Source: Alcanivorax sp. (GTDB lineage: Bacteria > Pseudomonadota > Gammaproteobacteria > Pseudomonadales > Alcanivoracaceae). From it: a stretch of DNA of 64,000 bases. The DNA lies in contig CP051239.1 in the NCBI GenBank assembly GCA_017794945.1, positions 2,470,692-2,534,691 of the forward strand, read 5' to 3'. Made by a program: the position numbers and the translations under genes. Of this stretch, positions 1 through 64,000 are shown one piece after another; position 1 is the stretch's first letter; each line of letters begins with the position of its first letter. The notes beneath the pieces were generated by a model. The model was not told the DNA's origin. It saw only the letters and a list, made by a program, of their open reading frames with translations, and ran no database searches.

Positions 1-989
1 GTGCTCAGGTTGGTGATCGCGGAATCGAAACGGTTCTGCATGGCACCCATTTCGGAGCGCAGGCTGTCCACGTCGCTGAGCGCGGAGTCCAGGGCCGCCA
101 GCGGGTTCTCGGTGGCTACCTTGGTGGAATCGTCGGTCACGCCGCTCACTGCTTTGGCATCGGCGGCCACGGTGTAGCTGATGGTCGCGGAATCGGTGCC
201 GTCGGCCGCGGTGCCGGACAGTTCCGCTTCGTAGTAACTTACTTCACCGCCGTTTACGTTCTTCACGAAGGCGTTGCCGTCATCGTCGATCACCAGGCTG
301 TTGGTGCCGCTAGCCACGGGGGTGCCGGTCACGGTGCCCTCGGTGATGTCGGCGGCTTCCACTTCCAGATCACCGGAGGTGGTGGACGCGGTGGCCACCA
401 CGGAGTAGCTGGCGCCGTCGATTTCGATGGAATCACCGGTCGCGGGCGCTTCGGCCAGACGGGTGTTCACGTTGAAGTCGTCCAGACCCAGGGTCTCGGC
501 GTTGATTTCCTTCAGGTTCATGGTGATCTTCTCACCATCGTTGGCGCCGACCTGGATGGAGAATGCCTGATCTTCAGCCAGCACTTTCACGCCGTTGAAG
601 TTGGTTTCACCGGAGATACGGTCGATCTCGCCCAGACGCTGGGTGATTTCGTCCTGGATAGAGTTCAGATCTTCCGGAGAGTTGGTGTCGTTCTGTGCCT
701 GAACGGTCAGCTCACGGATGCGCTGCAGGTTGTCGTTCACCTGGTTGAGCGCGCCTTCAGCGGTCTGCGCCACGGAGATACCGTCGTTGGCGTTACGCTG
801 GGCTTGTGCCAGACCGGTGGTCTGGGCGGTCATGCGGTTGGCGATGGCCTGGCCGGCGGCGTCGTCGGCGGCGCTGTTGATGCGCAGGCCGGAAGACAGA
901 CGCTCCATGGAGGTCTGCAGAGCACTCTGGGATTTGCCCAGGTTCTGTTGGCCGATCATGGCCGTGATGTTGGTGTTGATAACTGACAT
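1..989 (-). CDS. fliC: Flagellin, partial (3' end outside window)
   Basis: Filament subunit exported by the flagellar type III system. The gene reads right to left from ATG at 989 and is still open at base 1, so about 329 codons are present. The N-terminal D0/D1 part begins MSVINTNITAMIGQQNL and contains the conserved SSGLRINSAADDAAGQ stretch (about residues 31-46). The middle (about 170-290) is a short Thr/Ala/Asp-rich variable domain. The last visible residues (LAALDSALSDVDSLR, then AITNLST) start the C-terminal D1/D0 helix, so only a few dozen residues are missing. A ribosome site (AAAGGA) lies just before the ATG, and a sigma-28 promoter lies about 60 bases further upstream. Confidence 0.97.
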   Translation of the reverse strand, partial: MSVINTNITAMIGQQNLGKSQSALQTSMERLSSGLRINSAADDAAGQAIANRMTAQTTGLAQAQRNANDGISVAQTAEGALNQVNDNLQRIRELTVQAQNDTNSPEDLNSIQDEITQRLGEIDRISGETNFNGVKVLAEDQAFSIQVGANDGEKITMNLKEINAETLGLDDFNVNTRLAEAPATGDSIEIDGASYSVVATASTTSGDLEVEAADITEGTVTGTPVASGTNSLVIDDDGNAFVKNVNGGEVSYYEAELSGTAADGTDSATISYTVAADAKAVSGVTDDSTKVATENPLAALDSALSDVDSLRSEMGAMQNRFDSAITNLS

Positions 990-1052
990 AGCAAATGTCC
1001 TTTTGTGATTCACCGTTTGGTTTGAGAGCAACGGCGCTGGCCGTTACACCGT

Positions 1053-1079
1053 CTTTCGGCGGATTCGCGTTTCGCTTTA
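1053..1079 (-). promoter_or_regulatory. Sigma-28 (FliA) promoter of fliC
   Basis: Read on the minus strand, TAAA at 1079-1076, a 15-base spacer, then GCCGAAAG at 1060-1053. This matches the enterobacterial FliA consensus TAAA-N15-GCCGATAA with two mismatches in the -10. The flagellin ATG is 64 bases downstream, a normal leader length. Confidence 0.8.
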
Positions 1080-1113
1080 GGGCTGGCGACAAAAAGTTTT
1101 GCCGGGCGCCTGT

Positions 1114-1140
1114 TAAAGGCCGTCCGTGCCTTGCCGATAG
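1114..1140 (+). promoter_or_regulatory. Sigma-28 promoter of the PilZ/HD-GYP gene
   Basis: TAAA at 1114-1117, 15 bases, then GCCGATAG at 1133-1140, seven of eight -10 bases matching. It points away from the fliC promoter, so the flagellin and the adjacent c-di-GMP-type protein form a divergent late-flagellar pair. The ATG at 1178 is 38 bases downstream. Confidence 0.82.
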
Positions 1141-1177
1141 AGACGGTCGTAGTAATCAAAAGGCGAGGGCCGTTGGC

Positions 1178-2866
1178 ATGACGTCGCAGGATGACGCGTT
1201 CAGCCGGGTGGAACATCCCCCGGAAATACAAGAATTACTGGAACATTTGAGCCAGCCAGGGGCGGCGTCCCTGGCGTTGGATAAGAATGGCGGTGAGCCG
1301 ATGCCGGTGGTGGTGTTCGAGGTGAACCCGGGGGAGAGCTTGCTGCTGGATATCAGCGCGATCCGGCATATCGCCGCTGATTTACGGCGCGGCGCCGGCT
1401 TTCGGTTGATGGGGCTGGCCCGCGGCGGGGTGTTACGTACGCCTTTGTTAAGCGCGGATATGTGCTTTGAGCGCGATGACAGAATGCTGTGCCGCTGCGA
1501 TTACCCACCGGAGATGGAGATTCTGCAGCGCCGGGATACCTTCCGGGCCGAGCTGCGGCTGGGCATGGAGGTGGGCGTGGTCCTGCGCGACCGGGACAGC
1601 GGCCTGTCCGCCCAGGGGGATCTGCGCGATCTGTCCTTGCAGGGCTGTCTGGTGGAGCTGTCGGCCAGTGCGATGACCGCGCTGATGTCCAATGCGGCGG
1701 TGTTCGAGCTGGAGTTGTTTTTCCCCAACGGCAGTCGTTTCGTGGTGCGTGGCAGTCCGCGTCATCAGAAGGCCGATGCGCAGCGCGGGCTGGTCAAAGT
1801 GGGGTTTCTGTTCGCCGAGCGCGGCGCCGAGGACGACCGGCGTTTGTGGTTCATGGTCCGCGAGATCGAGCGCGAGGCGGCGCGTATGGGGGGGACGTCG
1901 CGTACGCCCCTGGCGCCCTCGCAATTGTTCCAGGGCAAGAAAAACGAAGAGCACGGCACCGTGAGCCGCCGCCAGACGCACGATTACGCCACCGCGATGA
2001 CCCGCCGGCTGGCGCCCACGGCCGCCTACCTGGACAACCAGATTCTGGCGTTGCGCCAGGGCGCCATGGTGGACGCGGTGCAGCTGTCGCGGCACGCGGA
2101 CCGTCTGCTGGCGCTGCAGGACGAAGACCGTGAGGCGCTGTTGTTCGCGGTGCAGTGCCTGGATAAGGAGACACTGCTGGTGCGGCATTCTCTGGGCGTG
2201 TCGGTCCATCTGCTGGATTTCGCCAGAAGCGAGAAGATGCCCCATGAGCTGTGCAAGGCATTGGCCGCCGCCGGTCTGGTGCACGATCTGGGCAAGGCGC
2301 TGTTGCCCCGGGATCTGCTTGAGATGCAGTTCCTCAACGCCAGCCAGTACCGCTGGCTGCAGGGTCACGTGGCACTGATTACGCAGCGTTTGGATAGCTG
2401 CCGCTGGCTGGCTTCCTCGGTGGTGGAGGCGGTGGTGCGCGACGTCAACGAGCGGCTCGATGGTCACGGTTACCCCCATGGGCGCGTTGCCGACGAATTG
2501 CCGGAACTGGCGCGGCTCGCGTCGGTAGTGGACGTGTCCGACGTGATGGCGCGGGTACGCCCGGGCCGGCGCCCCTGGTCCGCGGAAGCGATTTACGATC
2601 ACCTGCACGGCTCACCCCACCAATTCGACCGCCGCTGGGTGGACCGCCACCGCGCCCATTTCGGGCGTTGGCCGGTGGGCAGCCTGGTGCGTTATCAGGG
2701 CGGATTACTGGCCTGGGTTCGGCGGCTGGACCACCAGGGCCTGCCGGTGCAGGTGCAGATTTCTCGGGGTAGCGCGTTTCCCGGCGCCGACCCCGAGCAG
2801 TTGCTGGAAGGCGGCGCGCTGGAACGGCTTGGCGAGCCGGTTTCCTCGCTGCCCGCGCCCGGCTAG
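1178..2866 (+). CDS. YcgR-like PilZ protein fused to a degenerate HD-GYP domain
   Basis: Predicted cyclic-di-GMP-responsive flagellar protein of 562 residues. The start is ATG 1178, preceded by AGGCGAGGG; an earlier in-frame codon near 995 would run over the sigma-28 promoter. An N-terminal YcgR-like region (about 30-110) leads into a PilZ domain with both c-di-GMP contacts: RxxxR (about 119-123) and DLSLQG (151-156). An HD-GYP-like domain (about 300-500) keeps VHDLGK (HD at 369-370), DGHGYP (428-433) and DVSDVMARVRPGRR, but the usual HHE metal ligands before DGxGYP read VNE, so phosphodiesterase activity is doubtful. It probably acts as a brake or effector on the motor. The fusion is unusual, since YcgR itself ends after PilZ. 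Confidence 0.85.
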   Translation: MTSQDDAFSRVEHPPEIQELLEHLSQPGAASLALDKNGGEPMPVVVFEVNPGESLLLDISAIRHIAADLRRGAGFRLMGLARGGVLRTPLLSADMCFERDDRMLCRCDYPPEMEILQRRDTFRAELRLGMEVGVVLRDRDSGLSAQGDLRDLSLQGCLVELSASAMTALMSNAAVFELELFFPNGSRFVVRGSPRHQKADAQRGLVKVGFLFAERGAEDDRRLWFMVREIEREAARMGGTSRTPLAPSQLFQGKKNEEHGTVSRRQTHDYATAMTRRLAPTAAYLDNQILALRQGAMVDAVQLSRHADRLLALQDEDREALLFAVQCLDKETLLVRHSLGVSVHLLDFARSEKMPHELCKALAAAGLVHDLGKALLPRDLLEMQFLNASQYRWLQGHVALITQRLDSCRWLASSVVEAVVRDVNERLDGHGYPHGRVADELPELARLASVVDVSDVMARVRPGRRPWSAEAIYDHLHGSPHQFDRRWVDRHRAHFGRWPVGSLVRYQGGLLAWVRRLDHQGLPVQVQISRGSAFPGADPEQLLEGGALERLGEPVSSLPAPG

Positions 2867-2875
2867 TGGCAGCGC

Positions 2876-2902
2876 TAAAGTCGTGGCGGTTCCCGCCGAT
2901 AG
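2876..2902 (+). promoter_or_regulatory. Sigma-28 promoter of fliDST
   Basis: TAAA at 2876-2879, a 15-base spacer and GCCGATAG at 2895-2902, only 10 bases after the preceding stop codon. fliD starts 91 bases downstream. Confidence 0.85.
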
Positions 2903-2992
2903 CATGAAATAGCGCTAATTGGTTGCCCTTATCCGCCGCTGCGGCGGCGCCGGGGCGCCGCACAATACGTAGGTACTTTGCAAGGAAAGAGC

Positions 2993-4345
2993 ATGGCGTC
3001 TATTTCTTCTTTGGGTATCGGTTCCGGGCTCGACCTCAACGGCCTGCTTGACCAGATGGAAGCGGCGGAGCGTCAGCAACTGACGCCGATCACCCAACAA
3101 CAGAAAAGTTATCAGGCGAAGATCTCCGCCTACGGAACGCTGGAGAATAAGCTCACCGAGTTCCGTGAGGCGGCCGCCAAGCTGAGCGACAGCCAGCGGT
3201 TCGACGCGGTGAAGAGCAGTGTCTCCGGCGACGCGTTGAGCGCCGTGGTCGGCGAAGACGCGCTACCCGGCACCCACGACATCGTGGTCAACAACAAGGC
3301 GCGCGCCTACAGCATCGCCACCCAGGGGGTGGCTGATAAAGCCGAGCCGCTGGGTGCCGGTTCGATCAGTTTCACGCTCGGCAACGGTGACGCTTTCAGC
3401 ATTGATGTGGCCGAGGAAGACAGCTCCCTGGAGGGTATCCGCGACGCCATCAACGCGGCGGGCAAGGGGGTGCAGGCCTCGCTGGTCAACGACGGCAGCG
3501 GTCAGCCGCACCGGCTGGTGCTGTCCGCCACCGACACCGGCACCGACGCGGCGATCGCCGGCGTCGACTTCGGCACTGGCGGGCTGGGCGCCACCCTGGC
3601 GGTGGACGCCGCCACCGAGGTCACCGCCGTTAATGCGTCGCTGAGCGTTAACGGTATCGACATCGAAAGCCAGAGCAATCGCGTTGAAGGCGCGGTTCAG
3701 GGCGTTACGCTCAATCTCAAGGAGGAGGGCAACGCCACCGTCTCCGTGACCCGCGACACCGCCGGTATCAAGAAAGCGGTGACCAGTTTCGTGGAGAGTT
3801 ACAACAGCCTGCAGGAAAGCATCGACAGCTTCACCAGCTACGATCAGGAAACCGGTACCAGCGGTCGCTTGCTCGGTGATACCACTCTGCGCGGCATCGA
3901 ATCCCGTATTCGTGGCGTGATGGGCGGCGTGGTGTCCGGCGGCGAATTCGGGGCGCTCTCCGATATCGGCGTGGATCTCACCATCGACGGTACCCTGGAA
4001 GTGGATGACGAAAAGATTGACGCGGTGGTGGCGGACAACCTTGGCGCGTTGGCGGATTTCTTTTCCGGCGCCGGCGAGGCACAGGGCCTGGCCGGGCAGC
4101 TTGATGCCACCCTGGGCAAGATGCTCGGTGACAGCGGCACCCTTGAGAATGCCACCAGCGGTCTGGAAGAACGCATCGAGGGCCTCGGCGAGCGCTACCT
4201 GCGCACCGAGGCACGCATCGACAGCACCATCGCCCGCTATCGCGAGCAGTTCAGCAAGCTGGATGCGATGATCGCGGAAATGAACTCCACCAGCAGCTAC
4301 CTGACCCAGCAATTCGACGCGTTGAACGCGCAGTTGAAACAGTAA
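2993..4345 (+). CDS. fliD: Flagellar filament cap protein FliD (HAP2)
   Basis: Cap at the filament tip that folds incoming flagellin. 450 residues, normal for the family. The start is ATG 2993, giving MASISSLGIGSGLDLNGLL, the typical FliD N terminus, behind an AAGGAAAG ribosome site; an in-frame TTG at 2978 is less likely. The N-terminal domain (1-100) and the C-terminal coiled coil (last 60 residues, ending SSYLTQQFDALNAQLK) are recognisable around a variable centre. It is the first gene of a run fliD-fliS-fliT-fliK and sits behind a sigma-28 promoter, as expected for a late gene. Confidence 0.95.
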   Translation: MASISSLGIGSGLDLNGLLDQMEAAERQQLTPITQQQKSYQAKISAYGTLENKLTEFREAAAKLSDSQRFDAVKSSVSGDALSAVVGEDALPGTHDIVVNNKARAYSIATQGVADKAEPLGAGSISFTLGNGDAFSIDVAEEDSSLEGIRDAINAAGKGVQASLVNDGSGQPHRLVLSATDTGTDAAIAGVDFGTGGLGATLAVDAATEVTAVNASLSVNGIDIESQSNRVEGAVQGVTLNLKEEGNATVSVTRDTAGIKKAVTSFVESYNSLQESIDSFTSYDQETGTSGRLLGDTTLRGIESRIRGVMGGVVSGGEFGALSDIGVDLTIDGTLEVDDEKIDAVVADNLGALADFFSGAGEAQGLAGQLDATLGKMLGDSGTLENATSGLEERIEGLGERYLRTEARIDSTIARYREQFSKLDAMIAEMNSTSSYLTQQFDALNAQLKQ

Positions 4346-4379
4346 GCCATGAAAAGGTAACCAGCAGAGGGCAAGACTC

Positions 4380-4805
4380 ATGACAATGACGCGTGGCGCC
4401 GCCGGGTACGCCCGGGGCGCGGGGGCCTACGCCCGGGTAGGGGTGGAAAGCGGGGTAATGTCGGCCAGCCCCCATCAATTGATCAGCCTGCTGTTCGACG
4501 GCGCCGGCACCGCCATCCGCGCGGCCGCGCTGCATATGCGCGAAGGCCAGGTGGCGGAAAAGGGCAAGGCCATTTCGAAAGCGCTGGATATCGTCAACAA
4601 CGGGTTGCTGGCGGCTCTGGACCGGGAGAAGGGCGGCGAGCTCGCCGACCGCATGGCGTCGCTGTACGACTACATCGCCCGTCTGCTGCTTAACGCCAAT
4701 CTGCGCAACGACCCGGCCAGCCTGGACGAGGCCGGCCGCTTGCTGGCGGACCTGGGTGAAGCCTGGAACCAGATCAAACCCGCCGCGCATCAGGGGGCTG
4801 AATGA
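4380..4805 (+). CDS. fliS: Flagellin export chaperone FliS
   Basis: Cytoplasmic chaperone that holds flagellin monomers before export. 141 residues. The tyrosine-containing N terminus and the family core ASPHQLISLLFDGA (about 28-41), followed by helices with ALDIVNNGLLAALD, identify it. The gene starts 34 bases after fliD and overlaps fliT by ATGA, indicating translational coupling. A second in-frame ATG at 4386 could also be used. Confidence 0.93.
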   Translation: MTMTRGAAGYARGAGAYARVGVESGVMSASPHQLISLLFDGAGTAIRAAALHMREGQVAEKGKAISKALDIVNNGLLAALDREKGGELADRMASLYDYIARLLLNANLRNDPASLDEAGRLLADLGEAWNQIKPAAHQGAE

Positions 4806-5206
4806 CCGAACTCGAATCCCGGCGCCGGGCGCTGTCGGCGGAACAGGTACTGCTGGCCTATGAAGCCCTTCTGGCGCGCTCCGGACGTATGCTGGATTGT
4901 GCGCGCCGCCATGATTGGGACGGCCTGATGGGCGAGGAGGCGCATTATCTGGTGGACGTGGAACAGCTCTCCAGCCGGGAGCAGGACACCGCTCTCGATG
5001 CGTCGCAACAGGCGCGCAAAGCGGACCTGCTGGAACGGATACTCGAGCGTGACCTGGAAATACGTCGCTGCCTGGTGGCGCGTCGGGACGAATTGGCCGG
5101 CTTGATTGGCACGACCAAGCGCAAGCGGGATCTGCGCCGTTCCTACGGCCCTCAGGAAGTGATCACCATGGACTCCGCGTTCCACCTGGACGAAGACACG
5201 CCGTGA
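4802..5206 (+). CDS. fliT: FliT-like flagellar export chaperone
   Basis: 134-residue, mostly helical protein in the usual FliT position after fliS, overlapping it by ATGA. FliT binds FliD before export and, in enterobacteria, inhibits FlhDC. Sequence similarity in this family is weak; the call rests on position, size and helical character (for example LEQVLLAYEALLARSGRML-like helices and a basic central region). The anti-FlhDC role is possible here because FlhDC is present, but it is inferred only. Confidence 0.72.
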   Translation: MTELESRRRALSAEQVLLAYEALLARSGRMLDCARRHDWDGLMGEEAHYLVDVEQLSSREQDTALDASQQARKADLLERILERDLEIRRCLVARRDELAGLIGTTKRKRDLRRSYGPQEVITMDSAFHLDEDTP

Positions 5207-6327
5207 GCGGCATCACGCCGATTCTGGATACTCTGCTGCATCAAGTGCTGGGCAAAAGGGTGGATGTGCCATTGGCCCGGCAGATCCCCGAACCGGTGCG
5301 TCCGCTCAGCCCGGCGGAAGCGCCGCCGGCGGTACGCAGTGACTCCCGTCTCGACCCGCGCACCGCCGCCCCCTTGCCCGATCTGACAGGCACGCACCAG
5401 CGTGCCCGTGCGCCGCAAACCCCAACCCCGCCGCCGGACGCGGCGAGCGGATCCACGCAAACCCATTTCAGCGCCGCCGCCCGCACCATCGCCGACATCC
5501 TTGCCCGCTACCCGGCGCCGCCTTCGGCGGTACGGCCCGCGGCGCCCCTGATGAGCGCCGCCGACGCCGAGGCCCCGACGCTGGCGAATCGCCTGCAGGC
5601 CAGTGTTGGCCAGAGCGGCCTTTTTTATGAATCCCACCTGCAAAGCTGGTACCGGGGTGAGATGAGCGGCGCGCGGCTGGCCCAGGAACCGCAGATGCGT
5701 CTCTCCCGGCCGCCGGAAACGCCGGCCGCCGGCGCCCGTGCCGAGGGCGCTAAAGGCCCGGCCCCGGCCACGGCCGCCGCTGAGGCGCCGTCGCAGGTCC
5801 GGGCGGCGGGCACGCCGGTCACCGACCGACCGGCCGCGGCCCCGGCTCCCGCCGAGGGCCGTCCGATCAACCAAGGCGAAGAGGCGCCCCGGCCCGCGCC
5901 GCGCCCCCTCTCCGACGACGCCAATCAGGCTCTGCAGGGCATCCTCCGCCATCAGCTGGAGACCCTGGCGACGCCGGTGCTGCGTTGGGAAGGGGATGTC
6001 TGGTCCGGCATTTTCATGGCTCTGGTGATCCAGGTGCCCGCCGAGGCGCCCCGCCAGGCGGGGTCCGGCGGCGACCAGGGCGAGGATGACGAGGACCCGG
6101 GTGAAGAAAGCACCTGGCGCTCCGAACTGACCGTGGAACTGGCGTCGCTGGGGCCGGTGCGGGTGCGCCTGGATCTGCGGGGCGACAATCTGAGCGTTGA
6201 TCTCGATGCTCACTCCGAGCCGGTAGCCGAACAACTGCGAATCGACAGCCCGCGCCTGAAGACCAGGCTCGAGGGTTGTGGTTTCGAGCAGGTACGACTG
6301 CGAGTAATGGGCGATGAAAGACCCTGA
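5203..6327 (+). CDS. fliK: Flagellar hook-length control protein FliK-like
   Basis: 374 residues, coupled to fliT by a 4-base overlap. The first 240 residues are Pro/Ala-rich and low complexity, as in the ruler part of FliK. The C-terminal 130 residues form the conserved Flg_hook domain: TWRSELTVELASLGPVRVRL, then LSVDLDAHSEPVAEQL and a final beta segment QVRLRVM. FliK measures the hook and switches the export gate to late substrates. Its 3' neighbour is an FlhB-type switch fragment, which fits. The domain is less Gln-rich than in enterobacterial FliK, so the exact family is not certain. Confidence 0.8.
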   Translation: MSGITPILDTLLHQVLGKRVDVPLARQIPEPVRPLSPAEAPPAVRSDSRLDPRTAAPLPDLTGTHQRARAPQTPTPPPDAASGSTQTHFSAAARTIADILARYPAPPSAVRPAAPLMSAADAEAPTLANRLQASVGQSGLFYESHLQSWYRGEMSGARLAQEPQMRLSRPPETPAAGARAEGAKGPAPATAAAEAPSQVRAAGTPVTDRPAAAPAPAEGRPINQGEEAPRPAPRPLSDDANQALQGILRHQLETLATPVLRWEGDVWSGIFMALVIQVPAEAPRQAGSGGDQGEDDEDPGEESTWRSELTVELASLGPVRVRLDLRGDNLSVDLDAHSEPVAEQLRIDSPRLKTRLEGCGFEQVRLRVMGDERP

Positions 6328-6595
6328 ATCCAACAGCCGCCGCCAGGCCGTGGCGCTGGCCTACCAGGACGGCGAAGCCCCGCGGGTACTGGCGCGCGGT
6401 TATGGTGATCTGGCCGAACGGATTATCGCCGAGGCGCGCCGCCAGGACGTATTCGTGCATGACGCGCCGGAGCTGGTGGGGTTGTTGATGCAGCTGGATT
6501 TGGACCAGCGGATACCGGTCCGCCTGTATCAGGTGATCGCCGAGCTGCTGGTCTGGTTGCAAGCGATGAACCCCGAGGACGACGGAAGGGGCTAG
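6314..6595 (+). CDS. FlhB C-terminal-like (EscU/YscU switch domain) small protein
   Basis: 93-residue soluble protein matching the cytoplasmic C-terminal half of FlhB after its autocleavage site: VALAYQDGEAPRVLARGYG, LAERIIAEARRQDVFVHDAP, then a helix to the end. The NPTH cleavage motif is absent, as it lies upstream of this region in FlhB. Stand-alone copies (FhlB/FlhX type) are known next to fliK and can partly replace the cleaved FlhB fragment. It overlaps the end of fliK by 14 bases, so the two are translated together. The full FlhB is encoded at 19572-20708. Confidence 0.85.
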   Translation: MKDPESNSRRQAVALAYQDGEAPRVLARGYGDLAERIIAEARRQDVFVHDAPELVGLLMQLDLDQRIPVRLYQVIAELLVWLQAMNPEDDGRG

Positions 6596-6853
6596 TATTA
6601 AAGTGCTAGAAAAGATGCGCAATAATTTGTGCACTGTTCGTTTTGTGAACTGATTCCTTGCCTCTTTCGGCTATTGCAATTTTTTGCCTTTAGGGGCCGG
6701 CCTCGGGCTCGGTGTTTCGGAAGGAGAGAAATGAGCCGGGTTTCTTGTGTGCTGTTTCCTCTTTTTAACTGATTGATTTTTAAGAGAAATATTATTCTTT
6801 CGTTGCCTTGAGCGCGACTTCGCAAACTGGCTTGACCTTTCATTTTTGTAATT

Positions 6854-6867
6854 GAAACGTTCGTTTC
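6854..6867. promoter_or_regulatory. Perfect 14-bp palindrome GAAACG-TT-CGTTTC
   Basis: Uninterrupted inverted repeat GAAACGTTCGTTTC, resembling LacI/GalR-family operators (compare GAAACGTTTC). It lies 17 bases before the first CRP-type site. No regulator is assigned. Confidence 0.5.
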
Positions 6868-6883
6868 GCTTTCTGTAATTGTT

Positions 6884-6899
6884 TGTGAATGCCATCACA
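6884..6899. promoter_or_regulatory. CRP/Vfr-type site 1 upstream of flhDC
   Basis: TGTGA-ATGCCA-TCACA, a perfect match to the CRP core TGTGA-N6-TCACA with A/T flanks (TT before, AAAAT after). Its centre is 30 bp from site 2, about three helical turns, so both would face the same side of the DNA. Confidence 0.75.
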
Positions 6900-6913
6900 A
6901 AATATTACTCTGG

Positions 6914-6929
6914 TGTGAGTTTGTTCACA
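6914..6929. promoter_or_regulatory. CRP/Vfr-type site 2 upstream of flhDC
   Basis: TGTGA-GTTTGT-TCACA, a second perfect core. A further half site TGTGA is at 6936-6940. The site centre is about 190 bases before the flhD start codon. In E. coli, CRP activates flhDC from a single site upstream of a long leader, so the layout is similar but doubled. Confidence 0.75.
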
Positions 6930-7110
6930 TTTAAGTGTGAGCAATTCGTGATTGTTGTGGTACGTTGCCACTACAAATTACACATACTAAGCAACTTAAA
7001 TTCCATAATAGCTAAGTAAAAAGTATTAGTTTTTTGACGGTATGAAGGGTCCGGCGCGAACAGCGCCGGGGGAGACCTCGGTCATGGGGTGCCGAAGGAG
7101 TGAAAGAGCA

Positions 7111-7416
7111 ATGAAGATCGATAGCGTCTTAGAAGAAATCCAGGATATCAATCTGACCTACCTGCTGCTGGCGCAGCGTCTTCTCAAGGAAGATTACGCC
7201 ACGGCCATGTTCCGGTTGAAGATCGACCAGGCGATGGCGGAAGTGTTGGTTTCCCTGTCCGCCAAACAGCTCAGCCAGATGGCGCGTACTAACCAGTTGC
7301 TGTTCCGTCTGCATTTCGACGACGCGGACCAGGTCACCAAGCTCACCAATAACAAGCGGGAGCAGGGGCTGGGGCAAACCCACGCGGCGTTGTTGATGGC
7401 GTCCTGCGCGAGCTGA
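7111..7416 (+). CDS. flhD: Flagellar master regulator subunit FlhD
   Basis: 101 residues starting at ATG 7111 behind GAAGGAG. FlhD forms the FlhD4C2 activator with FlhC and switches on class 2 flagellar operons with sigma-70. The family core is clear: [39 protein letters not shown] and a C-terminal HAALLMA. Earlier in-frame codons (7042, 7084) lie in the leader and are not favoured. flhC follows after 17 bases, giving a two-gene operon. Confidence 0.95.
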
Positions 7417-7433
7417 TCGGGGGGAGGGGTCCA

Positions 7434-8012
7434 ATGTCCGAGAAGAGTCTGGTCGGCGAAATGCATCAGGTGCAATTGGCGATCGAGTTGATCGAGCTGG
7501 GGGCACGGCTGCAGGTGTTGGAATCGGAAACCGAGCTCAGCCGTGGCCGGTTGATCCGGCTTTACAAGGAAGTGCGCGGCATGTCGCCGCCGAAGGGGAT
7601 GCTGCCGTTTTCCACCGACTGGTTCATCACCTGGCTGCCGAACATCCATTCTTCCTTGTTCTACAGCTTTTACCGGCAGCTTACCGGCGAGCACGACTGT
7701 GGTCGTATGGAGGGCTTCGTGAAGTCCTACCGCCTGTACCTGGAGCAGATTGCTCTGGATGGTGCCGAACCGGTGTTGGGGCTGACCCGCGCCTGGACCT
7801 TGGTGCGCTTCTTTGAAAGCGAAATGTTCGAACTGTCGGAATGCACCAGCTGCCACGGTCATTTCGTTAACCACGCGCATACACCCAGTCAGGGTTTTGT
7901 GTGTGGTATTTGCCAGCCGCCGTCCCGGGCCGGCAAGACCCGCAAACGCCAGAGCGCGGTGAGTGAAGCGGGCCGACGGACCGGCGGTCGCCAACAGGCG
8001 GTGGCACCTTAA
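7434..8012 (+). CDS. flhC: Flagellar master regulator subunit FlhC
   Basis: 192 residues, the DNA-contacting subunit of FlhD4C2. The zinc site is visible as CTSCHGHFV (about 139-147) and CGICQPP (about 161-167), giving a CxxC...CxxC pair. The conserved segment [20 protein letters not shown] is present. The Arg/Lys-rich tail after the zinc site is typical of DNA-binding extensions. The start is ATG 7434, a few bases after GGGGAGGGG. It fixes this flagellar system as FlhDC-controlled rather than FleQ/FlrA-controlled, the more usual state in polar-flagellated gammaproteobacteria. Confidence 0.96.
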
Positions 8013-8028
8013 TTTCGTAATTTTTCCC

Positions 8029-8055
8029 TCAAGCCCGACCTGCTCCTGCCGATAC
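8029..8055 (+). promoter_or_regulatory. Sigma-28 promoter of the motA operon
   Basis: TCAA at 8029-8032, 15 bases, GCCGATAC at 8048-8055. One mismatch in the -35 and two in the -10 against the FliA consensus. It lies 42 bases before the motA GTG, between flhC and motA, so motility and chemotaxis genes can be uncoupled from flhDC. Confidence 0.68.
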
Positions 8056-8096
8056 AGATGGTAATGCTATCCACGCTGTTCTGAAGGATACCGGTT

Positions 8097-8972
8097 GTGC
8101 TGATACCTCTTGGCTTCATTATCGTCACCCTCTCCGTGTTCGGCGGCTTTTCCATGGCCGGCGGACACCTGGGCCCGCTCTACCAGCCCACCGAAATCCT
8201 GATGATCGTCGGCGCCGCGGTGGGGTCGTTCGTGGCCGCCAATAACGGCAAGGCGATCAAAGCCACCCTGCGTACCGCCACCACTCTGAAACGCACCAAG
8301 AAGTACGATAAAGAAATCTACATGCAGCTGATGTCGCTGCAGTACAACCTGCTTTCCAAGATGCGCCGCGAGGGCGTGCTGGGCATTGAAAAAGACATCG
8401 AGAACCCCGCCGAAAGCGCCCTGTTCAGTGAATACCCGAGAATCGCCGATGACCCGATGATCATGGGTTTTATCACCGATTACCTGCGACTGATGATCAG
8501 TGGCAGCGTTGACCCCATGGAAATCGATGAACTGATGAGCCATGAAATCGAGGCGTTCGAACACGAAGCGCATATTCCGGCTGATGCGCTCGCCAAGGTC
8601 GGGGACGGTCTGCCGGCCTTCGGCATCGTGGCGGCGGTGCTGGGTGTGGTGAAAGCACTGGCGTCCGCCGACGCCGGCGCCGATGAAATGGGTTTGATGA
8701 TCGCGCACGCTCTGGTCGGCACCTTTCTCGGCATCCTGCTCGCCTACGGCTTCGTCAATCCGGTGGCCAGCCGTATCGACCGGCAGGTGGCCGAGGCGGT
8801 GAAAATGCTGCAATGCATTCGCGTCACGCTGCTCGCCAACCTGAACGGGTACGCGCCGCAGTTAGCGGTGGAGTTTGGCCGAAAAGCGCTGCACACCGCT
8901 GAGCGGCCCACCTTTACCGAACTGGAAGAGCACGTGCGTGCCGCCCGGCCCGTGGATGCCAAGCAGACATGA
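8097..8972 (+). CDS. motA: Flagellar motor stator protein MotA
   Basis: 291 residues, GTG start at 8097 giving the N terminus LIPLGFIIVTLSVFGGF. MotA and MotB form the proton-driven stator. Four membrane segments are visible: about 3-20, 32-50, 175-195 and 205-225. The cytoplasmic loop carries the FliG-contacting charged region, including KMRREG (about 98-103). DGLPAFGIVAAVLGVVKAL is the conserved third segment. ATGA overlap with motB. Confidence 0.97.
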   Translation: MLIPLGFIIVTLSVFGGFSMAGGHLGPLYQPTEILMIVGAAVGSFVAANNGKAIKATLRTATTLKRTKKYDKEIYMQLMSLQYNLLSKMRREGVLGIEKDIENPAESALFSEYPRIADDPMIMGFITDYLRLMISGSVDPMEIDELMSHEIEAFEHEAHIPADALAKVGDGLPAFGIVAAVLGVVKALASADAGADEMGLMIAHALVGTFLGILLAYGFVNPVASRIDRQVAEAVKMLQCIRVTLLANLNGYAPQLAVEFGRKALHTAERPTFTELEEHVRAARPVDAKQT

Positions 8973-9841
8973 GCGACCAGCACCGGCCCATCGTCATCCG
9001 GCGACGCCGCCGTGCCCATGTGGCGCACCACGGCGGCGCCTGGAAAATCGCGCTGGCGGATTTCATGACCGCCCTGATGGCGTTGTTTCTGGTGCTCTGG
9101 ATTATCTCCACGGCGTCGCCGGCGGAGCTGCAAGGGCTGGCTGAATATTTCCGCACGCCGTTGAAAGTGGCGCTGGCGGACGGTGACCGCAATTCGTCGA
9201 GCACCAGCGCGATTCCCGGTGGCGGTGCCGATCCGGCCCACTCCGATGGCGAGCGGGCGCGCATTGATCTGCGCCGTCAGAGCCTGCCCGCCGACGAACG
9301 CCAGCAGTTCATCGATCTGCGCCGTCGTATCGAGCAGGCGATCCAGGCCGACCCGCAACTGCGAGAACTGCGTGATCAGATGCGCTTTGAAATGACCCCG
9401 GAGGGACTGCGCATCCAGTTGGTGGATACCGACCAGCGGCCCATGTTCCGGCTCGGCAGCGATCGCGTCGCGCCCTACATGCGTCATTTGCTGCGCACCA
9501 TGGCGCCGTTGCTCAACGACATGCCCAACCCGCTCAGCATCAGCGGGCATACCGACAGTCTTCGCTATTCCAGCGGTGACAGCGGTTACAGCAATTGGGA
9601 GCTGTCCAGTGACCGGGCCAATGCCTCGCGTCGCGAGCTGGTGGCCGGCGGCCTGGACAGCGAGAAGCTACTGCGGGTCACCGGCATGGGCGACCGTGTG
9701 CCGGTGCCCGACAGCAACCCCGGTGACCCGGTCAACCGCCGCATCACCCTGGTGGTGCTCACCCGTCAGGCGGTGGAACGGCTGCGCGCCGCCAGCCGCC
9801 CCGGCGATCTGAGCGACGCCCCTCAACCCGTGCGGGAGTGA
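8969..9841 (+). CDS. motB: Flagellar motor stator protein MotB
   Basis: 290 residues. A short basic N terminus is followed by a single membrane helix, WKIALADFMTALMALFLVLW, with the proton-carrying Asp at 31. The C-terminal OmpA-like peptidoglycan-binding domain (about 150-275) contains LSISGHTDSL, NWELSSDRANASRREL and NRRITLVVL. The motor is therefore predicted to be proton- rather than sodium-driven. It overlaps motA and is followed at once by cheA. Confidence 0.97.
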   Translation: MSDQHRPIVIRRRRRAHVAHHGGAWKIALADFMTALMALFLVLWIISTASPAELQGLAEYFRTPLKVALADGDRNSSSTSAIPGGGADPAHSDGERARIDLRRQSLPADERQQFIDLRRRIEQAIQADPQLRELRDQMRFEMTPEGLRIQLVDTDQRPMFRLGSDRVAPYMRHLLRTMAPLLNDMPNPLSISGHTDSLRYSSGDSGYSNWELSSDRANASRRELVAGGLDSEKLLRVTGMGDRVPVPDSNPGDPVNRRITLVVLTRQAVERLRAASRPGDLSDAPQPVRE

Positions 9842-9843
9842 AC

Positions 9844-11940
9844 ATGGATATCACCGAATTCTACGACACTTTTTTCGAAGAAGCGGACGAGCTCCTGGCG
9901 GAGATGGAGTCCCATCTTCTGGAGCTGGATGTGGACAACCCGGACGTGGAGCGGCTCAACGCTATCTTCCGGGCCGCGCATTCGATCAAGGGCGGGGCCG
10001 GTACGTTCGGGTTCGAGGCCCTGCAGCGCACCACCCATCTGCTGGAAAACCTGCTCGACTACACACGACGCGGTGAGTTGACGCTGCGAAGGGATATCGT
10101 CGACACCTTTCTGGAAGCCAAAGACATGCTAAACGATCAACTGGACGCGTATCGCCAGGGCGGTGAACCGGACCCGGAAGCCCTGGAACGTATCTGCGAG
10201 ACCCTGCGTCGTCTCGCTCTCGAAGAGCTGGGCGAAGACGCCGGCGCCGAGGTCGCGGGCGCCGCCCCGGCCGCGGCCGCGCCCGCCAGCCCGGCGCCGC
10301 CCGCCGATGAGGCGGCGGCACCGGCCCATCACGAGGCGGTGGGCGGCGGGGGCCGTTTCCAGGTGACCCTGATCGGCGTCGCCGATAAAGACCGGGATCT
10401 GTTGGTCGAGGAACTGGCCCAGCTGGGTGATATCGAGGATCAGCAGTCCGAGGGCGACCGCCACCGGGTGGTGCTCACGTCGTCACTCAGTGGCGATGAT
10501 ATCGAAGCGGTGATGTCCTTTATCGCCGAGCCGGAGCAGTTGGAAGTGCGCGCTCTGGACGTCGCCGCCGAGGCGCCCGCCGCTACTGAAAGCGAACCGG
10601 AAACAAAAGTGGAAGCCGAAGCGGCCCCGGAACCCGCTCCGGCGAAGCCGGCGGCCCCGGCGAAAGCCGAAGCCAGCGCCAAGAACGCCGACGGCGGCAA
10701 GAAAGGCGGCGAATCCACCTCCATCCGCGTGCCGGTGGCCAAGGTCGATCAGATCATTAATCTGGTCGGCGAGCTGATCATCACCCAATCCATGCTCAAT
10801 CAGGTGGCCGAGGACTCCGAAACCGTCAACGACGGCGCCCTGGTCACCGGCCTCAACCTGTTGCAGCGCACCGCCCGCGATCTCCAGGAAGCGGTCATGT
10901 CGGTGCGCATGGTACCGATGGACTATGTGTTCAGCCGCTTTCCGCGCCTGGTCCGCGACCTGGCCGGCAAGCTCAACAAGGACGTGGAGCTGGTCACCGA
11001 GGGCAAATCCACGGAACTGGACAAGGGCCTCACCGAGCGGATCATCGACCCGCTCACCCACCTGGTGCGCAACAGCCTCGACCACGGTATCGAAACCCCG
11101 GACCGCCGCGAGGCGGCCGGCAAGCCGCGCACCGGTCGTCTGACCCTGTCCGCTCAGCACCAGGGCGGCAATATTCTGATCGAGGTGATTGACGACGGCG
11201 GCGGTCTCAACCGGGATAAGATTCTTGAGAAAGCCCGCTCCAGCGGTCTTTCCGTGTCCGATTCAATGAGCGACGACGAAGTCTGGCAGTTGATTTTCGC
11301 GCCTGGCTTTTCCACCGCCGAAGCGGTCAGTGACGTGTCCGGGCGTGGCGTCGGCATGGACGTGGTCAAGCGCAACATTCAAGCCATGGGCGGGCATGTG
11401 GAAATTCTTTCCACGCCCGGCCAGGGCACCACCACCCGCATCGTGCTGCCGCTCACCCTGGCGATCCTCGACGGCATGTCCATCAAGGTGGGCCAGGAGA
11501 TGTTCATCCTGCCGGTGAACGCGGTGATCGAATCCCTGCAGCCGCGCGCCGAGGATCTGTTCTCCATGGCCGGCGGCGATGTGCTGCTTAAGGTGCGCGA
11601 GGACTACCTGCCGGTGGTGGCGGTCCATCACGCCCTGGACGTGGCGGAGGCGATCACCGATCCGACCCGCGCCATCGCCGTGATCGTGCAGGGCGAGGGC
11701 CGCCGTTACGCCCTGCTGGTGGACCAGTTGGTCGGCCAGCAGCAGGTGGTGGTCAAGAATCTGGAAACCAACTACCGCAAAGTGCCGGGCGTGTCCGCCG
11801 CCACCATTCTGGGCGACGGCAGCGTGGCGCTGATTCTGGATGTGGCGGACATGCACCGCCTTGGCCAGAGCAAGAAAGAAAACCCTGTCTTCGGCGCCCG
11901 GAACCGGGCCCGGCCTGTTGAAGAGGTAGAGCCGTCATGA
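9844..11940 (+). CDS. cheA: Chemotaxis histidine kinase CheA
   Basis: 698 residues from ATG 9844 (GGGAG upstream); an in-frame GTG at 9838 is also possible. Domains in order: HPt with phospho-acceptor His46 in [15 protein letters not shown]; a CheY/CheB-binding P2 region after an Ala/Pro linker (about 170-240); a second linker; the P3 dimerisation helices ([19 protein letters not shown]); the ATPase domain with N box [17 protein letters not shown] and [10 protein letters not shown]; and the CheW-like domain at the C terminus. It autophosphorylates in response to the receptors and passes phosphate to CheY and CheB. Overlaps cheW by ATGA. Confidence 0.98.
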
Positions 11941-12434
11941 GTCAAGCCACTGCTTTGCAAACCGCCGCCGCCGTGGAAGCGGGCAGCCAGGAATTCCTGG
12001 TGTTCTCCCTGGGCGACGAGGAATACGCCATCGATATCCTCAAGGTCCAGGAAATCCGCGGTTACGAGAACGTCACGCGCATCGCCAACGCCCCCGACTT
12101 CATCAAGGGCGTGGCCAATCTGCGCGGCGTGATCGTGCCGATCGTCGACCTGCGCATCAAGTTCCGTCTCGAGCGTGCCGATTACGATGACCAGACCGTG
12201 GTGATCGTGGTCAACATCGCCGACCGGGTGGTGGGCATCGTGGTCGACCGGGTCTCCGATGTGATGACGCTCACCGCCGAACAGCGCAAGCCGGCGCCGG
12301 AGTTTGGCCTGAGCCTGCCGCTGGATTACATCAGCGGGCTGGGCAATCTGGACGAGCGCATGCTGGTACTGGTGGACATCGAAAAAATGCTCACCAGCGA
12401 AGAAATGGCGCTGGTGGAAGAGGCCGGCGAATAA
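11937..12434 (+). CDS. cheW: Chemotaxis coupling protein CheW
   Basis: 165 residues, one CheW domain: [41 protein letters not shown] (split here as [12 protein letters not shown] and [11 protein letters not shown]) and VVDRVSDVM. It links receptors to CheA. It overlaps cheA by 4 bases and is followed after 55 bases by the aerotaxis receptor. Confidence 0.97.
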
Positions 12435-12489
12435 CAACCAGACAGAGTCGAAGATCGACGCCGGGTCCGGTCAATCGGGGAGAGTGTGA

Positions 12490-14163
12490 ATGCGTAACAA
12501 TCAGCCGGTGACAAACCGTGAGTATGCGCTCAAGGGCGATGACTTTCTGATTTCGAGGACCAACCGCAGGGGGCGTATCACCTACGCCAACCCGGCGTTC
12601 ATCGAAGTCAGCGGCTTCACCCGCGAAGAGCTGATCGGCGCCCCGCACAACATCGTGCGCCACCCGGACATGCCGGAGCAGGCGTTCGAGAACCTGTGGA
12701 GTACCCTCAAAGACGGCGGTACCTGGATCGGTCTGGTCAAGAACCGGCGTAAGGACGGCGGCTATTACTGGGTACGCGCCCACGTCACCCCGATTATTGA
12801 AGACGGTGAAATCGCCGGCTTCGTATCCGTGCGCCTCAAGGCGGACAAAGGCTCCATCGACGCCGCCGAACAGGCCTACACCGCACTGCGGGAAGGGCGC
12901 GGCGGCCACCTTTACCTGCACCGTGGCGAGATTCGCCGTCGTGGGGTAGTGGCGGCGCTGCGACGCTGGAACCCGCGTTCGGTGAGCAGCCGCATGACCC
13001 TGCTCTACCTGGCCAGCGCCGCGCCGCTGCTGGGCGCCGGTGTGATCGGCTTCCTCGGCCGTGGTGAGGCGGCGCCGTTGTCCACCGCCTTGATGGCCTT
13101 GGCGGCGGTGGGCCTGCCGCTGCTGGCGCTGCTGTTCTGGGCCACCGCCCGTTCGGTGCTGGGCCCGGTGCGCGAGGCCGGCATGTTCACGCTGCAGATC
13201 GCCGCCGGCAACCTGGCGGCCAAACCGCCGCGCCGCCTCAGTGGTGAAATGGGGCTGCTGGTGATGGGGCTGAAACTGATGCGCCGCAGCCTGGGCAGCA
13301 TCGTCGGCGACGTGAACCGCGGCATCGAAGTGGTCACCCCGGCGGCCCGCGACATCGCCCAGGGCAATGAGGATCTGTCCTCGCGCTCGGAGCAGCAGGC
13401 CGCCTCGCTGCAACAGACCGCCTCCAGCATGGAAGAGATCACCGCCACCGTGGGCCAGAACGCGGAGAACGCCCGCCAGGCCAGCCGGCTCAGCAGCGAG
13501 GCGTCGCGGGCGGTGTCCGAGAGCGGCGAAGTGATGGGGCAGGTGGTGGACACCATGGGCCGCATCACCGCCAGTTCGGAAAAGATGGCGGTGATCATCG
13601 GCACCATCGACAGCATCGCCTTCCAGACCAACATCCTGGCCCTCAACGCCTCCGTGGAAGCGGCCCGCGCCGGCGAGCACGGCCGTGGCTTCGCGGTGGT
13701 GGCCCAGGAAGTGCGTAACCTGGCCGGCCGCTCCGCGGACGCCGCCAAGGAGATCCGCGACCTGATCGCCGGTTCCGGCCGCGAAATCGAAAACGGCGCG
13801 GAACTGGTGCGGCGCGCGGAAGCGGCGATCGAATCCGTGGTCACCTCGGTGACCCGGGTCAACGACATCATGGGCGACATCAGCGCCGCCTCACAGGAGC
13901 AGAGCACCGGCATCAACCAGATCAATCAGGCGGTGGCGCAGATGGACGGCGTCACCCGCCAGAACGCCGAACGGGTGCAGGCTTCCGCCCGCGCGGCGGC
14001 GTCCCTGGAAGCCCAGGTGGAAAGCCTCGGCCATTCGATCGCGGTCTTCCTGCTGCGCGGCGCTGACGATCGGATGCCGGAGACGTCCGCCGACGTTCGC
14101 CGGTTGCCGGTATCGACGGCACGGCCGCGCCAGAAGTCCTCAACCCAGACCCTTGCCGGATGA
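12490..14163 (+). CDS. aer: PAS-containing methyl-accepting protein, Aer-like aerotaxis receptor
   Basis: 557 residues. An N-terminal PAS domain (about 20-115: [42 protein letters not shown]) has the features of FAD-binding Aer. Two hydrophobic segments (about 172-190 and 197-216) form the membrane hairpin, followed by a HAMP-like stretch and the signalling domain with the hairpin tip [19 protein letters not shown]. No periplasmic ligand domain and no CheR-tethering pentapeptide at the C terminus, again like Aer. ATG 12490, GGGGAGAG upstream. Overlaps cheR. Confidence 0.92.
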
Positions 14164-15041
14164 ACCCCTTGAGCAGTCGAGTCCCAATCCATCCCCCCGC
14201 CGGCCCGGCCGACGCCGGGCGCTATTCCACGGAGCGCGATCTGGTGCTCAGCGACAGTGATTTCGCGCGCATCCGCGAGTTGATCTATCGCCGTGCCGGC
14301 ATCGTGTTGGCGGAACATAAGAAAGATATGGTCTACAGCCGTATCGGCCGGCGTGTGCGTCAACATGGCATGGTCCGCTTTCATGACTACCTGGCGAAAT
14401 TGGAGCAGGACAGCGGCGGCCCGGAGTGGGAAGCGTTCACCAACGCCCTGACCACCAACCTCACCGCCTTCTTCCGCGAGGGCCATCACTTTCCGCTGCT
14501 CGCCGATCTGGTGCGCGACCGGCGCGGCCCGATACGGATCTGGAGCGCCGGCGCCTCCACCGGCGAGGAGCCGTACTCCATCGTCATGGCCCTCACCGAA
14601 GTACTCGGTGACAAAGCCGACTTTCAAGTACTGGCCACGGATATCGACACCGAAGCTCTGGACCGGGCGCGGCGCGGCATCTACCCGATGGATCAGGTCG
14701 GCAAGCTCGACGAGCGGCGGCGTAAACGCTTCTTCCAGAAGGGCAGCGGCGCGCGTTCCGGGTTCGCACGGGTGCGCCCGGAAGTGGCTGCGCGGGTGCG
14801 CTTCGAAACGTTGAATCTGGTGGCTCCGAAATGGCCGATGACCGACCGCTTCGACGCGATCTTCTGCCGCAACGTGATGATTTATTTCGACAAGGACACC
14901 CAGGCCCGAATCCTCGACCGCTTCGCGCCGTTAATGAAGCAGGACGGGTTGCTGTTCGCCGGCCACTCGGAAAGCTTTTCCTACATCAGTGACCGCTTCC
15001 GGCTGCGCGGCCAGACCGTTTATACCCTCGCCGAGCGGTGA
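14160..15041 (+). CDS. cheR: Chemotaxis methyltransferase CheR
   Basis: 293 residues. Methylates receptor glutamates with S-adenosylmethionine. An N-terminal helical domain (about 25-90) is followed by the methyltransferase fold with [15 protein letters not shown] (SAM-binding loop), [18 protein letters not shown] and [15 protein letters not shown]. Overlaps aer by ATGA, so motA-motB-cheA-cheW-aer-cheR form one run. The tethering pentapeptide it would bind is present on the receptor at 16333-18123. Confidence 0.96.
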
Positions 15042-15062
15042 CACCGAACCTCTCTACGAAGC

Positions 15063-15117
15063 TCGGATTGTGGGAGCTTGCCTTGTAGGCGCGGGCAGGG
15101 TCCGCTCCCACAAGTCG
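15063..15117. repeat. REP-type palindrome (family B outer arms) between cheR and cheB
   Basis: TGTGGGAGC at 15069 pairs with GCTCCCACA ending at 15115, the outer arms of the family B repeat, around a rearranged centre. The conserved GAAAGG and second hairpin are missing, so this is a degenerate or recombinant copy. Confidence 0.7.
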
Positions 15118-15140
15118 TCATTCCGGGAGGTTAAAAATCC

Positions 15141-15167
15141 TAAAGAAGTGCTGCTATCCGCCGATAG
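15141..15167 (+). promoter_or_regulatory. Sigma-28 promoter of the cheB operon
   Basis: TAAA at 15141-15144, exactly 15 bases, GCCGATAG at 15160-15167. It lies 64 bases before the chosen cheB start and gives cheB-mcp-cheY-cheZ their own late promoter. Confidence 0.85.
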
Positions 15168-15230
15168 CCTGAATAACAAAGGCAAGTCATGCCGGTTACG
15201 GCGTTGCCTCATGGAGAGGGGAGACCGATC

Positions 15231-16292
15231 TTGGCCGGGAAAAAAATAAGGGTGCTGTGCGTTGACGACTCGGCCCTGATTCGCGATCTGATGAGCGAAA
15301 TCATCAACAGCCACGACGATATGGAAGTGGTGGCGGTGGCCCCAGATCCTCTGGTCGCCCGTGATCTGATCAAACAACACGACCCGGATGTGCTCACCCT
15401 GGACGTGGAAATGCCGCGCATGGACGGCCTGGATTTTCTCGAGCGGCTGATGCGGCTGCGGCCGATGCCGGTGCTGATGGTCTCCTCGCTCACCCAGGCC
15501 GGTTCCGAAGTCACTCTCCGGGCACTGGAACTGGGCGCGGTGGATTTTCTGCAGAAACCGGCCCTGGGTATCCGCAGCGGCATGATCGAATACAGCGAGC
15601 TGATCGCGGAGAAAATTCGCGCCGCCGCACGCTCCCGGCCCCGGCGTATCCAGGCCGGTGAACGGGACGCCCCCAAACCGCTTAAGTCGGTGATGGTGTC
15701 GAGCGAAAAGCTGGTGATTCTGGGCGCTTCCACCGGTGGCCCGGAAGCGATACGGCAAGTGCTGGAGCCGTTACCCGCGAACTGCCCGGCGATCTTGATC
15801 GCCCAGCATATGCCGGGCGGCTTTACGCACTCCTTCGCATTGCGGCTTAACAAGTTGTGCCGCATCACCGTCAAGGAAGCGGAAGACGGTGAACGGGTGC
15901 TGCCCGGGCACGCCTACATCGCGCCCGGGGACTGGCATCTCAAGCTGGTGCGCAGCGGCGCCAACTACGTGGTCCGCCTGGACGAAGGTCCGCCGGTGAA
16001 TCGTCATCGGCCGTCGGTGGATGTGCTGTTCCACTCCGCGGCCACCCAGGCCGGTCGTAACGCCATCGGCGTGCTGCTCACCGGCATGGGCAAGGACGGC
16101 GCGGCGGGCCTGCTGGCCATGCGCCGAGCCGGGGCGATGACCCTCGCCCAGGACGAGGCAACCTCGTTGGTGTTCGGTATGCCGCGCGAGGCGATCGCTA
16201 TCGGCGGCGCCACCGAAACATTGGCGTTGGACGACATGGCGCCACGGATGCTGGCGCTGGCGGCGGCCTCGGGCCGCGCGCAGCGGGTTTGA
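15231..16292 (+). CDS. cheB: Chemotaxis response regulator methylesterase/deamidase CheB
   Basis: 353 residues when started at TTG 15231, which has GGAGAGGGGAG about 8 bases upstream and gives [18 protein letters not shown], aligned with E. coli CheB. An in-frame ATG at 15189 would add 14 residues but has a poor ribosome site. Receiver domain with phospho-acceptor Asp58 ([15 protein letters not shown]); catalytic domain with GASTGGPEA (Ser), QHMPGGFT (His) and GMGKDGAAG (Asp). It removes receptor methyl groups when phosphorylated by CheA. No cheD is seen nearby. Confidence 0.95.
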
Positions 16293-16332
16293 ATAACAAA
16301 ATGAATGTTCTGAGCAAGCTCCAGAGAGAGGA

Positions 16333-18123
16333 ATGGCGGCTATGACGAAAGTACTACGCAACCTCAATATCAACACCATGGTGGCCGGCGCGCTGTTGTG
16401 CTGCGCGCTGCTGATTGGCGTGCTGGCGGGACTGCGGCTAACCACCAATCAGATGGTGGACGAGGCGATCCGCACTCTTAACCGCGTCAATGTGGAGCAA
16501 CTCAACCAGGTTGGCCGTGCCACCACCTTGCTGAATCAGGCCCGCATCGAGATGGATCTGGCCGCCGATTACCTCAACCAGGGCATGCGCCTGGTGGCCG
16601 AGAATCAGATCGACGGTGTCGGCGGTTTGCTGGACCGTGCCCAGTCCCGTTTCGATGCCTTCGTCGCCACGGAGAAAACCGAGATGGGGCAGGCCCGCGC
16701 CAGCGAGCTGGAATCCTCATTCGTTCAGGTCATGGAGTTGGTACGCCAGCAGCACGCGGATTTAAAAAGCGGCGATTTGGCCGGTTACCGCGACCTTCGT
16801 CAAGAGCTGTTGACGCCCGGCGCCAGCCTGGACGGCAGCGTCACCGACTTCACCCGCTACGCGGACGAGCGCGGCGCGGCCGTGATGGCTGAATATCACG
16901 ATAAAACGGCGTTGTTCGGCCGTATCGGGCTTGCCGTGCTGGTGGCCACCGCGGTGACACTGCTGCTCATTTATTGGGGGCTGCGCAAGACCGTGGTACA
17001 GCCTCTCCACCAGGCGGTGGAAAACCTGCAGCGTATCGCCCGAGCGGATCTCTCGGAGAAAATCCATGTGCCCGGACGCAACGAAATTGGCAAGGTATTC
17101 GCCGCCACCCGCGATATGCAGGCCAGCCTGGCGAAAATTGTTGGGGATGTACGCAGCAGCAGTAACTCGATTTTCGTGGGTACCTCTGAAATCGCCCGTG
17201 GCAATACCGATTTGTCCTCGCGCACCGAGCAGCAGGCCGCCTCCCTGGAAGAGACCGCCACCAGCATGGAGCAGCTCACCGCCACCGTGAAGCAGAACGC
17301 GGACAACGCGCGCCAGGCCAGCAGTCTGGCCAACGACGCCTCCGGCACCGCCACTCGCGGCGGCGATGTGATGCAGCAGGTGACCAGCAAAATGCAGGGC
17401 ATCACCGAAAGCTCCAAGAAAGTGGCGGACATCACCTCGATGATCGACTCCATCGCTTTCCAGACCAACATTCTGGCGCTCAACGCCTCCGTGGAAGCGG
17501 CGCGGGCCGGCGAGCAGGGCCGTGGCTTCGCGGTGGTGGCCGGCGAAGTGCGCAACCTGGCCGGCAACAGCGCCGACGCCGCCCGTCAGATCAAGCAGTT
17601 AATCGAAACGTCGGCGGTGGAAGTGCAGGAAGGCTCGGCGCTGGTCGAGCAGGCTTCGGAAACCGTCAAGGAAGTGGTTGCCGCGGTGAAGCGGGTCACA
17701 GACATCATGGATGAGATCTCCGCCGCCTCCCAGGAGCAGAGCGGTGGCATCGAGCAGGTCAGCCAGGCGGTCAGCCAGATGGACGAAGTGACCCAGCAGA
17801 ACGCGTCCCTGGTGGAAGAGGCCAGCTCGGCGGCCGCGTCCCTGGAAGAACAGGCCCGTCGCCTGGAAGAAGCGGTATCGATCTTCCGGCTGGACAGCGA
17901 AGCCGGCGACCCGTCGGTCGGCACACCGCCGGACGCCACCGTGGTGCCGGTGATCACCGACGCGCAGGACGACGCCGAGGAGCAGGACGACGGCCCGTCC
18001 GAGCCCAAGCCGCGCGCCGTGCCAGAAACGCCCCGGCAGCGTTCCGAGCAGGCACCGCGAGAAAGCCGCCCGGCGCCGCGCCGTGAACCGGTCACCACCG
18101 AGGACGACTGGGAAGAGTTTTAA
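16333..18123 (+). CDS. Transmembrane methyl-accepting chemotaxis receptor (Tar/Tsr type)
   Basis: 596 residues. First membrane helix about 15-37, a periplasmic helical sensor of about 150 residues resembling the four-helix-bundle ligand domain, second membrane helix about 193-215, HAMP, then a methylated coiled coil with the signalling tip [19 protein letters not shown]. The last residues are DDWEEF, matching the NWETF-type pentapeptide that tethers CheR and CheB. The second ATG (16342) has better ribosome-site spacing (GAGGA) than the first. The ligand cannot be told from sequence. It lies between cheB and cheY. Confidence 0.94.
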
Positions 18124-18188
18124 CAACCCCGAACCGCGCCGGAGAGGCCTTTCCGCCCGCCGGCGCCATGACGCAGTGAGAGGATCCG

Positions 18189-18575
18189 ATGGATAAGGGC
18201 ATGAGTATTCTGGTGGTGGACGACTTTCCCACCATGCGGCGCATCGTCCGCAGTCTGCTCAAGGAGTTGGGCTTCACCAACGTGGAAGAGGCCGAGGACG
18301 GCCAGGAAGCATTGGGCAAACTGAAGGGCGGCGATTTCGAATTCGTCGTTTCGGATTGGAACATGCCCAATCTCGACGGTCTGGAGATGCTCAAGCAGAT
18401 CCGCGCCGACGACGCCATGAAAGCGCTGCCGGTGCTGATGGTCACCGCCGAGGCGAAGAAAGAGAACATCGTGGCCGCTGCCCAGGCCGGCGCCAACGGC
18501 TATATCGTCAAGCCGTTCACCGCCGCCACCCTGGAAGAGAAACTCAACAAGATTTTCGAAAAGCTGGGCAAATAA
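18189..18575 (+). CDS. cheY: Chemotaxis response regulator CheY
   Basis: 128 residues, a single receiver domain. Acidic pocket DD at 11-12, phospho-acceptor Asp56 in [11 protein letters not shown], the Thr and Lys switch residues in [11 protein letters not shown] and VKPFTAATL. Phospho-CheY binds the motor switch FliM. It follows the receptor by 65 bases and precedes cheZ by 40. Confidence 0.98.
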
Positions 18576-18615
18576 GTGACGCGGGGTCCAGCTTCCCTGG
18601 TGAGGAGAACCGAAT

Positions 18616-19302
18616 ATGAGTGGTGAGGCTCGGCAAGTGGCGGCGCACGAGGGCGCGCACGGCGACGATCTGGTAGTGCGTATCGGACAGCTCACCCGCA
18701 TGTTGCGTGACAGCATGCGGGAGCTGGGTCTGGACAAGGAAGTGGAGAAAGCGGCGGAGGCGATTCCCGACGCCCGCGCCCGTCTCAACTATGTGGCCTC
18801 GATGACCGAGCAGGCCGCCGACCGCGCGCTCAATGCGGTGGACCGGGCCCAGCCGTTGCAGACGGAGATCGAAACCCGGGCGGAAAGCCTCGACAAGCAA
18901 TGGCAAACCTGGTTTGAGAACCCCATGGAGCTGGATCAGGCGCGGCAGCTGGTCAACGACACCCGAGGCTACCTGGCGGCGGTGCCGGAAATGGCCCGCG
19001 ACACCAGCAAGGAGCTGCTGGAAATTATGATGGCCCAGGATTTCCAGGACCTCACCGGGCAGGTGATCAAGAAGATGATGGCGGTGATCCTGGAAGTGGA
19101 GAACCAGTTGCTTCAGGTGTTGCTGGAAAGCGTCCCCGACGGCGAAGAGCGCGACGCCATGAAGCGCCGCATGGAGAGCGCCGGCAGTGCCACCCGTCAG
19201 GAGGCGGGGCTGGTCAACGGCCCGCAGATCAACGCCGAGGGCGAGGATATTGTCAGCAACCAGGATCAGGTCGACAGCCTGCTCGACGAACTCGGCTTCT
19301 AG
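18616..19302 (+). CDS. cheZ: CheY-P phosphatase CheZ
   Basis: 228 residues, mostly helical. The catalytic region AQDFQDLTGQVIKKMM (about 139-154) contains the Gln that attacks CheY-P, and the C-terminal peptide VDSLLDELGF is the CheY-binding tail. The RBS is GAGGAG. The stop codon is followed after 4 bases by a family B repeat, which probably ends this operon. Confidence 0.96.
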   Translation: MSGEARQVAAHEGAHGDDLVVRIGQLTRMLRDSMRELGLDKEVEKAAEAIPDARARLNYVASMTEQAADRALNAVDRAQPLQTEIETRAESLDKQWQTWFENPMELDQARQLVNDTRGYLAAVPEMARDTSKELLEIMMAQDFQDLTGQVIKKMMAVILEVENQLLQVLLESVPDGEERDAMKRRMESAGSATRQEAGLVNGPQINAEGEDIVSNQDQVDSLLDELGF

Positions 19303-19306
19303 GCGG

Positions 19307-19454
19307 CTTGTGGGAGCGGGCCCAGCCCGCGAAAGGCCGGCACAGCCGGCCGGCAGGATCCCAGAGAGCCCTCTATTCCTGTTCCACCAGGCCTCTGGTA
19401 TCCCGCCGGGTGGCTAACGCCACCCTTTCGCTTGCAAGGCAAGCTCCCACAAGG
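19307..19454. repeat. Composite family B repeat: two inverted copies between cheZ and flhB
   Basis: Forward copy 19307-19367: outer TGTGGGAG, hairpin GCGGGC/GCCCGC, GAAAGG, hairpin GGCCGGC-ACA-GCCGGCC, then GCAGGATCCCAGAG. Reverse copy 19393-19454 has the same order on the minus strand, with hairpins GCTTGC/GCAAGC and GGGTGGC/GCCACCC. Together they make a near 150-base palindrome and a likely transcription end. The remaining bases to 19571 hold no clear promoter. Confidence 0.88.
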
Positions 19455-19571
19455 TCAGCCAGGAGTCGCCGGAATAGCGGGGGGCAAACCGCGCTTATCC
19501 TTGGATTGACTCGTGCGGCCATCGGCGACAATCCCGGGCATTGAAGTAATGATGCCCGGAATGCCGCCGCC

Positions 19572-20708
19572 ATGGCCAAAGAGACCGAAGATCAGGAAAA
19601 GACCGAAGAGGCCACGCCCCGGCGCCTGGAAAAGGCCCGGGAAGACGGCCAGGTGGCCCGCTCCCGGGAACTGACCACCGTAATGCTGCTGTTCGGCGGT
19701 GTCGGCGGTCTCTGGTCCATGGGCCCGACGCTGTTCGATCAGGTCGGCATGGTCATGGAGCAGTCGTTCCTGTTCGACCGCCGCCAGGGCTTCGACAGCA
19801 CGGTGATGCTCACTCACGCCGTGGATCTGGGCGCGCGCACCCTGTTCGCGCTGATTCCCCTGTTCCTGATGCTGGCGGTGATCGCATTGATCTCGCCCAA
19901 CCTGCTGGGCGGCTTCCTGATTTCCGCCAAGTCGCTCAAACCCCAGCCTTCCAAACTCAACCCGATCAAGGGCCTCAAGCGGCAGTTCTCCTCCCAGGCG
20001 CTGGCCGAGCTGGCCAAGGCGATCGCCAAGTCGATCCTGGTGGGGTCGGTGGCGGTGGCGTTCCTGAGCGCCAAGCGCGGTGAGTTCATGGCGCTGATGG
20101 ATCAGCCCACGCAGCAGGCGCTGGCCAATGCGTTACGCCTGGCGGCCATGGCCTGCGGACTGATGGTGCTGTCGCTGGTGGTGGTGATCCTGCTCGACGT
20201 GCCCTATCAACTGTGGAGCCACGCCAAGAAGCTGCGCATGAGCAAGGAGGAGATCAAGCGCGAGCACAAGGAAACCGAAGGCGACCCGCAATTGAAAGCC
20301 AAGATTCGCTCCCAGCAGCAGGCCATGGCCCGCAACCGGATGATGAGCCAGGTGCCGGACGCCGACGTGATCGTGACCAACCCGACCCACTACGCGGTGG
20401 CCCTGCGCTACGACGAGAGCAACATGAGCGCCCCCCGGGTGATCGCCAAGGGCGCCGATGAAGTGGCCGCGCGCATCCGCGAGCTGGGCGGCGAGCACCA
20501 TGTGCCGTTGCTGGAAGCGCCGCCGCTGGCGCGGGCGCTGTACCGCCATGTGGACATCGACCGGGAGATTCCCGGGCCGCTCTATACCGCCGTGGCGGAA
20601 GTGCTGGTGTGGGCGTTCCGCCTTAAGCGGGCCCGGGAAGAGGGCGGCGACCAGCCGGTGACCCCGGCGGACCTGCCGATCCCGGCGGAACTGGAGGTGG
20701 CGCCGTGA
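19572..20708 (+). CDS. flhB: Flagellar export apparatus switch protein FlhB
   Basis: 378 residues. Four membrane segments in the first 215 residues, then the cytoplasmic domain with the autocleavage motif NPTH at 270-273 (VTNPTHYAVAL). A charged N terminus (MAKETEDQEKTEEATPRRLE) is typical. FlhB sets substrate specificity of the export gate together with FliK. A proline-rich tail ends the protein (QPVTPADLPIPAEL). Overlaps flhA by 4 bases. Confidence 0.97.
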   Translation: MAKETEDQEKTEEATPRRLEKAREDGQVARSRELTTVMLLFGGVGGLWSMGPTLFDQVGMVMEQSFLFDRRQGFDSTVMLTHAVDLGARTLFALIPLFLMLAVIALISPNLLGGFLISAKSLKPQPSKLNPIKGLKRQFSSQALAELAKAIAKSILVGSVAVAFLSAKRGEFMALMDQPTQQALANALRLAAMACGLMVLSLVVVILLDVPYQLWSHAKKLRMSKEEIKREHKETEGDPQLKAKIRSQQQAMARNRMMSQVPDADVIVTNPTHYAVALRYDESNMSAPRVIAKGADEVAARIRELGGEHHVPLLEAPPLARALYRHVDIDREIPGPLYTAVAEVLVWAFRLKRAREEGGDQPVTPADLPIPAELEVAP

Positions 20709-22789
20709 AAGCGATGAGCCAATACCTGGGTGGGCGCGAGCTGCTCGGCGACGGCGGCGCCAAGGTGCTTGCCGGGCCGATCCTGATCCTGCTGATCATG
20801 TCCATGTTGATCCTGCCGCTGCCGCCGTTCGCGCTGGACATGTTCTTTACCTTCAATATCGCCCTGGCGTTGATGGTGCTGCTGGTCAGCATGTTCACCC
20901 TGAGTGCGCTGGAATTCGCCGCCTTCCCGGCGGTGCTGCTGTTCACCACTCTGTTGCGCCTGGCCCTGAACGTGGCGTCCACGCGGGTGGTGTTGATGGA
21001 GGGTCACGAAGGCGGCGCCGCCGCCGGCAAGGTGATCGAGGCGTTCGGCCAGTTCCTGGTGGGCGGCAACTTCGCCGTCGGCCTGGTGGTGTTCCTGATT
21101 CTGGTGGTGATCAACTTCATGGTAATCACCAAGGGCGCCGGGCGCATCGCCGAGGTGGGCGCACGCTTCATGCTCGACGCCATGCCCGGCAAGCAGATGG
21201 CCATCGACGCCGACCTCAACGCTGGCCTGATCGGCGAGGAGGACGCCAAGAAACGCCGCGCCGAAGTGGCCCAGGAAGCGGATTTTTACGGCTCCATGGA
21301 CGGCGCCAGCAAATTCGTCCGGGGCGACGCCGTGGCCGGCCTGGTGATCATGGCCGTGAACATCATCGGCGGTCTGCTGATCGGCATGCTGCAGCACGAT
21401 ATGTCGTTCGCCGACGCCGGCCGTACCTACACGCTGCTGACCATCGGCGACGGCCTGGTGGCGCAGATTCCGGCGCTGGTGATTTCCACCGCCGCCGGCG
21501 TCACCGTATCGCGGGTGACCACCGACCAGGACGTCGGCCAGCAGATGATCAGCCAGTTGCTGATGAACCCGCGAGTGATGATTCTCGCCGCCGGCGTCAT
21601 GGGGCTGCTGGGTCTGGTGCCCGGCATGCCCAACTTCGTGTTCCTGCTGTTCACCGCCGGTCTCGCCGGCGCCGCCTGGTACCTGAGCCGCGCCAAGGAA
21701 AACCGCCTCGCCGAAGAACAGATTGAGGCGGCGCCGCCGCCGGAACCGGAAGCGCCGGAGGCGAGCTGGGACGACGTTCAACTGATCGACGTACTGGGCC
21801 TGGAAGTGGGCCACCGCATGATTCCCCTGGTGGACTACCGCCAGCAGGGCGAGCTGCTCGGTCGCATCAAGAGCGTGCGCAAGAAGTTCGCCCAGGAGGT
21901 GGGTTTCCTGCCGCCGGTGGTGCACATTCGCGACAACCTGGATCTGGGCGCCAACACCTATGTGGTCACCCTCAAAGGCGCGGAAGTGGGACGCGGCGAA
22001 GCGTTCCCCGGCAAGTGGCTGGCGATCAACCCGGGCCAGGTCACCGGCGACGTCCAGGGCACCGCCACCCAAGACCCGGCCTTCGGCCTCCCGGCGGTGT
22101 GGATCGAAGCGGATCAGCGCGAGCAGGCCCAGGTGTACGGCTATACCGTGGTCGACGCCAGCACCGTGGTGGCCACCCATCTCAACCATCTGCTGCACCA
22201 CCATTCCGGGGCAATGCTCGGCCGTCAGGAAGTGCAGCAGTTGCTCGACAAGCTGGGCGAGGACAGCAAGGCCCTGGTGGAAGACGTGGTGCCCAAGGCG
22301 GTGTCGCTCACCGTGCTGCAGCGCCTGCTGCAGAACCTGCTGGAAGAGGACGTCTCGATCCGCGATATGCGCACCATCCTCGACACCCTGGCGGAGCACG
22401 CCGGCCAGAATGCCGACGCCCACGAGCTCACCGCCCAGGTGCGCGTGGCCCTGGGCCGGGCCATTACCCATCAGTGGTTCCCGGGCCAGGACGAACTGCA
22501 CGTGATCGGCCTGGACAGCAATCTGGAGCAGGTGCTTGGCCAGGCGCTGAACGGCGGCGGGGCGTTGGAGCCGGGCCTTGCCGACACCTTGATGGAACAG
22601 GCCGCCGCCGCCCTCGAGCGCCAGGAAGCCGCCGGCGAGCCGCCGGTGCTGGTGGTGCAGCACGGCCTGCGGCCGTTGCTGGCCCACTTCCTGCGCCGCC
22701 GCCTGCGCCACCTGGTGGTGATGTCGCAGGCGGAGATTCCCGACGACCGCACGCTGCGCGTGACCAACATGATCGGCGGCAGCGCGTAG
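20705..22789 (+). CDS. flhA: Flagellar export gate protein FlhA
   Basis: 694 residues. Start GTG 20705, with GGAGG 7 bases upstream; ATG 20714 is an alternative. Eight membrane helices occupy about 20-325, with the FHIPEP signature region near MVLLVSMFTLSALEFAAFP and the cytoplasmic loop containing KQMAIDADLNAGLI. The C-terminal half forms the chaperone-substrate docking ring. The TAG stop is the outermost triplet of a palindromic element inserted before flhF. Confidence 0.97.
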   Translation: MKAMSQYLGGRELLGDGGAKVLAGPILILLIMSMLILPLPPFALDMFFTFNIALALMVLLVSMFTLSALEFAAFPAVLLFTTLLRLALNVASTRVVLMEGHEGGAAAGKVIEAFGQFLVGGNFAVGLVVFLILVVINFMVITKGAGRIAEVGARFMLDAMPGKQMAIDADLNAGLIGEEDAKKRRAEVAQEADFYGSMDGASKFVRGDAVAGLVIMAVNIIGGLLIGMLQHDMSFADAGRTYTLLTIGDGLVAQIPALVISTAAGVTVSRVTTDQDVGQQMISQLLMNPRVMILAAGVMGLLGLVPGMPNFVFLLFTAGLAGAAWYLSRAKENRLAEEQIEAAPPPEPEAPEASWDDVQLIDVLGLEVGHRMIPLVDYRQQGELLGRIKSVRKKFAQEVGFLPPVVHIRDNLDLGANTYVVTLKGAEVGRGEAFPGKWLAINPGQVTGDVQGTATQDPAFGLPAVWIEADQREQAQVYGYTVVDASTVVATHLNHLLHHHSGAMLGRQEVQQLLDKLGEDSKALVEDVVPKAVSLTVLQRLLQNLLEEDVSIRDMRTILDTLAEHAGQNADAHELTAQVRVALGRAITHQWFPGQDELHVIGLDSNLEQVLGQALNGGGALEPGLADTLMEQAAAALERQEAAGEPPVLVVQHGLRPLLAHFLRRRLRHLVVMSQAEIPDDRTLRVTNMIGGSA

Positions 22790-23064
22790 TGTGAACAAGG
22801 GCCTGTTCACACTACTCGCATCATGCCTGTTGTGGCTAAAAATCCACCAATCAAGGCACGAGGAGAGAAGTTTGGTGACTCCAAATGAACGACGAGTAAC
22901 GCGGAGTGGTGGATTTTTAGCCACAACCCGAAGGGCTGGAACCATTTTGACCTTCAGCGTCGTTGTCGGTCGCTTATTTGGAATGACCAAACGGCGCTCC
23001 CTCCGCCTAGCTGGAGGCCAAAATGGCATCCAGCAGGCGTGATGCGAGTAGTGTGAACAGGCCC
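22787..23064. repeat. Nested palindromic element of about 270 bp between flhA and flhF
   Basis: Outer arms of 31 bases (22799-22829 and 23034-23064, GGGCCTGTTCACACTACTCG on the left) match at 30 of 31 positions. Inside are further inverted blocks: TTGTGGCTAAAAATCCACCA against its complement around 22904-22926, GTTTGGT..TCCAAAT against a copy near 22975-22993, and CCATTTTG against CAAAATGG. A third copy of TAGTGTGAACA precedes the left arm (22787-22797) and pairs with 22804-22814. The open frame inside (22791-23042) has no coding character and no transposase domain. It looks like a non-autonomous, MITE-like element. Confidence 0.85.
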
Positions 23065-23097
23065 TAATCAGAACCGCAAAAACCAGAGGATACCGTC

Positions 23098-25170
23098 ATG
23101 GGCGTGCAACGCTTTGTCGGCAGCAACAACCGGGAAGCCATGGGCCGCGTGCGCGCGGCGTTGGGCGACGACGCCCTGATCCTGGCCAACCGCGCCACCG
23201 ACCAGGGCGTGGAGATTCTCGCCCTGGCCGAGGGCGACTCTTCCGGCTATGCGCCGCCGGAGCCGGGAGGGGCGGACCGCGCCGGTCGGGCGGCGGTGGC
23301 GCCGGCGGAGCCGCGCCCCACCGACCGCGCCCCCGCCGGCCCCGATCTCACCGAGCAGTTGCTACGCGAAGTGCGCGACATGCGCGAACAGCTGGCCCGC
23401 CGTGCGCCGGCCGGCGATGACGAGGGCCCGCGCCAGGCATTGCGGCGGCGTCTGCTGGGCGCCGGATTCAGCACGGTATTCAGTGACACGCTACTGGCCG
23501 GGCTGCCGCCGGAGGCGCAGCGCGACGACCAGGCCGACGACTGGCTGCAGCGCCAACTGCGGCGCCGTCTTTCCGTGGCGACGGCCGGCGAGCTGGAGCA
23601 ACCCGGCGTGATCGCGCTGGTCGGCCCTACCGGGGTGGGCAAAACCACCACCGCCGCCAAGCTGGCGGCGCGGCTGGCCCGGCGTCACGGCGCCGAACGG
23701 GTTGCCCTGGTCAGCGCCGACAGCTACCGCATCGGTGCCCGTGATCAACTGCGTATCTACGCGGATCTGCTCGGCGTCGCTCTGTTTAACCTGGAAGAGG
23801 GCGAACCGCTGGACCGGCTGACCGGCTCGCTGGCGGGCCGCCCCTGGGTGGTGGTGGATACCATCGGCATGAGCCAGCGGGACGCCCGCTTAGGCGAGCA
23901 GTTGCGCCAGCTCAGCGGCGCCTTGCGGGTGCGGCCGGTGTTGCTGCTCAACGCCGCCAGCCAGGGCGAGACCCTGGAGGAAGTGGTGGCCGTGTACCGG
24001 GGCACCGCCCGGACCGCCGGGCTGGCCCTGGACGATGCCATCATCAGCAAGCAGGACGAGGCCAGCCGGCTGGGTCCGGTACTCGACGCCGCCCTCCGCC
24101 ATGACCTGCGGTTGCATTACGTGTGCCGGGGCCAGCGGGTGCCCGAGGACATGGTAGCCGCCGACGCCGCCGGCCTGGTGGACGACGCCCTGGCGCTCAC
24201 CGGGGACAGCGACGATAACGGCCGACCCGGCGCTCCGGGCTGGGCGCGCCAGGTGCTGGCCCAGGGGCGTGCCCTGGACGCCGCCGTATCCCTGTTGCGC
24301 GAGGGCGCCCCGGATTTCAACGCCACGGAGGCGCTGTGGCGGGGCCGGCCGCCGGCGGACCGCCCCGCCGCCGATCAGGCACCGGTGCATTTACGACATG
24401 GCGGCGCGCGTCCGGTGCCGGTACTCGGGCTGGACCCCCACGGGCTGCCCGTGGGCGTGCCGACCGCGCCCGATACACGTTTTTCCCTTGCAGCCCAGCT
24501 GTTGCCGGCCCCCCCGGACACCGCGCTCTGGCGCGCCTTGCAGCAAAGCGGCCAGCCGTGGTTGTCGGCGGCCCGGGGCAACAGCCGGGTCTGGCGTCTC
24601 GGCCAGCGCCTGCCGTTGAACGAGTGCTATCCGCTGGCGGCGCCCTGGGACAGCTTGATGGTGCGTCACCGCGGCCGCGCCGCCCAGCTGCGCCTGCGGC
24701 GCCTGGATGTGGCCGCGTCGCCCACCGGTCGCGGCGATGGCGCGCCGTTCACCGCCTTGTTGTGCGCCTGGTTCGGTGAAATACGCGACCTGGACAGCGG
24801 CCGTCTGCTCGGACGCCGCTATTGGGTCGCCCCGGCCGGCCAGAGCCGCCAGCAGGACAGCGCCTTGCTGGTGCACATGCTGCGTTGCGAAGAGTGGCCG
24901 GCGCTGCGCGAGCGCGCCGCCACCGACCTGAATGCCGCCGGCGGCGGCGAAGCTTCCTGGGAGCTGGCCGGCGCCCTGGCGGCGCTGGCGGTCCGTCTGG
25001 ATCAGGACAACAGTGACTGGGCCCTGGATCTGCGCGCCCAGCTGCTGAGTCTGACCGGCAGCCGGCGGCGTAGCGCCGCCACCTTGCTGACCGCCTTGAT
25101 CGAGCTGTTCAGCGCCCGCCGCGAATTGCAGCGCATCGGCGCGGTGGCCGGAGACACCGGCCATGCCTGA
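23098..25170 (+). CDS. flhF: Flagellar SRP-type GTPase FlhF with a long C-terminal extension
   Basis: 690 residues; typical FlhF is about 370-500. The N terminus (VQRFVGSNNREAMGRVRAAL, DDALILANR) and the GTPase domain are canonical: P-loop GPTGVGKTTTAAKL (about 177-190), SADSYRIGARDQL, DTIGMSQRD (usually DTAGMSQRD) and SKQDEASRLG (usually TKLDE). After about residue 380 follows roughly 310 residues I cannot assign, with LWRALQQSGQPWLSAARGN, WVAPAGQSRQQDSALLVHML and a helical Leu/Arg-rich end. FlhF places or counts flagella. The ribosome site is AGAGGA; it overlaps the next gene by 8 bases. Confidence 0.93.
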   Translation: MGVQRFVGSNNREAMGRVRAALGDDALILANRATDQGVEILALAEGDSSGYAPPEPGGADRAGRAAVAPAEPRPTDRAPAGPDLTEQLLREVRDMREQLARRAPAGDDEGPRQALRRRLLGAGFSTVFSDTLLAGLPPEAQRDDQADDWLQRQLRRRLSVATAGELEQPGVIALVGPTGVGKTTTAAKLAARLARRHGAERVALVSADSYRIGARDQLRIYADLLGVALFNLEEGEPLDRLTGSLAGRPWVVVDTIGMSQRDARLGEQLRQLSGALRVRPVLLLNAASQGETLEEVVAVYRGTARTAGLALDDAIISKQDEASRLGPVLDAALRHDLRLHYVCRGQRVPEDMVAADAAGLVDDALALTGDSDDNGRPGAPGWARQVLAQGRALDAAVSLLREGAPDFNATEALWRGRPPADRPAADQAPVHLRHGGARPVPVLGLDPHGLPVGVPTAPDTRFSLAAQLLPAPPDTALWRALQQSGQPWLSAARGNSRVWRLGQRLPLNECYPLAAPWDSLMVRHRGRAAQLRLRRLDVAASPTGRGDGAPFTALLCAWFGEIRDLDSGRLLGRRYWVAPAGQSRQQDSALLVHMLRCEEWPALRERAATDLNAAGGGEASWELAGALAALAVRLDQDNSDWALDLRAQLLSLTGSRRRSAATLLTALIELFSARRELQRIGAVAGDTGHA

Positions 25171-25597
25171 TCAGGCTGCCGGACTGCGGGCGCGGGCACG
25201 CCCCGAACATCCCGGGCCGGCGCCCACCCTGATGGTGGTCGGCCTGCCGCCCAATGCCGCCACCGAAACGGTGACCGAGCGGCTCGCCGGCTGGGCCCGG
25301 CGCGGCCGGCGCTGGGTCGGTGATCCGGCCGCCTGGCGCATCGTGGTGTTGGACCCGGCCAGCCCGTACCTGCCGCTGCTGGCCAGCCAGCAACGGCGCT
25401 GGGCGCTGTGGGTGGACAACGACGCGGACGCCTTCCGCCGTGCCTATCGCACGCTCAAGATACTGCGCGGTCACCCCGGCCCCAGCCGCCTGCTGGCGCT
25501 GCACGCCCCCGGAGTGCCCAGGGCCGGTCTGCTCAGCAACCTGCAACACGGCGCCCGGCGGTTTCTGGATATTGAACTGGTGGTGCTGTCGTCATGA
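25163..25597 (+). CDS. Small protein in the flhG position; possible FlhG/MinD remnant
   Basis: 144 residues, not assigned to a family with certainty. It sits where flhG (fleN) normally lies, between flhF and the downstream fliA. The second half resembles the C-terminal half of FlhG: DADAFRRAYRTLKILRG (compare the DAYALIK helix) and then GARRFLDIELVVL (compare the ARRFLGVEL region). The P-loop KGGVGKT and the switch motifs are absent, so it cannot be an ordinary MinD-type ATPase. The start ATG 25163 overlaps flhF, and it overlaps flhE by 4 bases. The FlhG relationship is my inference from position and weak similarity. Confidence 0.7.
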   Translation: MPDQAAGLRARARPEHPGPAPTLMVVGLPPNAATETVTERLAGWARRGRRWVGDPAAWRIVVLDPASPYLPLLASQQRRWALWVDNDADAFRRAYRTLKILRGHPGPSRLLALHAPGVPRAGLLSNLQHGARRFLDIELVVLSS

Positions 25598-25983
25598 TAA
25601 GGATCGCCGGGTTGCTGCTGCTCTTGTTGGGGGCACCGCTCCCGGCGGCGCCGGGCAGCTGGCAATCGCCGCTGGACGAGCTGCGCCTGGCGGTGGCCGG
25701 TCGTTTCTATCACAGCGAATCGGCAACGCCGCCGCCGATGGCGGCGGGGGCGCACATCGTGCGGATCGGCTGGCGCTACCGGCTGCCCGCCGGGCGCCGC
25801 GTTCAGGCTTGGTTGTGCCAGGGCGAGCAGTGCCTGCCCCTGGGCAGCGCCCGACGCGGGCATTTTCTGGCGCCGCCGGCCTGGCGCGTGGCGCGGCCGC
25901 TGCGGCTGCGCTTTCGCCTGCCCGCCGGCGAGCGCCGCGCGGTCACCGTGGGGGCGCCCCGGCTGACGGTGGAATACCGCTAG
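25594..25983 (+). CDS. flhE: Flagellar protein FlhE
   Basis: 129 residues with a signal peptide (MIRIAGLLLLLLGAPLPAAP, cut near 18-20). The FlhE pattern is present: GSWQSPLDELRLAVAGRFYHS, a conserved WRYRLPAGRRV, and the disulphide pair CQGEQC (about 76-81). In enterobacteria FlhE follows flhA and is a periplasmic protein that limits proton leak through the export gate. Here it is displaced behind flhF and the flhG-like gene, coupled by ATGA. Confidence 0.82.
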   Translation: MIRIAGLLLLLLGAPLPAAPGSWQSPLDELRLAVAGRFYHSESATPPPMAAGAHIVRIGWRYRLPAGRRVQAWLCQGEQCLPLGSARRGHFLAPPAWRVARPLRLRFRLPAGERRAVTVGAPRLTVEYR

Positions 25984-26084
25984 AAAAGAACCCAATAAAG
26001 GCCGTTATTTGCCGCTTCCAAATGGCGCCGAGCGCTAATAATGGAAGCCTCAGAATGGCATCCGGGCCCGGTTCGGGGAAAACC

Positions 26085-26789
26085 ATGTATACGGCACAGG
26101 GTAAAATCAATCACGACGCACTGCTGGAAGAGCATCTTCCGGCCGTCCGCCGACAGGCGCTGGCGCTACAGGTGAAGCTGCCTTCGGGTATCGACCTGGA
26201 TGACTTGATCCAGGCCGGCACCGTGGGGCTGCTCGACGCCTTGCAGCGCTTTGACGCCAACGCCGGCGCCAGCTTCTCCACCTTCGCCAGCCAGCGCATT
26301 CGCGGCGCCATGATTGATGAACTGCGCACCCGCGACTGGTTGCCGCGCAGCGTGCGCCGCAACGCCCGCGCCGTGGATCAATGCGTGCACCGGCTGGAGC
26401 AAAAGCTGGGGCGGCCCGCCGAAGAGCGCGAAATCGCCAACGAAATGGGCATGGATCTGGAGCAGTACCGGCAGCTGCTCACTGACACCAATAACGGTCT
26501 GCTGTTGCCCTATGAAGAGATGGTGGAGGAGCGTGGCGAACCGGAAGCCGGCAGTGGGTCGCCGCCGTCGCCGTTCGCCGCCCTGGTGGCCGGTGAGCAG
26601 CGCGAGCAGCTCACCGCCGCCATCGAGACGCTGCCCGAGCGCGAGAAGCTGCTGCTCGCGCTGTACTACCAGGAAGAGCTCAACCTTAAGGAAATCGGCG
26701 CCGTGCTCGGGGTTACCGAGTCCCGCGTCTGCCAGCTGCACAGCCAGGCGGTGAGCCGGCTGCGGGCGCGCCTGGCGCCTGACGCCTAA
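26085..26789 (+). CDS. fliA: Flagellar sigma factor FliA (sigma-28)
   Basis: 234 residues from ATG 26085, with CGGGGA upstream. Region 2 ([47 protein letters not shown]), region 3 ([17 protein letters not shown]) and region 4 ([20 protein letters not shown], then [20 protein letters not shown]) are all present. It directs transcription from the TAAA-N15-GCCGAT promoters found in this window. About 100 bases separate it from flhE, and I see no FliA-type promoter there, so it is probably expressed with the flh genes. Confidence 0.97.
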
Positions 26790-26804
26790 GGCTGCCGGTA
26801 GCGA

Positions 26805-26964
26805 CTTGTGCGAGCGGGCCCCGCCCGCGAAAGGGCGCAAAGCGCCCGGCAAAGGGTGCCCCGCAGGATCCCAGAGGCCCCATTGGAGCCCCGCTTTCTT
26901 GGCTCTCTGGTATCCTGCCGGCAAGCTGTGCTTGCCTTTCGCGGGCTTGGCCCGCTCCTACACG
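26805..26964. repeat. Composite family B repeat between fliA and prfC
   Basis: Forward copy 26805-26877 (hairpins GCGGGC/GCCCGC and GGGCGC-AAA-GCGCCC, an extra GGCA..TGCC hairpin, GGATCCCAGAG) and reverse copy 26905-26964 (hairpins GCGGGC/GCCCGC and GGCAAGC-ACA-GCTTGCC). Same two-copy layout as the element after cheZ. Confidence 0.88.
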
Positions 26965-27013
26965 AATCCTTCGGTCGGGAGTACAATGCGCGCCGACGCA
27001 GACCGAGGATTCT

Positions 27014-28594
<1,581 letters not shown>

Positions 28595-28671
28595 CTGGGT
28601 CCTTCGACGGTTGGGTGCTTCGTATCGGAGACGCGGTGCAATGGTGGTGCCGCGTCCCTCCAGCGGGGGTC

Positions 28672-28778
28672 GCGGGTCTGTGTTAGGCCCTTCCGGGAAC
28701 GTCGTGAATACGTCCCTGTAGACTCCCTGTCGAACGTCCTGTTCTCCAGGGTCCCGGAAGGGCCTAACACAGACCCGC
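28672..28778. repeat. 27-bp perfect inverted repeat downstream of prfC
   Basis: GCGGGTCTGTGTTAGGCCCT and the rest of the left arm at 28672-28698 are mirrored exactly at 28752-28778, around a 53-base centre. The centre is not itself symmetric. It starts 77 bases after the prfC stop and could act as a terminator-like stem, but there is no T-run. I cannot link it to families A or B. Confidence 0.8.
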
Positions 28779-28837
28779 TCCGGGGATAGCGTCACCGCCA
28801 CGGGTCATAGCTGGCGCCGAACCTTTCTATGAAGCCG

Positions 28838-28932
28838 CGTAGGTCGGGTTAGCGAAGCGTAACCCGACACTAACGGTGGGCACCGCATTCAACGATTGTC
28901 GGGTTACGGCTTTCAGCCTAACCCGACCTACG
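28838..28932. repeat. Family A repeat (GTAGGTCGGGTTA), intergenic
   Basis: Two inverted GTAGGTCGGGTTA edges; each half folds as GTCGGGTTA..TAACCCGAC, with inner hairpins GC-GAA-GC and GGCTTTCAGCC. Located between prfC and the SulP gene. The rest of the 655-base gap holds the 27-bp inverted repeat, a family B copy and no clear gene. Confidence 0.88.
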
Positions 28933-29072
28933 GCTCCTATGAGCCGCGCCCTGGATGGAGAAACGACCTTCCGCTCCCAAAAGCCGTGCTACTTGTGCTA
29001 GACTCCGCGCCCTCCGATTCGACCGGCCCCGATTCATGCGTTTGATCTGCAGTCCGCCCTAGCGCTCCACTT

Positions 29073-29147
29073 CTTGTGGGAGCGGGCCCCGCCCGCGAAA
29101 GGCAAGCGATGCTTGCCGGCAAAGGTTGCCCCGCAGGATCCCAGAAA
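29073..29147. repeat. Family B repeat, single forward copy
   Basis: TGTGGGAG, GCGGGC/GCCCGC, GAAA, GGCAAGC-GAT-GCTTGCC, GGCA..TGCC, GCAGGATCCCAG. About 100 bases before the SulP start; bases 29148-29249 show only a ribosome site and no further signal I can name. Confidence 0.85.
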
Positions 29148-29249
29148 CCTTCTGGCGGTCCATCCCCGTCTTGATTCTCAAGCTGATTCTTTTGTTTGCC
29201 GCCGTGGCATGGCCGCGGTTGTCCGTCCGTTGTTCAGTTAAGGGATGCT

Positions 29250-30731
29250 ATGTTGCCCGATATCAAGCAAAACTGGTTTTCCAATGTGCGCGGTGATGTG
29301 CTCGCCGGGATCGTGGTCGCGCTGGCCCTGATTCCGGAAGCGATCGCGTTCTCGATCATCGCCGAGGTGGACCCCAAGGTGGGGCTTTACGCTTCGTTCT
29401 GTATCGCCGTGGTGACCGCGTTCACCGGCGGCCGCCCGGGGATGATCTCCGCCGCCACCGGCGCCATGGCGCTGCTGATGGTGACCCTGGTGCGCGAGCA
29501 CGGCCTGCAGTATCTGCTGGCGGCCACGGTGCTTACCGGGGTCCTGCAGATCGTGTTCGGGGTGTTCAAGCTGGCCACGGTGATGCGGTTCGTGTCCCGG
29601 TCGGTGGTCACCGGCTTCGTCAATGCGCTGGCGATTCTGATCTTCATGGCGCAGATTCCGGAGCTGTTGGGGGTGACCTGGCACGTCTACGCGATGGTGG
29701 CGGCCGGGTTGGCGATCATTTATCTGTTGCCGCTGCTGACCACGGCGGTGCCTTCGCCGCTGGTGTGTATCGTGGTGCTCACCGGGGTGGCGCTCTACTT
29801 CGGCGTGGAAATGCCCACCGTGGGGGACAAGGGGGATCTGCCGGACAGCCTGCCGGTGTTCCTGCTGCCGGATATTCCGCTTTCACTGGAAACGCTCCAG
29901 ATTATCTTTCCGGTGTCGCTGACCATGGCGGTGGTGGGCCTGCTGGAGTCCATGATGACCGCCACCATCGTCGACGACCTCACCGACACCGAAAGTGACA
30001 AGCACCGCGAATGCCGGGGCCAGGGCGTGGCCAACATCGCCTCCGGGTTCCTCGGTGGCATGGCCGGCTGCGCGATGATCGGCCAGTCGGTGATCAACAT
30101 TAAGTCCGGTGGGCGCACCCGGTTGTCCACCCTGGTGGCCGGTGCCTTTTTGCTGGTGCTGGTGGTGTTCCTGGGGGACTGGGTGTCGCGGATTCCCATG
30201 GCCGCGCTGGTGGCGGTGATGATCATGGTCTCCATCGGTACCTTCAGCTGGGAATCGATCCGCAATCTGGGCACCCACCCGGCCAGCAGCAGCGTGGTGA
30301 TGCTGGCCACCGTGGTGGTGACCGTGTTCACCCACAACCTGGCGATCGGCGTGGGCATCGGCGTGTTGCTTAGCGCCCTGTTCTACGCTAACAAGGTGGG
30401 CCGGGTGTTCTACGTCACCAGTGAGTCCGAAGAGGGCAGTTACCGCCGCGATTATAAGGTGGTGGGCCAGGTGTTCTTTACCTCCGCCGACCAGTTCCTG
30501 GCGTCGTTCGACTATAAGGAAGGCGTGGACAAGGTGACCATCGACGTGCACCGGGCCCGTTTCTGGGACATTACCGCCATCGGCGCGCTCGACAAGGCGG
30601 TGATCAAATTCCGCCGTGAAGGCACCGAGGTGGAGGTGATCGGCCTGGACGAGGCCAGCGCCACCCTGGTGGACAAATACGCCGTGCACGACAAGCCCGA
30701 CGCCGTGGAAAAACTGATGGGCGGTCACTAA
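29250..30731 (+). CDS. SulP-family anion transporter with STAS domain
   Basis: 493-residue inner-membrane transporter, start ATG 29250 behind AAGGGA. About 10-12 membrane segments from residue 12 to 390, with the SulP signature region [20 protein letters not shown] and [14 protein letters not shown], then a cytoplasmic STAS domain (about 395-493: [20 protein letters not shown]). The family carries sulfate, bicarbonate, dicarboxylates or other anions; the short loops and [18 protein letters not shown] resemble the BicA-like bicarbonate branch, but the substrate cannot be fixed. It lies 44 bases before a universal stress protein gene, a frequent SulP partner. Confidence 0.9.
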
Positions 30732-30775
30732 GGCGCCTTTCGAAGGCTGCCACACCGAATAAAAGGAACGAGACT

Positions 30776-31639
30776 ATGAGCCATGTGATTGCCTGCATCG
30801 ACGGTTCCGCCGCCGCGGACTCGATTTGCGACCACGCCGCCTGGGCCGCCGGCCGCCTGAACGCGCCGCTGATGCTGCTGCACGTTCTCGATGAGGCGCG
30901 ATACCCTGGAACAAAGAGCCCGAGCGAGACCAACCTAAGCGGTAACCTGGGCCTGGGCGCCCGGGAGACGCTGCTGACCGAACTGGCGGAGCTGGACGCC
31001 AAGCGCAACCGGCTGGCCCTGGAACAGGGCAAGGCCACCCTGGAAGCGGCGCGTACCCGGGTGGCCGCCGACGGCGTGCCGGACCCGGTGCTGCGCCAGC
31101 GCCACGGCAACCTGGTGGAGGCGCTGAAGAGCCTGGACGACGACACCCGCCTGCTGGTGATCGGCAAGCAGGGCGTCAAGCACGGTGGCGCCGGGCAAGC
31201 CGGCGGCGAGGTCGGCGACAACGTGGAGCGGCTGGTGCGCACCATCCACAAGCCGGTGCTGATCACCGTGGGCGAGTTCCGCGAACCGAAAAGCGTGATG
31301 CTGGCGTTCGACAACAGCGACACCACCCGGGCCGCGGTGCGGTTGCTCGCCGACAGCCCGCTGTTCAAGGGCACGCCCTGCCATCTGGTCAAGGTCAACG
31401 GTGGCGACGAAGGCCTCGATTGGGCCACCCGGTGCCTGGAGAACAGCGGCCATACCGTGGTCACCGCGCATCTGGAAGGGGAGGTGGAGTCCGCCCTGCA
31501 CCAGTACCAGGAAGAGCAGGGTATCGACCTGATCGTGATGGGGGCTTACGGTCACTCCAGGATCCGCGAGTGGCTGATCGGCAGCACCACCGACCGCATG
31601 CTCCGCAACGCCCGGGTGCCCCATTTGATTCTGAGGTGA
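30776..31639 (+). CDS. Tandem universal stress protein (UspA family)
   Basis: 287 residues made of two Usp domains. The first (1-150) has a degenerate nucleotide site, VIGKQGVKHGGAG. The second ends in the ATP-binding pattern IVMGAYGHSRIREWLIGSTT (G-x2-G-x9-G-S/T) and VPHLIL. It is probably cotranscribed with the SulP gene and may modulate it or respond to the same stress. The start is ATG 30776 after AAGGAACGAG. Confidence 0.92.
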   Translation: MSHVIACIDGSAAADSICDHAAWAAGRLNAPLMLLHVLDEARYPGTKSPSETNLSGNLGLGARETLLTELAELDAKRNRLALEQGKATLEAARTRVAADGVPDPVLRQRHGNLVEALKSLDDDTRLLVIGKQGVKHGGAGQAGGEVGDNVERLVRTIHKPVLITVGEFREPKSVMLAFDNSDTTRAAVRLLADSPLFKGTPCHLVKVNGGDEGLDWATRCLENSGHTVVTAHLEGEVESALHQYQEEQGIDLIVMGAYGHSRIREWLIGSTTDRMLRNARVPHLILR

Positions 31640-31773
31640 TGCGCCATTCATGAAAAAAATACCGGGTATCATCAAGATTGATTTCTTTTATGAGGCCGCC
31701 ACTCCTAGAATGCGCGCCATCGGTAGCTGGTGAGCCGGCTTCGGTATCCATTTCCATATCGAAAGGATTGACC

Positions 31774-33363
31774 ATGTCATACTCCAAAGACATCGAAGCA
31801 TTGAATTCCGTGGTTGGTGCCAACAAAACCTGGCACGACATCGACCCGGAAGCTGCTGTTCGCATGCGTCTGCAGAACCGTTTCAAAACGCATCTGGACA
31901 TCGCCAAGTACAACGCGAAGATCATGCGCGAGGACATGGCGGCCTACGACGCCGATAACAGCAAGTACACCCAGTCACTGGGTTGCTGGCACGGCTTCAT
32001 TGGTCAGCAGAAGATGATTTCCATCAAGAAGCACTTCGGGGATACCAAAGGCCGCTACCTGTACCTGTCCGGCTGGATGGTCGCCGCGCTGCGCTCCGAG
32101 TTCGGTCCGCTGCCCGACCAGTCCATGCACGAGAAAACCGCGGTCGCCGACCTGATCCGCGAACTCTACACCTTCCTGAAGCAGGCGGACGCCTGGGAAC
32201 TGAACCACCTGTTCCGTGACCTGGACGAAGCCAAGGCCGCCGGTGACCAGGCCAAGCAGGCCGAGATCGTCGACAAGATCGACAACTTCCAGACCCACGT
32301 TGTGCCGATCATCGCCGACATCGACGCCGGTTTCGGTAACCCGGAAGCCACCTACCTGCTGGCCAAGAAGCTGATCGAAGCGGGCGCGTGCTGCATCCAG
32401 ATCGAGAACCAGGTGTCCGACGAGAAGCAGTGTGGCCACCAGGACGGCAAAGTGACCGTTCCCCACGCCGACTTCATCGCCAAGATCAACGCGGTTCGCT
32501 ACGCGTTCCTGGAGCTGGGCGTGGACGACGGCGTGATCGTTGCCCGTACCGACTCCGAAGGCGCCGGCCTGACCCAGAAGATCGCCGTGACCAACGAGCC
32601 GGGCGACCTGGGCGACCAGTACAACAGCTTCCTGGAAGGCGAATACATCGATTCCGCCGACCAGATCAACAACGGCGACATCGTGATCAAGTCCGACGGC
32701 AAGCTGCTCAAGCCCACCCGTCTGGCCTCCGGTCTGTTCCAGTTCCGCCGCGACACCAACATCGACCGCGTGGTACTGGACTGTGTGACCAGCCTGCGCA
32801 ACGGCGCCGACCTGCTGTGGATCGAGACCCCGACCCCGAACGTGGCTCACATCAAGCACATGGTCGACCGTATCCGCGAGCAGGAGCCGAACGCCAAGCT
32901 GGTTTACAACAACAGCCCGTCGTTCAACTGGACCCTGAACTTCCGTCAGCAGGTGTTCGATGCCTGGAAAGAAGAAGGCAAGGATCTGGGCGAGTACGAT
33001 CGTGCCGACCTGATGAACGAGAAGTACGACACCACCGAGCTGGCCGATGTGGCCGATGAGTGGGCCAAGGAGTTCCAGGCCAAGGCGGCCCGTGAAGCCG
33101 GTGTGTTCCATCACCTGATCACGCTGCCGACCTACCACACCGCGGCGCTGTCCACCGACCAGCTGGTGGAAGGCTACTTCGGCGAGGAAGGCATGCTGGC
33201 CTACGCCAAAGGCGTTCAGCGTGAGGAAATCCGCCGTGGCATCGCCACCGTGAAGCACCAGGACATGGCCGGTTCCAACATCGGTGATGACCACAAAGAG
33301 TACTTCTCCGGTGAAGCCGCTCTGAAAGCCGGTGGTAAAGACAACACCATGAACCAGTTCTGA
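31774..33363 (+). CDS. aceA: Isocitrate lyase (long, about 530-residue form)
   Basis: 529 residues from ATG 31774, GAAAGGA upstream. Splits isocitrate into glyoxylate and succinate, needed to grow on acetate, fatty acids or alkanes. The catalytic loop reads DEKQCGHQDGK (active-site Cys), with IADIDAGFGNPEATYLL and VARTDSEGA for Mg and substrate binding. The longer insert between these is that of the Pseudomonas-type enzyme rather than the 434-residue E. coli type. Codon use is very regular, suggesting high expression. No malate synthase is adjacent. A strong terminator follows. Confidence 0.96.
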   Translation: MSYSKDIEALNSVVGANKTWHDIDPEAAVRMRLQNRFKTHLDIAKYNAKIMREDMAAYDADNSKYTQSLGCWHGFIGQQKMISIKKHFGDTKGRYLYLSGWMVAALRSEFGPLPDQSMHEKTAVADLIRELYTFLKQADAWELNHLFRDLDEAKAAGDQAKQAEIVDKIDNFQTHVVPIIADIDAGFGNPEATYLLAKKLIEAGACCIQIENQVSDEKQCGHQDGKVTVPHADFIAKINAVRYAFLELGVDDGVIVARTDSEGAGLTQKIAVTNEPGDLGDQYNSFLEGEYIDSADQINNGDIVIKSDGKLLKPTRLASGLFQFRRDTNIDRVVLDCVTSLRNGADLLWIETPTPNVAHIKHMVDRIREQEPNAKLVYNNSPSFNWTLNFRQQVFDAWKEEGKDLGEYDRADLMNEKYDTTELADVADEWAKEFQAKAAREAGVFHHLITLPTYHTAALSTDQLVEGYFGEEGMLAYAKGVQREEIRRGIATVKHQDMAGSNIGDDHKEYFSGEAALKAGGKDNTMNQF

Positions 33364-33385
33364 TAACTGGTTCTCCAGTGTCATA

Positions 33386-33415
33386 AAAACGGCGCCTTCG
33401 GGCGCCGTTTTTTTT
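33386..33415 (+). terminator. Rho-independent terminator of aceA
   Basis: ACGGCGCC-TTCG-GGCGCCGT (33389-33408), an 8-bp GC-rich stem with a stable tetraloop, followed by eight Ts at 33408-33415. It starts 26 bases after the stop codon. Confidence 0.95.
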
Positions 33416-33622
33416 GCCATGTGCGCCAGGCATGACGCGAAGCGCCATAAACCGGCGCTGTTCCGGCCCGGCGAATAGAATTCGCACACGAGGCGTCGCC
33501 TGCGCGGGAGGGCGTACAACGGCTCCGGTCGACACTACGTGGTTTGCTCTGGCGGGCCGAGACCGCTCCTTTGTCTCACATCTATTCGATTCTGACCCTC
33601 ACCGCTTTTTCTGGCATTATTA

Positions 33623-33634
33623 TACTGGCCAGTA
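33623..33634. promoter_or_regulatory. Palindromic operator TACTGGCCAGTA at the RND efflux promoter
   Basis: A perfect 12-bp palindrome overlapping a TATACT -10-like hexamer (33621-33626), about 20 bases before the ATG. This is the usual place for a TetR-type repressor of an efflux operon. No regulator gene lies beside it in the window. Confidence 0.6.
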
Positions 33635-33650
33635 CTGTTTAGAGGTGGTG

Positions 33651-34736
33651 ATGATGTATTTCAAGGGCATGCCCGTACGGGCATTGTTAGTTGTCGGCGT
33701 GGCGGTTGTGGGCCTGGCCGGATGCGGTGAGCCGAAGACTCCTGCGCAACCACAGCCGGTTCCCGTGAAATTGACGACGGTGGGGGACACCGGTGAGCGT
33801 GTTCGACGGTACCCGGGGCGCGTTGTGGCAACGGAGCAAGCTGAAATGGCCTTCCGTGTGTCGGGGCAATTAGTGTCACTGCCGGTCCGGGACGGGCAAA
33901 AAGTGCAGCAGGGTGAGCTGCTTGCCGAATTGGATGCCCGGGATTTCCGTAACGAATTGGATCAGCGCAGGGCCGACGCAAAGCTTGCCGAAAACCAGTA
34001 TCGGCGTGGTCAAACGCTTTCCGAACGGGGCATGATCGCTGATTCCGAGCTGGACGAACTCACCGCGCGTCACCAGCAGGCCCAGGCGGCGTTACGTCAG
34101 GCGAGGGATACTCTTTCCTACACCCGTCTTACCGCGCCCTATGACGGCGTGGTGGCCGGCACGGAGCAGGAGAATCACCAGTTCGTTCAAGCCCGGGAAG
34201 CCGTGCTCTATCTACAGAGCACGGACACCTTGGACGTGCATTTCTCCGTATCCGAGAACTTTATTCGTCGTGTTTTGCCTCTGGACCGATCATTTCGTCC
34301 GGACGTGGTGTTTTCCGGGCTTTCCAAGCAGCGATTTTCCGCCGTTTATCGCGAGCACGAGGCCCGCCCCGGTGCCACTCAGGCCTACACCATCGTGTTG
34401 ACATTGCCGATGCCCGATAAGGTGAAGCTGTTGCCAGGAATGAGTGCGACGGTGTATGTCGACGAGGCCGCGTTGCGGCATGCCGATAAGGTCCCCCTCA
34501 CCGTACCGATGGCGGCGGTGTTCAATAGTGATGAAGAAAGCGGCGCCCGGGTTTGGCGCTTTGATCCGCGCAGCAATAAGGTCCAGGCTCAAGCAGTGAA
34601 GCTGGGCGAGGTCTCCGGCGACCGCGTGGCTATTCTGGACGGTCTGTCGCCGGGCGATCGTATCGTGGTGGCCGGTGTGCACCGTCTGAAAAACGGCCAG
34701 GCGGTGCGCGAACTGACCGGCGAACGGGGGTTGTAA
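33651..34736 (+). CDS. RND efflux periplasmic adaptor lipoprotein
   Basis: About 361 residues; ATG 33651 or 33654 behind AGAGGTGG. The signal peptide ends in a lipobox, VVGLAGC (Cys about 25). Then come the adaptor core: barrel-sandwich half GRVVATEQAEMAFRVSGQL, a coiled-coil hairpin (LDQRRADAKLAENQYRRG..), the second lipoyl half YTRLTAPYDGVVAGT, and beta-barrel and membrane-proximal domains. It bridges the pump below to an outer-membrane channel encoded elsewhere. Overlaps the pump gene by one base. GC is visibly lower than in neighbours. Confidence 0.94.
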   Translation: MMYFKGMPVRALLVVGVAVVGLAGCGEPKTPAQPQPVPVKLTTVGDTGERVRRYPGRVVATEQAEMAFRVSGQLVSLPVRDGQKVQQGELLAELDARDFRNELDQRRADAKLAENQYRRGQTLSERGMIADSELDELTARHQQAQAALRQARDTLSYTRLTAPYDGVVAGTEQENHQFVQAREAVLYLQSTDTLDVHFSVSENFIRRVLPLDRSFRPDVVFSGLSKQRFSAVYREHEARPGATQAYTIVLTLPMPDKVKLLPGMSATVYVDEAALRHADKVPLTVPMAAVFNSDEESGARVWRFDPRSNKVQAQAVKLGEVSGDRVAILDGLSPGDRIVVAGVHRLKNGQAVRELTGERGL

Positions 34737-37700
34737 TGAGTATTGCCGAGTATGCTGTTCGGCATCGGGTGATCAGTTGGTTATTCACTTTGGTGCTGCT
34801 GATTGGCGGGCTGGTTGGGTTTCTGCGGTTGGGTCAATTGGAAGATCCCGAGTTCACGCTGAAGACCGCCATGGTGATCACCGAGTATCCCGGTGCTTCC
34901 GCCCTTGAAGTGGAAGAAGAAGTGACCCTGCCGGTGGAGAAAGCGATTCAAAGTCTTTCCTACGTGGACTACGTAACGTCCATATCCAGCGCCGGTTTGT
35001 CTCAGATCACCGTCGAGATGAAACCCATCTACCGTGAAGATGATCTGAAACAAATCTGGGACGAGTTGCGCCGCAAAACCCGCGATCTGCAACCCCGGTT
35101 ACCTCCGGGCGCCAACGATATTGAGGTAATAGACGACTTTGGCGACGTTTATGGGATCCTGTTGGCCCTGACAGGGGAGGGCTACGGCTATCAGGACCTG
35201 GAGGATTATGCCGATGTACTGGTTCGTGAGCTGGTGCTGGTCGAGGGTGTGGGCAAGGTTCAGGTTGGTGGCCAGCGCCAGGAACAGGTTTTCGTGGAGC
35301 TGTCCCGGGAACGTCTCGCCAATCTCGGCATTAGCCAGGACCGGATTTTTTCTTTGCTTGGTACCCAGAACGCCGTGAACCCGGCCGGGCGGGTGCGGGT
35401 GGGAGATGAATACTTGCGTATCGCGCCCACCGGTGAATTCAATTCCGTGGACGCGATGCGAGATTTGTTGATCTCGGACCCGGGCGCCGGAGAGCTGGTG
35501 TACCTCGGGGATGTGGCTAGCATTAAGCGGGATCATCGTGAGGTGCCGCGGCATCTGTATCGCCATCAGGGGGCACCGGCGCTGACCTTGGGTATTTCCT
35601 TCTCCCCGGGGGTCAATGTGGTGGACGTAGGCGAGCGTGTGCGCCAGCGGCTACAAGAGATGGACTACCGCCAGCCCGCCGGCATGGAGCTGACGACGGT
35701 CTACGACCAGCCCGGAGAAGTGGAGCGTTCGGTGAACGCCTTCCTCTGGAACCTGGCCCAGGCCGTGATGATCGTGATCGGCGTGTTGTTGCTATTCATG
35801 GGGTTCCGCTCCGGTGTGTTGATGGGCGGCATTCTGCTGCTTACTATTCTCGGAACCTTTATTGTCATGGCGGTGCTGGGCATTGAACTGCAGCGTATTT
35901 CCCTGGGCGCCCTGATCATCGCTCTGGGTATGCTGGTGGACAACGCCATCGTGATCACCGAAGGCATACTGGTAGGCATAAAACGCGGGTTGTCCAAGGT
36001 GGCCGCCGCCTCGGAGATCGTGCGGCAGACCGCTTGGCCGTTACTCGGTGCCACGGTGATAGCGATCACCGCGTTCGCGCCGATCGGCTTGTCCAGCGAC
36101 GCCTCGGGCGAGTTCACCAACAGTCTCTTCTGGGTACTCCTGATTTCCTTGATGCTGAGCTGGGTGGTGGCCATCACGCTGACCCCCTTTTTCGCCCATC
36201 TGATATTTTCCCGCGACCGGCAGACGCTTGATGAAGGCGACAACGATCACGGCGAAGATCCCTACAAAGGCCGTGTCTTTCGGATTTACCGGCGGCTGCT
36301 GGGCATGGCTATTCGGCACCGGGTGGTGACACTGGTGGCCATGGTGCTGTTGTTGGTGTCGGCTGTGGGTGGTTTCGGTCTGGTTAAGCAATCGTTTTTC
36401 CCACCGTCCAATACGCCAATCTTTCTGGTTGACTACTGGTTGCCCCAGGGTAGTGATATCCGCGCCACTATCGAACGCGTAGAGGAGCTGGATCGTGCCT
36501 TGCGGGACATCGAGCACGTCACCCAGGTAACCAGCACCATCGGCCGGGGCGCGCAACGATTCATGCTGCCGTACGTCCCGGAGAAGACCTATCCGTCCTA
36601 TTCTCAACTGATCGTTAGAGTGGATCAGCGGGAGAATATCGACGGAGTGATCGCGCAAACCCGGAATTGGATTGACCGCCACCAACCCTCCGCCTTTGCC
36701 AAGCTCAAGCGCTTGATGATCGGCCCCTCCGCCAACGCCACCATCGAGGCACGGCTCTCCGGACCCGACCCGGCGGTATTGCGTTCCCTAGCCGTGCAGG
36801 TGAAAGAGATCATGGCGACCGACCCGGGTCTGGAAAACATTCGCCACGACTGGCGTCAACAAGAAAAAGTGATCCGTCCACAATTCGAGCAGGCCCAGGC
36901 CCGGCGCGCGGGGGTTACCCGGGAAGACCTTGAAGACGCCCTGAAGATGAACTTCTCCGGCCTGGAAGTGGGTCTGTTCCGTGACGGCGCCGACCTGCTG
37001 CCGATTGTTGCGCGCCCCCCGGATCAGGAGCGCCTGGGCGCGGATAATCTGGACCAGGTGCGTATCTGGTCACCGGTACATGAGGATTACCTCGCTATTC
37101 GGCAGATTGTCTCCGGCTTTGCAACTGAGCTGGAGAATGGTTTGATCCTGCGTCGTGACCGTAAACGTACCCTCACCGTGCAGGCTGAACCGGACGTACT
37201 CGGTGATGAAACCGGGGATCAGGTATTGCGACGCGTGCGTCCCGAAATAGAAGCGCTGCCCTTGCCGCCTGGCTACGAACTCACCTGGGGTGGAGAGTAT
37301 GAACTCACCCGGGACGCTCAAAAGGCGGTCTTTGCCAGCGTTCCCCTGGGCTATCTGTTCATGTTCATCATCACCATTTTGCTGTTCGACAGTCTGCGTC
37401 AACCGTTGGTTATCTGGGCCACGGTGCCGCTGGCGATCATTGGCGTGACCATTGGGTTACTGGTATTCAACGCGCCTTTCAGTTTCATGGCGCTGCTGGG
37501 TTTCCTAAGCCTTTCCGGTATGTTGGTGAAAAACGGAATCGTGCTGGTGGAGCAGATCAAACTTGAGCTCCAAACCGGCGTGGATGCCCTGGACGCTGTG
37601 ATCCATGCCTCCGTAACCAGGGTGCGTCCAGTCTGCATGACCGCTGTGACCACGGTTTTGGGTATGGTGCCTTTGTTATTTGACGCCTTTTTTAAATCCA

Positions 37701-37807
37701 TGGCGGCGGTAATCATGTTCGGTCTGGGGTTTGCCACGGTACTGACCCTCATCGTGGTGCCGGTTTTGTATACCCTGGCTTATCGCATAAGCCCGCGGCG
37801 CGACTGA
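34736..37807 (+). CDS. RND efflux pump, inner-membrane transporter (AcrB/MexF superfamily)
   Basis: 1023 residues, 12 membrane helices in two repeats, each with a large periplasmic loop. The N terminus is MSIAEYAVRHRVISWLFTL. Helix 4 carries GMLVDNAIVITEG, where AcrB has two acidic residues (VDD); only the first Asp is kept, as in a subset of HAE1 pumps. Helix 6/11 motifs include SGMLVKNGIVLVEQIK. It exports hydrophobic compounds by proton antiport. The substrate cannot be read from sequence. Start ATG overlaps the adaptor stop. Confidence 0.95.
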   Translation: MSIAEYAVRHRVISWLFTLVLLIGGLVGFLRLGQLEDPEFTLKTAMVITEYPGASALEVEEEVTLPVEKAIQSLSYVDYVTSISSAGLSQITVEMKPIYREDDLKQIWDELRRKTRDLQPRLPPGANDIEVIDDFGDVYGILLALTGEGYGYQDLEDYADVLVRELVLVEGVGKVQVGGQRQEQVFVELSRERLANLGISQDRIFSLLGTQNAVNPAGRVRVGDEYLRIAPTGEFNSVDAMRDLLISDPGAGELVYLGDVASIKRDHREVPRHLYRHQGAPALTLGISFSPGVNVVDVGERVRQRLQEMDYRQPAGMELTTVYDQPGEVERSVNAFLWNLAQAVMIVIGVLLLFMGFRSGVLMGGILLLTILGTFIVMAVLGIELQRISLGALIIALGMLVDNAIVITEGILVGIKRGLSKVAAASEIVRQTAWPLLGATVIAITAFAPIGLSSDASGEFTNSLFWVLLISLMLSWVVAITLTPFFAHLIFSRDRQTLDEGDNDHGEDPYKGRVFRIYRRLLGMAIRHRVVTLVAMVLLLVSAVGGFGLVKQSFFPPSNTPIFLVDYWLPQGSDIRATIERVEELDRALRDIEHVTQVTSTIGRGAQRFMLPYVPEKTYPSYSQLIVRVDQRENIDGVIAQTRNWIDRHQPSAFAKLKRLMIGPSANATIEARLSGPDPAVLRSLAVQVKEIMATDPGLENIRHDWRQQEKVIRPQFEQAQARRAGVTREDLEDALKMNFSGLEVGLFRDGADLLPIVARPPDQERLGADNLDQVRIWSPVHEDYLAIRQIVSGFATELENGLILRRDRKRTLTVQAEPDVLGDETGDQVLRRVRPEIEALPLPPGYELTWGGEYELTRDAQKAVFASVPLGYLFMFIITILLFDSLRQPLVIWATVPLAIIGVTIGLLVFNAPFSFMALLGFLSLSGMLVKNGIVLVEQIKLELQTGVDALDAVIHASVTRVRPVCMTAVTTVLGMVPLLFDAFFKSMAAVIMFGLGFATVLTLIVVPVLYTLAYRISPRRD

Positions 37808-37824
37808 GCCGCGTCCGCCGTGAA

Positions 37825-37853
37825 CGAAAGGCGGCCCAAAAGGCCGCCTTTCG
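37825..37853 (+). terminator. Stem-loop after the RND operon
   Basis: CGAAAGGCGGCC (37825-37836) pairs with GGCCGCCTTTCG (37842-37853): a 12-bp stem with a 5-base loop, 18 bases after the stop. The T-run is poor (TTGT), so termination strength is uncertain. Bases 37854-38099 show no gene; a TATACA hexamer near 37995 may be a -10 for the next gene. Confidence 0.7.
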
Positions 37854-38099
37854 TTGTCGGTGACTCAAGAAAATCTTCCGGTTGTCGATAGATAGGCGTG
37901 AGGCGGCTCATCCCGCGAGCTGGTGAATGTTTAACGCCGGAGCGGCCCGGTTTCTTATATCTGTCCCCTTGCCCCACCTGTCTCATTCTGATGGTATACA
38001 ACTCAGTGCGCACAACGGGGAATGCAGGGACAGCATGGGGGAAGGGCGTCAAGGGAAATGCCCGCCGGAATACGAGACTAAAGGCTGTCTGGGGATCGC

Positions 38100-39821
38100 A
38101 TGAAGGATTCGCGCGGGAACGCCGCGACCGCGAACAAGAACATTGTGACGCAGACCAACGGCCCTGCGTCGGTGGTGGAGGAACGGCTGCAGGCGGCGCT
38201 GGATTCCGACGACCTGGGTATCTGGGACCACGACCTGCGCGAGAACACCTTCTGGGCGTCACCAAACATCAGCCGCATGGTGGGCATCCCCGAGGGCGGC
38301 GCCGCCAGCACCCGTCAGTTCTGGGAGTTCGTCCATCCGGACGACCGTGACGGCGTGCGCCAGGTTCTGCGCGGCGCCCTGGCGGCGGCGGTCAGCGGCC
38401 ATTTCGAAGTGACCTTCCGGGCCCACCGCCGGGACCTGGGGCGGCTCGCCCTGGTGCGCTGTTCGGCGCAGCTGGTGTTCGACCAGGACAACCGGCCGGC
38501 CCGCATGCTGGGTGTGTTCCGCGACGTGTCCGACCAGCAGGAGGAACAGGTCAAGCTGTTCTACGAGGCGCACTACGACGAACTCACCGGCCTCGCCAAC
38601 CAGAAACTGCTCACCGAACAGACCCAGACCGTGCTCGATCAGGGGCGGCCCGCCGGCTGCCTGCTGCTGGAGCTGAACGGCTTCCAGGAAGTCAGCGATA
38701 CCCTGGGCCAGGAGGCCGGCGACCGGCTGCTGCAGCTGACCGCCGCGCGTCTCACCCGGCTGTTGCCGGAGGGGGCCCCGCTGTCACGCACCACCGGCGA
38801 GGAATTCGCCGTGATGCTGCCCGACCAGGACCAGGCCCGGGCGCTGATTCAGCTGGCGGAAGCGGTCCACGGCGCCTTGCTGGAAACCTTCATGATCAAG
38901 GACCGCCCGGTGGCGATCAGCGGGCATGTGGGCATTGCCTTGGCGGCGCCTCGGGGGTGTGCCAAGACCTTGCTCAGCGACGCCCATCTGGCGCTGGCCG
39001 ACGCCAAGCGTGCCGGCTACGGCGCCAGCCGCGTCTACCAGCCGGCGCTGCGCAAGGCGCTGCGGGCCCGCCAGGACATGAGCGCGGACCTGCGCACCGC
39101 CGTGCTCGGTGAGCAGTTCGAGCTGTATTACCAGCCCCAGGTACGGCTCAAGGATGGCAAGATCGTCGGCGCCGAGGCGCTGCTGCGCTGGCACCATCCG
39201 CGCCGCGGCCTGCTGGCGCCCGGGGAATTCCTGCCGTTACTCAAGGGCAGCCCGATGGCGCGAATTCTCGGCGACTGGGTGATCCGCCAGGCCTGCGCCA
39301 AGGGCGCGCTGCTGTACCGTCAGGGCCGCCCGCTGTGCATGGCGGTGAACCTGTTCTCCGCCCAGTTCAAATTGGGCGGGCTGGCGCGCATGGTGGCCGA
39401 CACCCTGCGGGAGACCGGTCTGCCCGGCGAATGGCTGGAGATCGAAATCACCGAACGGGTCATCATTAACAGCGACAACCGCCTCAAGAAGACGCTCAAC
39501 GACCTGCGGGCGTTGGGCTGCCAGCTAGCCTTCGACGATTTCGGCACCGGCTATGCCTCCCTCAGCATGCTCAAGGAATTCCCCATCACCCGGCTCAAGG
39601 TGGACAAAAGCTTCGTCGATGCCATTCATGAATCCGGTGAGGACCACGCCGTGGTGCAGGCGATGATTCAACTGGCGGAAACGTTCGGTTTCGCGATCAC
39701 CGCGGAAGGCATCGAGACCGGTCGGCAGGCGGAGGTGCTGGGGCAACTGGGGTGCCGGGAAGGGCAGGGCTATTTGTTCGGCAAACCCATCCCATGGCGG
39801 GAGTTGTACGCGCTTTTGTAG
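38100..39821 (+). CDS. PAS-GGDEF-EAL protein, probable c-di-GMP phosphodiesterase
   Basis: 573 residues, no membrane segment. A PAS domain (about 25-150: IWDHDLRENTFWASPNISRM, FWEFVHPDDR) is followed by a GGDEF-type domain (about 155-300) whose signature is replaced by TGEEF, so cyclase activity is unlikely. The EAL domain (about 330-573) is intact: YYQPQVRLKDGKIVGAEALL, NLFSAQF, EIEITERV, DDFGTGYASLSML, LKVDKSFV, TAEGIET and a final GYLFGKP. It would hydrolyse c-di-GMP and so oppose the PilZ protein at 1178. Ribosome site GGGGA before ATG 38100. Confidence 0.9.
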   Translation: MKDSRGNAATANKNIVTQTNGPASVVEERLQAALDSDDLGIWDHDLRENTFWASPNISRMVGIPEGGAASTRQFWEFVHPDDRDGVRQVLRGALAAAVSGHFEVTFRAHRRDLGRLALVRCSAQLVFDQDNRPARMLGVFRDVSDQQEEQVKLFYEAHYDELTGLANQKLLTEQTQTVLDQGRPAGCLLLELNGFQEVSDTLGQEAGDRLLQLTAARLTRLLPEGAPLSRTTGEEFAVMLPDQDQARALIQLAEAVHGALLETFMIKDRPVAISGHVGIALAAPRGCAKTLLSDAHLALADAKRAGYGASRVYQPALRKALRARQDMSADLRTAVLGEQFELYYQPQVRLKDGKIVGAEALLRWHHPRRGLLAPGEFLPLLKGSPMARILGDWVIRQACAKGALLYRQGRPLCMAVNLFSAQFKLGGLARMVADTLRETGLPGEWLEIEITERVIINSDNRLKKTLNDLRALGCQLAFDDFGTGYASLSMLKEFPITRLKVDKSFVDAIHESGEDHAVVQAMIQLAETFGFAITAEGIETGRQAEVLGQLGCREGQGYLFGKPIPWRELYALL

Positions 39822-39830
39822 CCACTGACG

Positions 39831-39859
39831 AAAACGGGCCGGCTGTTAACGCCGGCCCG
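39831..39859 (-). terminator. Terminator of the CsbD-like gene (minus strand)
   Basis: CGGGCCGGC/GCCGGCCCG stem (39835-39843 with 39851-39859) around TGTTAAC, followed on the minus strand by TTTT (39834-39831). It sits between two convergent genes and may serve both. Confidence 0.75.
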
Positions 39860-39889
39860 CTCGGTAATCAGGCTCGTCGGGCCGGACTA

Positions 39890-40090
39890 TCAGCCTTGCT
39901 TGTCGAGCCAGTCATCGGCTTGCTTCTCCGCTTCCTCGCGGGTGGAGCCGTAGCGCTCCTGAATCTTGCCGACCAGCTTATCCTTGTGGCCTTCGACCTG
40001 TTTCAGGTCATCGTCGGTGAGCTTGCCCCATTGTTTCTTGGCATCGCCCATGAGTTGTTTCCAATTGCCTTTCAACTGATCGCTGTTCAT
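39890..40090 (-). CDS. CsbD-family stress protein
   Basis: 66 residues from the ATG at 40090, with a perfect GGAGGTAG ribosome site. The family pattern is MNSDQLKGNWKQLMG, KKQWGKLTDDDLKQVEG, KDKLVGKIQERYG: small, hydrophilic, helical. CsbD-like proteins accumulate in general stress or stationary phase; their molecular role is unknown. A longer frame starting upstream (40117) is less likely given the ribosome site. Confidence 0.93.
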   Translation of the reverse strand: MNSDQLKGNWKQLMGDAKKQWGKLTDDDLKQVEGHKDKLVGKIQERYGSTREEAEKQADDWLDKQG

Positions 40091-40274
40091 TACTACCTCC
40101 ATACGGTAACGATCCATGAGCCTGGAGTATGCCTCAGGAAACCGGGGCAGCGGCGAATCTTTAGCATTCTTTTAAGAAGCGGCCGGCGCCGCGTGCCGGG
40201 TGCCCATGGCTTGCAGCCCGGCGCCGGTCGCCCCATCATTCGGGTTCTACCCATTCAACCTTCAAGGAGTCTCC

Positions 40275-40562
40275 GTGGCGGCAGTTCTGGCGGGCGGTAT
40301 TATCGTTATCTGGCTGGCGTTGAGCGGCGGTCGCGCGCTGCTCAACGCCGGCGGCATCCAGCTGCACTGGCCCGCTGATCTGTTGGCGCCACTGTTGCTG
40401 GCGGCTGTGGAAACCCTGTTGTTCCTGCTCACCGTGCCGGACGCGCCGGTGCTCGAGGAGGCCCGCCGCTGGCCCATCGCCGGCACCCTGGTGGCGCTGG
40501 CCTGGCTGATCAACGGCGCCGTGGCCGGGCGTCTTTGGTTGCGGCACCGCCGCGCCGCCTGA
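40275..40562 (+). CDS. Small inner-membrane protein, three predicted helices
   Basis: 95 residues from GTG 40275, with AAGGAG 8 bases upstream. Hydrophobic stretches at about 3-20, 33-53 and 68-86, ending in RLWLRHRRAA, so the C terminus is probably cytoplasmic. I do not recognise a family. It stands alone, 184 bases before the sigma-54 promoter, and is not obviously part of the operon that follows. Confidence 0.65.
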   Translation: MAAVLAGGIIVIWLALSGGRALLNAGGIQLHWPADLLAPLLLAAVETLLFLLTVPDAPVLEEARRWPIAGTLVALAWLINGAVAGRLWLRHRRAA

Positions 40563-40640
40563 GCCACGCTTCTTTTTGGTGCGGCCTCCCCGAAATGGGG
40601 CGGGCCGTCGGCGCGATTCCGGGCGTTTCCGTCTTTAAAT

Positions 40641-40654
40641 ATGCAGAATTGCAT
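40641..40654. promoter_or_regulatory. Inverted repeat ATGCA-GAAT-TGCAT upstream of the sigma-54 site
   Basis: Two 5-base arms around GAAT inside a short AT-rich stretch, ending 22 bases before the sigma-54 promoter. It is a possible binding site for a regulator. It is close for an enhancer, so it could equally be a repressor site. Confidence 0.4.
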
Positions 40655-40676
40655 GTATTTATAGGGGTTTAGAGGA

Positions 40677-40693
40677 TTGGCATAGCTGTTGCT
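40677..40693 (+). promoter_or_regulatory. Sigma-54 (RpoN) promoter of the TIM-barrel/desaturase/ABC operon
   Basis: TTGGCATAGCTGTTGCT. The -24 GG (40679-40680) and -12 GC (40691-40692) are separated by exactly 10 bases, and TTGCT matches the -12 consensus fully; -24 TGGCAT differs from TGGCAC by one base. The first gene starts 54 bases downstream. No enhancer-binding regulator is encoded nearby. Confidence 0.78.
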
Positions 40694-40746
40694 CCTGAGA
40701 GGTTAAGCACGGTTTTTAACCACTCATCGGAACCACGAGGAGCACC

Positions 40747-41613
40747 ATGCAGTTATTGCGATTCAAAACCCTGTGGGGCCACCCGGGCACCCCGGAGCAG
40801 GCCGCCGCCCTGGCCGTGGCCGCCGGCTTCGACGGCCTGGAAGCGCCGCTGCCGCCAGCCGGCGCGGCCCGCGACGACCTGGCCGGGGCCCTGCACGGGC
40901 ATGGCCTGCGCTGGATTCAGGAAATCTGCACCGCCGGCAGCTATGTGCCGCGCCGCGACGCCAGCGTCGCCGAGCACCTGGAAGACTTCGAAACCCAACT
41001 GCGTGACGGTCGCGCCCTGGGCGCCGAGTTCGCCAATGTGATGGGCGGCTGCGACGCCTGGCCGCTGGAAGACAGCGTGCGCTTCTTCGCCGAGGCCCAC
41101 GAGATCGCCGAGCGGGTGGGTGTCACCGCCAGCTTCGAAACCCATCGCGGGCGCAGCTTCTTCAACCCCTGGACCACGGTGGCGGTGCTCGACCGGGTGC
41201 CGGCCCTGCCCGTGACCTGCGACTTCAGCCACTGGGCGGTGGTCTGTGAACGGCTGCCCGACAGCGAATGGGACTGCATCGAACGGGTCGCCGAACAGAC
41301 CCTGCACGTCCACGCCCGGGTCGGCTACGACCAGGGCCCCCAGGTGCCGCACCCCGGCGCGCCGGAATACGCCACCGCGCTGGCGTCCCACCAGCGCTGC
41401 TGGGAAGCGGTCTGGCAGGCGCAGCGCCGCCGCGGCCTGGCGCAAACCACCCTGACACCGGAATTCGGGCCCGACGGCTATCTGCACACCTTGCCGTTCA
41501 CCAACGCCCCGGTGGCCGATCTGTGGGATCTCAACCGCTGGATCGGCGATTGCCAACAACGCCATTTCCACCGCTGGCGGGCCGCCGCCGCCGGCCGTGA
41601 TCAGGTGGCCTGA
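40747..41613 (+). CDS. TIM-barrel sugar-phosphate isomerase/epimerase-like enzyme
   Basis: 288 residues of the xylose-isomerase-like AP endonuclease 2 superfamily. Likely metal-ligand positions can be seen at barrel strand ends: EICTAG, FETHRGR, CDFSHW, HVHARVGY and LTPEFGPDGY. Members isomerise or epimerise sugars, inositols or small hydroxy-acids, so the reaction cannot be named. First gene behind the sigma-54 site, 18 bases before the desaturase gene. A GAGGAG ribosome site precedes the ATG. Confidence 0.8.
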   Translation: MQLLRFKTLWGHPGTPEQAAALAVAAGFDGLEAPLPPAGAARDDLAGALHGHGLRWIQEICTAGSYVPRRDASVAEHLEDFETQLRDGRALGAEFANVMGGCDAWPLEDSVRFFAEAHEIAERVGVTASFETHRGRSFFNPWTTVAVLDRVPALPVTCDFSHWAVVCERLPDSEWDCIERVAEQTLHVHARVGYDQGPQVPHPGAPEYATALASHQRCWEAVWQAQRRRGLAQTTLTPEFGPDGYLHTLPFTNAPVADLWDLNRWIGDCQQRHFHRWRAAAAGRDQVA

Positions 41614-41631
41614 ACAAAGGAGGGAACGGTG

Positions 41632-42648
41632 ATGAAATCGATACAGCAAACCCTGCGTCATCCCGACGCGCTGGTCCCCAATCTGCTGGTCCTGGCCTAC
41701 ATCCTGCTTGGCTATGTGGGCGGCTGGCTGCTGATGGCCCAGCCGGGCTGGCTGCTCCCCGCCCTGGGCGTGTTGGCCTGTGGCCACGCCATGGTGATCG
41801 CCGCCTACCTGGTACACGACTGCGCCCACAACGCGCTGTTCAAGAAGGTGGAACACAACACCCGTCTGGGGCGGGTGCTCAACTGGCTGACCGGTGGCTG
41901 CTATGGCACCTACGAGGATCTGCGTTACAAACACATGCGCCATCATGTGGATAACGCCGACACCATCGCGTTCGACTACCGGGCCTGGCTCAAGGCGCAC
42001 CCGCGCACCGAGAAGCTGGTGTTCGCGCTGGAATGGGCCTATGTGCCGGCGGTGGACTACATGATGCACGCGGTTTTGATGGTGGCGCCGTTCATCGGTT
42101 ACGCGGACAAATCCCAGCGGCCCCGGGCGGCGTTGGTGCTGGCGGTGCGTTTCGGCGCGCTGGCGTTGCTGGCCCTGTGGAGCCTGAAGGCGGTGCTGCT
42201 GTATGCGCTGGCCTATACGCTGATGCTCACCGTGCTGCGCTTCTTCGATGCCTTTCAGCACAACTACGAGATCATCGCCATACTCAATAATCCGGACGCG
42301 CCGCTGCCCCACAAAGGCGACCGCGATTACGAGAACGACAACACCTACAGCAACCCGGTGTCGCGCCGCTGGCCGGTGCTCAACCTGCTGGTGCTGAACT
42401 TCTGCTACCACAACGCGCACCACGTGAAGCCCACCTTGCCCTGGTACAAGCTGCCGGCCCTGCACCGGGAACTGTACGGCGACGAGTACCAGCGCACCCT
42501 GGCGTTCAGCGACCAGCTGCGCAGCTATCACCGCCACCGCCTGGCCGGCATTCACGCCGAAACCTACGGCCAGGTGCCGGCGCACCAGGCGATGCGCGAA
42601 GGCCGGGCGGTGCCGGTCTACGGGCTCAGCTTCCTGACCGCGTTTTGA
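41632..42648 (+). CDS. Membrane fatty-acid-desaturase-type di-iron enzyme
   Basis: 338 residues, start ATG 41632 (GTG at 41629 also in frame), GGAGGG upstream. The three histidine boxes of membrane di-iron desaturases and hydroxylases are complete: HDCAHN (62-67), HMRHH (101-105) and HNAHH (260-264), with an extra His in FQHNYE. Four or so membrane helices surround them. It would use O2 and an electron donor to desaturate or hydroxylate a lipid or small hydrophobic molecule. Being in an operon with an importer for small anionic compounds is unusual and argues for hydroxylation of an imported substrate or of its lipid carrier. Confidence 0.88.
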   Translation: MKSIQQTLRHPDALVPNLLVLAYILLGYVGGWLLMAQPGWLLPALGVLACGHAMVIAAYLVHDCAHNALFKKVEHNTRLGRVLNWLTGGCYGTYEDLRYKHMRHHVDNADTIAFDYRAWLKAHPRTEKLVFALEWAYVPAVDYMMHAVLMVAPFIGYADKSQRPRAALVLAVRFGALALLALWSLKAVLLYALAYTLMLTVLRFFDAFQHNYEIIAILNNPDAPLPHKGDRDYENDNTYSNPVSRRWPVLNLLVLNFCYHNAHHVKPTLPWYKLPALHRELYGDEYQRTLAFSDQLRSYHRHRLAGIHAETYGQVPAHQAMREGRAVPVYGLSFLTAF

Positions 42649-42680
42649 ACCGTTCGCCGAGTACCGAAGAGGAGTTGTCC

Positions 42681-43559
42681 ATGACCGTTTCCCTGCAGGA
42701 CCGCCTCGTCACCGGCGCCCGCGCTGAGCAGGCCGGAAGTGCCGCCCCCGCCGCCGCCCGGCCGCGCCGCCGCTGGCTGGATTTCGGGCAGACCCTGAAC
42801 TGGCGTCAACGGCTGCTGCTGGGCAGCGCCGGCTGGCTGGTGTTTTTCGCCGGCTGGTACCTGGCCGCCAACGCCGGCCTGGCGCCGGACCGCCTGTTTC
42901 CCGGGCCGCTGCGGGTGCTGGCCTCCCTGCACGAGCTGTTCGTCGAGAAAGCCTTCCTCGGCGACGTGCTGGCCAGTGTGCGCCGGATTCTGGTGAGTTT
43001 CGGGCTGGCGGTCTCGGTGGCGCTGCCGCTGGGGCTGCTGATGGGCGCCTTCGCCCGCGTCGACGGCGTGCTTAACCCGTTCCTGGGCGCCTGCCGCTAT
43101 TTGCCGGCGCCGGCGTTCATTCCGCTGCTGCTGATGTGGCTGGGTACCGGCGACAGCCAGAAGATCGCGCTGCTGCTGATCGGCGTGGTGTTCTTTCTTT
43201 CCATCATGCTCGCCGACGTCACCCGGCAGGTGCCGGCGGCGTTCGTGGAGACCGCCAAAACCCTGGGCGGCGGCCGCCGCGCGGTGCTGTGGACGGTGGT
43301 GTTCCGCCATTCGCTGCCGGGCTATCTGGACACCTGCCGGCAGATGCTGGCGGTGAGCTGGACCTACCTGGTGATCGCCGAGATCGTCGCCGCCACCGAC
43401 GGCATCGGCGCCATGATGATGCGCGCCAAGCGCTTCGTGCACGTCGACGACATCATGGCCGGCATCGTCACCATCGGGCTGCTGGGCCTGGCCCTGGACG
43501 CCCTGTTCCGAGTTCTGCACCGCTGGTGGTTTCCGTATCTGCGCGGCGGCCACCAGTGA
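42681..43559 (+). CDS. ABC importer permease, SsuC/TauC/NrtB family
   Basis: 292 residues from ATG 42681 (AGAGGAG upstream). Six predicted membrane helices and the EAA loop ETAKTLGGGRRAVLWTVVF near residue 200, which docks with the ATPase. It forms the membrane channel for the binding protein at 43580 and the ATPase at 44627. Related systems import sulfonates, taurine, nitrate, cyanate, thiamine precursors or aromatic acids. Confidence 0.9.
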   Translation: MTVSLQDRLVTGARAEQAGSAAPAAARPRRRWLDFGQTLNWRQRLLLGSAGWLVFFAGWYLAANAGLAPDRLFPGPLRVLASLHELFVEKAFLGDVLASVRRILVSFGLAVSVALPLGLLMGAFARVDGVLNPFLGACRYLPAPAFIPLLLMWLGTGDSQKIALLLIGVVFFLSIMLADVTRQVPAAFVETAKTLGGGRRAVLWTVVFRHSLPGYLDTCRQMLAVSWTYLVIAEIVAATDGIGAMMMRAKRFVHVDDIMAGIVTIGLLGLALDALFRVLHRWWFPYLRGGHQ

Positions 43560-43579
43560 ATTACGTTCCCCGAGGAGTC

Positions 43580-44611
43580 ATGACCATGCGTATGTTTAAA
43601 ACCCTGATGCTGGCGGCGGGCCTGAGCCTGGCCTCGGCCGCCAACGCCGCCGACACCGTGCGGGTGTCGCTGTTCTCCTGGCCCGGCTACGGGTTCTGGT
43701 TCATCGCCCAGGAGAAAAACCTGGTGCCGGACCTGGATCTGGAGATCACCATTATCGAGGACCCCTACGAGAGCTTCTCGCTGATGTCCGCCGGCGCCCT
43801 GGACGTGACCTCCAGCACCGCCGAGTACGGCCCGATCGCCGCCGACAAGGAGGTGCCGGTGAAGCTGGTTACCTACACCAACCCTTCCTACGGCACCGAC
43901 AAGATCGTGCTGGCGCCGGGGGTGGACAGCGCCGAGGATCTGAAAGGCGAATCCGTGGCGGTGCTGGAGGGCGGTCTTACCCAGATTTTCATGGGCATCT
44001 GGCTGGAACAGAACGGCGTCAGCATCAAGGACGTACAGTTCACCAACCTGATCATGGACGACGCCGTGGGCGCGCTGGTGGGCGGCAACGTGAAAGCCGC
44101 CGAATTCTGGGAACCGTTCGGTTCGCAAGCGCTGGATGCCCTGCCGGGCGCCACCGTGGCCGCGTCCTCCGCCGAGGGCGACTGGATTGAAACCGCGCTG
44201 CTCGGCGACGGCATGTACATGAGCGACGCCTTCCTGAACGACAAGCCCGAGCTGGCCGCCAAAACCCTGGAGGCTTACTTCAAGGCGGTGGCGTTCTGGA
44301 AAGAAAACCCGGAAGAGGGCAACAAGATCATCGCCAAGGGTTTGAATTTCCCGGTCGCCGACGTGGAAAAAGTGATCGGCAAGGACGGTGAGATTCTCAA
44401 GGGCGGTATCTGGGTGTTCGACGCCGAGCAGGCCGGCAAATTCATGGGCGTGATCCCCGGCGAGCTGCCCCTGGGCCCGCAGAACGGCCAGATGGCGCAG
44501 CACTGGGAAACCACCACCGACTGGTGGCTCAAGTTCGGCCTGGTCGACGAGCGTCATCCCATCGACGCCGGTGTGAACACCGCGCCGCTGGAAGCCGTGC
44601 TGGCCGAATAA
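43580..44611 (+). CDS. ABC importer substrate-binding protein, SsuA/TauA/NrtA type
   Basis: 343 residues with a cleavable signal peptide (about 1-23, ending ASAANA). The mature part has VSLFSWPGYGFWFIAQEKNL, SFSLMSAGALDVTSSTAEYG and LKGESVAVLEGG, typical of the NMT1/TauA-like periplasmic binding fold. The aromatic-rich first strand suggests a small, perhaps amine- or sulfonate-bearing ligand, but the ligand is not determined. Start ATG 43580 with CGAGGAG; ATG 43586 is an alternative. Confidence 0.9.
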   Translation: MTMRMFKTLMLAAGLSLASAANAADTVRVSLFSWPGYGFWFIAQEKNLVPDLDLEITIIEDPYESFSLMSAGALDVTSSTAEYGPIAADKEVPVKLVTYTNPSYGTDKIVLAPGVDSAEDLKGESVAVLEGGLTQIFMGIWLEQNGVSIKDVQFTNLIMDDAVGALVGGNVKAAEFWEPFGSQALDALPGATVAASSAEGDWIETALLGDGMYMSDAFLNDKPELAAKTLEAYFKAVAFWKENPEEGNKIIAKGLNFPVADVEKVIGKDGEILKGGIWVFDAEQAGKFMGVIPGELPLGPQNGQMAQHWETTTDWWLKFGLVDERHPIDAGVNTAPLEAVLAE

Positions 44612-44626
44612 ACGGGAGGAGCCGAC

Positions 44627-45469
44627 ATGTCGCCGAATCAACATGGGCTGACACTGAGCCGAGTGGGCAAGACCTTCCGGGCTGGGACGCGCCACGCGCG
44701 CACCGCCCTGGAGGATGTCTCCCTGCAACTCGCACCGGGCCAGGTGGGGGTGCTGTTGGGCCCCTCCGGTTGCGGTAAATCCACGCTGCTGCGCATGGTG
44801 GCGGGCCTGGAAGAGCCCACCACCGGCGCGCTGGCCCTCAACGGCCAGGCAATCACCGGACCCGGCCGCGACCGGGGCATGGTGTTCCAGAGCTACACGT
44901 CCTTCCCCTGGCTGACGGTGCGCCAGAACGTGGCCTACGGGCTGCGCATCACCGGCGACAGCAGCAGCTTGCGGGAAGGGGCGGTGGACTACTTCATCGA
45001 CGCGGTACGCCTGGGCGACGTGGCCGATGCCTACCCGCATGAGTTGTCCGGCGGCATGCGCCAGCGGGTGGCCATCGCCCGCACCCTGGCCAACCACCCG
45101 GCCTTGCTGCTGATGGATGAGCCGTTCGGGGCCCTTGACCCGGAGACCCGCTGGCAGATGCAGTCGTTACTGCTGGAGATCGTGCGTAAAGAGCGCACAA
45201 CGGTGTTGCTGGTGTCCCACGATATTGAGGAGGCGCTCTACCTGGGCGACGTGGTGTTCTTCCTGTCCAGTCACCCGGGGCGGTTGCGGGAAACCATCCG
45301 CCCGGGCTTCAAGGCGTCGCTGGGCGGCGACCGCGAAGCCATGCTCGAGCACCCCGAGTACCGGCAACTGGACCTGCACATCCGACGCATGATGAGCGAC
45401 GAAGGCCGCTGTGCGAGCGGGCCAGGCCCGCTCCCACAAAGGCCCGCGCCCACAAGGTGGCTTCGTTAG
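44627..45469 (+). CDS. ABC importer ATPase, SsuB/TauB family
   Basis: 280 residues. Walker A GPSGCGKSTLLRM, Q-loop VFQSYTSFPW, signature LSGGMRQRVAIARTL, Walker B LLLMDEPFGALD, switch His in LVSHDIEEAL. It energises the permease at 42681. The last 24 residues (from about EGRCASGPGPL) are encoded by a REP-type hairpin, so the C terminus is probably not conserved. It ends in a 4-base overlap with the convergent phospholipase D-like gene. No terminator is seen between the two apart from the REP hairpin. Confidence 0.93.
   Translation: MSPNQHGLTLSRVGKTFRAGTRHARTALEDVSLQLAPGQVGVLLGPSGCGKSTLLRMVAGLEEPTTGALALNGQAITGPGRDRGMVFQSYTSFPWLTVRQNVAYGLRITGDSSSLREGAVDYFIDAVRLGDVADAYPHELSGGMRQRVAIARTLANHPALLLMDEPFGALDPETRWQMQSLLLEIVRKERTTVLLVSHDIEEALYLGDVVFFLSSHPGRLRETIRPGFKASLGGDREAMLEHPEYRQLDLHIRRMMSDEGRCASGPGPLPQRPAPTRWLR
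45410..45440. repeat. REP hairpin (family B outer arms) inside the 3' end of the ABC ATPase gene
   Basis: GTGCGAGCGGGCC-A-GGCCCGCTCCCACA: the outer arms and first hairpin of family B, read through in frame by the upstream gene. The GAAAGG and second hairpin are not present. Confidence 0.75.
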
Positions 45470-46944
45470 AAGGTCGACCAGCCGGTGAACTCCATGAACC
45501 GGTAGAGCGCGTAGCGCAGTTTGGAGTCGTCCGCGTACGCTTCGTAGGGCTCGCTGAACAGCTTGCCGTCCGGGTTGCTCCAGCGGCGCTGGAAGGCGTC
45601 GCGGGCGGTGGCCAGGGCCGGGTGATCGGCGGCGGCGGTGAGCCGGACGCTGGTTTCCAGGTTGAGGTTGTCCAGGTTGCGGCGGGTGAAGTTGGCGGAG
45701 CCGGCGATCAGCACCGCCGGCCGCGCCGCGTCGTCGTCGCCGTAGCGCAGCAGCATCTTGGTGTGGCACTGCTCGCCGTGGGTGGCGCACCAGCGTATGT
45801 CGACCCCGGCGTCGTGCAGTTCCCAGGCCACCTGCCGGTTGGGCATGCCATTCTTTTTACGGCCGAAGGCGTCTTTGTTGGGATCCAGCAGCAGGCGCAC
45901 CCGCACGCCGCGCTCGCGGGCGGCGGCCAGCGCCTCGATCAGCGGCCGGTGAGACAGATAGAACACGCCCACGTCCAGACGCTCGCCAGCGTCCGCTTCG
46001 TTGACCGCTTTCAATAGGGCGTCGCGGATGGCCGCTTCGCTGAGCACCGCCACCGTGGCGCCGTCGCCGTCCGGCTTCGCCGCGCCGGCGCGGGCCAGGG
46101 GCCAGTCGTCCAGTCCGTCCGCCCCCGAGAACGCCGCCGCCGCCCGTTCCGATTGCAGCAGATCCAGCGCCGCCGGGCCGCTGAAACGCACCGCGATGTT
46201 GGAATGGGCGCTGCTGGCGTCATGGGCGTTGGCGGAGGTCACCAGGCCGGTCCAGGTGTCGCCTTCGTCCACCACCAGGGTTTTCCGGTGGTTGGCTTTG
46301 AAATTGATCAACGTCAGGTAGGTGCGCAGCGTGACCTTGCCGTCGCCAGTGGGGTTGGGCAGCCAGCCGCCCTCGGTGCTGTTGCCGGCCCATTGGCAGC
46401 ACAGCCGCCACAGCGCCGACCAGCTCGGGTTGGAATCGCGCAGGCGCGGTAAATCAGTGAACACCACCCGCACCCCGGCCGCTTCCAGCCGCGCCAGATG
46501 GGGCGCGTGGACGCCACCGTAGAGTGTATTGAAGCGGTCGGTGATCAGTATGGCGCGCAACTCCGGGCGCGCTTTCTTGCGCTCGATCAGCGCCTGGGTG
46601 AGTTGCTCGCTGAGCGGGCGCAGGGTGTCGGTGGTGGCGCCGGCCATGTCGTTGTAGAGGAACATGTCCACCACCACCCGTTTCTCGGCCTGGCCAATCA
46701 GCCGGAAGAACTCATCGAAGATCGCCTGATCGAAGTGGCGCCGGGGTTGGCCCCGGTTCTCCGCCGCCGTCTGGTCGACCCAGGTGTCGTCGATCAACAC
46801 CGCCACGTCCTCCGCCGGCCGGGTCGGCCAGGCCTCGCCGACGCCCTCGGGCAGCGGCTTGAACACATGGTAGAGACCGGTGAGCAGCCAGGCGGAAGCC
46901 AGCACCAGAATCAGAAGACGAAAAGGGCGTTTGCGGGAAGACAA
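45466..46944 (-). CDS. Phospholipase D-like protein, membrane-anchored
   Basis: 492 residues. An N-terminal hydrophobic segment (about 9-25) serves as anchor or signal. Two PLD-like halves: the first has HRKTLVVD (a full HxKxxxxD) with SANAHD; the second has HTKMLLRY, where the Asp is replaced by Tyr, and GSANFTRRNLDNLN. Such proteins hydrolyse or transfer phosphatidyl groups, as in cardiolipin synthesis, or act as nucleases. The substituted second motif leaves activity uncertain. Expressed toward the ABC operon and overlapping it by 4 bases. The start at 46944 gives a basic MSSRKRPFRLL. Confidence 0.85.
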   Translation of the reverse strand: MSSRKRPFRLLILVLASAWLLTGLYHVFKPLPEGVGEAWPTRPAEDVAVLIDDTWVDQTAAENRGQPRRHFDQAIFDEFFRLIGQAEKRVVVDMFLYNDMAGATTDTLRPLSEQLTQALIERKKARPELRAILITDRFNTLYGGVHAPHLARLEAAGVRVVFTDLPRLRDSNPSWSALWRLCCQWAGNSTEGGWLPNPTGDGKVTLRTYLTLINFKANHRKTLVVDEGDTWTGLVTSANAHDASSAHSNIAVRFSGPAALDLLQSERAAAAFSGADGLDDWPLARAGAAKPDGDGATVAVLSEAAIRDALLKAVNEADAGERLDVGVFYLSHRPLIEALAAARERGVRVRLLLDPNKDAFGRKKNGMPNRQVAWELHDAGVDIRWCATHGEQCHTKMLLRYGDDDAARPAVLIAGSANFTRRNLDNLNLETSVRLTAAADHPALATARDAFQRRWSNPDGKLFSEPYEAYADDSKLRYALYRFMEFTGWSTF

Positions 46945-46986
46945 TGGTCGGCACCTAATGCGAGATTACTCCGCAGCATAACAGAG

Positions 46987-47098
46987 CGTAGGTCGTATTA
47001 GGCCGCAGGCCGTAATCCGACAAACTGCTTACGCCGTCGCACAGACCCTGTCGAACCGACCGTGTCGGGTTACGGCCTGCGGCCTAACCCGACCTACC
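46987..47098. repeat. Family A repeat between the PLD gene and fabY
   Basis: Edges GTAGGTCG and CGACCTAC; inner hairpins GGCCGCAGGCCG and its mirror. The left half has two changes (GTAGGTCGTATTA, TAATCCGAC) that preserve pairing. The right edge contains the TAG stop codon of fabY (47096-47094 on the minus strand). Confidence 0.88.
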
Positions 47099-48896
47099 GA
47101 TACTCGTCAAAGCCGCTGTCGTGCTTGAAGGTCAGAGGCTGCGCCCAACCGGGCAGACGAATTTCCCGATCGCTGATCGCCACATCGTCGCCATGCAGCA
47201 CGCCGTCGTTGAAGTGGTATTCCGGCAGCGCCTGGCCGGCCAGGGCGCGGCGGTCGTACTCGCCGGCGGCTTCACGGGTGGCGCCGAGCTTGTCGCGCCA
47301 GCCGTCCAGCGCGGCGGTGCCGTGGCGGCGTGCCAGCAGGTCGTTGGTGGCGTTGGGGGAGAGCACCACGGCGGTGGCGTTGTTACCGCCGAAGCCCTTG
47401 GAGTTGAGCAGGGCGGCGTCCGGGCGCAGCTCGCGGTGGGCCTGTTGCAGGGACAGCCGGTCCGCGTGCAGGTCGTCGGCGAAGCGCTCCACCGTGGCGA
47501 TGCCGGGCAGCACGCCGTCGGCGAAGGTGCCCAGGGCCGCCGCCAACTGGTCGCCGCCGGCGCTGCCCAGGGAGTGCCCCACATAGGCCTTGATCGCCGC
47601 CACCGGCCAGTCGCGGATGCCGAAGGCCTCGGCCACCTGGTTGAGCACATGGGATTCGGTGACCCGGTTCTGCGGCGTGCCGGTGCCGTGGGCGTGCACA
47701 TAGCTGCGCCGGCGCAAGGCGTCCTCGCCGAGCAGCTGGCGGACCAGATTGGCGCTGCGCGCCAGGGTCAGATAGTTGCCGATGCCGGGGGACGAGATTG
47801 ACTTCTTGGCGCCGTCGGCGTGCACGAAGACATCCGGTACCGCGCCGAGAATGTCCGCGCCCAGTTCCAGAGCCAGGGTGTCGTCCATCAGCACCGCGAA
47901 CTGGGCGGATTCCGCCATGGTGAAGCCGCAGTTATCGCCGAACGGCCGGCAGGCGCGACGCAGGTCGGCGCCTGGGGCGCCGTCCAGGGCGGCCAGGGCC
48001 TCGTCCTCGGCGAGCGCGCCCATGGCGCGGTAGCCCTCCATCACTTCCGGCACCAGTGGCGCTTCGCTGGTGCCCACCACCACCAGTCGCGCACGGCCCT
48101 GGCGAATGGCATGCACGCCGCGCTCCAGGTTGTACAGGAAGGTGGCGCAAGCACCCAGCATGCCGCCGGTGGAGCCGGCGCTGCGCAGCACGTAGGCGTT
48201 GATAAAGTCGGCGGTCATCTCGCCCAGGCCCAGCGGGCACTGCTTGGAGGTGGTGCGGTGGCCCAGGGCCGGGGCGCGCATCATGCCGCCCAGGCCGTTG
48301 TCGTCGAGCTGGGCCATGGCGTTGGAGGCATACACCGCCACCTCGTCCGGGGCCAGCCGGCCGCGCAGGCTGTCCCAGGGAATGCCCAGCATGCCGAAGG
48401 CGTCGCTGACGCCATAGACCGCCATCTGCAGGGCGCGCGGGTGGTTGCGCGAGGCGTACAGGGCGCCCGGATCGAAGCCGTCCGGCAGCTGGCCGGCGGC
48501 GCTTACCCGGCGGGTGACGTCGGTGGGTACGCGCAGGTCGGCGCCGGCGGGCAGGGTGACGCGGCTGCGCTGGCGGTTGATCGGCTCCACCCGCCAGCCG
48601 GTGGGCAGCGGGTCGGGCAGGTCCATATTGCGCATTTCCAGCGTCAGCGGGCTGTCGCTGTGACCGTTCACCGCCATGTTCAGGCGCTGGCTCTCCGGCA
48701 GGCCGCGGATCAGCGTGCCGTTGAGCAGGGCGGTTTCGCTGTGCACACCGTTAAGGGCGCCCAGGGCATCCAGGGTTCGCCGTCGGCCGGCGTCATCCAG
48801 AGCATCGAACACCAGGCGGTGGAAGCCGTGGTGCATGGAGGTGCGGCCGGCGGCATTAATGCCGCCGACGGCGGTGATGACGGGCAGGGCGGGCAT
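47094..48896 (-). CDS. fabY: Beta-ketoacyl-ACP synthase, FabY type
   Basis: 600 residues, close to the roughly 630 of Pseudomonas FabY, which condenses acetyl-CoA with malonyl-ACP to start fatty acid synthesis. The N terminus PVITAVGGINAAGRTSMHHG matches that family. Ketosynthase residues: Cys in MLGACATFLYN, His in YVHAHGTGTPQNRVTES, and His in GHSLGSAGG with FGGNNATAVVL. Longer than FabB/FabF because of an N-terminal insert of about 130 residues. Its final codon and TAG stop lie inside a family A repeat. A TetR-like operator is just upstream. Confidence 0.85.
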   Translation of the reverse strand: MPALPVITAVGGINAAGRTSMHHGFHRLVFDALDDAGRRRTLDALGALNGVHSETALLNGTLIRGLPESQRLNMAVNGHSDSPLTLEMRNMDLPDPLPTGWRVEPINRQRSRVTLPAGADLRVPTDVTRRVSAAGQLPDGFDPGALYASRNHPRALQMAVYGVSDAFGMLGIPWDSLRGRLAPDEVAVYASNAMAQLDDNGLGGMMRAPALGHRTTSKQCPLGLGEMTADFINAYVLRSAGSTGGMLGACATFLYNLERGVHAIRQGRARLVVVGTSEAPLVPEVMEGYRAMGALAEDEALAALDGAPGADLRRACRPFGDNCGFTMAESAQFAVLMDDTLALELGADILGAVPDVFVHADGAKKSISSPGIGNYLTLARSANLVRQLLGEDALRRRSYVHAHGTGTPQNRVTESHVLNQVAEAFGIRDWPVAAIKAYVGHSLGSAGGDQLAAALGTFADGVLPGIATVERFADDLHADRLSLQQAHRELRPDAALLNSKGFGGNNATAVVLSPNATNDLLARRHGTAALDGWRDKLGATREAAGEYDRRALAGQALPEYHFNDGVLHGDDVAISDREIRLPGWAQPLTFKHDSGFDEYR

Positions 48897-48912
48897 AGGA
48901 CTCCCCAGAACG

Positions 48913-48926
48913 TGACTGAGCGGTCA
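48913..48926. promoter_or_regulatory. TetR-like palindrome TGAC-N6-GTCA upstream of fabY
   Basis: TGACTGAGCGGTCA: four-base perfect arms plus G..C symmetry inside, 17 bases before the fabY ATG. Similar TGACCG..CGGTCA sites are used by TetR-family regulators of acyl-CoA metabolism. No regulator is encoded nearby. Confidence 0.4.
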
Positions 48927-48996
48927 ATTCTAGGCGCCTAAAGGCTATTTGCGTATTGGTCAGCCGCCTTGATGTGCAACCGGATATTACCGGCGG

Positions 48997-50178
48997 TCAG
49001 ATCAGCTCCACCGCCACGGCGGTGGCTTCGCCGCCGCCGATGCACAGGCTGGCCACGCCGCGCTTGCCGCCGGTGCGCTTGAGCGCGTGGATCAGCGTCA
49101 GGATGATGCGCGAGCCGGTGGAACCGATCGGGTGCCCCAGGGCGCAGGCGCCGCCGTGGATGTTGAGCTTCTCGTGGGGGATGCCCAGGTCCAGCATCGG
49201 CATCATCGCCACCATGGCGAAGGCTTCGTTGATCTCGAACAGATCCACGTCGTCCACGCTCCAGCCCACTTTGTTCAGCAGCTTCTCGGTGGCGCCGATG
49301 GGCGCCACGGTGAACTCGCTGGGGTGGCGGCTGTTGGTGGCGTGGCCGAGCATCCGCGCCAGCGGCCGCAGGCCGCGCTGCTGCGCCACGCTTTCGCGGG
49401 TCAGCACCAGCGCGGAGGCGCCGTCGGAGATCGAGCTGGCGTTGGCGGCGGTGACCGTGCCGTCCTTCTTGAACGCCGGCTTGAGGCCGGGAATCTTGTC
49501 GATGTTGGCGTTGCCGGGCTGTTCGTCGGTGTCCACCACGGTCTCGCCTTTACGGGTTTTCACCGTCACCGGCACGATCTCGTCGGCGAACCAACCGTTG
49601 TCGATGGCGGCCTGGGCGCGCTTGAGGGACTCGATGGCGAAATTGTCCATCTGCTCGCGGCTGATGCCGCGCTGGTCCGCCACGTCCTGGGCGAAGGCGC
49701 CCATCAGGCGGCCGGTTTCCGCGTCTTCCAGGCCGTCCAGGAACATGTGGTCGGCCACCTGGCCGTGGCCCATGCGGTAGCCGCCGCGCGCCTTGTCGAG
49801 AATGTAGGGCGCGTTGCTCATCGACTCCATGCCGCCGCTGACCACGATGTCGTGGCTGCCGGCCTTGATCATATCGTGGCAGAACATGGTGGCGCGCATA
49901 CCCGAGCCGCACAGCTTGTTGATGGTGGTGGCGCCGGTGCCGTCCGGCAGGCCGGCCAAACGCATGGCCTGGCGGGCCGGGCCCTGCTTGAGGCCGGCGG
50001 GCAGCACGCAGCCCATCACCACGTCCTCGACGTCCTCCGCCTTCAGGCCGGCGCGGGCCACCGCTTCGCGAATGCTGGCCGCGCCCAGCTCCGGCGCGCT
50101 CAGCGGCGCCAGGGCCCCCTGGAAACCGCCCATGGCGGTACGCGCGCCGTTAAGGATGACGACCTGATCTTCGGACAT
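48997..50178 (-). CDS. Acetyl-CoA C-acyltransferase (thiolase)
   Basis: 393 residues from ATG 50178 (AGGAG 8 bases upstream; an in-frame TTG at 50184 is too close to that site). Catalytic residues: nucleophile Cys in NKLCGSGMRA (about 88), His in GGACALGHPIGSTGSR and Cys in ASLCIGGGEATAVAVE. It could be biosynthetic (acetoacetyl-CoA) or degradative; sequence alone does not decide. It is a single gene about 100 bases after fabY on the same strand, with a family A repeat upstream. Confidence 0.93.
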   Translation of the reverse strand: MSEDQVVILNGARTAMGGFQGALAPLSAPELGAASIREAVARAGLKAEDVEDVVMGCVLPAGLKQGPARQAMRLAGLPDGTGATTINKLCGSGMRATMFCHDMIKAGSHDIVVSGGMESMSNAPYILDKARGGYRMGHGQVADHMFLDGLEDAETGRLMGAFAQDVADQRGISREQMDNFAIESLKRAQAAIDNGWFADEIVPVTVKTRKGETVVDTDEQPGNANIDKIPGLKPAFKKDGTVTAANASSISDGASALVLTRESVAQQRGLRPLARMLGHATNSRHPSEFTVAPIGATEKLLNKVGWSVDDVDLFEINEAFAMVAMMPMLDLGIPHEKLNIHGGACALGHPIGSTGSRIILTLIHALKRTGGKRGVASLCIGGGEATAVAVELI

Positions 50179-50200
50179 GCTCAATGCTCCTGATTAATAA

Positions 50201-50292
50201 CGTAGGTCGGGTTAGCGAAGCGTAACCCGACATCAAGCGGCGGGGAGCCGAAACGCCTTCGTCGGCTTTCGCGTTGCTCAAGCCGACCTACG
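50201..50292. repeat. Family A repeat upstream of the thiolase gene
   Basis: Left edge GTAGGTCGGGTTAGCG, right edge GCCGACCTACG. The right arm is diverged (GTCGGCTTTCGCGTTGCTCA) but still folds on itself. A short family B-like fragment (GCGGGCTCCGCTCCCACA) follows at 50292-50310. Confidence 0.8.
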
Positions 50293-50390
50293 CGGGCTCC
50301 GCTCCCACAGTTGTAAAAAAACGGCGCTATTGTACTTGAGATAACCGCACTCGTCCCCAAGTGGGAAAGTGCAACGGACTCGGACTTTTC

Positions 50391-50409
50391 CGAAAAAGTA
50401 ATCATTCTC
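50391..50409. promoter_or_regulatory. Possible Fur-type site upstream of sodB
   Basis: The right half AATCATTCTC matches 9 of 10 bases of the Fur consensus AATCATTATC, while the left half matches poorly (3 of 9). A TATGAT -10-like hexamer is at 50470-50475. Iron control of Fe-SOD is common, usually indirect through small RNAs; a direct site here is tentative. The rest of 50310-50531 shows no other element. Confidence 0.3.
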
Positions 50410-50531
50410 AACAAGCGGTCGGAAACGGCAAAAACCGTTTGCTCGGTGGTTCACCGAAAGGCTGCTTGTTATGATGCTTCGGTAATTTTTTCGTCCGAAT
50501 AGCAATTCGACAACAGTCAGGGGAATTGACT

Positions 50532-51116
50532 ATGGCTTTTGAACTTCCGCCGCTTCCTTACGAGAAAGACGCTCTTGAACCGCACATTTCCAAAGAGACG
50601 CTTGAGTATCATCACGGTAAGCACCACAACGCATACGTCACCAAGCTCAACGATCTGATCAAAGGCACCGACGACGAAGGCAAATCCCTGGAAGAGATCA
50701 TTCAGGGCGCCAAGGGTGGCTTGTTCAACCAGGCCGCGCAGGTCTGGAACCACACCTTCTACTGGAACAGCCTGAGCCCCAACGGCGGCGGCGAGCCGTC
50801 CGGTGCACTGGGTGAAGCGATCACCAAGAAGTTCGGCTCTTTCGATAAGTTCAAGGAAGAGTTCAACGCCAAGGCGGCCGGCAACTTCGGCTCCGGCTGG
50901 ACCTGGCTGGTGAAAACCTCCGACGGCGGCGTGGACATCGTCAACACCGACGACGCGGACACCCCGATTGCCCACGGCAACGGCCAGACCCCGCTGTTCA
51001 CCGTGGACGTGTGGGAACACGCTTACTACATCGACTACCGCAATGCCCGTCCCAAGTATCTGGAATCCATCTGGAACCTGATCAACTGGGACTTCGCGGC
51101 CAAGAACTTCGCGTAA
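50532..51116 (+). CDS. sodB: Superoxide dismutase, iron type
   Basis: 194 residues, cytoplasmic, no signal peptide. Metal ligands His ([10 protein letters not shown], first His near 27), His (NHTFYW, about 74), Asp and His ([12 protein letters not shown], about 157 and 161). GSGWTWLV and the surrounding pattern are those of Fe-SOD. ATG 50532 with AGGGGA upstream. A long palindrome follows the gene. Confidence 0.96.
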
Positions 51117-51140
51117 CGGCAACCGGCGAACGCTCCCCAT

Positions 51141-51285
51141 CGCCCTTTCCGCGGCCGCCTCTGGCGGCCGCCCTTCGGGGCGCCGAGCGCGGCCCGCACT
51201 CCGCGTTGCGGTCTCTTGGCGTAGCGCTGCTACGCCAGCGAGCCCGCGCCTTGAGTGCGAACCGCGCTCGACACCGGAAAGGGCG
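51141..51285. repeat. Long imperfect palindrome downstream of sodB
   Basis: Outer arms CGCCCTTTCC (51141-51150) and GGAAAGGGCG (51276-51285); centre GGCGTAGC-GCT-GCTACGCC (51218-51236); in between, GAGCGCGG..CGCACTC appears on both sides in inverted order. A left insert of GGCCGCC repeats breaks the symmetry. It starts 25 bases after the stop codon and may end transcription. Bases 51286-51455 contain no other clear element. Confidence 0.75.
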
Positions 51286-51455
51286 CTGGGAAGCGCCCGA
51301 CGGTTCCGGATGAAAACCTTCAATAGCCCGCCCGTATTGTACCCTCTACCGGAACTTCCCTTCTGCCCCGCACACCAAGGCACATCCCTGTGCGCCGATG
51401 ACGGCGGGCGGGTAAGATAGGTGTTTTCCCACATCGGACAGGACAGGATTTCCCC

Positions 51456-52340
51456 ATGACTCGAGAGCGAGACGTCAAACTGGGTGATATCGACGACGTA
51501 CCCGTGGACGAGCCGCGCCGGCGGAAAGCCAGCGCCCCGCCGCCCCAGGGCGGGAATGGCGGTGACCGGGGCAAGGGCGGTGGTCGCACCCCGCCGTCGC
51601 GCCAGGCGCCCCCGCGCAGCGGCGGCGGCAACGGCGGCTGGATCTTTCTGACCTTGCTGTTAGCGGCGGCGCTGGCGGTAGCGTGTGCTTACTTCTACCG
51701 GGAAATCACCCAGCTGCAGGGCCAGATGGAGACCCGCATGGGCATGTCCTCCGAGCAGCTGGAAAACCTGCAGGCGCGCCTGGCCGCCACCGACGAGTCC
51801 CTGGACCAGACCGGCGGCAAACTGCGCGAAACCCTGGACAACCAGAACAAAGCCATCGATAAAAACGAGGATGAGATCCGCAAACTCTGGGACGTCAGCA
51901 ACAAGCGCAACAAAGAGTGGATCCAGGAAAATCAGAAAACGGTGCAAAGCCTGCGTGACGCTCTCAAGAGCAACGACAGCGCCCTGGCCAGCCTGAAGAA
52001 AACCGTGGGCGGTTACGATCAGAGCATCAAGAATACCCAGAGCCAGATCGCCGACCTGAAAACGCAGATCGACAGCGCCGTCAAAGCGGTTAACGAAAGC
52101 AGCTCGCAGTGGCGCACCCAGATCAACCAGCTGGAAACCCAGGTGGATGTGGTGGTGGATACCGTCAAGCAGCTCGAGCAGCAAAATCAGGCCCAGAAGG
52201 CCGCCATCGCGCAACTGAAAAGCAGTGCGGGCAGCTCCGAGCAACTCAACCAGCGTCTCAACGACATCGACGCCGCCATCAAGGCGTTCGATCAGTACCG
52301 CATCCAGGTCAACAACCGGCTGGACCGGCTGGAACAGTAG
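51456..52340 (+). CDS. Membrane-anchored long coiled-coil protein
   Basis: 294 residues, no family recognised. A charged Gly/Pro/Arg-rich cytoplasmic head of about 60 residues, one membrane helix (about 62-80, WIFLTLLLAAALAVACAYF), then about 210 residues of continuous heptad-like helix rich in Gln, Lys, Asp and Leu, ending RLDRLEQ. It probably spans the periplasm as a coiled coil, perhaps touching peptidoglycan or another envelope complex. The Met start at 51456 follows GACAGGA. Its last two bases and stop are the edge of a family A repeat. Confidence 0.8.
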   Translation: MTRERDVKLGDIDDVPVDEPRRRKASAPPPQGGNGGDRGKGGGRTPPSRQAPPRSGGGNGGWIFLTLLLAAALAVACAYFYREITQLQGQMETRMGMSSEQLENLQARLAATDESLDQTGGKLRETLDNQNKAIDKNEDEIRKLWDVSNKRNKEWIQENQKTVQSLRDALKSNDSALASLKKTVGGYDQSIKNTQSQIADLKTQIDSAVKAVNESSSQWRTQINQLETQVDVVVDTVKQLEQQNQAQKAAIAQLKSSAGSSEQLNQRLNDIDAAIKAFDQYRIQVNNRLDRLEQ

Positions 52341-52447
52341 GTCGGGTTAGGCCAGCGGCCGTAACCCGACGGAAGCGGTGATCATCCGCGCGTCCGCTGG
52401 AAATCGGACAGACCCTGTCGGGTTACGCTTCGCTAACCCGGCCTACC
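52337..52447. repeat. Family A repeat between the coiled-coil gene and tRNA-Leu
   Basis: Left edge GTAGGTCGGGTTA contains the TAG stop codon of the preceding gene (52338-52340). Inner hairpins GGCCAGCGGCCG and CGCTTCGC; right edge TAACCCGGCCTACC with one change in the arm. Confidence 0.88.
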
Positions 52448-52452
52448 GCTGC

Positions 52453-52458
52453 TATAAT
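52453..52458 (+). promoter_or_regulatory. -10 element TATAAT of the tRNA-Leu gene
   Basis: A perfect TATAAT 10 bases before the tRNA, followed by a GC-rich discriminator (GCCGCCG) as in stringently controlled stable RNA promoters. The -35 would fall in the family A repeat arm (near TTACGC). Confidence 0.65.
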
Positions 52459-52468
52459 GCCGCCGCTT

Positions 52469-52553
52469 GCGCCAGTGGTGGAATTGGTAGACACGTCAGG
52501 TTTAGGTCCTGATGCCGCAAGGTGTGGGGGTTCAAGTCCCTCCTGGCGCACCA
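52469..52553 (+). tRNA. tRNA-Leu (anticodon UAG)
   Basis: 85 bases with encoded CCA. Acceptor GCGCCAG pairs with CTGGCGC; the anticodon arm TCAGG-TTTAGGT-CCTGA places TAG at the anticodon; a long variable arm (TGCCGCAAGGTGT) marks a class II tRNA; T-loop GTTCAAGT. Decodes CUN codons, chiefly CUA and CUG. Confidence 0.97.
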
Positions 52554-52601
52554 TCCGACAATATGAAGGGCGGCTCACGCCCGGTTTCCAAGGAGGGAGA
52601 C

Positions 52602-52919
52602 ATGCAAGCACCAGCAAGGAAGGTGTTCATCCTCACGGCTCTGGCCGTTTTTTCCTGCGCCACGGTGTCCGCTGTGGCATCCGCCGACAGCGCGCTGGAC
52701 GCGCGCATCGCCAAGTATGCCTCAATCTGTGACGACTACGAGCGTGCCAAGACGCAGCTCGAGTGCCATCGTCCGCCCGGCAGTTATAAGCACGCCTATG
52801 AGATGACCGGCCAGGCTCGCGAGCGGGCGCTGGCGCAGGGGCGTAAGTTGCTGCGGATGCGGAAGGAAACCGATGAGGCGATGGATCGCGTTGGGCGTGA
52901 TCGGCGGCTTTATCGGTAA
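52602..52919 (+). CDS. Small secreted or periplasmic protein, unknown
   Basis: 105 residues from ATG 52602 with a strong AGGAGGGAG ribosome site. Signal peptide of about 28 residues (KVFILTALAVFSCATVSAVA, then SA-DS). The mature part is charged and helical with two Cys (SICDDYERAK and LECHRPPG), possibly a disulphide. No family recognised. It lies between tRNA-Leu and a family B repeat. Confidence 0.7.
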   Translation: MQAPARKVFILTALAVFSCATVSAVASADSALDARIAKYASICDDYERAKTQLECHRPPGSYKHAYEMTGQARERALAQGRKLLRMRKETDEAMDRVGRDRRLYR

Positions 52920-52927
52920 TTAATGGG

Positions 52928-52988
52928 TCTCTGGGATCCTGCCGGGTGGCTGAGCCACCCTTTCGCGGGCTGGGCCCGCTCCCACAAG
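52928..52988. repeat. Family B repeat, single reverse copy
   Basis: On the minus strand: TGTGGGAG, GCGGGC-CCA-GCCCGC, GAAA, GGGTGGC-TCA-GCCACCC, GGCAGGATCCCAGAG. It lies between two convergent genes. Confidence 0.86.
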
Positions 52989-53010
52989 AGCCGGCTCTCA
53001 CAGGCTTCCG

Positions 53011-53814
53011 TTATTTCTTCTTGAGTTTGGCCTTCAGGTTCTTGTCCATGCGACGGAAGAACGGCTGGGTGAGTCTCACCGCCGGGCCGGGCGCGGCGGC
53101 GAGCACCAGGCTGCCGAGGGTGCCCAGGGGTTTGCCGACGCGGGCGGGGCGGTCGCGCAGGGCCTTGATGATCCAGCCGGCGGCGTCTTCCACGCTCATC
53201 ATGCGCATGTGCTTGTAGATTTCCGTGCGGTTGGACATCGGCGTGCGCACCATGGGGAAGTAGACCATGGTGGCCTGGATGCCCTTGTGGCCGAGCTCCG
53301 CGTTGAGCGAGCGGGAGTAGGAGTCCAGTGCCGCCTTGCTGGCCAGGTAGGCGGAGAACAGCGGGATCGGCACCTGGGCGGACAGGGTGGAGGCGTTCAC
53401 CACCTGGCCGCGGCCTTGCTCCAGGAAGCGCGGTATCAGCCCCATGGTCATGCGCACCGCGCCGATGTAGTTGAGCTGCATGGTGCGCTCGTAATCGTGG
53501 ATGCGGTCCAGCGCCTCGAGGATGGGGCGGCGGATGGAGTGGGCGGCGTTGTTGACCAGGGCGTCCACCCGCGGGTGTTCATGCAGGATGGCGTCCAGGC
53601 TGGTGGTGATGCTGTCCGCGTTGGTCAGGTCGGTGGGGTAGATCCAGGCCCGGCCGCCTTTGCGGTGGATGTCGTCCTGGACCCGTTCCAGTTCCTGTTC
53701 CCGGCGCGCCACCAGGCACAGCCGGGCGCCGCGCGCGGCCAGCTGTTTGGCCGCTTCCTCGCCGATGCCGCTGGAGGCACCGGTGAGCACGATGGTCATA
53801 CCTTGAAAGCTCAT
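53011..53814 (-). CDS. Short-chain dehydrogenase/reductase
   Basis: 267 residues with the start at ATG 53814 (MSFQGMTIVLTG); the frame is open further upstream but those codons overlap the Zur-box region. Cofactor motif TGASSGIGEEAA, then NNAA, and active site Ser in ASTLSAQ with YLASK. The C-terminal 60 residues (RMMSVEDAAGWIIKALRDRP and a basic KNLKAKLKKK tail) recall SDRs fused to or acting with fatty acyl-CoA metabolism. Substrate unknown. Its promoter may share the Zur box with cobW, which faces the other way. Confidence 0.88.
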   Translation of the reverse strand: MSFQGMTIVLTGASSGIGEEAAKQLAARGARLCLVARREQELERVQDDIHRKGGRAWIYPTDLTNADSITTSLDAILHEHPRVDALVNNAAHSIRRPILEALDRIHDYERTMQLNYIGAVRMTMGLIPRFLEQGRGQVVNASTLSAQVPIPLFSAYLASKAALDSYSRSLNAELGHKGIQATMVYFPMVRTPMSNRTEIYKHMRMMSVEDAAGWIIKALRDRPARVGKPLGTLGSLVLAAAPGPAVRLTQPFFRRMDKNLKAKLKKK

Positions 53815-53902
53815 CGAACGTCGTCTCGCTGATCGCAAACAAACACCCATAGTGCCTTGCCGGCGCGGACGGTGCATCCCGCTAATGCGGCTTGCCATAT
53901 CC

Positions 53903-53925
53903 GTTATGTTATAATATAACATTAC
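53903..53925. promoter_or_regulatory. Zur box between the SDR gene and cobW
   Basis: GTTATGTTATA-A-TATAACATTAC in 23 bases: nearly symmetrical (arms differ only at the third base) and close to the gammaproteobacterial Zur consensus GAAATGTTATA-N-TATAACATTTC. It overlaps a TATAAT hexamer, so binding would block transcription. The zinc regulator itself is the second gene downstream. Confidence 0.85.
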
Positions 53926-53972
53926 GAATTCACGCATGAGCCATTCACGAGTTGCCATCAGGGAGAACCATC

Positions 53973-55196
53973 ATGCAGGACACCGCAGTGGACAAGCGTC
54001 TGCCGGTCACGGTGCTGTCCGGGTTTCTGGGCGCCGGCAAGACCACGGTGCTCAACCACATACTCAATAATCGCGACGGCCGCCGGGTGGCGGTGATCGT
54101 CAACGACATGAGCGAGATCAACATCGACGCCAGCCTGGTCAACCAGCAGGTGAGCCTGAACCGCGCCGAGGAAAAGCTGGTGGAGATGAGCAACGGCTGC
54201 ATTTGCTGCACGCTGCGCGAGGATCTGCTGGAAGAGGTGAAGCGGCTCGCCGGAGAAGGGCGTTTCGATTATCTGGTGATCGAGTCCACCGGCATTTCCG
54301 AGCCGTTGCCGGTGGCGGAGACCTTCACCTTCGAGGACGAAAGCGGCGAGAGCCTGTCGTCGGTGGCGCGCCTCGATACCCTGGTGACCGTGGTGGACGG
54401 GGTCAACTTTCCCCGCGATCTGCGCGAAGCGGCGGACCTGCGCGAGAAGGGCGAGCACCTCGGCGAGGATGACGAGCGCAACGTGGCGGACCTGCTGGTG
54501 GACCAGGTTGAGTTCTGCGACGTGCTGCTGGTCAGCAAGATGGATCTGCTCGACGACATCCAGCGCCAGGATGTGATCGGCATGCTGCACGCGCTGAATC
54601 CGGACGCGGTGATCGTGCCCATTAGCCAGGGCCGGGTGCCGCTGGACCAGGTGCTCAATACCCGGCGCTTTGATTTCGAGCGCGCCAGCCTGGCGCCGGG
54701 CTGGCTCAAGGAAATGCGCGGTGAGCATGTGCCGGAAACCGAGGAGTACGGCATCAGCAGCTTCACTTACAGCGCACGCCGGCCGTTTCACCCGGCCCGC
54801 TTCCACGCCTTTCTGAACCGCGACTGGGACAACGGCAAGCTGCTGCGCTCCAAGGGCTATTTCTGGCTGGCCACCCGGCCCCGTCTGGCGGGCACCTGGA
54901 GCCAGGCGGGCGGCATCGCCCACCATGGCGTGGCCGGCTTTTTCTGGAAGGCGGTGCCCGAGCACAACTGGCCGGACGACGCCGAGACCCGCGCCTTCAT
55001 TCGCGAAAAATGGCACGAGCCGTTCGGCGACATGCGCCAGGAGCTGGTGTTCATCGGCCAGGGCATGGACCCGGCGCACACCCGGCGGGCGCTGGACGCC
55101 TGCCTGCTCAGCGAGGACGAGACCCGCGCCGGGCTGGAATACTGGCGCACCCTGCCGGACCCGTTCCCGGACTGGGGCCTGGAGGAAGCGTCCTGA
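53973..55196 (+). CDS. CobW/COG0523 GTPase, zinc-responsive metallochaperone type
   Basis: 407 residues from ATG 53973 (GGGAG upstream). P-loop [13 protein letters not shown] (about 18-30), the metal-binding [12 protein letters not shown] (CxCC, about 75), IESTGISEP, the guanine-specificity motif as SKMDLLD, and the C-terminal CobW_C domain with [11 protein letters not shown]. Members under Zur control (ZigA, ZNG1-like) hand zinc to essential enzymes when zinc is scarce. Here the upstream Zur box and downstream zur gene support that role rather than cobalamin synthesis. Confidence 0.92.
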
Positions 55197-55211
55197 TACC
55201 GGGATAATGGA

Positions 55212-55235
55212 GCCGCGGCCAGAGTCGGCCGCGGC
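55212..55235 (+). promoter_or_regulatory. Hairpin before the zur ribosome site
   Basis: GCCGCGGCC-AGAGTC-GGCCGCGGC, a 9-bp GC stem in the 53 bases between cobW and zur, ending 4 bases before the AGGGAG ribosome site. There is no T-run. It could reduce zur translation or stabilise the cobW message. Confidence 0.55.
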
Positions 55236-55249
55236 AGCAGGGAGACCCC

Positions 55250-55708
55250 ATGGCGCCAGGTTCGCAAGCCAAACTGGAAATCGCTGAACGCCGTTGTCTG
55301 GAACAGGGCCTGAAACTGACCCCCCAGCGCCGTCAGGTGATGGCGCTGTTGCTGGAGCAGGACGACCCGGCCAGTGCCTACGATTTGCTGGACGCGTTGC
55401 AGCGCCGTCATCAGCCCGGCGCCAAGCCGCCCACCATTTACCGGGCGCTGGATTTCCTGGTGGCGGCGGGGCTGGCCCACCGGCTGGCGTCCACCAACCG
55501 TTACATGGCCTGCGGCCACCTCGCCTGCGACCACGGCCATGAGGCCGGCACCCTGTTTCTGGTGTGCGACCGGTGCGGCGCGGTGCGGGAAGCGCCCATG
55601 GACAGCCCGCTGCGGCGGCAGTTGCAGCGCAGCCTGAAAAACGAAGGCTTCCGTGTCGGTGCCCAGCCGCTGGAAATGCACGGTCGCTGCGAACGCTGCG
55701 CGTCCTAG
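55250..55708 (+). CDS. zur: Fur-family zinc uptake regulator Zur
   Basis: 152 residues. Winged helix with LKLTPQRRQVMALLLEQDDP and PPTIYRALDFLVAAGLAHRL; then the zinc sites CGHLACDHGHE, CDRCGAV and the C-terminal CERC. This spacing and the gene neighbourhood (Zur box, cobW) fit Zur better than Fur. It represses zinc-acquisition genes when zinc is bound and probably its own operon. The stop overlaps the convergent DUF1289 gene by 4 bases. Confidence 0.88.
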   Translation: MAPGSQAKLEIAERRCLEQGLKLTPQRRQVMALLLEQDDPASAYDLLDALQRRHQPGAKPPTIYRALDFLVAAGLAHRLASTNRYMACGHLACDHGHEAGTLFLVCDRCGAVREAPMDSPLRRQLQRSLKNEGFRVGAQPLEMHGRCERCAS

Positions 55709-56205
55709 AACAGACCTTTTTCGCGGGCGGCCTGCATCACCAGCTCGCCGGTGCTGCCCACCGGGCGCGCGAAGGAACGGTCGTAATGGGCCTGATTGAG
55801 AGCGTGGCACTCCTTGCTGATCAGGTCGTAGAGATCGCGCGGCGCCAGACCCTCGGCGGCGGGCAGCGGCTCCAGGCCGAATACCCGGTAGTCGATGCGC
55901 TGGCGGCCGGCGGCCTTGAGCAGCTCCGGCACCCAGCCGGTGGGGGAGAGCTGGGTCTGGTAGCGCAGGTTCTGATAGTCGAGCTGGCCGGCGAGCGCGT
56001 CGGCGTCGACCACTTCGAAGTAGTTGCTCACCACTAGGCCGAGAAGCTCGTCGAGACGCTCCCAGACGATACGTTTCTGCTCGTCGGAGTAGGCGTTCCA
56101 GTCCACCACTTCGTGGCTGAAGCGGCGGCAGCCGCGACAAACGGTGTCGCCGAAGACGGTGGAACAAACGCCGATGCAGGGGGTGCCGATGCGGGGTTTG
56201 GACAT
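55705..56205 (-). CDS. DUF1289-containing protein with a C-terminal extension
   Basis: 166 residues from ATG 56205. The first 55 residues are the DUF1289 module TPCIGVCSTVFGDTVCRGCRR with four Cys (likely an Fe-S or zinc cluster) and DEQKRIVWERLDEL. The remaining 110 residues are longer than in the usual 60-80-residue protein and mention no clear family (RYQTQLSPTGWVPELLKAAG). Function unknown. Confidence 0.82.
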   Translation of the reverse strand: MSKPRIGTPCIGVCSTVFGDTVCRGCRRFSHEVVDWNAYSDEQKRIVWERLDELLGLVVSNYFEVVDADALAGQLDYQNLRYQTQLSPTGWVPELLKAAGRQRIDYRVFGLEPLPAAEGLAPRDLYDLISKECHALNQAHYDRSFARPVGSTGELVMQAAREKGLF

Positions 56206-56233
56206 GCCGGGATTGTAACGTAAGCGCCGCGGC

Positions 56234-56782
56234 TCAGGGAATATCGCGGACCGGCTCCGGGTCGGTTTCGGTGAGCCGCTTTTTGCTTTGCAGCAGGGTT
56301 TTCCAGTCCTGGACATAGGCGGGCAGCGGCGGCGATACCTTGTTCAGGCCGGTCATCTCCTGAAACGCCTGGGGGCTGATGGTTTTGCCGCCGTACATGT
56401 GCGCCAGGCGCAGCAGCGCGTGGGTGTGCAGCTTGCGTTGGGAGTCGAAGCGCTGATCGTAATAGGTGTACTTGTCGTCCCAGCCGAGGATGCGGGTGTG
56501 CACCATGAAGCGCTGGTAGGGGCGCAGCTCGCGGACATAGGCGATTTCGCTGTTGGCCACCACGGCACTGGCGCGGGCTTCGATCATGCGGTTGAGCAGG
56601 CCGGTAACCACCGCGTGCTCCAGCCGGCAGCGGTCCATGATCTTGGTGTACTTACCGTTGTTCAGGTGCATGTTGAGATCGATGTCCAGCAAACCCACCC
56701 GGAATTCCATGGACACCACATCGAACAACGAATAGGTGGGTGTGCGCTTGCGGCGCCGGGCGGCGCTGATCAATTCCAGCAT
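56234..56782 (-). CDS. Hot-dog-fold acyl-CoA thioesterase-like protein
   Basis: 182 residues from ATG 56782. The 4HBT-like core is visible: FRVGLLDIDLNMHLNNGKYT (Asp and Asn positions typical of THEM6/YbgC-related enzymes), RLEHAVV and a C-terminal strand. It probably releases fatty acids or short acids from CoA. It is 28 bases upstream of the DUF1289 gene on the same strand. A short GGATACAGGATACAGG tandem lies just before it (56830-56850). Confidence 0.8.
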   Translation of the reverse strand: MLELISAARRRKRTPTYSLFDVVSMEFRVGLLDIDLNMHLNNGKYTKIMDRCRLEHAVVTGLLNRMIEARASAVVANSEIAYVRELRPYQRFMVHTRILGWDDKYTYYDQRFDSQRKLHTHALLRLAHMYGGKTISPQAFQEMTGLNKVSPPLPAYVQDWKTLLQSKKRLTETDPEPVRDIP

Positions 56783-56881
56783 TGGTGTTTTTCCTTCCCC
56801 AGAGCGCTGGCCAGCGGCCAACGCGGTACAGGATGCAGGATACAGGATACAGGCGCATCCTGAAGCCTGTATCGGTGGCCG

Positions 56882-57868
56882 TCAGGCCGCCTTGGCCAAG
56901 TGAATGCTAAACAGGCCTTCGTCGTCCACCCAGCTGGACAGCGGCGCGAAGCCGGCGTCGCTCAGTTCCCGGGTGAAGGTCTCCACCGTGAATTTATAGG
57001 AGTTTTCGGTGTGAATGCGACTGCCGGGCGCCAATTCTATGGTGTGGCCGTTAATCCGTATCGATTGCGCTTTTTTGCATTCCAGATGCATTTCCACGCG
57101 CCCCAGCGTTTCATTGTAGAACGCCCGGTGCTCGAAGGCGGAGACGTCGAAGCCGCATTCAAGCCGGGCGTTGAGATGTTCCAGGGCGTTGAGGTTGAAG
57201 GCGGCGGTGTGGCCGGCGCTGTCGTTGTAGGCGGCGTTGAGCCGGGCCGGGTCTTTTTGCAGGTCGGCGCCGATCAGCAGGTAGCCGTCGTCGCCGGCCA
57301 GGCGGCGCAGGCCGGCCAGGAAGTCGGCGCGGGCGCCGGGCTCGAAGTTGCCGATGGTGGAGCCGGGGAAAAACACCAACCGGGGCACGTCCGTGGGGTA
57401 GCCGGGCAGGTCGGCCGGGAAATCCAGCGCCTGGGAGTAGTCCGCGCACACCGCGTCGAAGCGTACCGAGGGGTATTCACCGGCCAGCGCGCGGCTGGCG
57501 TCGAGCAGGCACTCCCGGGAAATCTCCAGGGGCATGTAGCCGTAGGGGCGCCACTGGTCGAGCAGAATGCGCACCTTCTCGCAGCCACCGGCGCCGGGCT
57601 CGGCGATCACGAGATCGTCGCCCAGTTGCGCGGCCATGCCGGCGGCGTGCTCGCGCAGCAGCGCCGCCTCGGTGCGGGTGGGGTAATACTCCGGCGTGCG
57701 GGTGATGGCGTCGAACAGCGATGAGCCGCGTTCGTCGTAAAAGTACTTCGGGTCCAGGGTGGGGCGCGCCGCCGACAGCGACGCGGCCACTTCCCGGGCC
57801 GTGTCCGTCACCGGCGGGCGCAGGTCCAGGAAGGTCAGGTTAGGCGATAACTGTTGGGGACGGGGCAC
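56882..57868 (-). CDS. egtD: Histidine N-alpha-methyltransferase EgtD
   Basis: 328 residues from a GTG at 57868 with GGAGG 6 bases upstream; this start lies inside the end of egtB (29-base overlap). Makes hercynine by trimethylating histidine with three S-adenosylmethionines. Motifs: SAM site AEPGAGGCEKVRILL, FFPGSTIGNFEP, and LQKDPARLNAAYNDSAGHTA with FNLN. Length matches mycobacterial EgtD (321). Confidence 0.92.
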   Translation of the reverse strand: MPRPQQLSPNLTFLDLRPPVTDTAREVAASLSAARPTLDPKYFYDERGSSLFDAITRTPEYYPTRTEAALLREHAAGMAAQLGDDLVIAEPGAGGCEKVRILLDQWRPYGYMPLEISRECLLDASRALAGEYPSVRFDAVCADYSQALDFPADLPGYPTDVPRLVFFPGSTIGNFEPGARADFLAGLRRLAGDDGYLLIGADLQKDPARLNAAYNDSAGHTAAFNLNALEHLNARLECGFDVSAFEHRAFYNETLGRVEMHLECKKAQSIRINGHTIELAPGSRIHTENSYKFTVETFTRELSDAGFAPLSSWVDDEGLFSIHLAKAA

Positions 57869-59153
57869 GGCTTGCCTCCATGCTGTGTGCCAGACGTACG
57901 CCGCTGAACTGCCAGCGCAGATGAGGGTAGAAAAAGTTGCGGTAGGTGGCGCGCAGATGCCCCGGGGCGCTGGCGCAGGAGCCGCCACGCAGCACCATCT
58001 GGTTGCACATGAACTTGCCGTTGTACTCGCCCACGGCACCGGCGGCGGCCGTGAAGCCGGGGTAGGGCAGGTAGGCGCTGGCGGTCCATTCCCAGACATC
58101 GCCGAACATCTGCGCCGGGCCCTGGCTGTCGGCGCCGGCCACCCCGGGGTGGAAGCGCCGGCTGTCGACGAAACCGGCGTGCGTTGCGGTGGCCGCCGAC
58201 AGCCGGGCGGCGGCGTGTTCCCATTCCGCTTCCGTGGGCAGGCGTTGGCCGCTCCAGCGGGCGAAGGCGTCGGCTTCGTAGTAATTCAGATGGGCCACGG
58301 GTTCCTGCGGATTGATCGGACGCCGGCCGGCCAGGGTGTAATGGGCCGGCGTGTCGCCGTCCAGGTCCCAGTAGAGCGGGGCTTGCGCGCCCTGTTCCTT
58401 GAGCCAGGCCCAGCCGTCGGACAGCCACAGCTCCGGGCGTTGGTAGCCGCCGTCCTCGATAAACGCCAGGTATTCGCCGCAGGTGGCCGGCCGGCTGGCC
58501 AGAGCGAACGGCTCCAGCCACTGGCGGTGGCGCGGTGTTTCATTGTCGAAGCAGAAGCCCTCGGCGGGGTCGGCGCCGACCTCGGTGAGGCCGCCCGGGT
58601 ACTCGTGCCAGCGCAGCGGCGGTGCCTGGGCGTCGCTGTCCTGGCGGGGCCGGTACACCGGCGCCAGCGGATTGTGCGAGAAGCTGAATTTAAGGTCGGT
58701 GACCAGCAGCTCCTGGTGCTGTTGCTCGTGTTCGATGCCCAGCGCCACCAGGTCCGCCACCTCGCCGGCCACGTCCGGGCCGGTGAGCAGCGCTTGCATG
58801 GCCTCGTCCACGCTGGCCCGCCAGGCGCGCACCGCCTCATTGCCCGGCCGCGACAACAGATGCCGCTGGGGGCGCGGGTACTGCTCGCCGACGCCGTTAT
58901 AGTAACTGTTGAATAAATACTCAAAGCGGTCATCGGAGGGTTTGTAGCCGGGCGCGAAAGGTTTGAGGATAAAGGTTTCGAAGAACCAGGTGGTATGCGC
59001 CAAATGCCAGCGCGGCGGGCTCACTTCCGGGCAGGCCTGCAGGCCCATATCCTCGGCGGTGAGCGGCTCGCACAGGGCCTCGCTGAATGCGCGGGTGTCG
59101 GCCAGGCGCCGGGCCAGGCCGGCATGCCGTGATTGCTTCTCTGGCTGGCTCAT
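57840..59153 (-). CDS. egtB: Ergothioneine sulfoxide synthase EgtB
   Basis: 437 residues from ATG 59153 (GAGGG upstream). N-terminal DinB-type iron site: HLAHTTWFFE and EHEQQHQE (the HxxxHxE triad). C-terminal FGE-like domain: RLPTEAEWEHAA, GDVWEWTASAY, LRGGSCAS. It joins hercynine to a thiol (gamma-glutamylcysteine or cysteine) with O2. It is first in a two-gene unit with egtD; egtA, egtC and egtE are not near, suggesting a shortened pathway using cysteine directly or unlinked partners. Confidence 0.92.
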   Translation of the reverse strand: MSQPEKQSRHAGLARRLADTRAFSEALCEPLTAEDMGLQACPEVSPPRWHLAHTTWFFETFILKPFAPGYKPSDDRFEYLFNSYYNGVGEQYPRPQRHLLSRPGNEAVRAWRASVDEAMQALLTGPDVAGEVADLVALGIEHEQQHQELLVTDLKFSFSHNPLAPVYRPRQDSDAQAPPLRWHEYPGGLTEVGADPAEGFCFDNETPRHRQWLEPFALASRPATCGEYLAFIEDGGYQRPELWLSDGWAWLKEQGAQAPLYWDLDGDTPAHYTLAGRRPINPQEPVAHLNYYEADAFARWSGQRLPTEAEWEHAAARLSAATATHAGFVDSRRFHPGVAGADSQGPAQMFGDVWEWTASAYLPYPGFTAAAGAVGEYNGKFMCNQMVLRGGSCASAPGHLRATYRNFFYPHLRWQFSGVRLAHSMEASRAPSPTVIA

Positions 59154-59266
59154 AGGGGCTTCCCTCTCGCTCTTCATTAACAAGAATGCGTCTCTCCCTG
59201 AGCGGAAGCAACAATGAAGCCGCGGGGTTGGCGTGGTTATACTTAAGTTTTACACAAGGAGACAGT

Positions 59267-60037
59267 ATGAACATCCAAGGTAAAGTCGCCGTGATTACCG
59301 GTGGGGCCTCGGGCCTCGGCCAGGCCACCGCCGAAGCGATCATCGCCAAGGGCGGCAAGGTGATGATCCTCGACCGTGATGAGAAGAAGGGCCCGGAAGT
59401 GGCCGCCGAACTGGGCGAGAACGCCGCCTTCGTGCAGACCGACGTCACCGATGAAGCGTCCGTGCAGGCCGCCATCGACACCACCAAGGAGAAGTTCGGC
59501 GCCATCCACGTGTGCGTGAACTGCGCCGGCGTGGGCTCGGCGATGAAGACCGTGGGCCGCGAGAACAAGCCCCACGACCTGGGGGTGTTCAACATGGTGG
59601 TGCAAATCAATCTGATCGGCACCTTCAATGTGGCGCGTCTGGCGGCGGCGGTGATGGCCGAGAACGAGCCCGGCGAGGACAACGAGCGCGGCCTGATCGT
59701 CAACACCGCGTCGGTGGCCGCGTTCGATGGCCAGGTGGGCCAGGTGGCCTACGCCGCCACCAAGGGCGGCGTGGTCGGTATGACCCTGCCCATCGCCCGC
59801 GATCTGGCGCCGCTGGGCATCCGCTGCAATACCATCGCTCCGGGCATCTTCAATACGCCGCTGATGAACGCCGCCCCGGACAAGGTGAAGATGCCGCTGA
59901 TCGAAATGACCCAGTTCCCCAAGCGTCTGGGTAACCCGCCGGAATACGCCGCCATGGTCTGTCACATGGTGGAGAACACTTTCTTGAATGGCGAAACCAT
60001 CCGCCTGGACGGCGGTATCCGCATGCAGCCGCGGTAG
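59267..60037 (+). CDS. 3-hydroxyacyl-CoA dehydrogenase type 2-like SDR
   Basis: 256 residues from ATG 59267 (AAGGAG upstream; a TATACT -10-like hexamer at 59238). NAD site GGASGLGQATAEAI, active site Ser in NTASVAAFDG and Tyr/Lys in YAATKGG. The insert GVGSAMKTVGRENKPHD and C-terminal EYAAMVCHMVENTFLNGETI match the HSD10/type-2 3-hydroxyacyl-CoA dehydrogenases of fatty acid and branched-chain degradation. Its TAG stop is the first triplet of a family A repeat. Confidence 0.9.
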   Translation: MNIQGKVAVITGGASGLGQATAEAIIAKGGKVMILDRDEKKGPEVAAELGENAAFVQTDVTDEASVQAAIDTTKEKFGAIHVCVNCAGVGSAMKTVGRENKPHDLGVFNMVVQINLIGTFNVARLAAAVMAENEPGEDNERGLIVNTASVAAFDGQVGQVAYAATKGGVVGMTLPIARDLAPLGIRCNTIAPGIFNTPLMNAAPDKVKMPLIEMTQFPKRLGNPPEYAAMVCHMVENTFLNGETIRLDGGIRMQPR

Positions 60038-60130
60038 GTCGGGTTAGCGCAGCGTAACCCGACAAAGGCATCTGTCGAGACATTCATCGCCGAATGTCGG
60101 GTTACGGCCTTTGGCCTAACCCGACCTACG
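60034..60130. repeat. Family A repeat between two convergent genes, supplying both stops
   Basis: GTAGGTCGGGTTAGCGCAGCG at the left and its mirror ending CCTACG at the right. TAG at 60035-60037 ends the dehydrogenase gene; TAG read at 60128-60126 on the minus strand ends ppnN. Inner hairpins GCGCAGCG and CGGCCTTTGGCC. Confidence 0.92.
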
Positions 60131-61490
60131 AGAGTTTGTAGCAGGGCTCGTAGTGGCTACCGGGCAGCTTCATGCGGCTCTGCGCCACGAACGACTGCAG
60201 CAGCACATCCATCTGCGCCATCAGGCCCTTCTCGGCGGTAAGCCGGTAGGGGCCGTGTTCCTCGATGGCGCGGATGCCCGCCTCCTTCACGTTGCCGGCG
60301 ACGATGCCGGAAAACGCCCGCCGTAGATTGGCGGCCAGGTCGTAGACCGGCAGATCGGTGCGCAGCGCCAGCGCGGCCATGGCCTCGTGGGTGGGCTCGA
60401 ACGGCCGCTGGAAGTCCTCGGGGACGGTGAGACGCCAGTTGTAGTAGAAGGCGTCGTCGTGTTTGCGGCGGAACTCGGTCAGATCGCGCACGCCGTCGCG
60501 CATGGCCAGGGCCACCGCTTCCGGGTCGTCAACGATGATCCGGTACCGTTTGGCGGCGTCCTCGCCCAGCGCGTAGCGGATGAAGGTATCCACCTGGCGG
60601 AAGTAGTCGGCGCTGTCCGCCGGCCCGGTGAACACCACCGGCAGCGGAATGTCCTGGTTGGCTGGATGCAGCAGCACGCCCAGCAGATAGAGGATTTCCT
60701 CGGTGGTGCCGACGCCGCCGGGGAACACGATGATGCCGTGGGCCACGCGCAGGAACGCCTCCAGGCGCTTCTCGATGTCCGGCATGATCACCAGTTCGTT
60801 GACGATCGGGTTGGGCGCTTCGGCGGCGATGATGCCCGGCTCGGAGATGCCCAGGTAGCGGCCCTGGCGGCGGCGCTGCTTGGCGTGGGCCACATGGGCG
60901 CCCTTCATTGGCCCCTTCATGGCGCCGGGCCCGCAGCCGGTGCAAATGTCCAGCTCGCGCAGACCGAGCTGGTAGCCGACGCTCTTGGCGTAGTCGTACT
61001 CTTCCCGGGAAATGGAATGCCCGCCCCAGCACACCACCAGATTGGGCGGCTCGCCGGCGCGCAGCACCCCGGCGTTGCGCAGAATATGGAACACCGCGTT
61101 GGAAATGCCGGTGCTGTCGTCCAGGTCGAAGCGGCCGCCGTGCTGGATCTCGTTGGCCACGTAGACGATGTCGCGCAGCACCGCCGACAGATGCTCGCGG
61201 ATACCGCGAATCATGCGCCCGTCCACGAACGCCCCGGCCGGAGCGTTATCCAGCTTGAGCATCATGCCCCGGTCTTCCTGGATTACCTGGATGTCGAAAT
61301 CCTTGTAGGTCTCCAGCACCTGGCGGCTGTCGTCCGTGGGGGTGCCGGCGTTCAGCACCGCCAGGGCGCAGCGGCGCAACAACTCGTGCAGCCCCTTGGA
61401 GGAGGTGTCGCGCAGACGCTCCACTTCCTGTTGGCTGAGAACTTCCAGGCTGCCCTCGGGGGCGACGATGGTGGATACCGTAGCGGTCAT
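60126..61490 (-). CDS. ppnN: Pyrimidine/purine nucleotide 5'-monophosphate nucleosidase PpnN
   Basis: 454 residues from ATG 61490, exactly the length of E. coli PpnN (YgdH); an open frame continues upstream but adds non-conserved residues. LOG-family core with VFPGGVGTTEEI (the PGGxGTxEE site) and TGCGPGAMKGPMKGA. It cleaves nucleoside monophosphates to base and ribose 5-phosphate and in E. coli is stimulated by ppGpp. Single gene. Bases 61491-61842 hold no gene; a diverged repeat-like stretch (AGCTGCAAGCCACAAGC) is near 61575. Confidence 0.93.
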   Translation of the reverse strand: MTATVSTIVAPEGSLEVLSQQEVERLRDTSSKGLHELLRRCALAVLNAGTPTDDSRQVLETYKDFDIQVIQEDRGMMLKLDNAPAGAFVDGRMIRGIREHLSAVLRDIVYVANEIQHGGRFDLDDSTGISNAVFHILRNAGVLRAGEPPNLVVCWGGHSISREEYDYAKSVGYQLGLRELDICTGCGPGAMKGPMKGAHVAHAKQRRRQGRYLGISEPGIIAAEAPNPIVNELVIMPDIEKRLEAFLRVAHGIIVFPGGVGTTEEILYLLGVLLHPANQDIPLPVVFTGPADSADYFRQVDTFIRYALGEDAAKRYRIIVDDPEAVALAMRDGVRDLTEFRRKHDDAFYYNWRLTVPEDFQRPFEPTHEAMAALALRTDLPVYDLAANLRRAFSGIVAGNVKEAGIRAIEEHGPYRLTAEKGLMAQMDVLLQSFVAQSRMKLPGSHYEPCYKLS

Positions 61491-61842
61491 TAAAACATCC
61501 AATTGTAAGCGACACGTTGAAAGTTGAAGGGGCAGTATAAGCCCTGGCCCGTCGCCAAGCGTAAAGGGCCGGGTACAAGCTGCAAGCCACAAGCGACCAG
61601 CGGTCAGGGGCGTACGGCCTGCGTGCAGCCTGTAGCTCGCGGTTTGCCGCTGCCCCCGGCGTTGTAATTTTTTACATCATTTCATCGCCGTGGAGGCCGC
61701 GTGACGGTGCGCGCCGGCCAGGAGTAGGCCAGTATAGAGCTTTCAGGAAAGGTCCGGGTCGGCGTCCGGTGAGCCTTGTCACCGAATCGTCACGACCGGC
61801 GCCTAGCCTACCCGCGAGTGTGAGCCAATCCTGGAGTGCGGC

Positions 61843-62076
61843 ATGCTGCTCAAATACTTGAATGAATTGGACCAGGCGGTGCGTGAACTGGACCAGCACC
61901 CGGCCCCCGAGTCCCTGGCGCGCTGCGCCGACCGTGTACGGGTACTGGAAGAGTACCTGGACTCCCAGATCGAACCGGTGGCCCGTCGTGGCCGCGAGAT
62001 CATGGCCGAGATGGTGCCGGCCTCGCTCTACGCCCGGCTGCAGATTCCGGCCGCCCCGGCCCTGGCTGCGGTCTAA
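61843..62076 (+). CDS. Small helical hypothetical protein
   Basis: 77 residues from ATG 61843 with CTGGAG 6 bases upstream. Amphipathic helices (LKYLNELDQAVRELDQHP, ADRVRVLEEYLDSQ), no membrane segment, no family recognised. It lies alone between ppnN (opposite strand) and repeats. Codon bias is normal for this genome, which is the main support. Confidence 0.5.
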   Translation: MLLKYLNELDQAVRELDQHPAPESLARCADRVRVLEEYLDSQIEPVARRGREIMAEMVPASLYARLQIPAAPALAAV

Positions 62077-62095
62077 CCTGTAGGGGGGGGGCGGG

Positions 62096-62190
62096 GTAGG
62101 TCGGGTTAGCAAAGCGTAACCCGACATCAACGTCCGGAGGCTCTTCCTCCCCACGTCGGGTTACGGCCTTTGGCCTAACCCGACCTACGG
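62096..62190. repeat. Family A repeat between the small gene and dinB
   Basis: GTAGGTCGGGTTAGCAAAGCG and its mirror, inner hairpins GCAAAGC and CGGCCTTTGGCC. Here the nearest stop (TAA at 62074) lies outside the element. Confidence 0.9.
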
Positions 62191-62193
62191 TAC

Positions 62194-62253
62194 TGCGGGG
62201 CAACCTTTGCCGGGAGCTTTGCTCCCTTTCGCGAGCAGGCTTGCTCCCACAAA
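62194..62253. repeat. Family B repeat, single reverse copy, ending at dinB
   Basis: On the minus strand: TGTGGGAG, first hairpin GAGCA..TGCTC (rearranged), CGAAA, GGGAGC-AAA-GCTCCC, then GGCA..TGCC and CCGCA. It directly follows the dinB stop codon. Confidence 0.85.
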
Positions 62254-63342
62254 TCATTGCCGTCTTGAGCGCAGAGCGCGCTCGCGCTCTTCGGGGAACA
62301 GGTCCGGCTGACGCGGTGATTTGAGGTCGCGCAGCCGCAGGCCGATGCCCAGCAGTCTGGCCGGCGCCGGGTGGCGCTCCCAAAGCTGGGTCAGTAACCG
62401 CTCGAACACCTCCCGGTCCAGACGCTCGCCGCTTTGGTCGGCGCTGACGATGCGGAAGTCGTTATAGCGCACCTTCACGGTCAGGCCCTGGACGATGTAG
62501 TTGGCGTCCAGCCGGTCCACGCGCCGTTCCAGCCGCTCCAGAAGGTCGTCCAGTTCCTGCAGCCAGTGGCTCAGGGTCTGTTTGTCCTCGTGGTAGGTTT
62601 TCTCCACGCTCACCGATTTGCGGCGGCGGCTGGTCTGCACCGGCCGGTCGTCCTCGCCCCGGGCCAGATGGTAGAGCCGCTCCCCGAAGCTGCCGAAATG
62701 GTTGGCCAGCTCCAGACGGGGCAGCTTTTGCAAATCGCCACAGGTCTTAATGCCCAGCGCCGTCAGCTTATCCTCGGTGACCCGGCCGACGCCGGAAATC
62801 CGCTTCACCGGCAGCGCGGCGACGAAGCCGGCGACCTGGTCCGGGGTGATCACGAACAGCCCGTCGGGTTTGCGCCAGTCACTGGCCACCTTGGCCAGGA
62901 ATTTGTTCGGCGCCACCCCGGCGGATACGGTGATGTTGACGGTCTCACGCACCTTGCGGCGGATCGCCTCGGCGATGCGGGTGGCGCTGTTGGCATGCAG
63001 CGGGCTTTCGGTGACGTCCAGAAAGGCCTCGTCCAGGGACAGCGGCTCGATGATATTGGTAAAGGTGCGAAAAATGTCCTGAATTTGTCCGGACACGCGC
63101 CGGTATTTATCGAAGTCAGGCGGTAGAATCACCAGTTCGGGACACAGCCGCAGAGCCTGGGACGAGGCCATGGCGCTGCGCACGCCGAACTCGCGGGCCG
63201 GATAATTGCAAGTGGCGATCACGCCGCGCCGCTGCGGGTCGCCGCCCACCGCCACCGGCCGGCCACGCAGACGCGGGTCGTCGCGCACTTCCACGGCGGC
63301 GTAGAAACAGTCGCAGTCCACATGGATAATTTTGCGGCTCAC
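62254..63342 (-). CDS. dinB: DNA polymerase IV (translesion polymerase)
   Basis: 362 residues from GTG 63342, giving MSRKIIHVDCDCFYAAVEV; an upstream GTG at 63360 adds six residues but has no ribosome site. Y-family polymerase: HVDCDCF (catalytic Asp residues of the palm), YNPAREFGV-like NYPAREFGVRSAM, PLSLDEAFLDVT, helix-hairpin-helix VKRISGVGRVTEDKLTALG, and a little-finger domain. The C terminus LKSPRQPDLF resembles the clamp-binding peptide. No SOS (LexA) box is evident in the short upstream gap. Confidence 0.93.
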   Translation of the reverse strand: MSRKIIHVDCDCFYAAVEVRDDPRLRGRPVAVGGDPQRRGVIATCNYPAREFGVRSAMASSQALRLCPELVILPPDFDKYRRVSGQIQDIFRTFTNIIEPLSLDEAFLDVTESPLHANSATRIAEAIRRKVRETVNITVSAGVAPNKFLAKVASDWRKPDGLFVITPDQVAGFVAALPVKRISGVGRVTEDKLTALGIKTCGDLQKLPRLELANHFGSFGERLYHLARGEDDRPVQTSRRRKSVSVEKTYHEDKQTLSHWLQELDDLLERLERRVDRLDANYIVQGLTVKVRYNDFRIVSADQSGERLDREVFERLLTQLWERHPAPARLLGIGLRLRDLKSPRQPDLFPEERERALRSRRQ

Positions 63343-63404
63343 GGCGGTTCGCGGCTCCACTGGCAGGGCACAGGAGATGAAACACCTATGGTAGCACCAC
63401 GACC

Positions 63405-64000
63405 ATGATCACGGGATCCAACGCCCCCAAAGTATTGATTGTCGGCGCCGGCCCCACCGGTCTGACCCTGGGTATCAACCTGCTGCGCGGTGGCGTCCCG
63501 TGCCGGGTGATCGACAAACTGCCCGGCCGGCTGCCCTGGTCGCGGGCGCTCGGCCTGCACGCCCGCAGTCAGGAGATCTTCGACGCCATGGGCGTGCTGG
63601 ACGCGGTGCGCGACCAGGCGCGCGCGTTCGAGGCGATTCACGTCTACGGCGACAAGGGCCGCGACAAAGGGGCGCTGCTGAGCCTGCCCATGGGCGAGCT
63701 GCCGTCGCCGTTCCCGCGGCTGCTGTGCTGCCCCCAGCCGCGCATCGAGGCGGTGCTGGAAGAGCGTTTCCGCAGCCTTGGCGGCGAACTCTGGTGGGAC
63801 ACCGAGCTGCTCGATTTTCAGCAGGACGGTTCCGGCGTTCAGGCCAGGGTGCTGCAGCGCAATGAAGAGCGTCAGCTTCAGGCGGACCTGATGGTGGGCA
63901 CCGACGGCGCCCACTCGCGGGTGCGCCAGCTATTGGGGTTGCCGTTCGTCGGCAACGACTACCACGAGCGCTTTCTGCTCGCCGATGTGGACTGGTCCCC
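63405..64000 (+). CDS. FAD-dependent monooxygenase, partial (3' end outside window)
   Basis: Starts at ATG 63405 and stays open to base 64000 (about 198 codons). N-terminal FAD-binding motif LIVGAGPTGLTLGINLLRGG with an acidic end to the second strand; then LHARSQEIFDAMGVLD and VGTDGAHSRVRQLLG, the second flavin motif of p-hydroxybenzoate hydroxylase-type enzymes (PF01494). Substrate unknown. No strong ribosome site is visible, so the exact start is uncertain. Divergent from dinB with a 62-base gap. Confidence 0.88.
   Translation, partial: MITGSNAPKVLIVGAGPTGLTLGINLLRGGVPCRVIDKLPGRLPWSRALGLHARSQEIFDAMGVLDAVRDQARAFEAIHVYGDKGRDKGALLSLPMGELPSPFPRLLCCPQPRIEAVLEERFRSLGGELWWDTELLDFQQDGSGVQARVLQRNEERQLQADLMVGTDGAHSRVRQLLGLPFVGNDYHERFLLADVDWS

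Follow-up and report, generated by a model that had tools for sequence, protein, structure and literature searches.

The 144-residue protein X, encoded directly downstream of flhF in the window (the whole 64,000-nucleotide stretch of DNA analysed here), is quite probably a cut-down remnant of FlhG that acts on FlhF as a nucleotide-independent activator. This reading builds on homology, motif conservation, missing motifs, gene context, distribution and the affinity of the accompanying FlhF, all of which we observe directly.

A short gene in the flhG position

X occupies the slot between flhF and flhE in the gene order flhB-flhA-flhF-X-flhE, in a window that also encodes the flagellar master regulator:

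7042–8012, forward strand: flhD and flhC, FlhDC-type flagellar master regulator
19572–22789, forward strand: flhB and flhA, preceding flhF in one run of genes
23098–25170, forward strand: flhF (TIGR03499), encoding 690 aa with a B domain and an NG GTPase domain
24193–25167, forward strand: C-terminal extension of FlhF, with homologues in some Burkholderiales-type FlhF
25163–25597, forward strand: X (mini-FlhG), 144 aa, FlhG-derived by sequence comparison, without a nucleotide-binding motif
25594–25983, forward strand: flhE, passes PF06366

The initial annotation had placed a half-size protein of 144 residues in the flhG position, and the reading frame at 25163–25597 bears this out. It starts with ATG and ends with TGA, sharing 8 bases with the end of flhF and 4 with the start of flhE; the order flhF-X-flhE is also read at a second locus (L006). 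Identity to X is 87% in L002 and mostly 40–60% in halomonads. X is a real gene under constraint rather than a chance open reading frame: NG86 dN/dS is 0.24 for the single window/L002 pair, and the linker is variable while the N-terminal motif and the body are kept. In a 20-row alignment, the invariant residues are D3, Q4, A5, G7, L8 and R9 in the N-terminal segment and W44, W51, W58, W80, G122–L124 and N126 in the body.

Searches of Pfam and NCBIfam give no match to X up to E = 1. The reported absence of Walker A is confirmed, as a regular-expression search finds no GxxxxGK[ST] in X, nor is the deviant form KGGxGK[ST] present. Across the 54-row family, GxxxxGK[ST] appears only in L004 and L073, where it falls in a long linker and not at the P-loop position. 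L004 and L073 are one and the same protein.

Homology of X to FlhG

The kinship with FlhG proposed at the outset is upheld by HMM-HMM comparison, by which the core of X is homologous to FlhG. Against a profile of 78 Burkholderiales-type FlhG sequences, X gives Prob 97.7 (P 2.5e-12), with 200 shuffled controls at Prob ≤1.1 and the reversed sequence at 0.2. A plain HMM of the same 78 sequences matches X in two collinear pieces, residues 3–50 (15.0 bits) and 64–140 (21.4 bits). The match to canonical FlhG alone is weak (Prob 14.6–49.3), at a level reached by 0/200 shuffles; the first hhalign run, with canonical FlhG only, was not significant (P 0.022). The corresponding segments are as follows:

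25169–25189, forward strand: codons 3–9, DQAAGLR, the FlhG enhancer-helix motif DQAxxLR
25226–25261, forward strand: codons 22–33, FlhG strand 1 and P-loop position, reading TLMVVGLPPNAA, with no GKGGVGKT loop
25340–25366, forward strand: codons 60–68, IVVLDPASP, corresponding to the DTAAG strand of FlhG
25403–25465, forward strand: codons 81–101, counterpart of FlhG EPxSITDAYALIKxL
25559–25588, forward strand: codons 133–142, RFLDIELVVL, counterpart of FlhG RFLDVxL, at the end of X

The P-loop position is assigned from the 15.0-bit piece, which aligns positions 1–46 of the Burkholderiales-type FlhG HMM with X 3–50. Relative to FlhG, X has lost the P-loop, ~70 internal residues and ~70 C-terminal residues, and it ends before the region of the C-terminal membrane-targeting sequence, of which it has none. 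The initial annotation had likened X to the C-terminal half of FlhG; this likeness is real by profile but incomplete, as the extreme N-terminus with DQAxxLR is kept too, and "half-size" is right for the length, with the losses being internal and C-terminal. Using LEFFVERL, which we take to be a crude pattern for the membrane-targeting end, we find similar sequences in 0/78 Burkholderiales-type FlhG versus 37/51 other FlhG.

The predicted model of X (pLDDT 74.6, about 50 for residues 1–20) retrieves FlhG and FleN at ranks one to four in Foldseek (E 1.8e-4 to 1.0e-3), with an unrelated entry close behind (E 1.3e-3). In VIA-align, FlhG 4rz3 scores Z 7.7 at rank 13, tied with other Rossmann-like folds. 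No MinD is found among the 50 VIA-align matches listed for X, which says nothing against kinship with MinD. PDB sequence searches with the first 26 residues of X and with the X profile return no FlhG match, and X has neither a Pfam/NCBIfam match to the septum-site ATPase MinD nor its Walker A.

The enhancer helix and the FlhF extension

DQAxxLR, the enhancer helix by which FlhG stimulates the FlhF GTPase (PMC12826062; PMC12327844), occurs once in all six frames of the window, at X codons 3–9. It is present in 46/47 of the X sequences found by BLAST, a set that includes the window and three identical pairs. The sole exception, L074, is truncated by the end of its contig, which falls four residues ahead of the body; all 46 sequences (window included) with the N-terminus on the contig keep the motif. 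Seven more divergent relatives also carry it, though they were chosen partly by this motif. In the two most divergent of them, L098 and L100, DQASGLR is kept and the body is nearly unrecognisable, the profile match that found them being the N-terminus itself. The motif is not universal in FlhG: it occurs in 20/52 canonical FlhG frames and in 0/26 of those sampled from the window's own order, with L030 and L133 adding one each to the canonical counts, and pseudomonad FleN is without it (PMC12713375).

The FlhF beside X retains an intact P-loop (GPTGVGKT), and in the FlhF tree the Burkholderiales-type and halomonad/window sequences split from all others with support of 100/100; this tree keeps 37/57 "gam" loci, the other 20 having been dropped for a segment that was too short or an unfitting P-loop pattern. 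All 17 halomonad/window FlhF sequences extend 310–367 residues beyond the compared NG segment, as do 2/34 Burkholderiales-type sequences by about 400 residues. The predicted fold of the extension resembles Tn5 transposase, and a profile comparison with IS4 InsG, a weak test with one sequence, gives no match. The initial annotation had suggested a link between X and this extension. The link is one of co-occurrence only, in 17/17 halomonad/window sequences: some Burkholderiales-type FlhF are extended too, and degenerate FlhG also adjoins FlhF without an extension. An example of the latter is a second mini-FlhG in G846 (L231; order of G782), which has its motif at 1330 and spans 106 residues counted from there.

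These observations bear on a different function for X, as an adaptor that works mainly through its body, docking FlhF or the FlhF extension onto the export gate or the C-ring, with the helix serving only as a tether. The invariant body residues exceed what a mere carrier would need, the G846 protein retains the same last segment, X accompanies the extension throughout the halomonad/window set, and FlhG binds C-ring proteins (PMC12826062). We nevertheless consider an adaptor unlikely, given the persistence of DQASGLR beside the eroded bodies of L098 and L100 (both found by the N-terminus) and the degenerate FlhG proteins next to unextended FlhF.

Distribution of X and the search for a complete FlhG

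X is detected in 163/275 halomonad-family genomes. In the 21 X-negative genomes tested, FlhF is likewise without a match at E 1e-30, and flhC is present in 21/21 X genomes tested. No match is found between X and plasmids. X-bearing Alloalcanivorax probably make one flagellum, so control of flagellar number may persist. An equation of X with peritrichy was considered and rejected.

In the search that the initial annotation had proposed, we find no complete FlhG elsewhere in the window's genome: the best other match to the FlhG profile reaches 83.4 bits, versus 465–495 bits for the true FlhG in 4/4 control genomes. This assembly is listed as 86.5% complete, and relatives at 99–100% also lack a complete FlhG. 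In 24/24 X genomes searched, no match exceeds 85 bits, a search that a second degenerate copy could escape, since the degenerate FlhG of G833 itself reaches no more than 81.8 bits. The A1 profile matches only G000 and G073 at E 0.001 among 369 genomes of the class, which places degenerate Burkholderiales-type FlhG out of its reach.

In the Burkholderiales-type order, 79/82 genomes with FlhF have a DQAxxLR frame beside flhF. The strict GxxxxGK[ST] pattern is found in 16 of these 79 FlhG sequences and KGGxGK in none; allowing any GK[ST] close to the loop raises the count to 20. X stands at the end of this series. Of the three remaining genomes, G922 has no FlhG-like frame seen beside flhF, and G894 and G684 have FlhG-like frames lacking the motif.

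These three genomes, along with the deletions in X relative to FlhG, are what one might expect if X were a functionless leftover decaying on its way to loss. This is very improbable in light of the dN/dS of the one pair, the conservation of motif and body next to a variable linker, the wide occurrence of X in the family and the lack of FlhF in the X-negative genomes tested. An origin of X as a small alpha/beta protein unrelated to FlhG, with its DQAxxLR helix gained by convergence, is scarcely credible, as the weak match to canonical FlhG and the tied folds in VIA-align are set against a collinear profile match with clean shuffle controls, the first four Foldseek ranks and a gene slot identical to that of flhG.

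A proposed nucleotide-independent activator of FlhF

We thus return to X as a reduced FlhG that activates FlhF. X would carry an N-terminal enhancer helix on a small alpha/beta body descended from the MinD-like domain. Q4 would enter the composite active site of the FlhF dimer and speed GTP hydrolysis, ending each "on" period of FlhF; X is thus a putative stimulator of the FlhF GTPase. As X has no Walker motifs, ATP-dependent dimer or membrane-targeting end, it presumably does not bind ATP, and FlhF activation would no longer be timed by ATP. Timing may instead come from the level of X, from flhF-coupled translation or from partners of the body. In the order of losses that we favour, X would have arrived as part of a flagellar system of Burkholderiales type, driven by FlhDC, whose FlhG had by then largely lost the ATP motif. 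The suggestion that the FlhF-FlhG switch must work differently thus holds in part: the activating arm probably works as usual, since X keeps the segment through which FlhG acts on FlhF, but gating by ATP, cycling of the dimer and targeting to the membrane would be gone with the missing parts.

There is precedent in Bacillus subtilis FlhG (PMC12327844, section 3.5), where Q8A, affecting the motif glutamine, resembled an flhG deletion, whereas removal of the membrane-targeting sequence gave about 10% fewer puncta and D65A, which abolishes ATP hydrolysis, had no discernible effect on hook distribution. The D65A protein is a constitutive dimer, so this precedent does not prove that FlhG could function with no ATP binding at all.

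The need for the FlhG ATPase versus the FlhF-activating helix has so far been addressed through point mutations. X and the Burkholderiales-type series offer natural separation-of-function proteins, in which selection has kept the helix and let the ATP motif go, and X makes the role of the ATPase directly testable. ATPase activity should not be assumed for whatever protein fills the flhG slot in betaproteobacterial-type systems or X-bearing halomonads. A literature search that covered few subscription papers found no published description of such a loss of the FlhG ATP motif. A broader scenario is tentative and, on balance, doubtful: FlhG, once a switch clocked by ATP, may have been demoted in FlhDC-driven systems to an activator of the FlhF GTPase that needs no nucleotide, with the mini-form arising at least twice and, in halomonads and Alloalcanivorax, ATP gating replaced by an FlhF-fused domain from a Tn5/IS4-type transposase.

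Comparison with known systems

The mini-FlhG of G846 resembles X in having the motif (DQAEGLR), no P-loop and a position directly after flhF. Its motif is joined to a DAYARIK...EYLGVRLEYLG segment, the same last segment as in X. Unlike X, it has a larger deletion elsewhere, with strand 1 and helix 1 also gone, and its FlhF lacks the long extension seen in the window. It probably shrank independently of X, which suggests that loss of the ATP motif with retention of the helix happened more than once.

The FlhG proteins of the Cupriavidus metallidurans CH34 megaplasmid (L239, 3483–4307) and Burkholderia glumae pBGF2 (L240, 2510–3322) also follow flhF and start with DQAxxLR. By eye, they read DAGAGATT and GPVGVGCT at the GKGGVGKT position and have no LEFFVERL-like end. 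Unlike X, these degenerate proteins are near full length (about 270 aa), retaining an internal block and a C-terminal region that X lacks. In C. metallidurans, FlhF (825 aa) carries an extension that matches the one of L176 (27% over 381 residues, E 7e-23) and is hence related to the halomonad one; the B. glumae FlhF (574 aa), unlike that of the window, lacks a long extension.

Canonical FlhG, FleN and YlxH (4rz2, 4rz3, 5j1j) share with X the gene position, collinear core segments and, in part of them, the DQAxxLR helix; X is half their length and lacks Walker A, the DAD-strand region and the membrane-targeting end. MinD and ParA are distant kin of X through FlhG; X differs from them in having neither a nucleotide-binding motif nor a family-model match.

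Locus and enhancer-helix motif

The window contains an FlhDC-type flagellar and chemotaxis region with fliD, fliS, fliT, a fliK-like gene, flhD, flhC, motA, cheA and cheR, and the stretch containing cheR is followed by flhB, flhA, flhF, the gene for a 144-residue protein that we term mini-FlhG, and flhE.

25163–25597, + strand: mini-FlhG, with few-base overlaps with both neighbors

These overlaps resemble those of a translationally coupled operon. By eye only, a fliA-like frame lies downstream of flhE, with its end at 26789. On the − strand, an 815-residue open frame (20582–23029) lies opposite flhA and the last part of flhB; high G+C codon use probably accounts for it.

The start of the mini-FlhG family alignment is almost perfectly conserved and reads DQAAGLR in most members, which is the DQAxxLR motif of the FlhG enhancer helix. 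A review by Bange and others (PMC12826062) describes its glutamine as a co-catalytic element that stimulates GTP hydrolysis by FlhF and promotes conversion of the active FlhF dimer into the inactive monomer. Across all six frames of the window (127,996 residues), DQAxxLR occurs once. It is present in 46 of the 47 BLAST-found mini-FlhG rows (window counted), the exception being L074, where a contig ends just before the body. The motif is also present in seven more divergent relatives, which are weaker evidence because the motif was part of the filter for their listing and because it was the N-terminus that led to L098 and L100.

Relationship to FlhG

Mini-FlhG lacks a Walker A motif, as the initial annotation had stated, and the FlhG resemblance it had proposed is borne out by profile comparison with one branch of the family. 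Matches to canonical FlhG are weak, with P 0.022 in a first comparison, Prob 32.8 and 49.3 against a wider selection, and Prob 14.6 after removal of gappy columns, yet the last is higher than all 200 shuffles. The match is strong to FlhG from the order of genome G782, which we call Burkholderiales-type as named Burkholderiales share its features (Prob 97.7; P 2.4e-12 for a 33-sequence set and 2.5e-12 for one of 78); in the controls, no column shuffle of 200 exceeds Prob 1.1, and reversing the profile gives 0.2. An HMM of the 78 Burkholderiales-type sequences (285 positions) aligns model positions 1–46 with residues 3–50 (15.0 bits) and, collinearly, 134–214 with residues 64–140 (21.4 bits). 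In a joint alignment, three mini-FlhG segments have FlhG counterparts: IVVLDPASP pairs with the DTAAG strand, AFRRAYRTLKIL with TDAYALIKVL, and RFLDIELVVL with RYLDVTLDFM. The HMM pieces and the joint alignment thus indicate that mini-FlhG has lost about 70 internal residues, among them the DAD strand, and a further 70 or so at the C-terminus. On these sequence grounds, mini-FlhG is FlhG-derived.

An AlphaFold2 model (12 sequences; pLDDT 74.6, pTM 0.65) predicts a short helix at residues 5–10, then a five-strand alternating α/β fold. Its first four Foldseek ranks are FlhG 4rz2_A, 4rz3_A and 4rz2_B and FleN 5j1j_B (E 1.8e-4 to 1.0e-3, TM 0.46–0.49), the next row being an unrelated receptor entry (E 1.3e-3). 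VIA-align places 4rz3 at rank 13 (Z 7.7, rmsd 4.0, 123 aligned), tied with many Rossmann-like folds (top Z 8.8). The predicted structure, a check suggested in the initial annotation, supports the FlhG relation without proving it.

The same annotation had raised the question of a second, complete FlhG. The best FlhG-profile match in the window's genome scores 83.4 bits versus 465–495 bits for the own FlhG of 4/4 control genomes, and a full FlhG-level match is absent from all 24 mini-FlhG-bearing genomes searched with this profile (at most 84.8 bits). These best matches lie in the range of the second, non-FlhG matches of the controls (74.9–85 bits).

Distribution

The closest named relatives are in an Alcanivorax MAG (L002, 87%) and Alloalcanivorax venustensis ISO4 (L003, L014), followed by Halomonas, Onishia and Billgrantia (49–60%). 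Mini-FlhG was found in 163/275 halomonad-family genomes, in 6/194 genomes of the order sample (own genome counted) and, by profile, in 2/369 class-sample genomes. Twenty-five genomes picked for an absent or weak mini-FlhG BLAST match were then tested for FlhF: 21 show no match at E 1e-30, and each of the four with FlhF above cut-off (G036, G176, G315, G366) encodes a very divergent mini-FlhG-like protein. As far as tested, mini-FlhG and FlhF go together. The most divergent proteins (L098 and L100, from G036 and G176) have a barely alignable body, an intact DQASGLRQW and an accompanying FlhF extension.

In ISO4, mini-FlhG is divided between two contig ends. These contigs (L014 4677–10096, L003 1–668) carry flhB, flhA, flhF, mini-FlhG and flhE at 87–99% identity to the window, although a passage of PMC12046545 reports the compared flagellar genes as completely absent from A. 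venustensis.

Degeneration of Burkholderiales-type FlhG

Among 120 Burkholderiales-type genomes surveyed, 82 have FlhF, and the flhF surroundings were read in all 82 (L146–L179, L190–L238). A DQAxxLR frame is present around flhF in 79. By eye, G894 (HQASGLQ) and G684 have FlhG-like frames without DQAxxLR, while G922 (L177/L238) has a repetitive stretch and no FlhG-like frame downstream of flhF. GxxxxGK[ST] is kept in 16 of the 79 frames, and a further four have some GK[ST] nearby (L162, L199, L209, and L219, which looks displaced), leaving 59–63 without such a motif. The canonical KGGxGK occurs in 0/78 full-length Burkholderiales-type FlhG versus 56/57 other loci (L030–L059, L118–L145 without L122), a contrast that is only indicative because strong FlhF matches were the basis for choosing the comparison loci. 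The remaining locus (L054, G193) has no FlhG-like frame downstream of flhF, and its next frame looks like fliA. The C-terminal pattern LEFFVERL, a crude proxy, is found in 0/78 versus 37/51 other FlhG. Loss of the ATP-binding motif thus appears to be widespread in Burkholderiales-type FlhG.

A second kind of mini-FlhG is found in genome G846.

L231, 1330–1647: G846 mini-FlhG, 106 residues from the motif

Here, DQAEGLR is joined almost directly to the C-terminal FlhG segment also kept by the window protein, without a P-loop, and the frame scores 76.9 bits against the 78-sequence HMM. Its sole start codon before the motif is a TTG at 1297, overlapping the end of flhF, and the neighboring FlhF lacks a long extension. 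The window's mini-FlhG is the end of a series of degenerate FlhG.

Origin of the system

In a midpoint-rooted tree of the FlhF NG domain (88 rows), a 100/100 split sets Burkholderiales-type and halomonad/window FlhF apart from the remaining 37 rows. All 17 halomonad/window rows group together (100/100), but their exact position among the Burkholderiales-type rows lacks firm support (93/96, 88/90, 93/72). The window and L002 fall inside Halomonadaceae rows (98/82 and 100/99). The FlhG motif distribution points the same way: DQAxxLR occurs in 0/26 canonical FlhG frames of the window's order sample versus 20/26 of the class sample, with L030, outside the former 26, having a canonical FlhG with the motif. 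These patterns are consistent with a betaproteobacterial-type system having been transferred into halomonads and onward to Alloalcanivorax; a similar transfer into enterobacteria is described in PMC12826062.

FlhC is present in 21/21 mini-FlhG genomes, 0/4 genomes with canonical FlhG and, above cut-off, 8/12 Burkholderiales-type genomes. Those eight comprise six with a degenerate P-loop, one with GKT kept (G782) and one without FlhG (G922), while the four without FlhC comprise two intact (G840, G839) and two degenerate P-loops (G853, G879). FlhDC and P-loop loss are associated only loosely.

FlhF extension

24193–25167: C-terminal extension of FlhF

The extension has no Pfam match, two members reaching just E 0.015 and 0.17 with unrelated models. 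Homology links the halomonad extensions with two Burkholderiales-type ones (Prob 97.6, P 3.4e-12, against no more than Prob 0.9 in 100 shuffles). The C. metallidurans extension is a relative of the one in L176 (E 7e-23) but gives only Prob 32 against the halomonad profile alone. For the predicted structure (pLDDT 76.5, pTM 0.75), the top six Foldseek rows are all Tn5 transposase (E between 7.2e-6 and 6.7e-5, with the following row at 0.023), to which VIA-align gives Z 9.0–11.1 (rmsd 5.9–6.5, 251–267 residues), followed by Argonautes at Z of at most 5.9. Sequence profiles of the extension give no transposase link. Perhaps a domesticated IS4/Tn5-like transposase domain was fused to FlhF; our account of mini-FlhG does not need this fold.

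Proposed action and comparison with FlhG

GTPase motifs are kept, by eye, in the window FlhF. By placing its enhancer helix against the FlhF dimer, mini-FlhG would trigger hydrolysis and so probably act like the FlhG enhancer helix. Lacking nucleotide binding, it would be constitutively active, and its level or the partners of its body would set the limit.

Halomonad flagellation is described as peritrichous, lateral or polar in a passage of PMC10690426, and text from PMC12046545 gives a single flagellum by electron microscopy for A. dieselolei, A. balearicus and A. xenomutans. Mini-FlhG is carried by G182 (L026) and G080 (L027), which are likely A. dieselolei B5 and A. xenomutans JC109. If these identities hold, a cell can form a single flagellum with mini-FlhG replacing FlhG, so its presence does not mean that number control is lost, and control without an ATPase FlhG in these strains would need another explanation.

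The closest experimental precedent comes from B. subtilis (PMC12327844). There, FlhG D65A, unable to hydrolyze ATP, leaves hook distribution without discernible change, a precedent limited for mini-FlhG by D65A being a constitutive dimer and not an ATP-free protein. FlhG without its membrane-targeting sequence has about 10% fewer puncta per length, and Q8A in DQAxxLR closely resembles an flhG deletion; the authors' inference is that FlhG serves above all to stimulate FlhF. Mini-FlhG matches an end point that this inference would predict for evolution. It is an FlhG-derived protein of degenerate type, which we do not file as an FlhG ATPase because it was tested for Walker A and membrane targeting and has neither. 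Mini-FlhG would separate in nature the two activities of FlhG.
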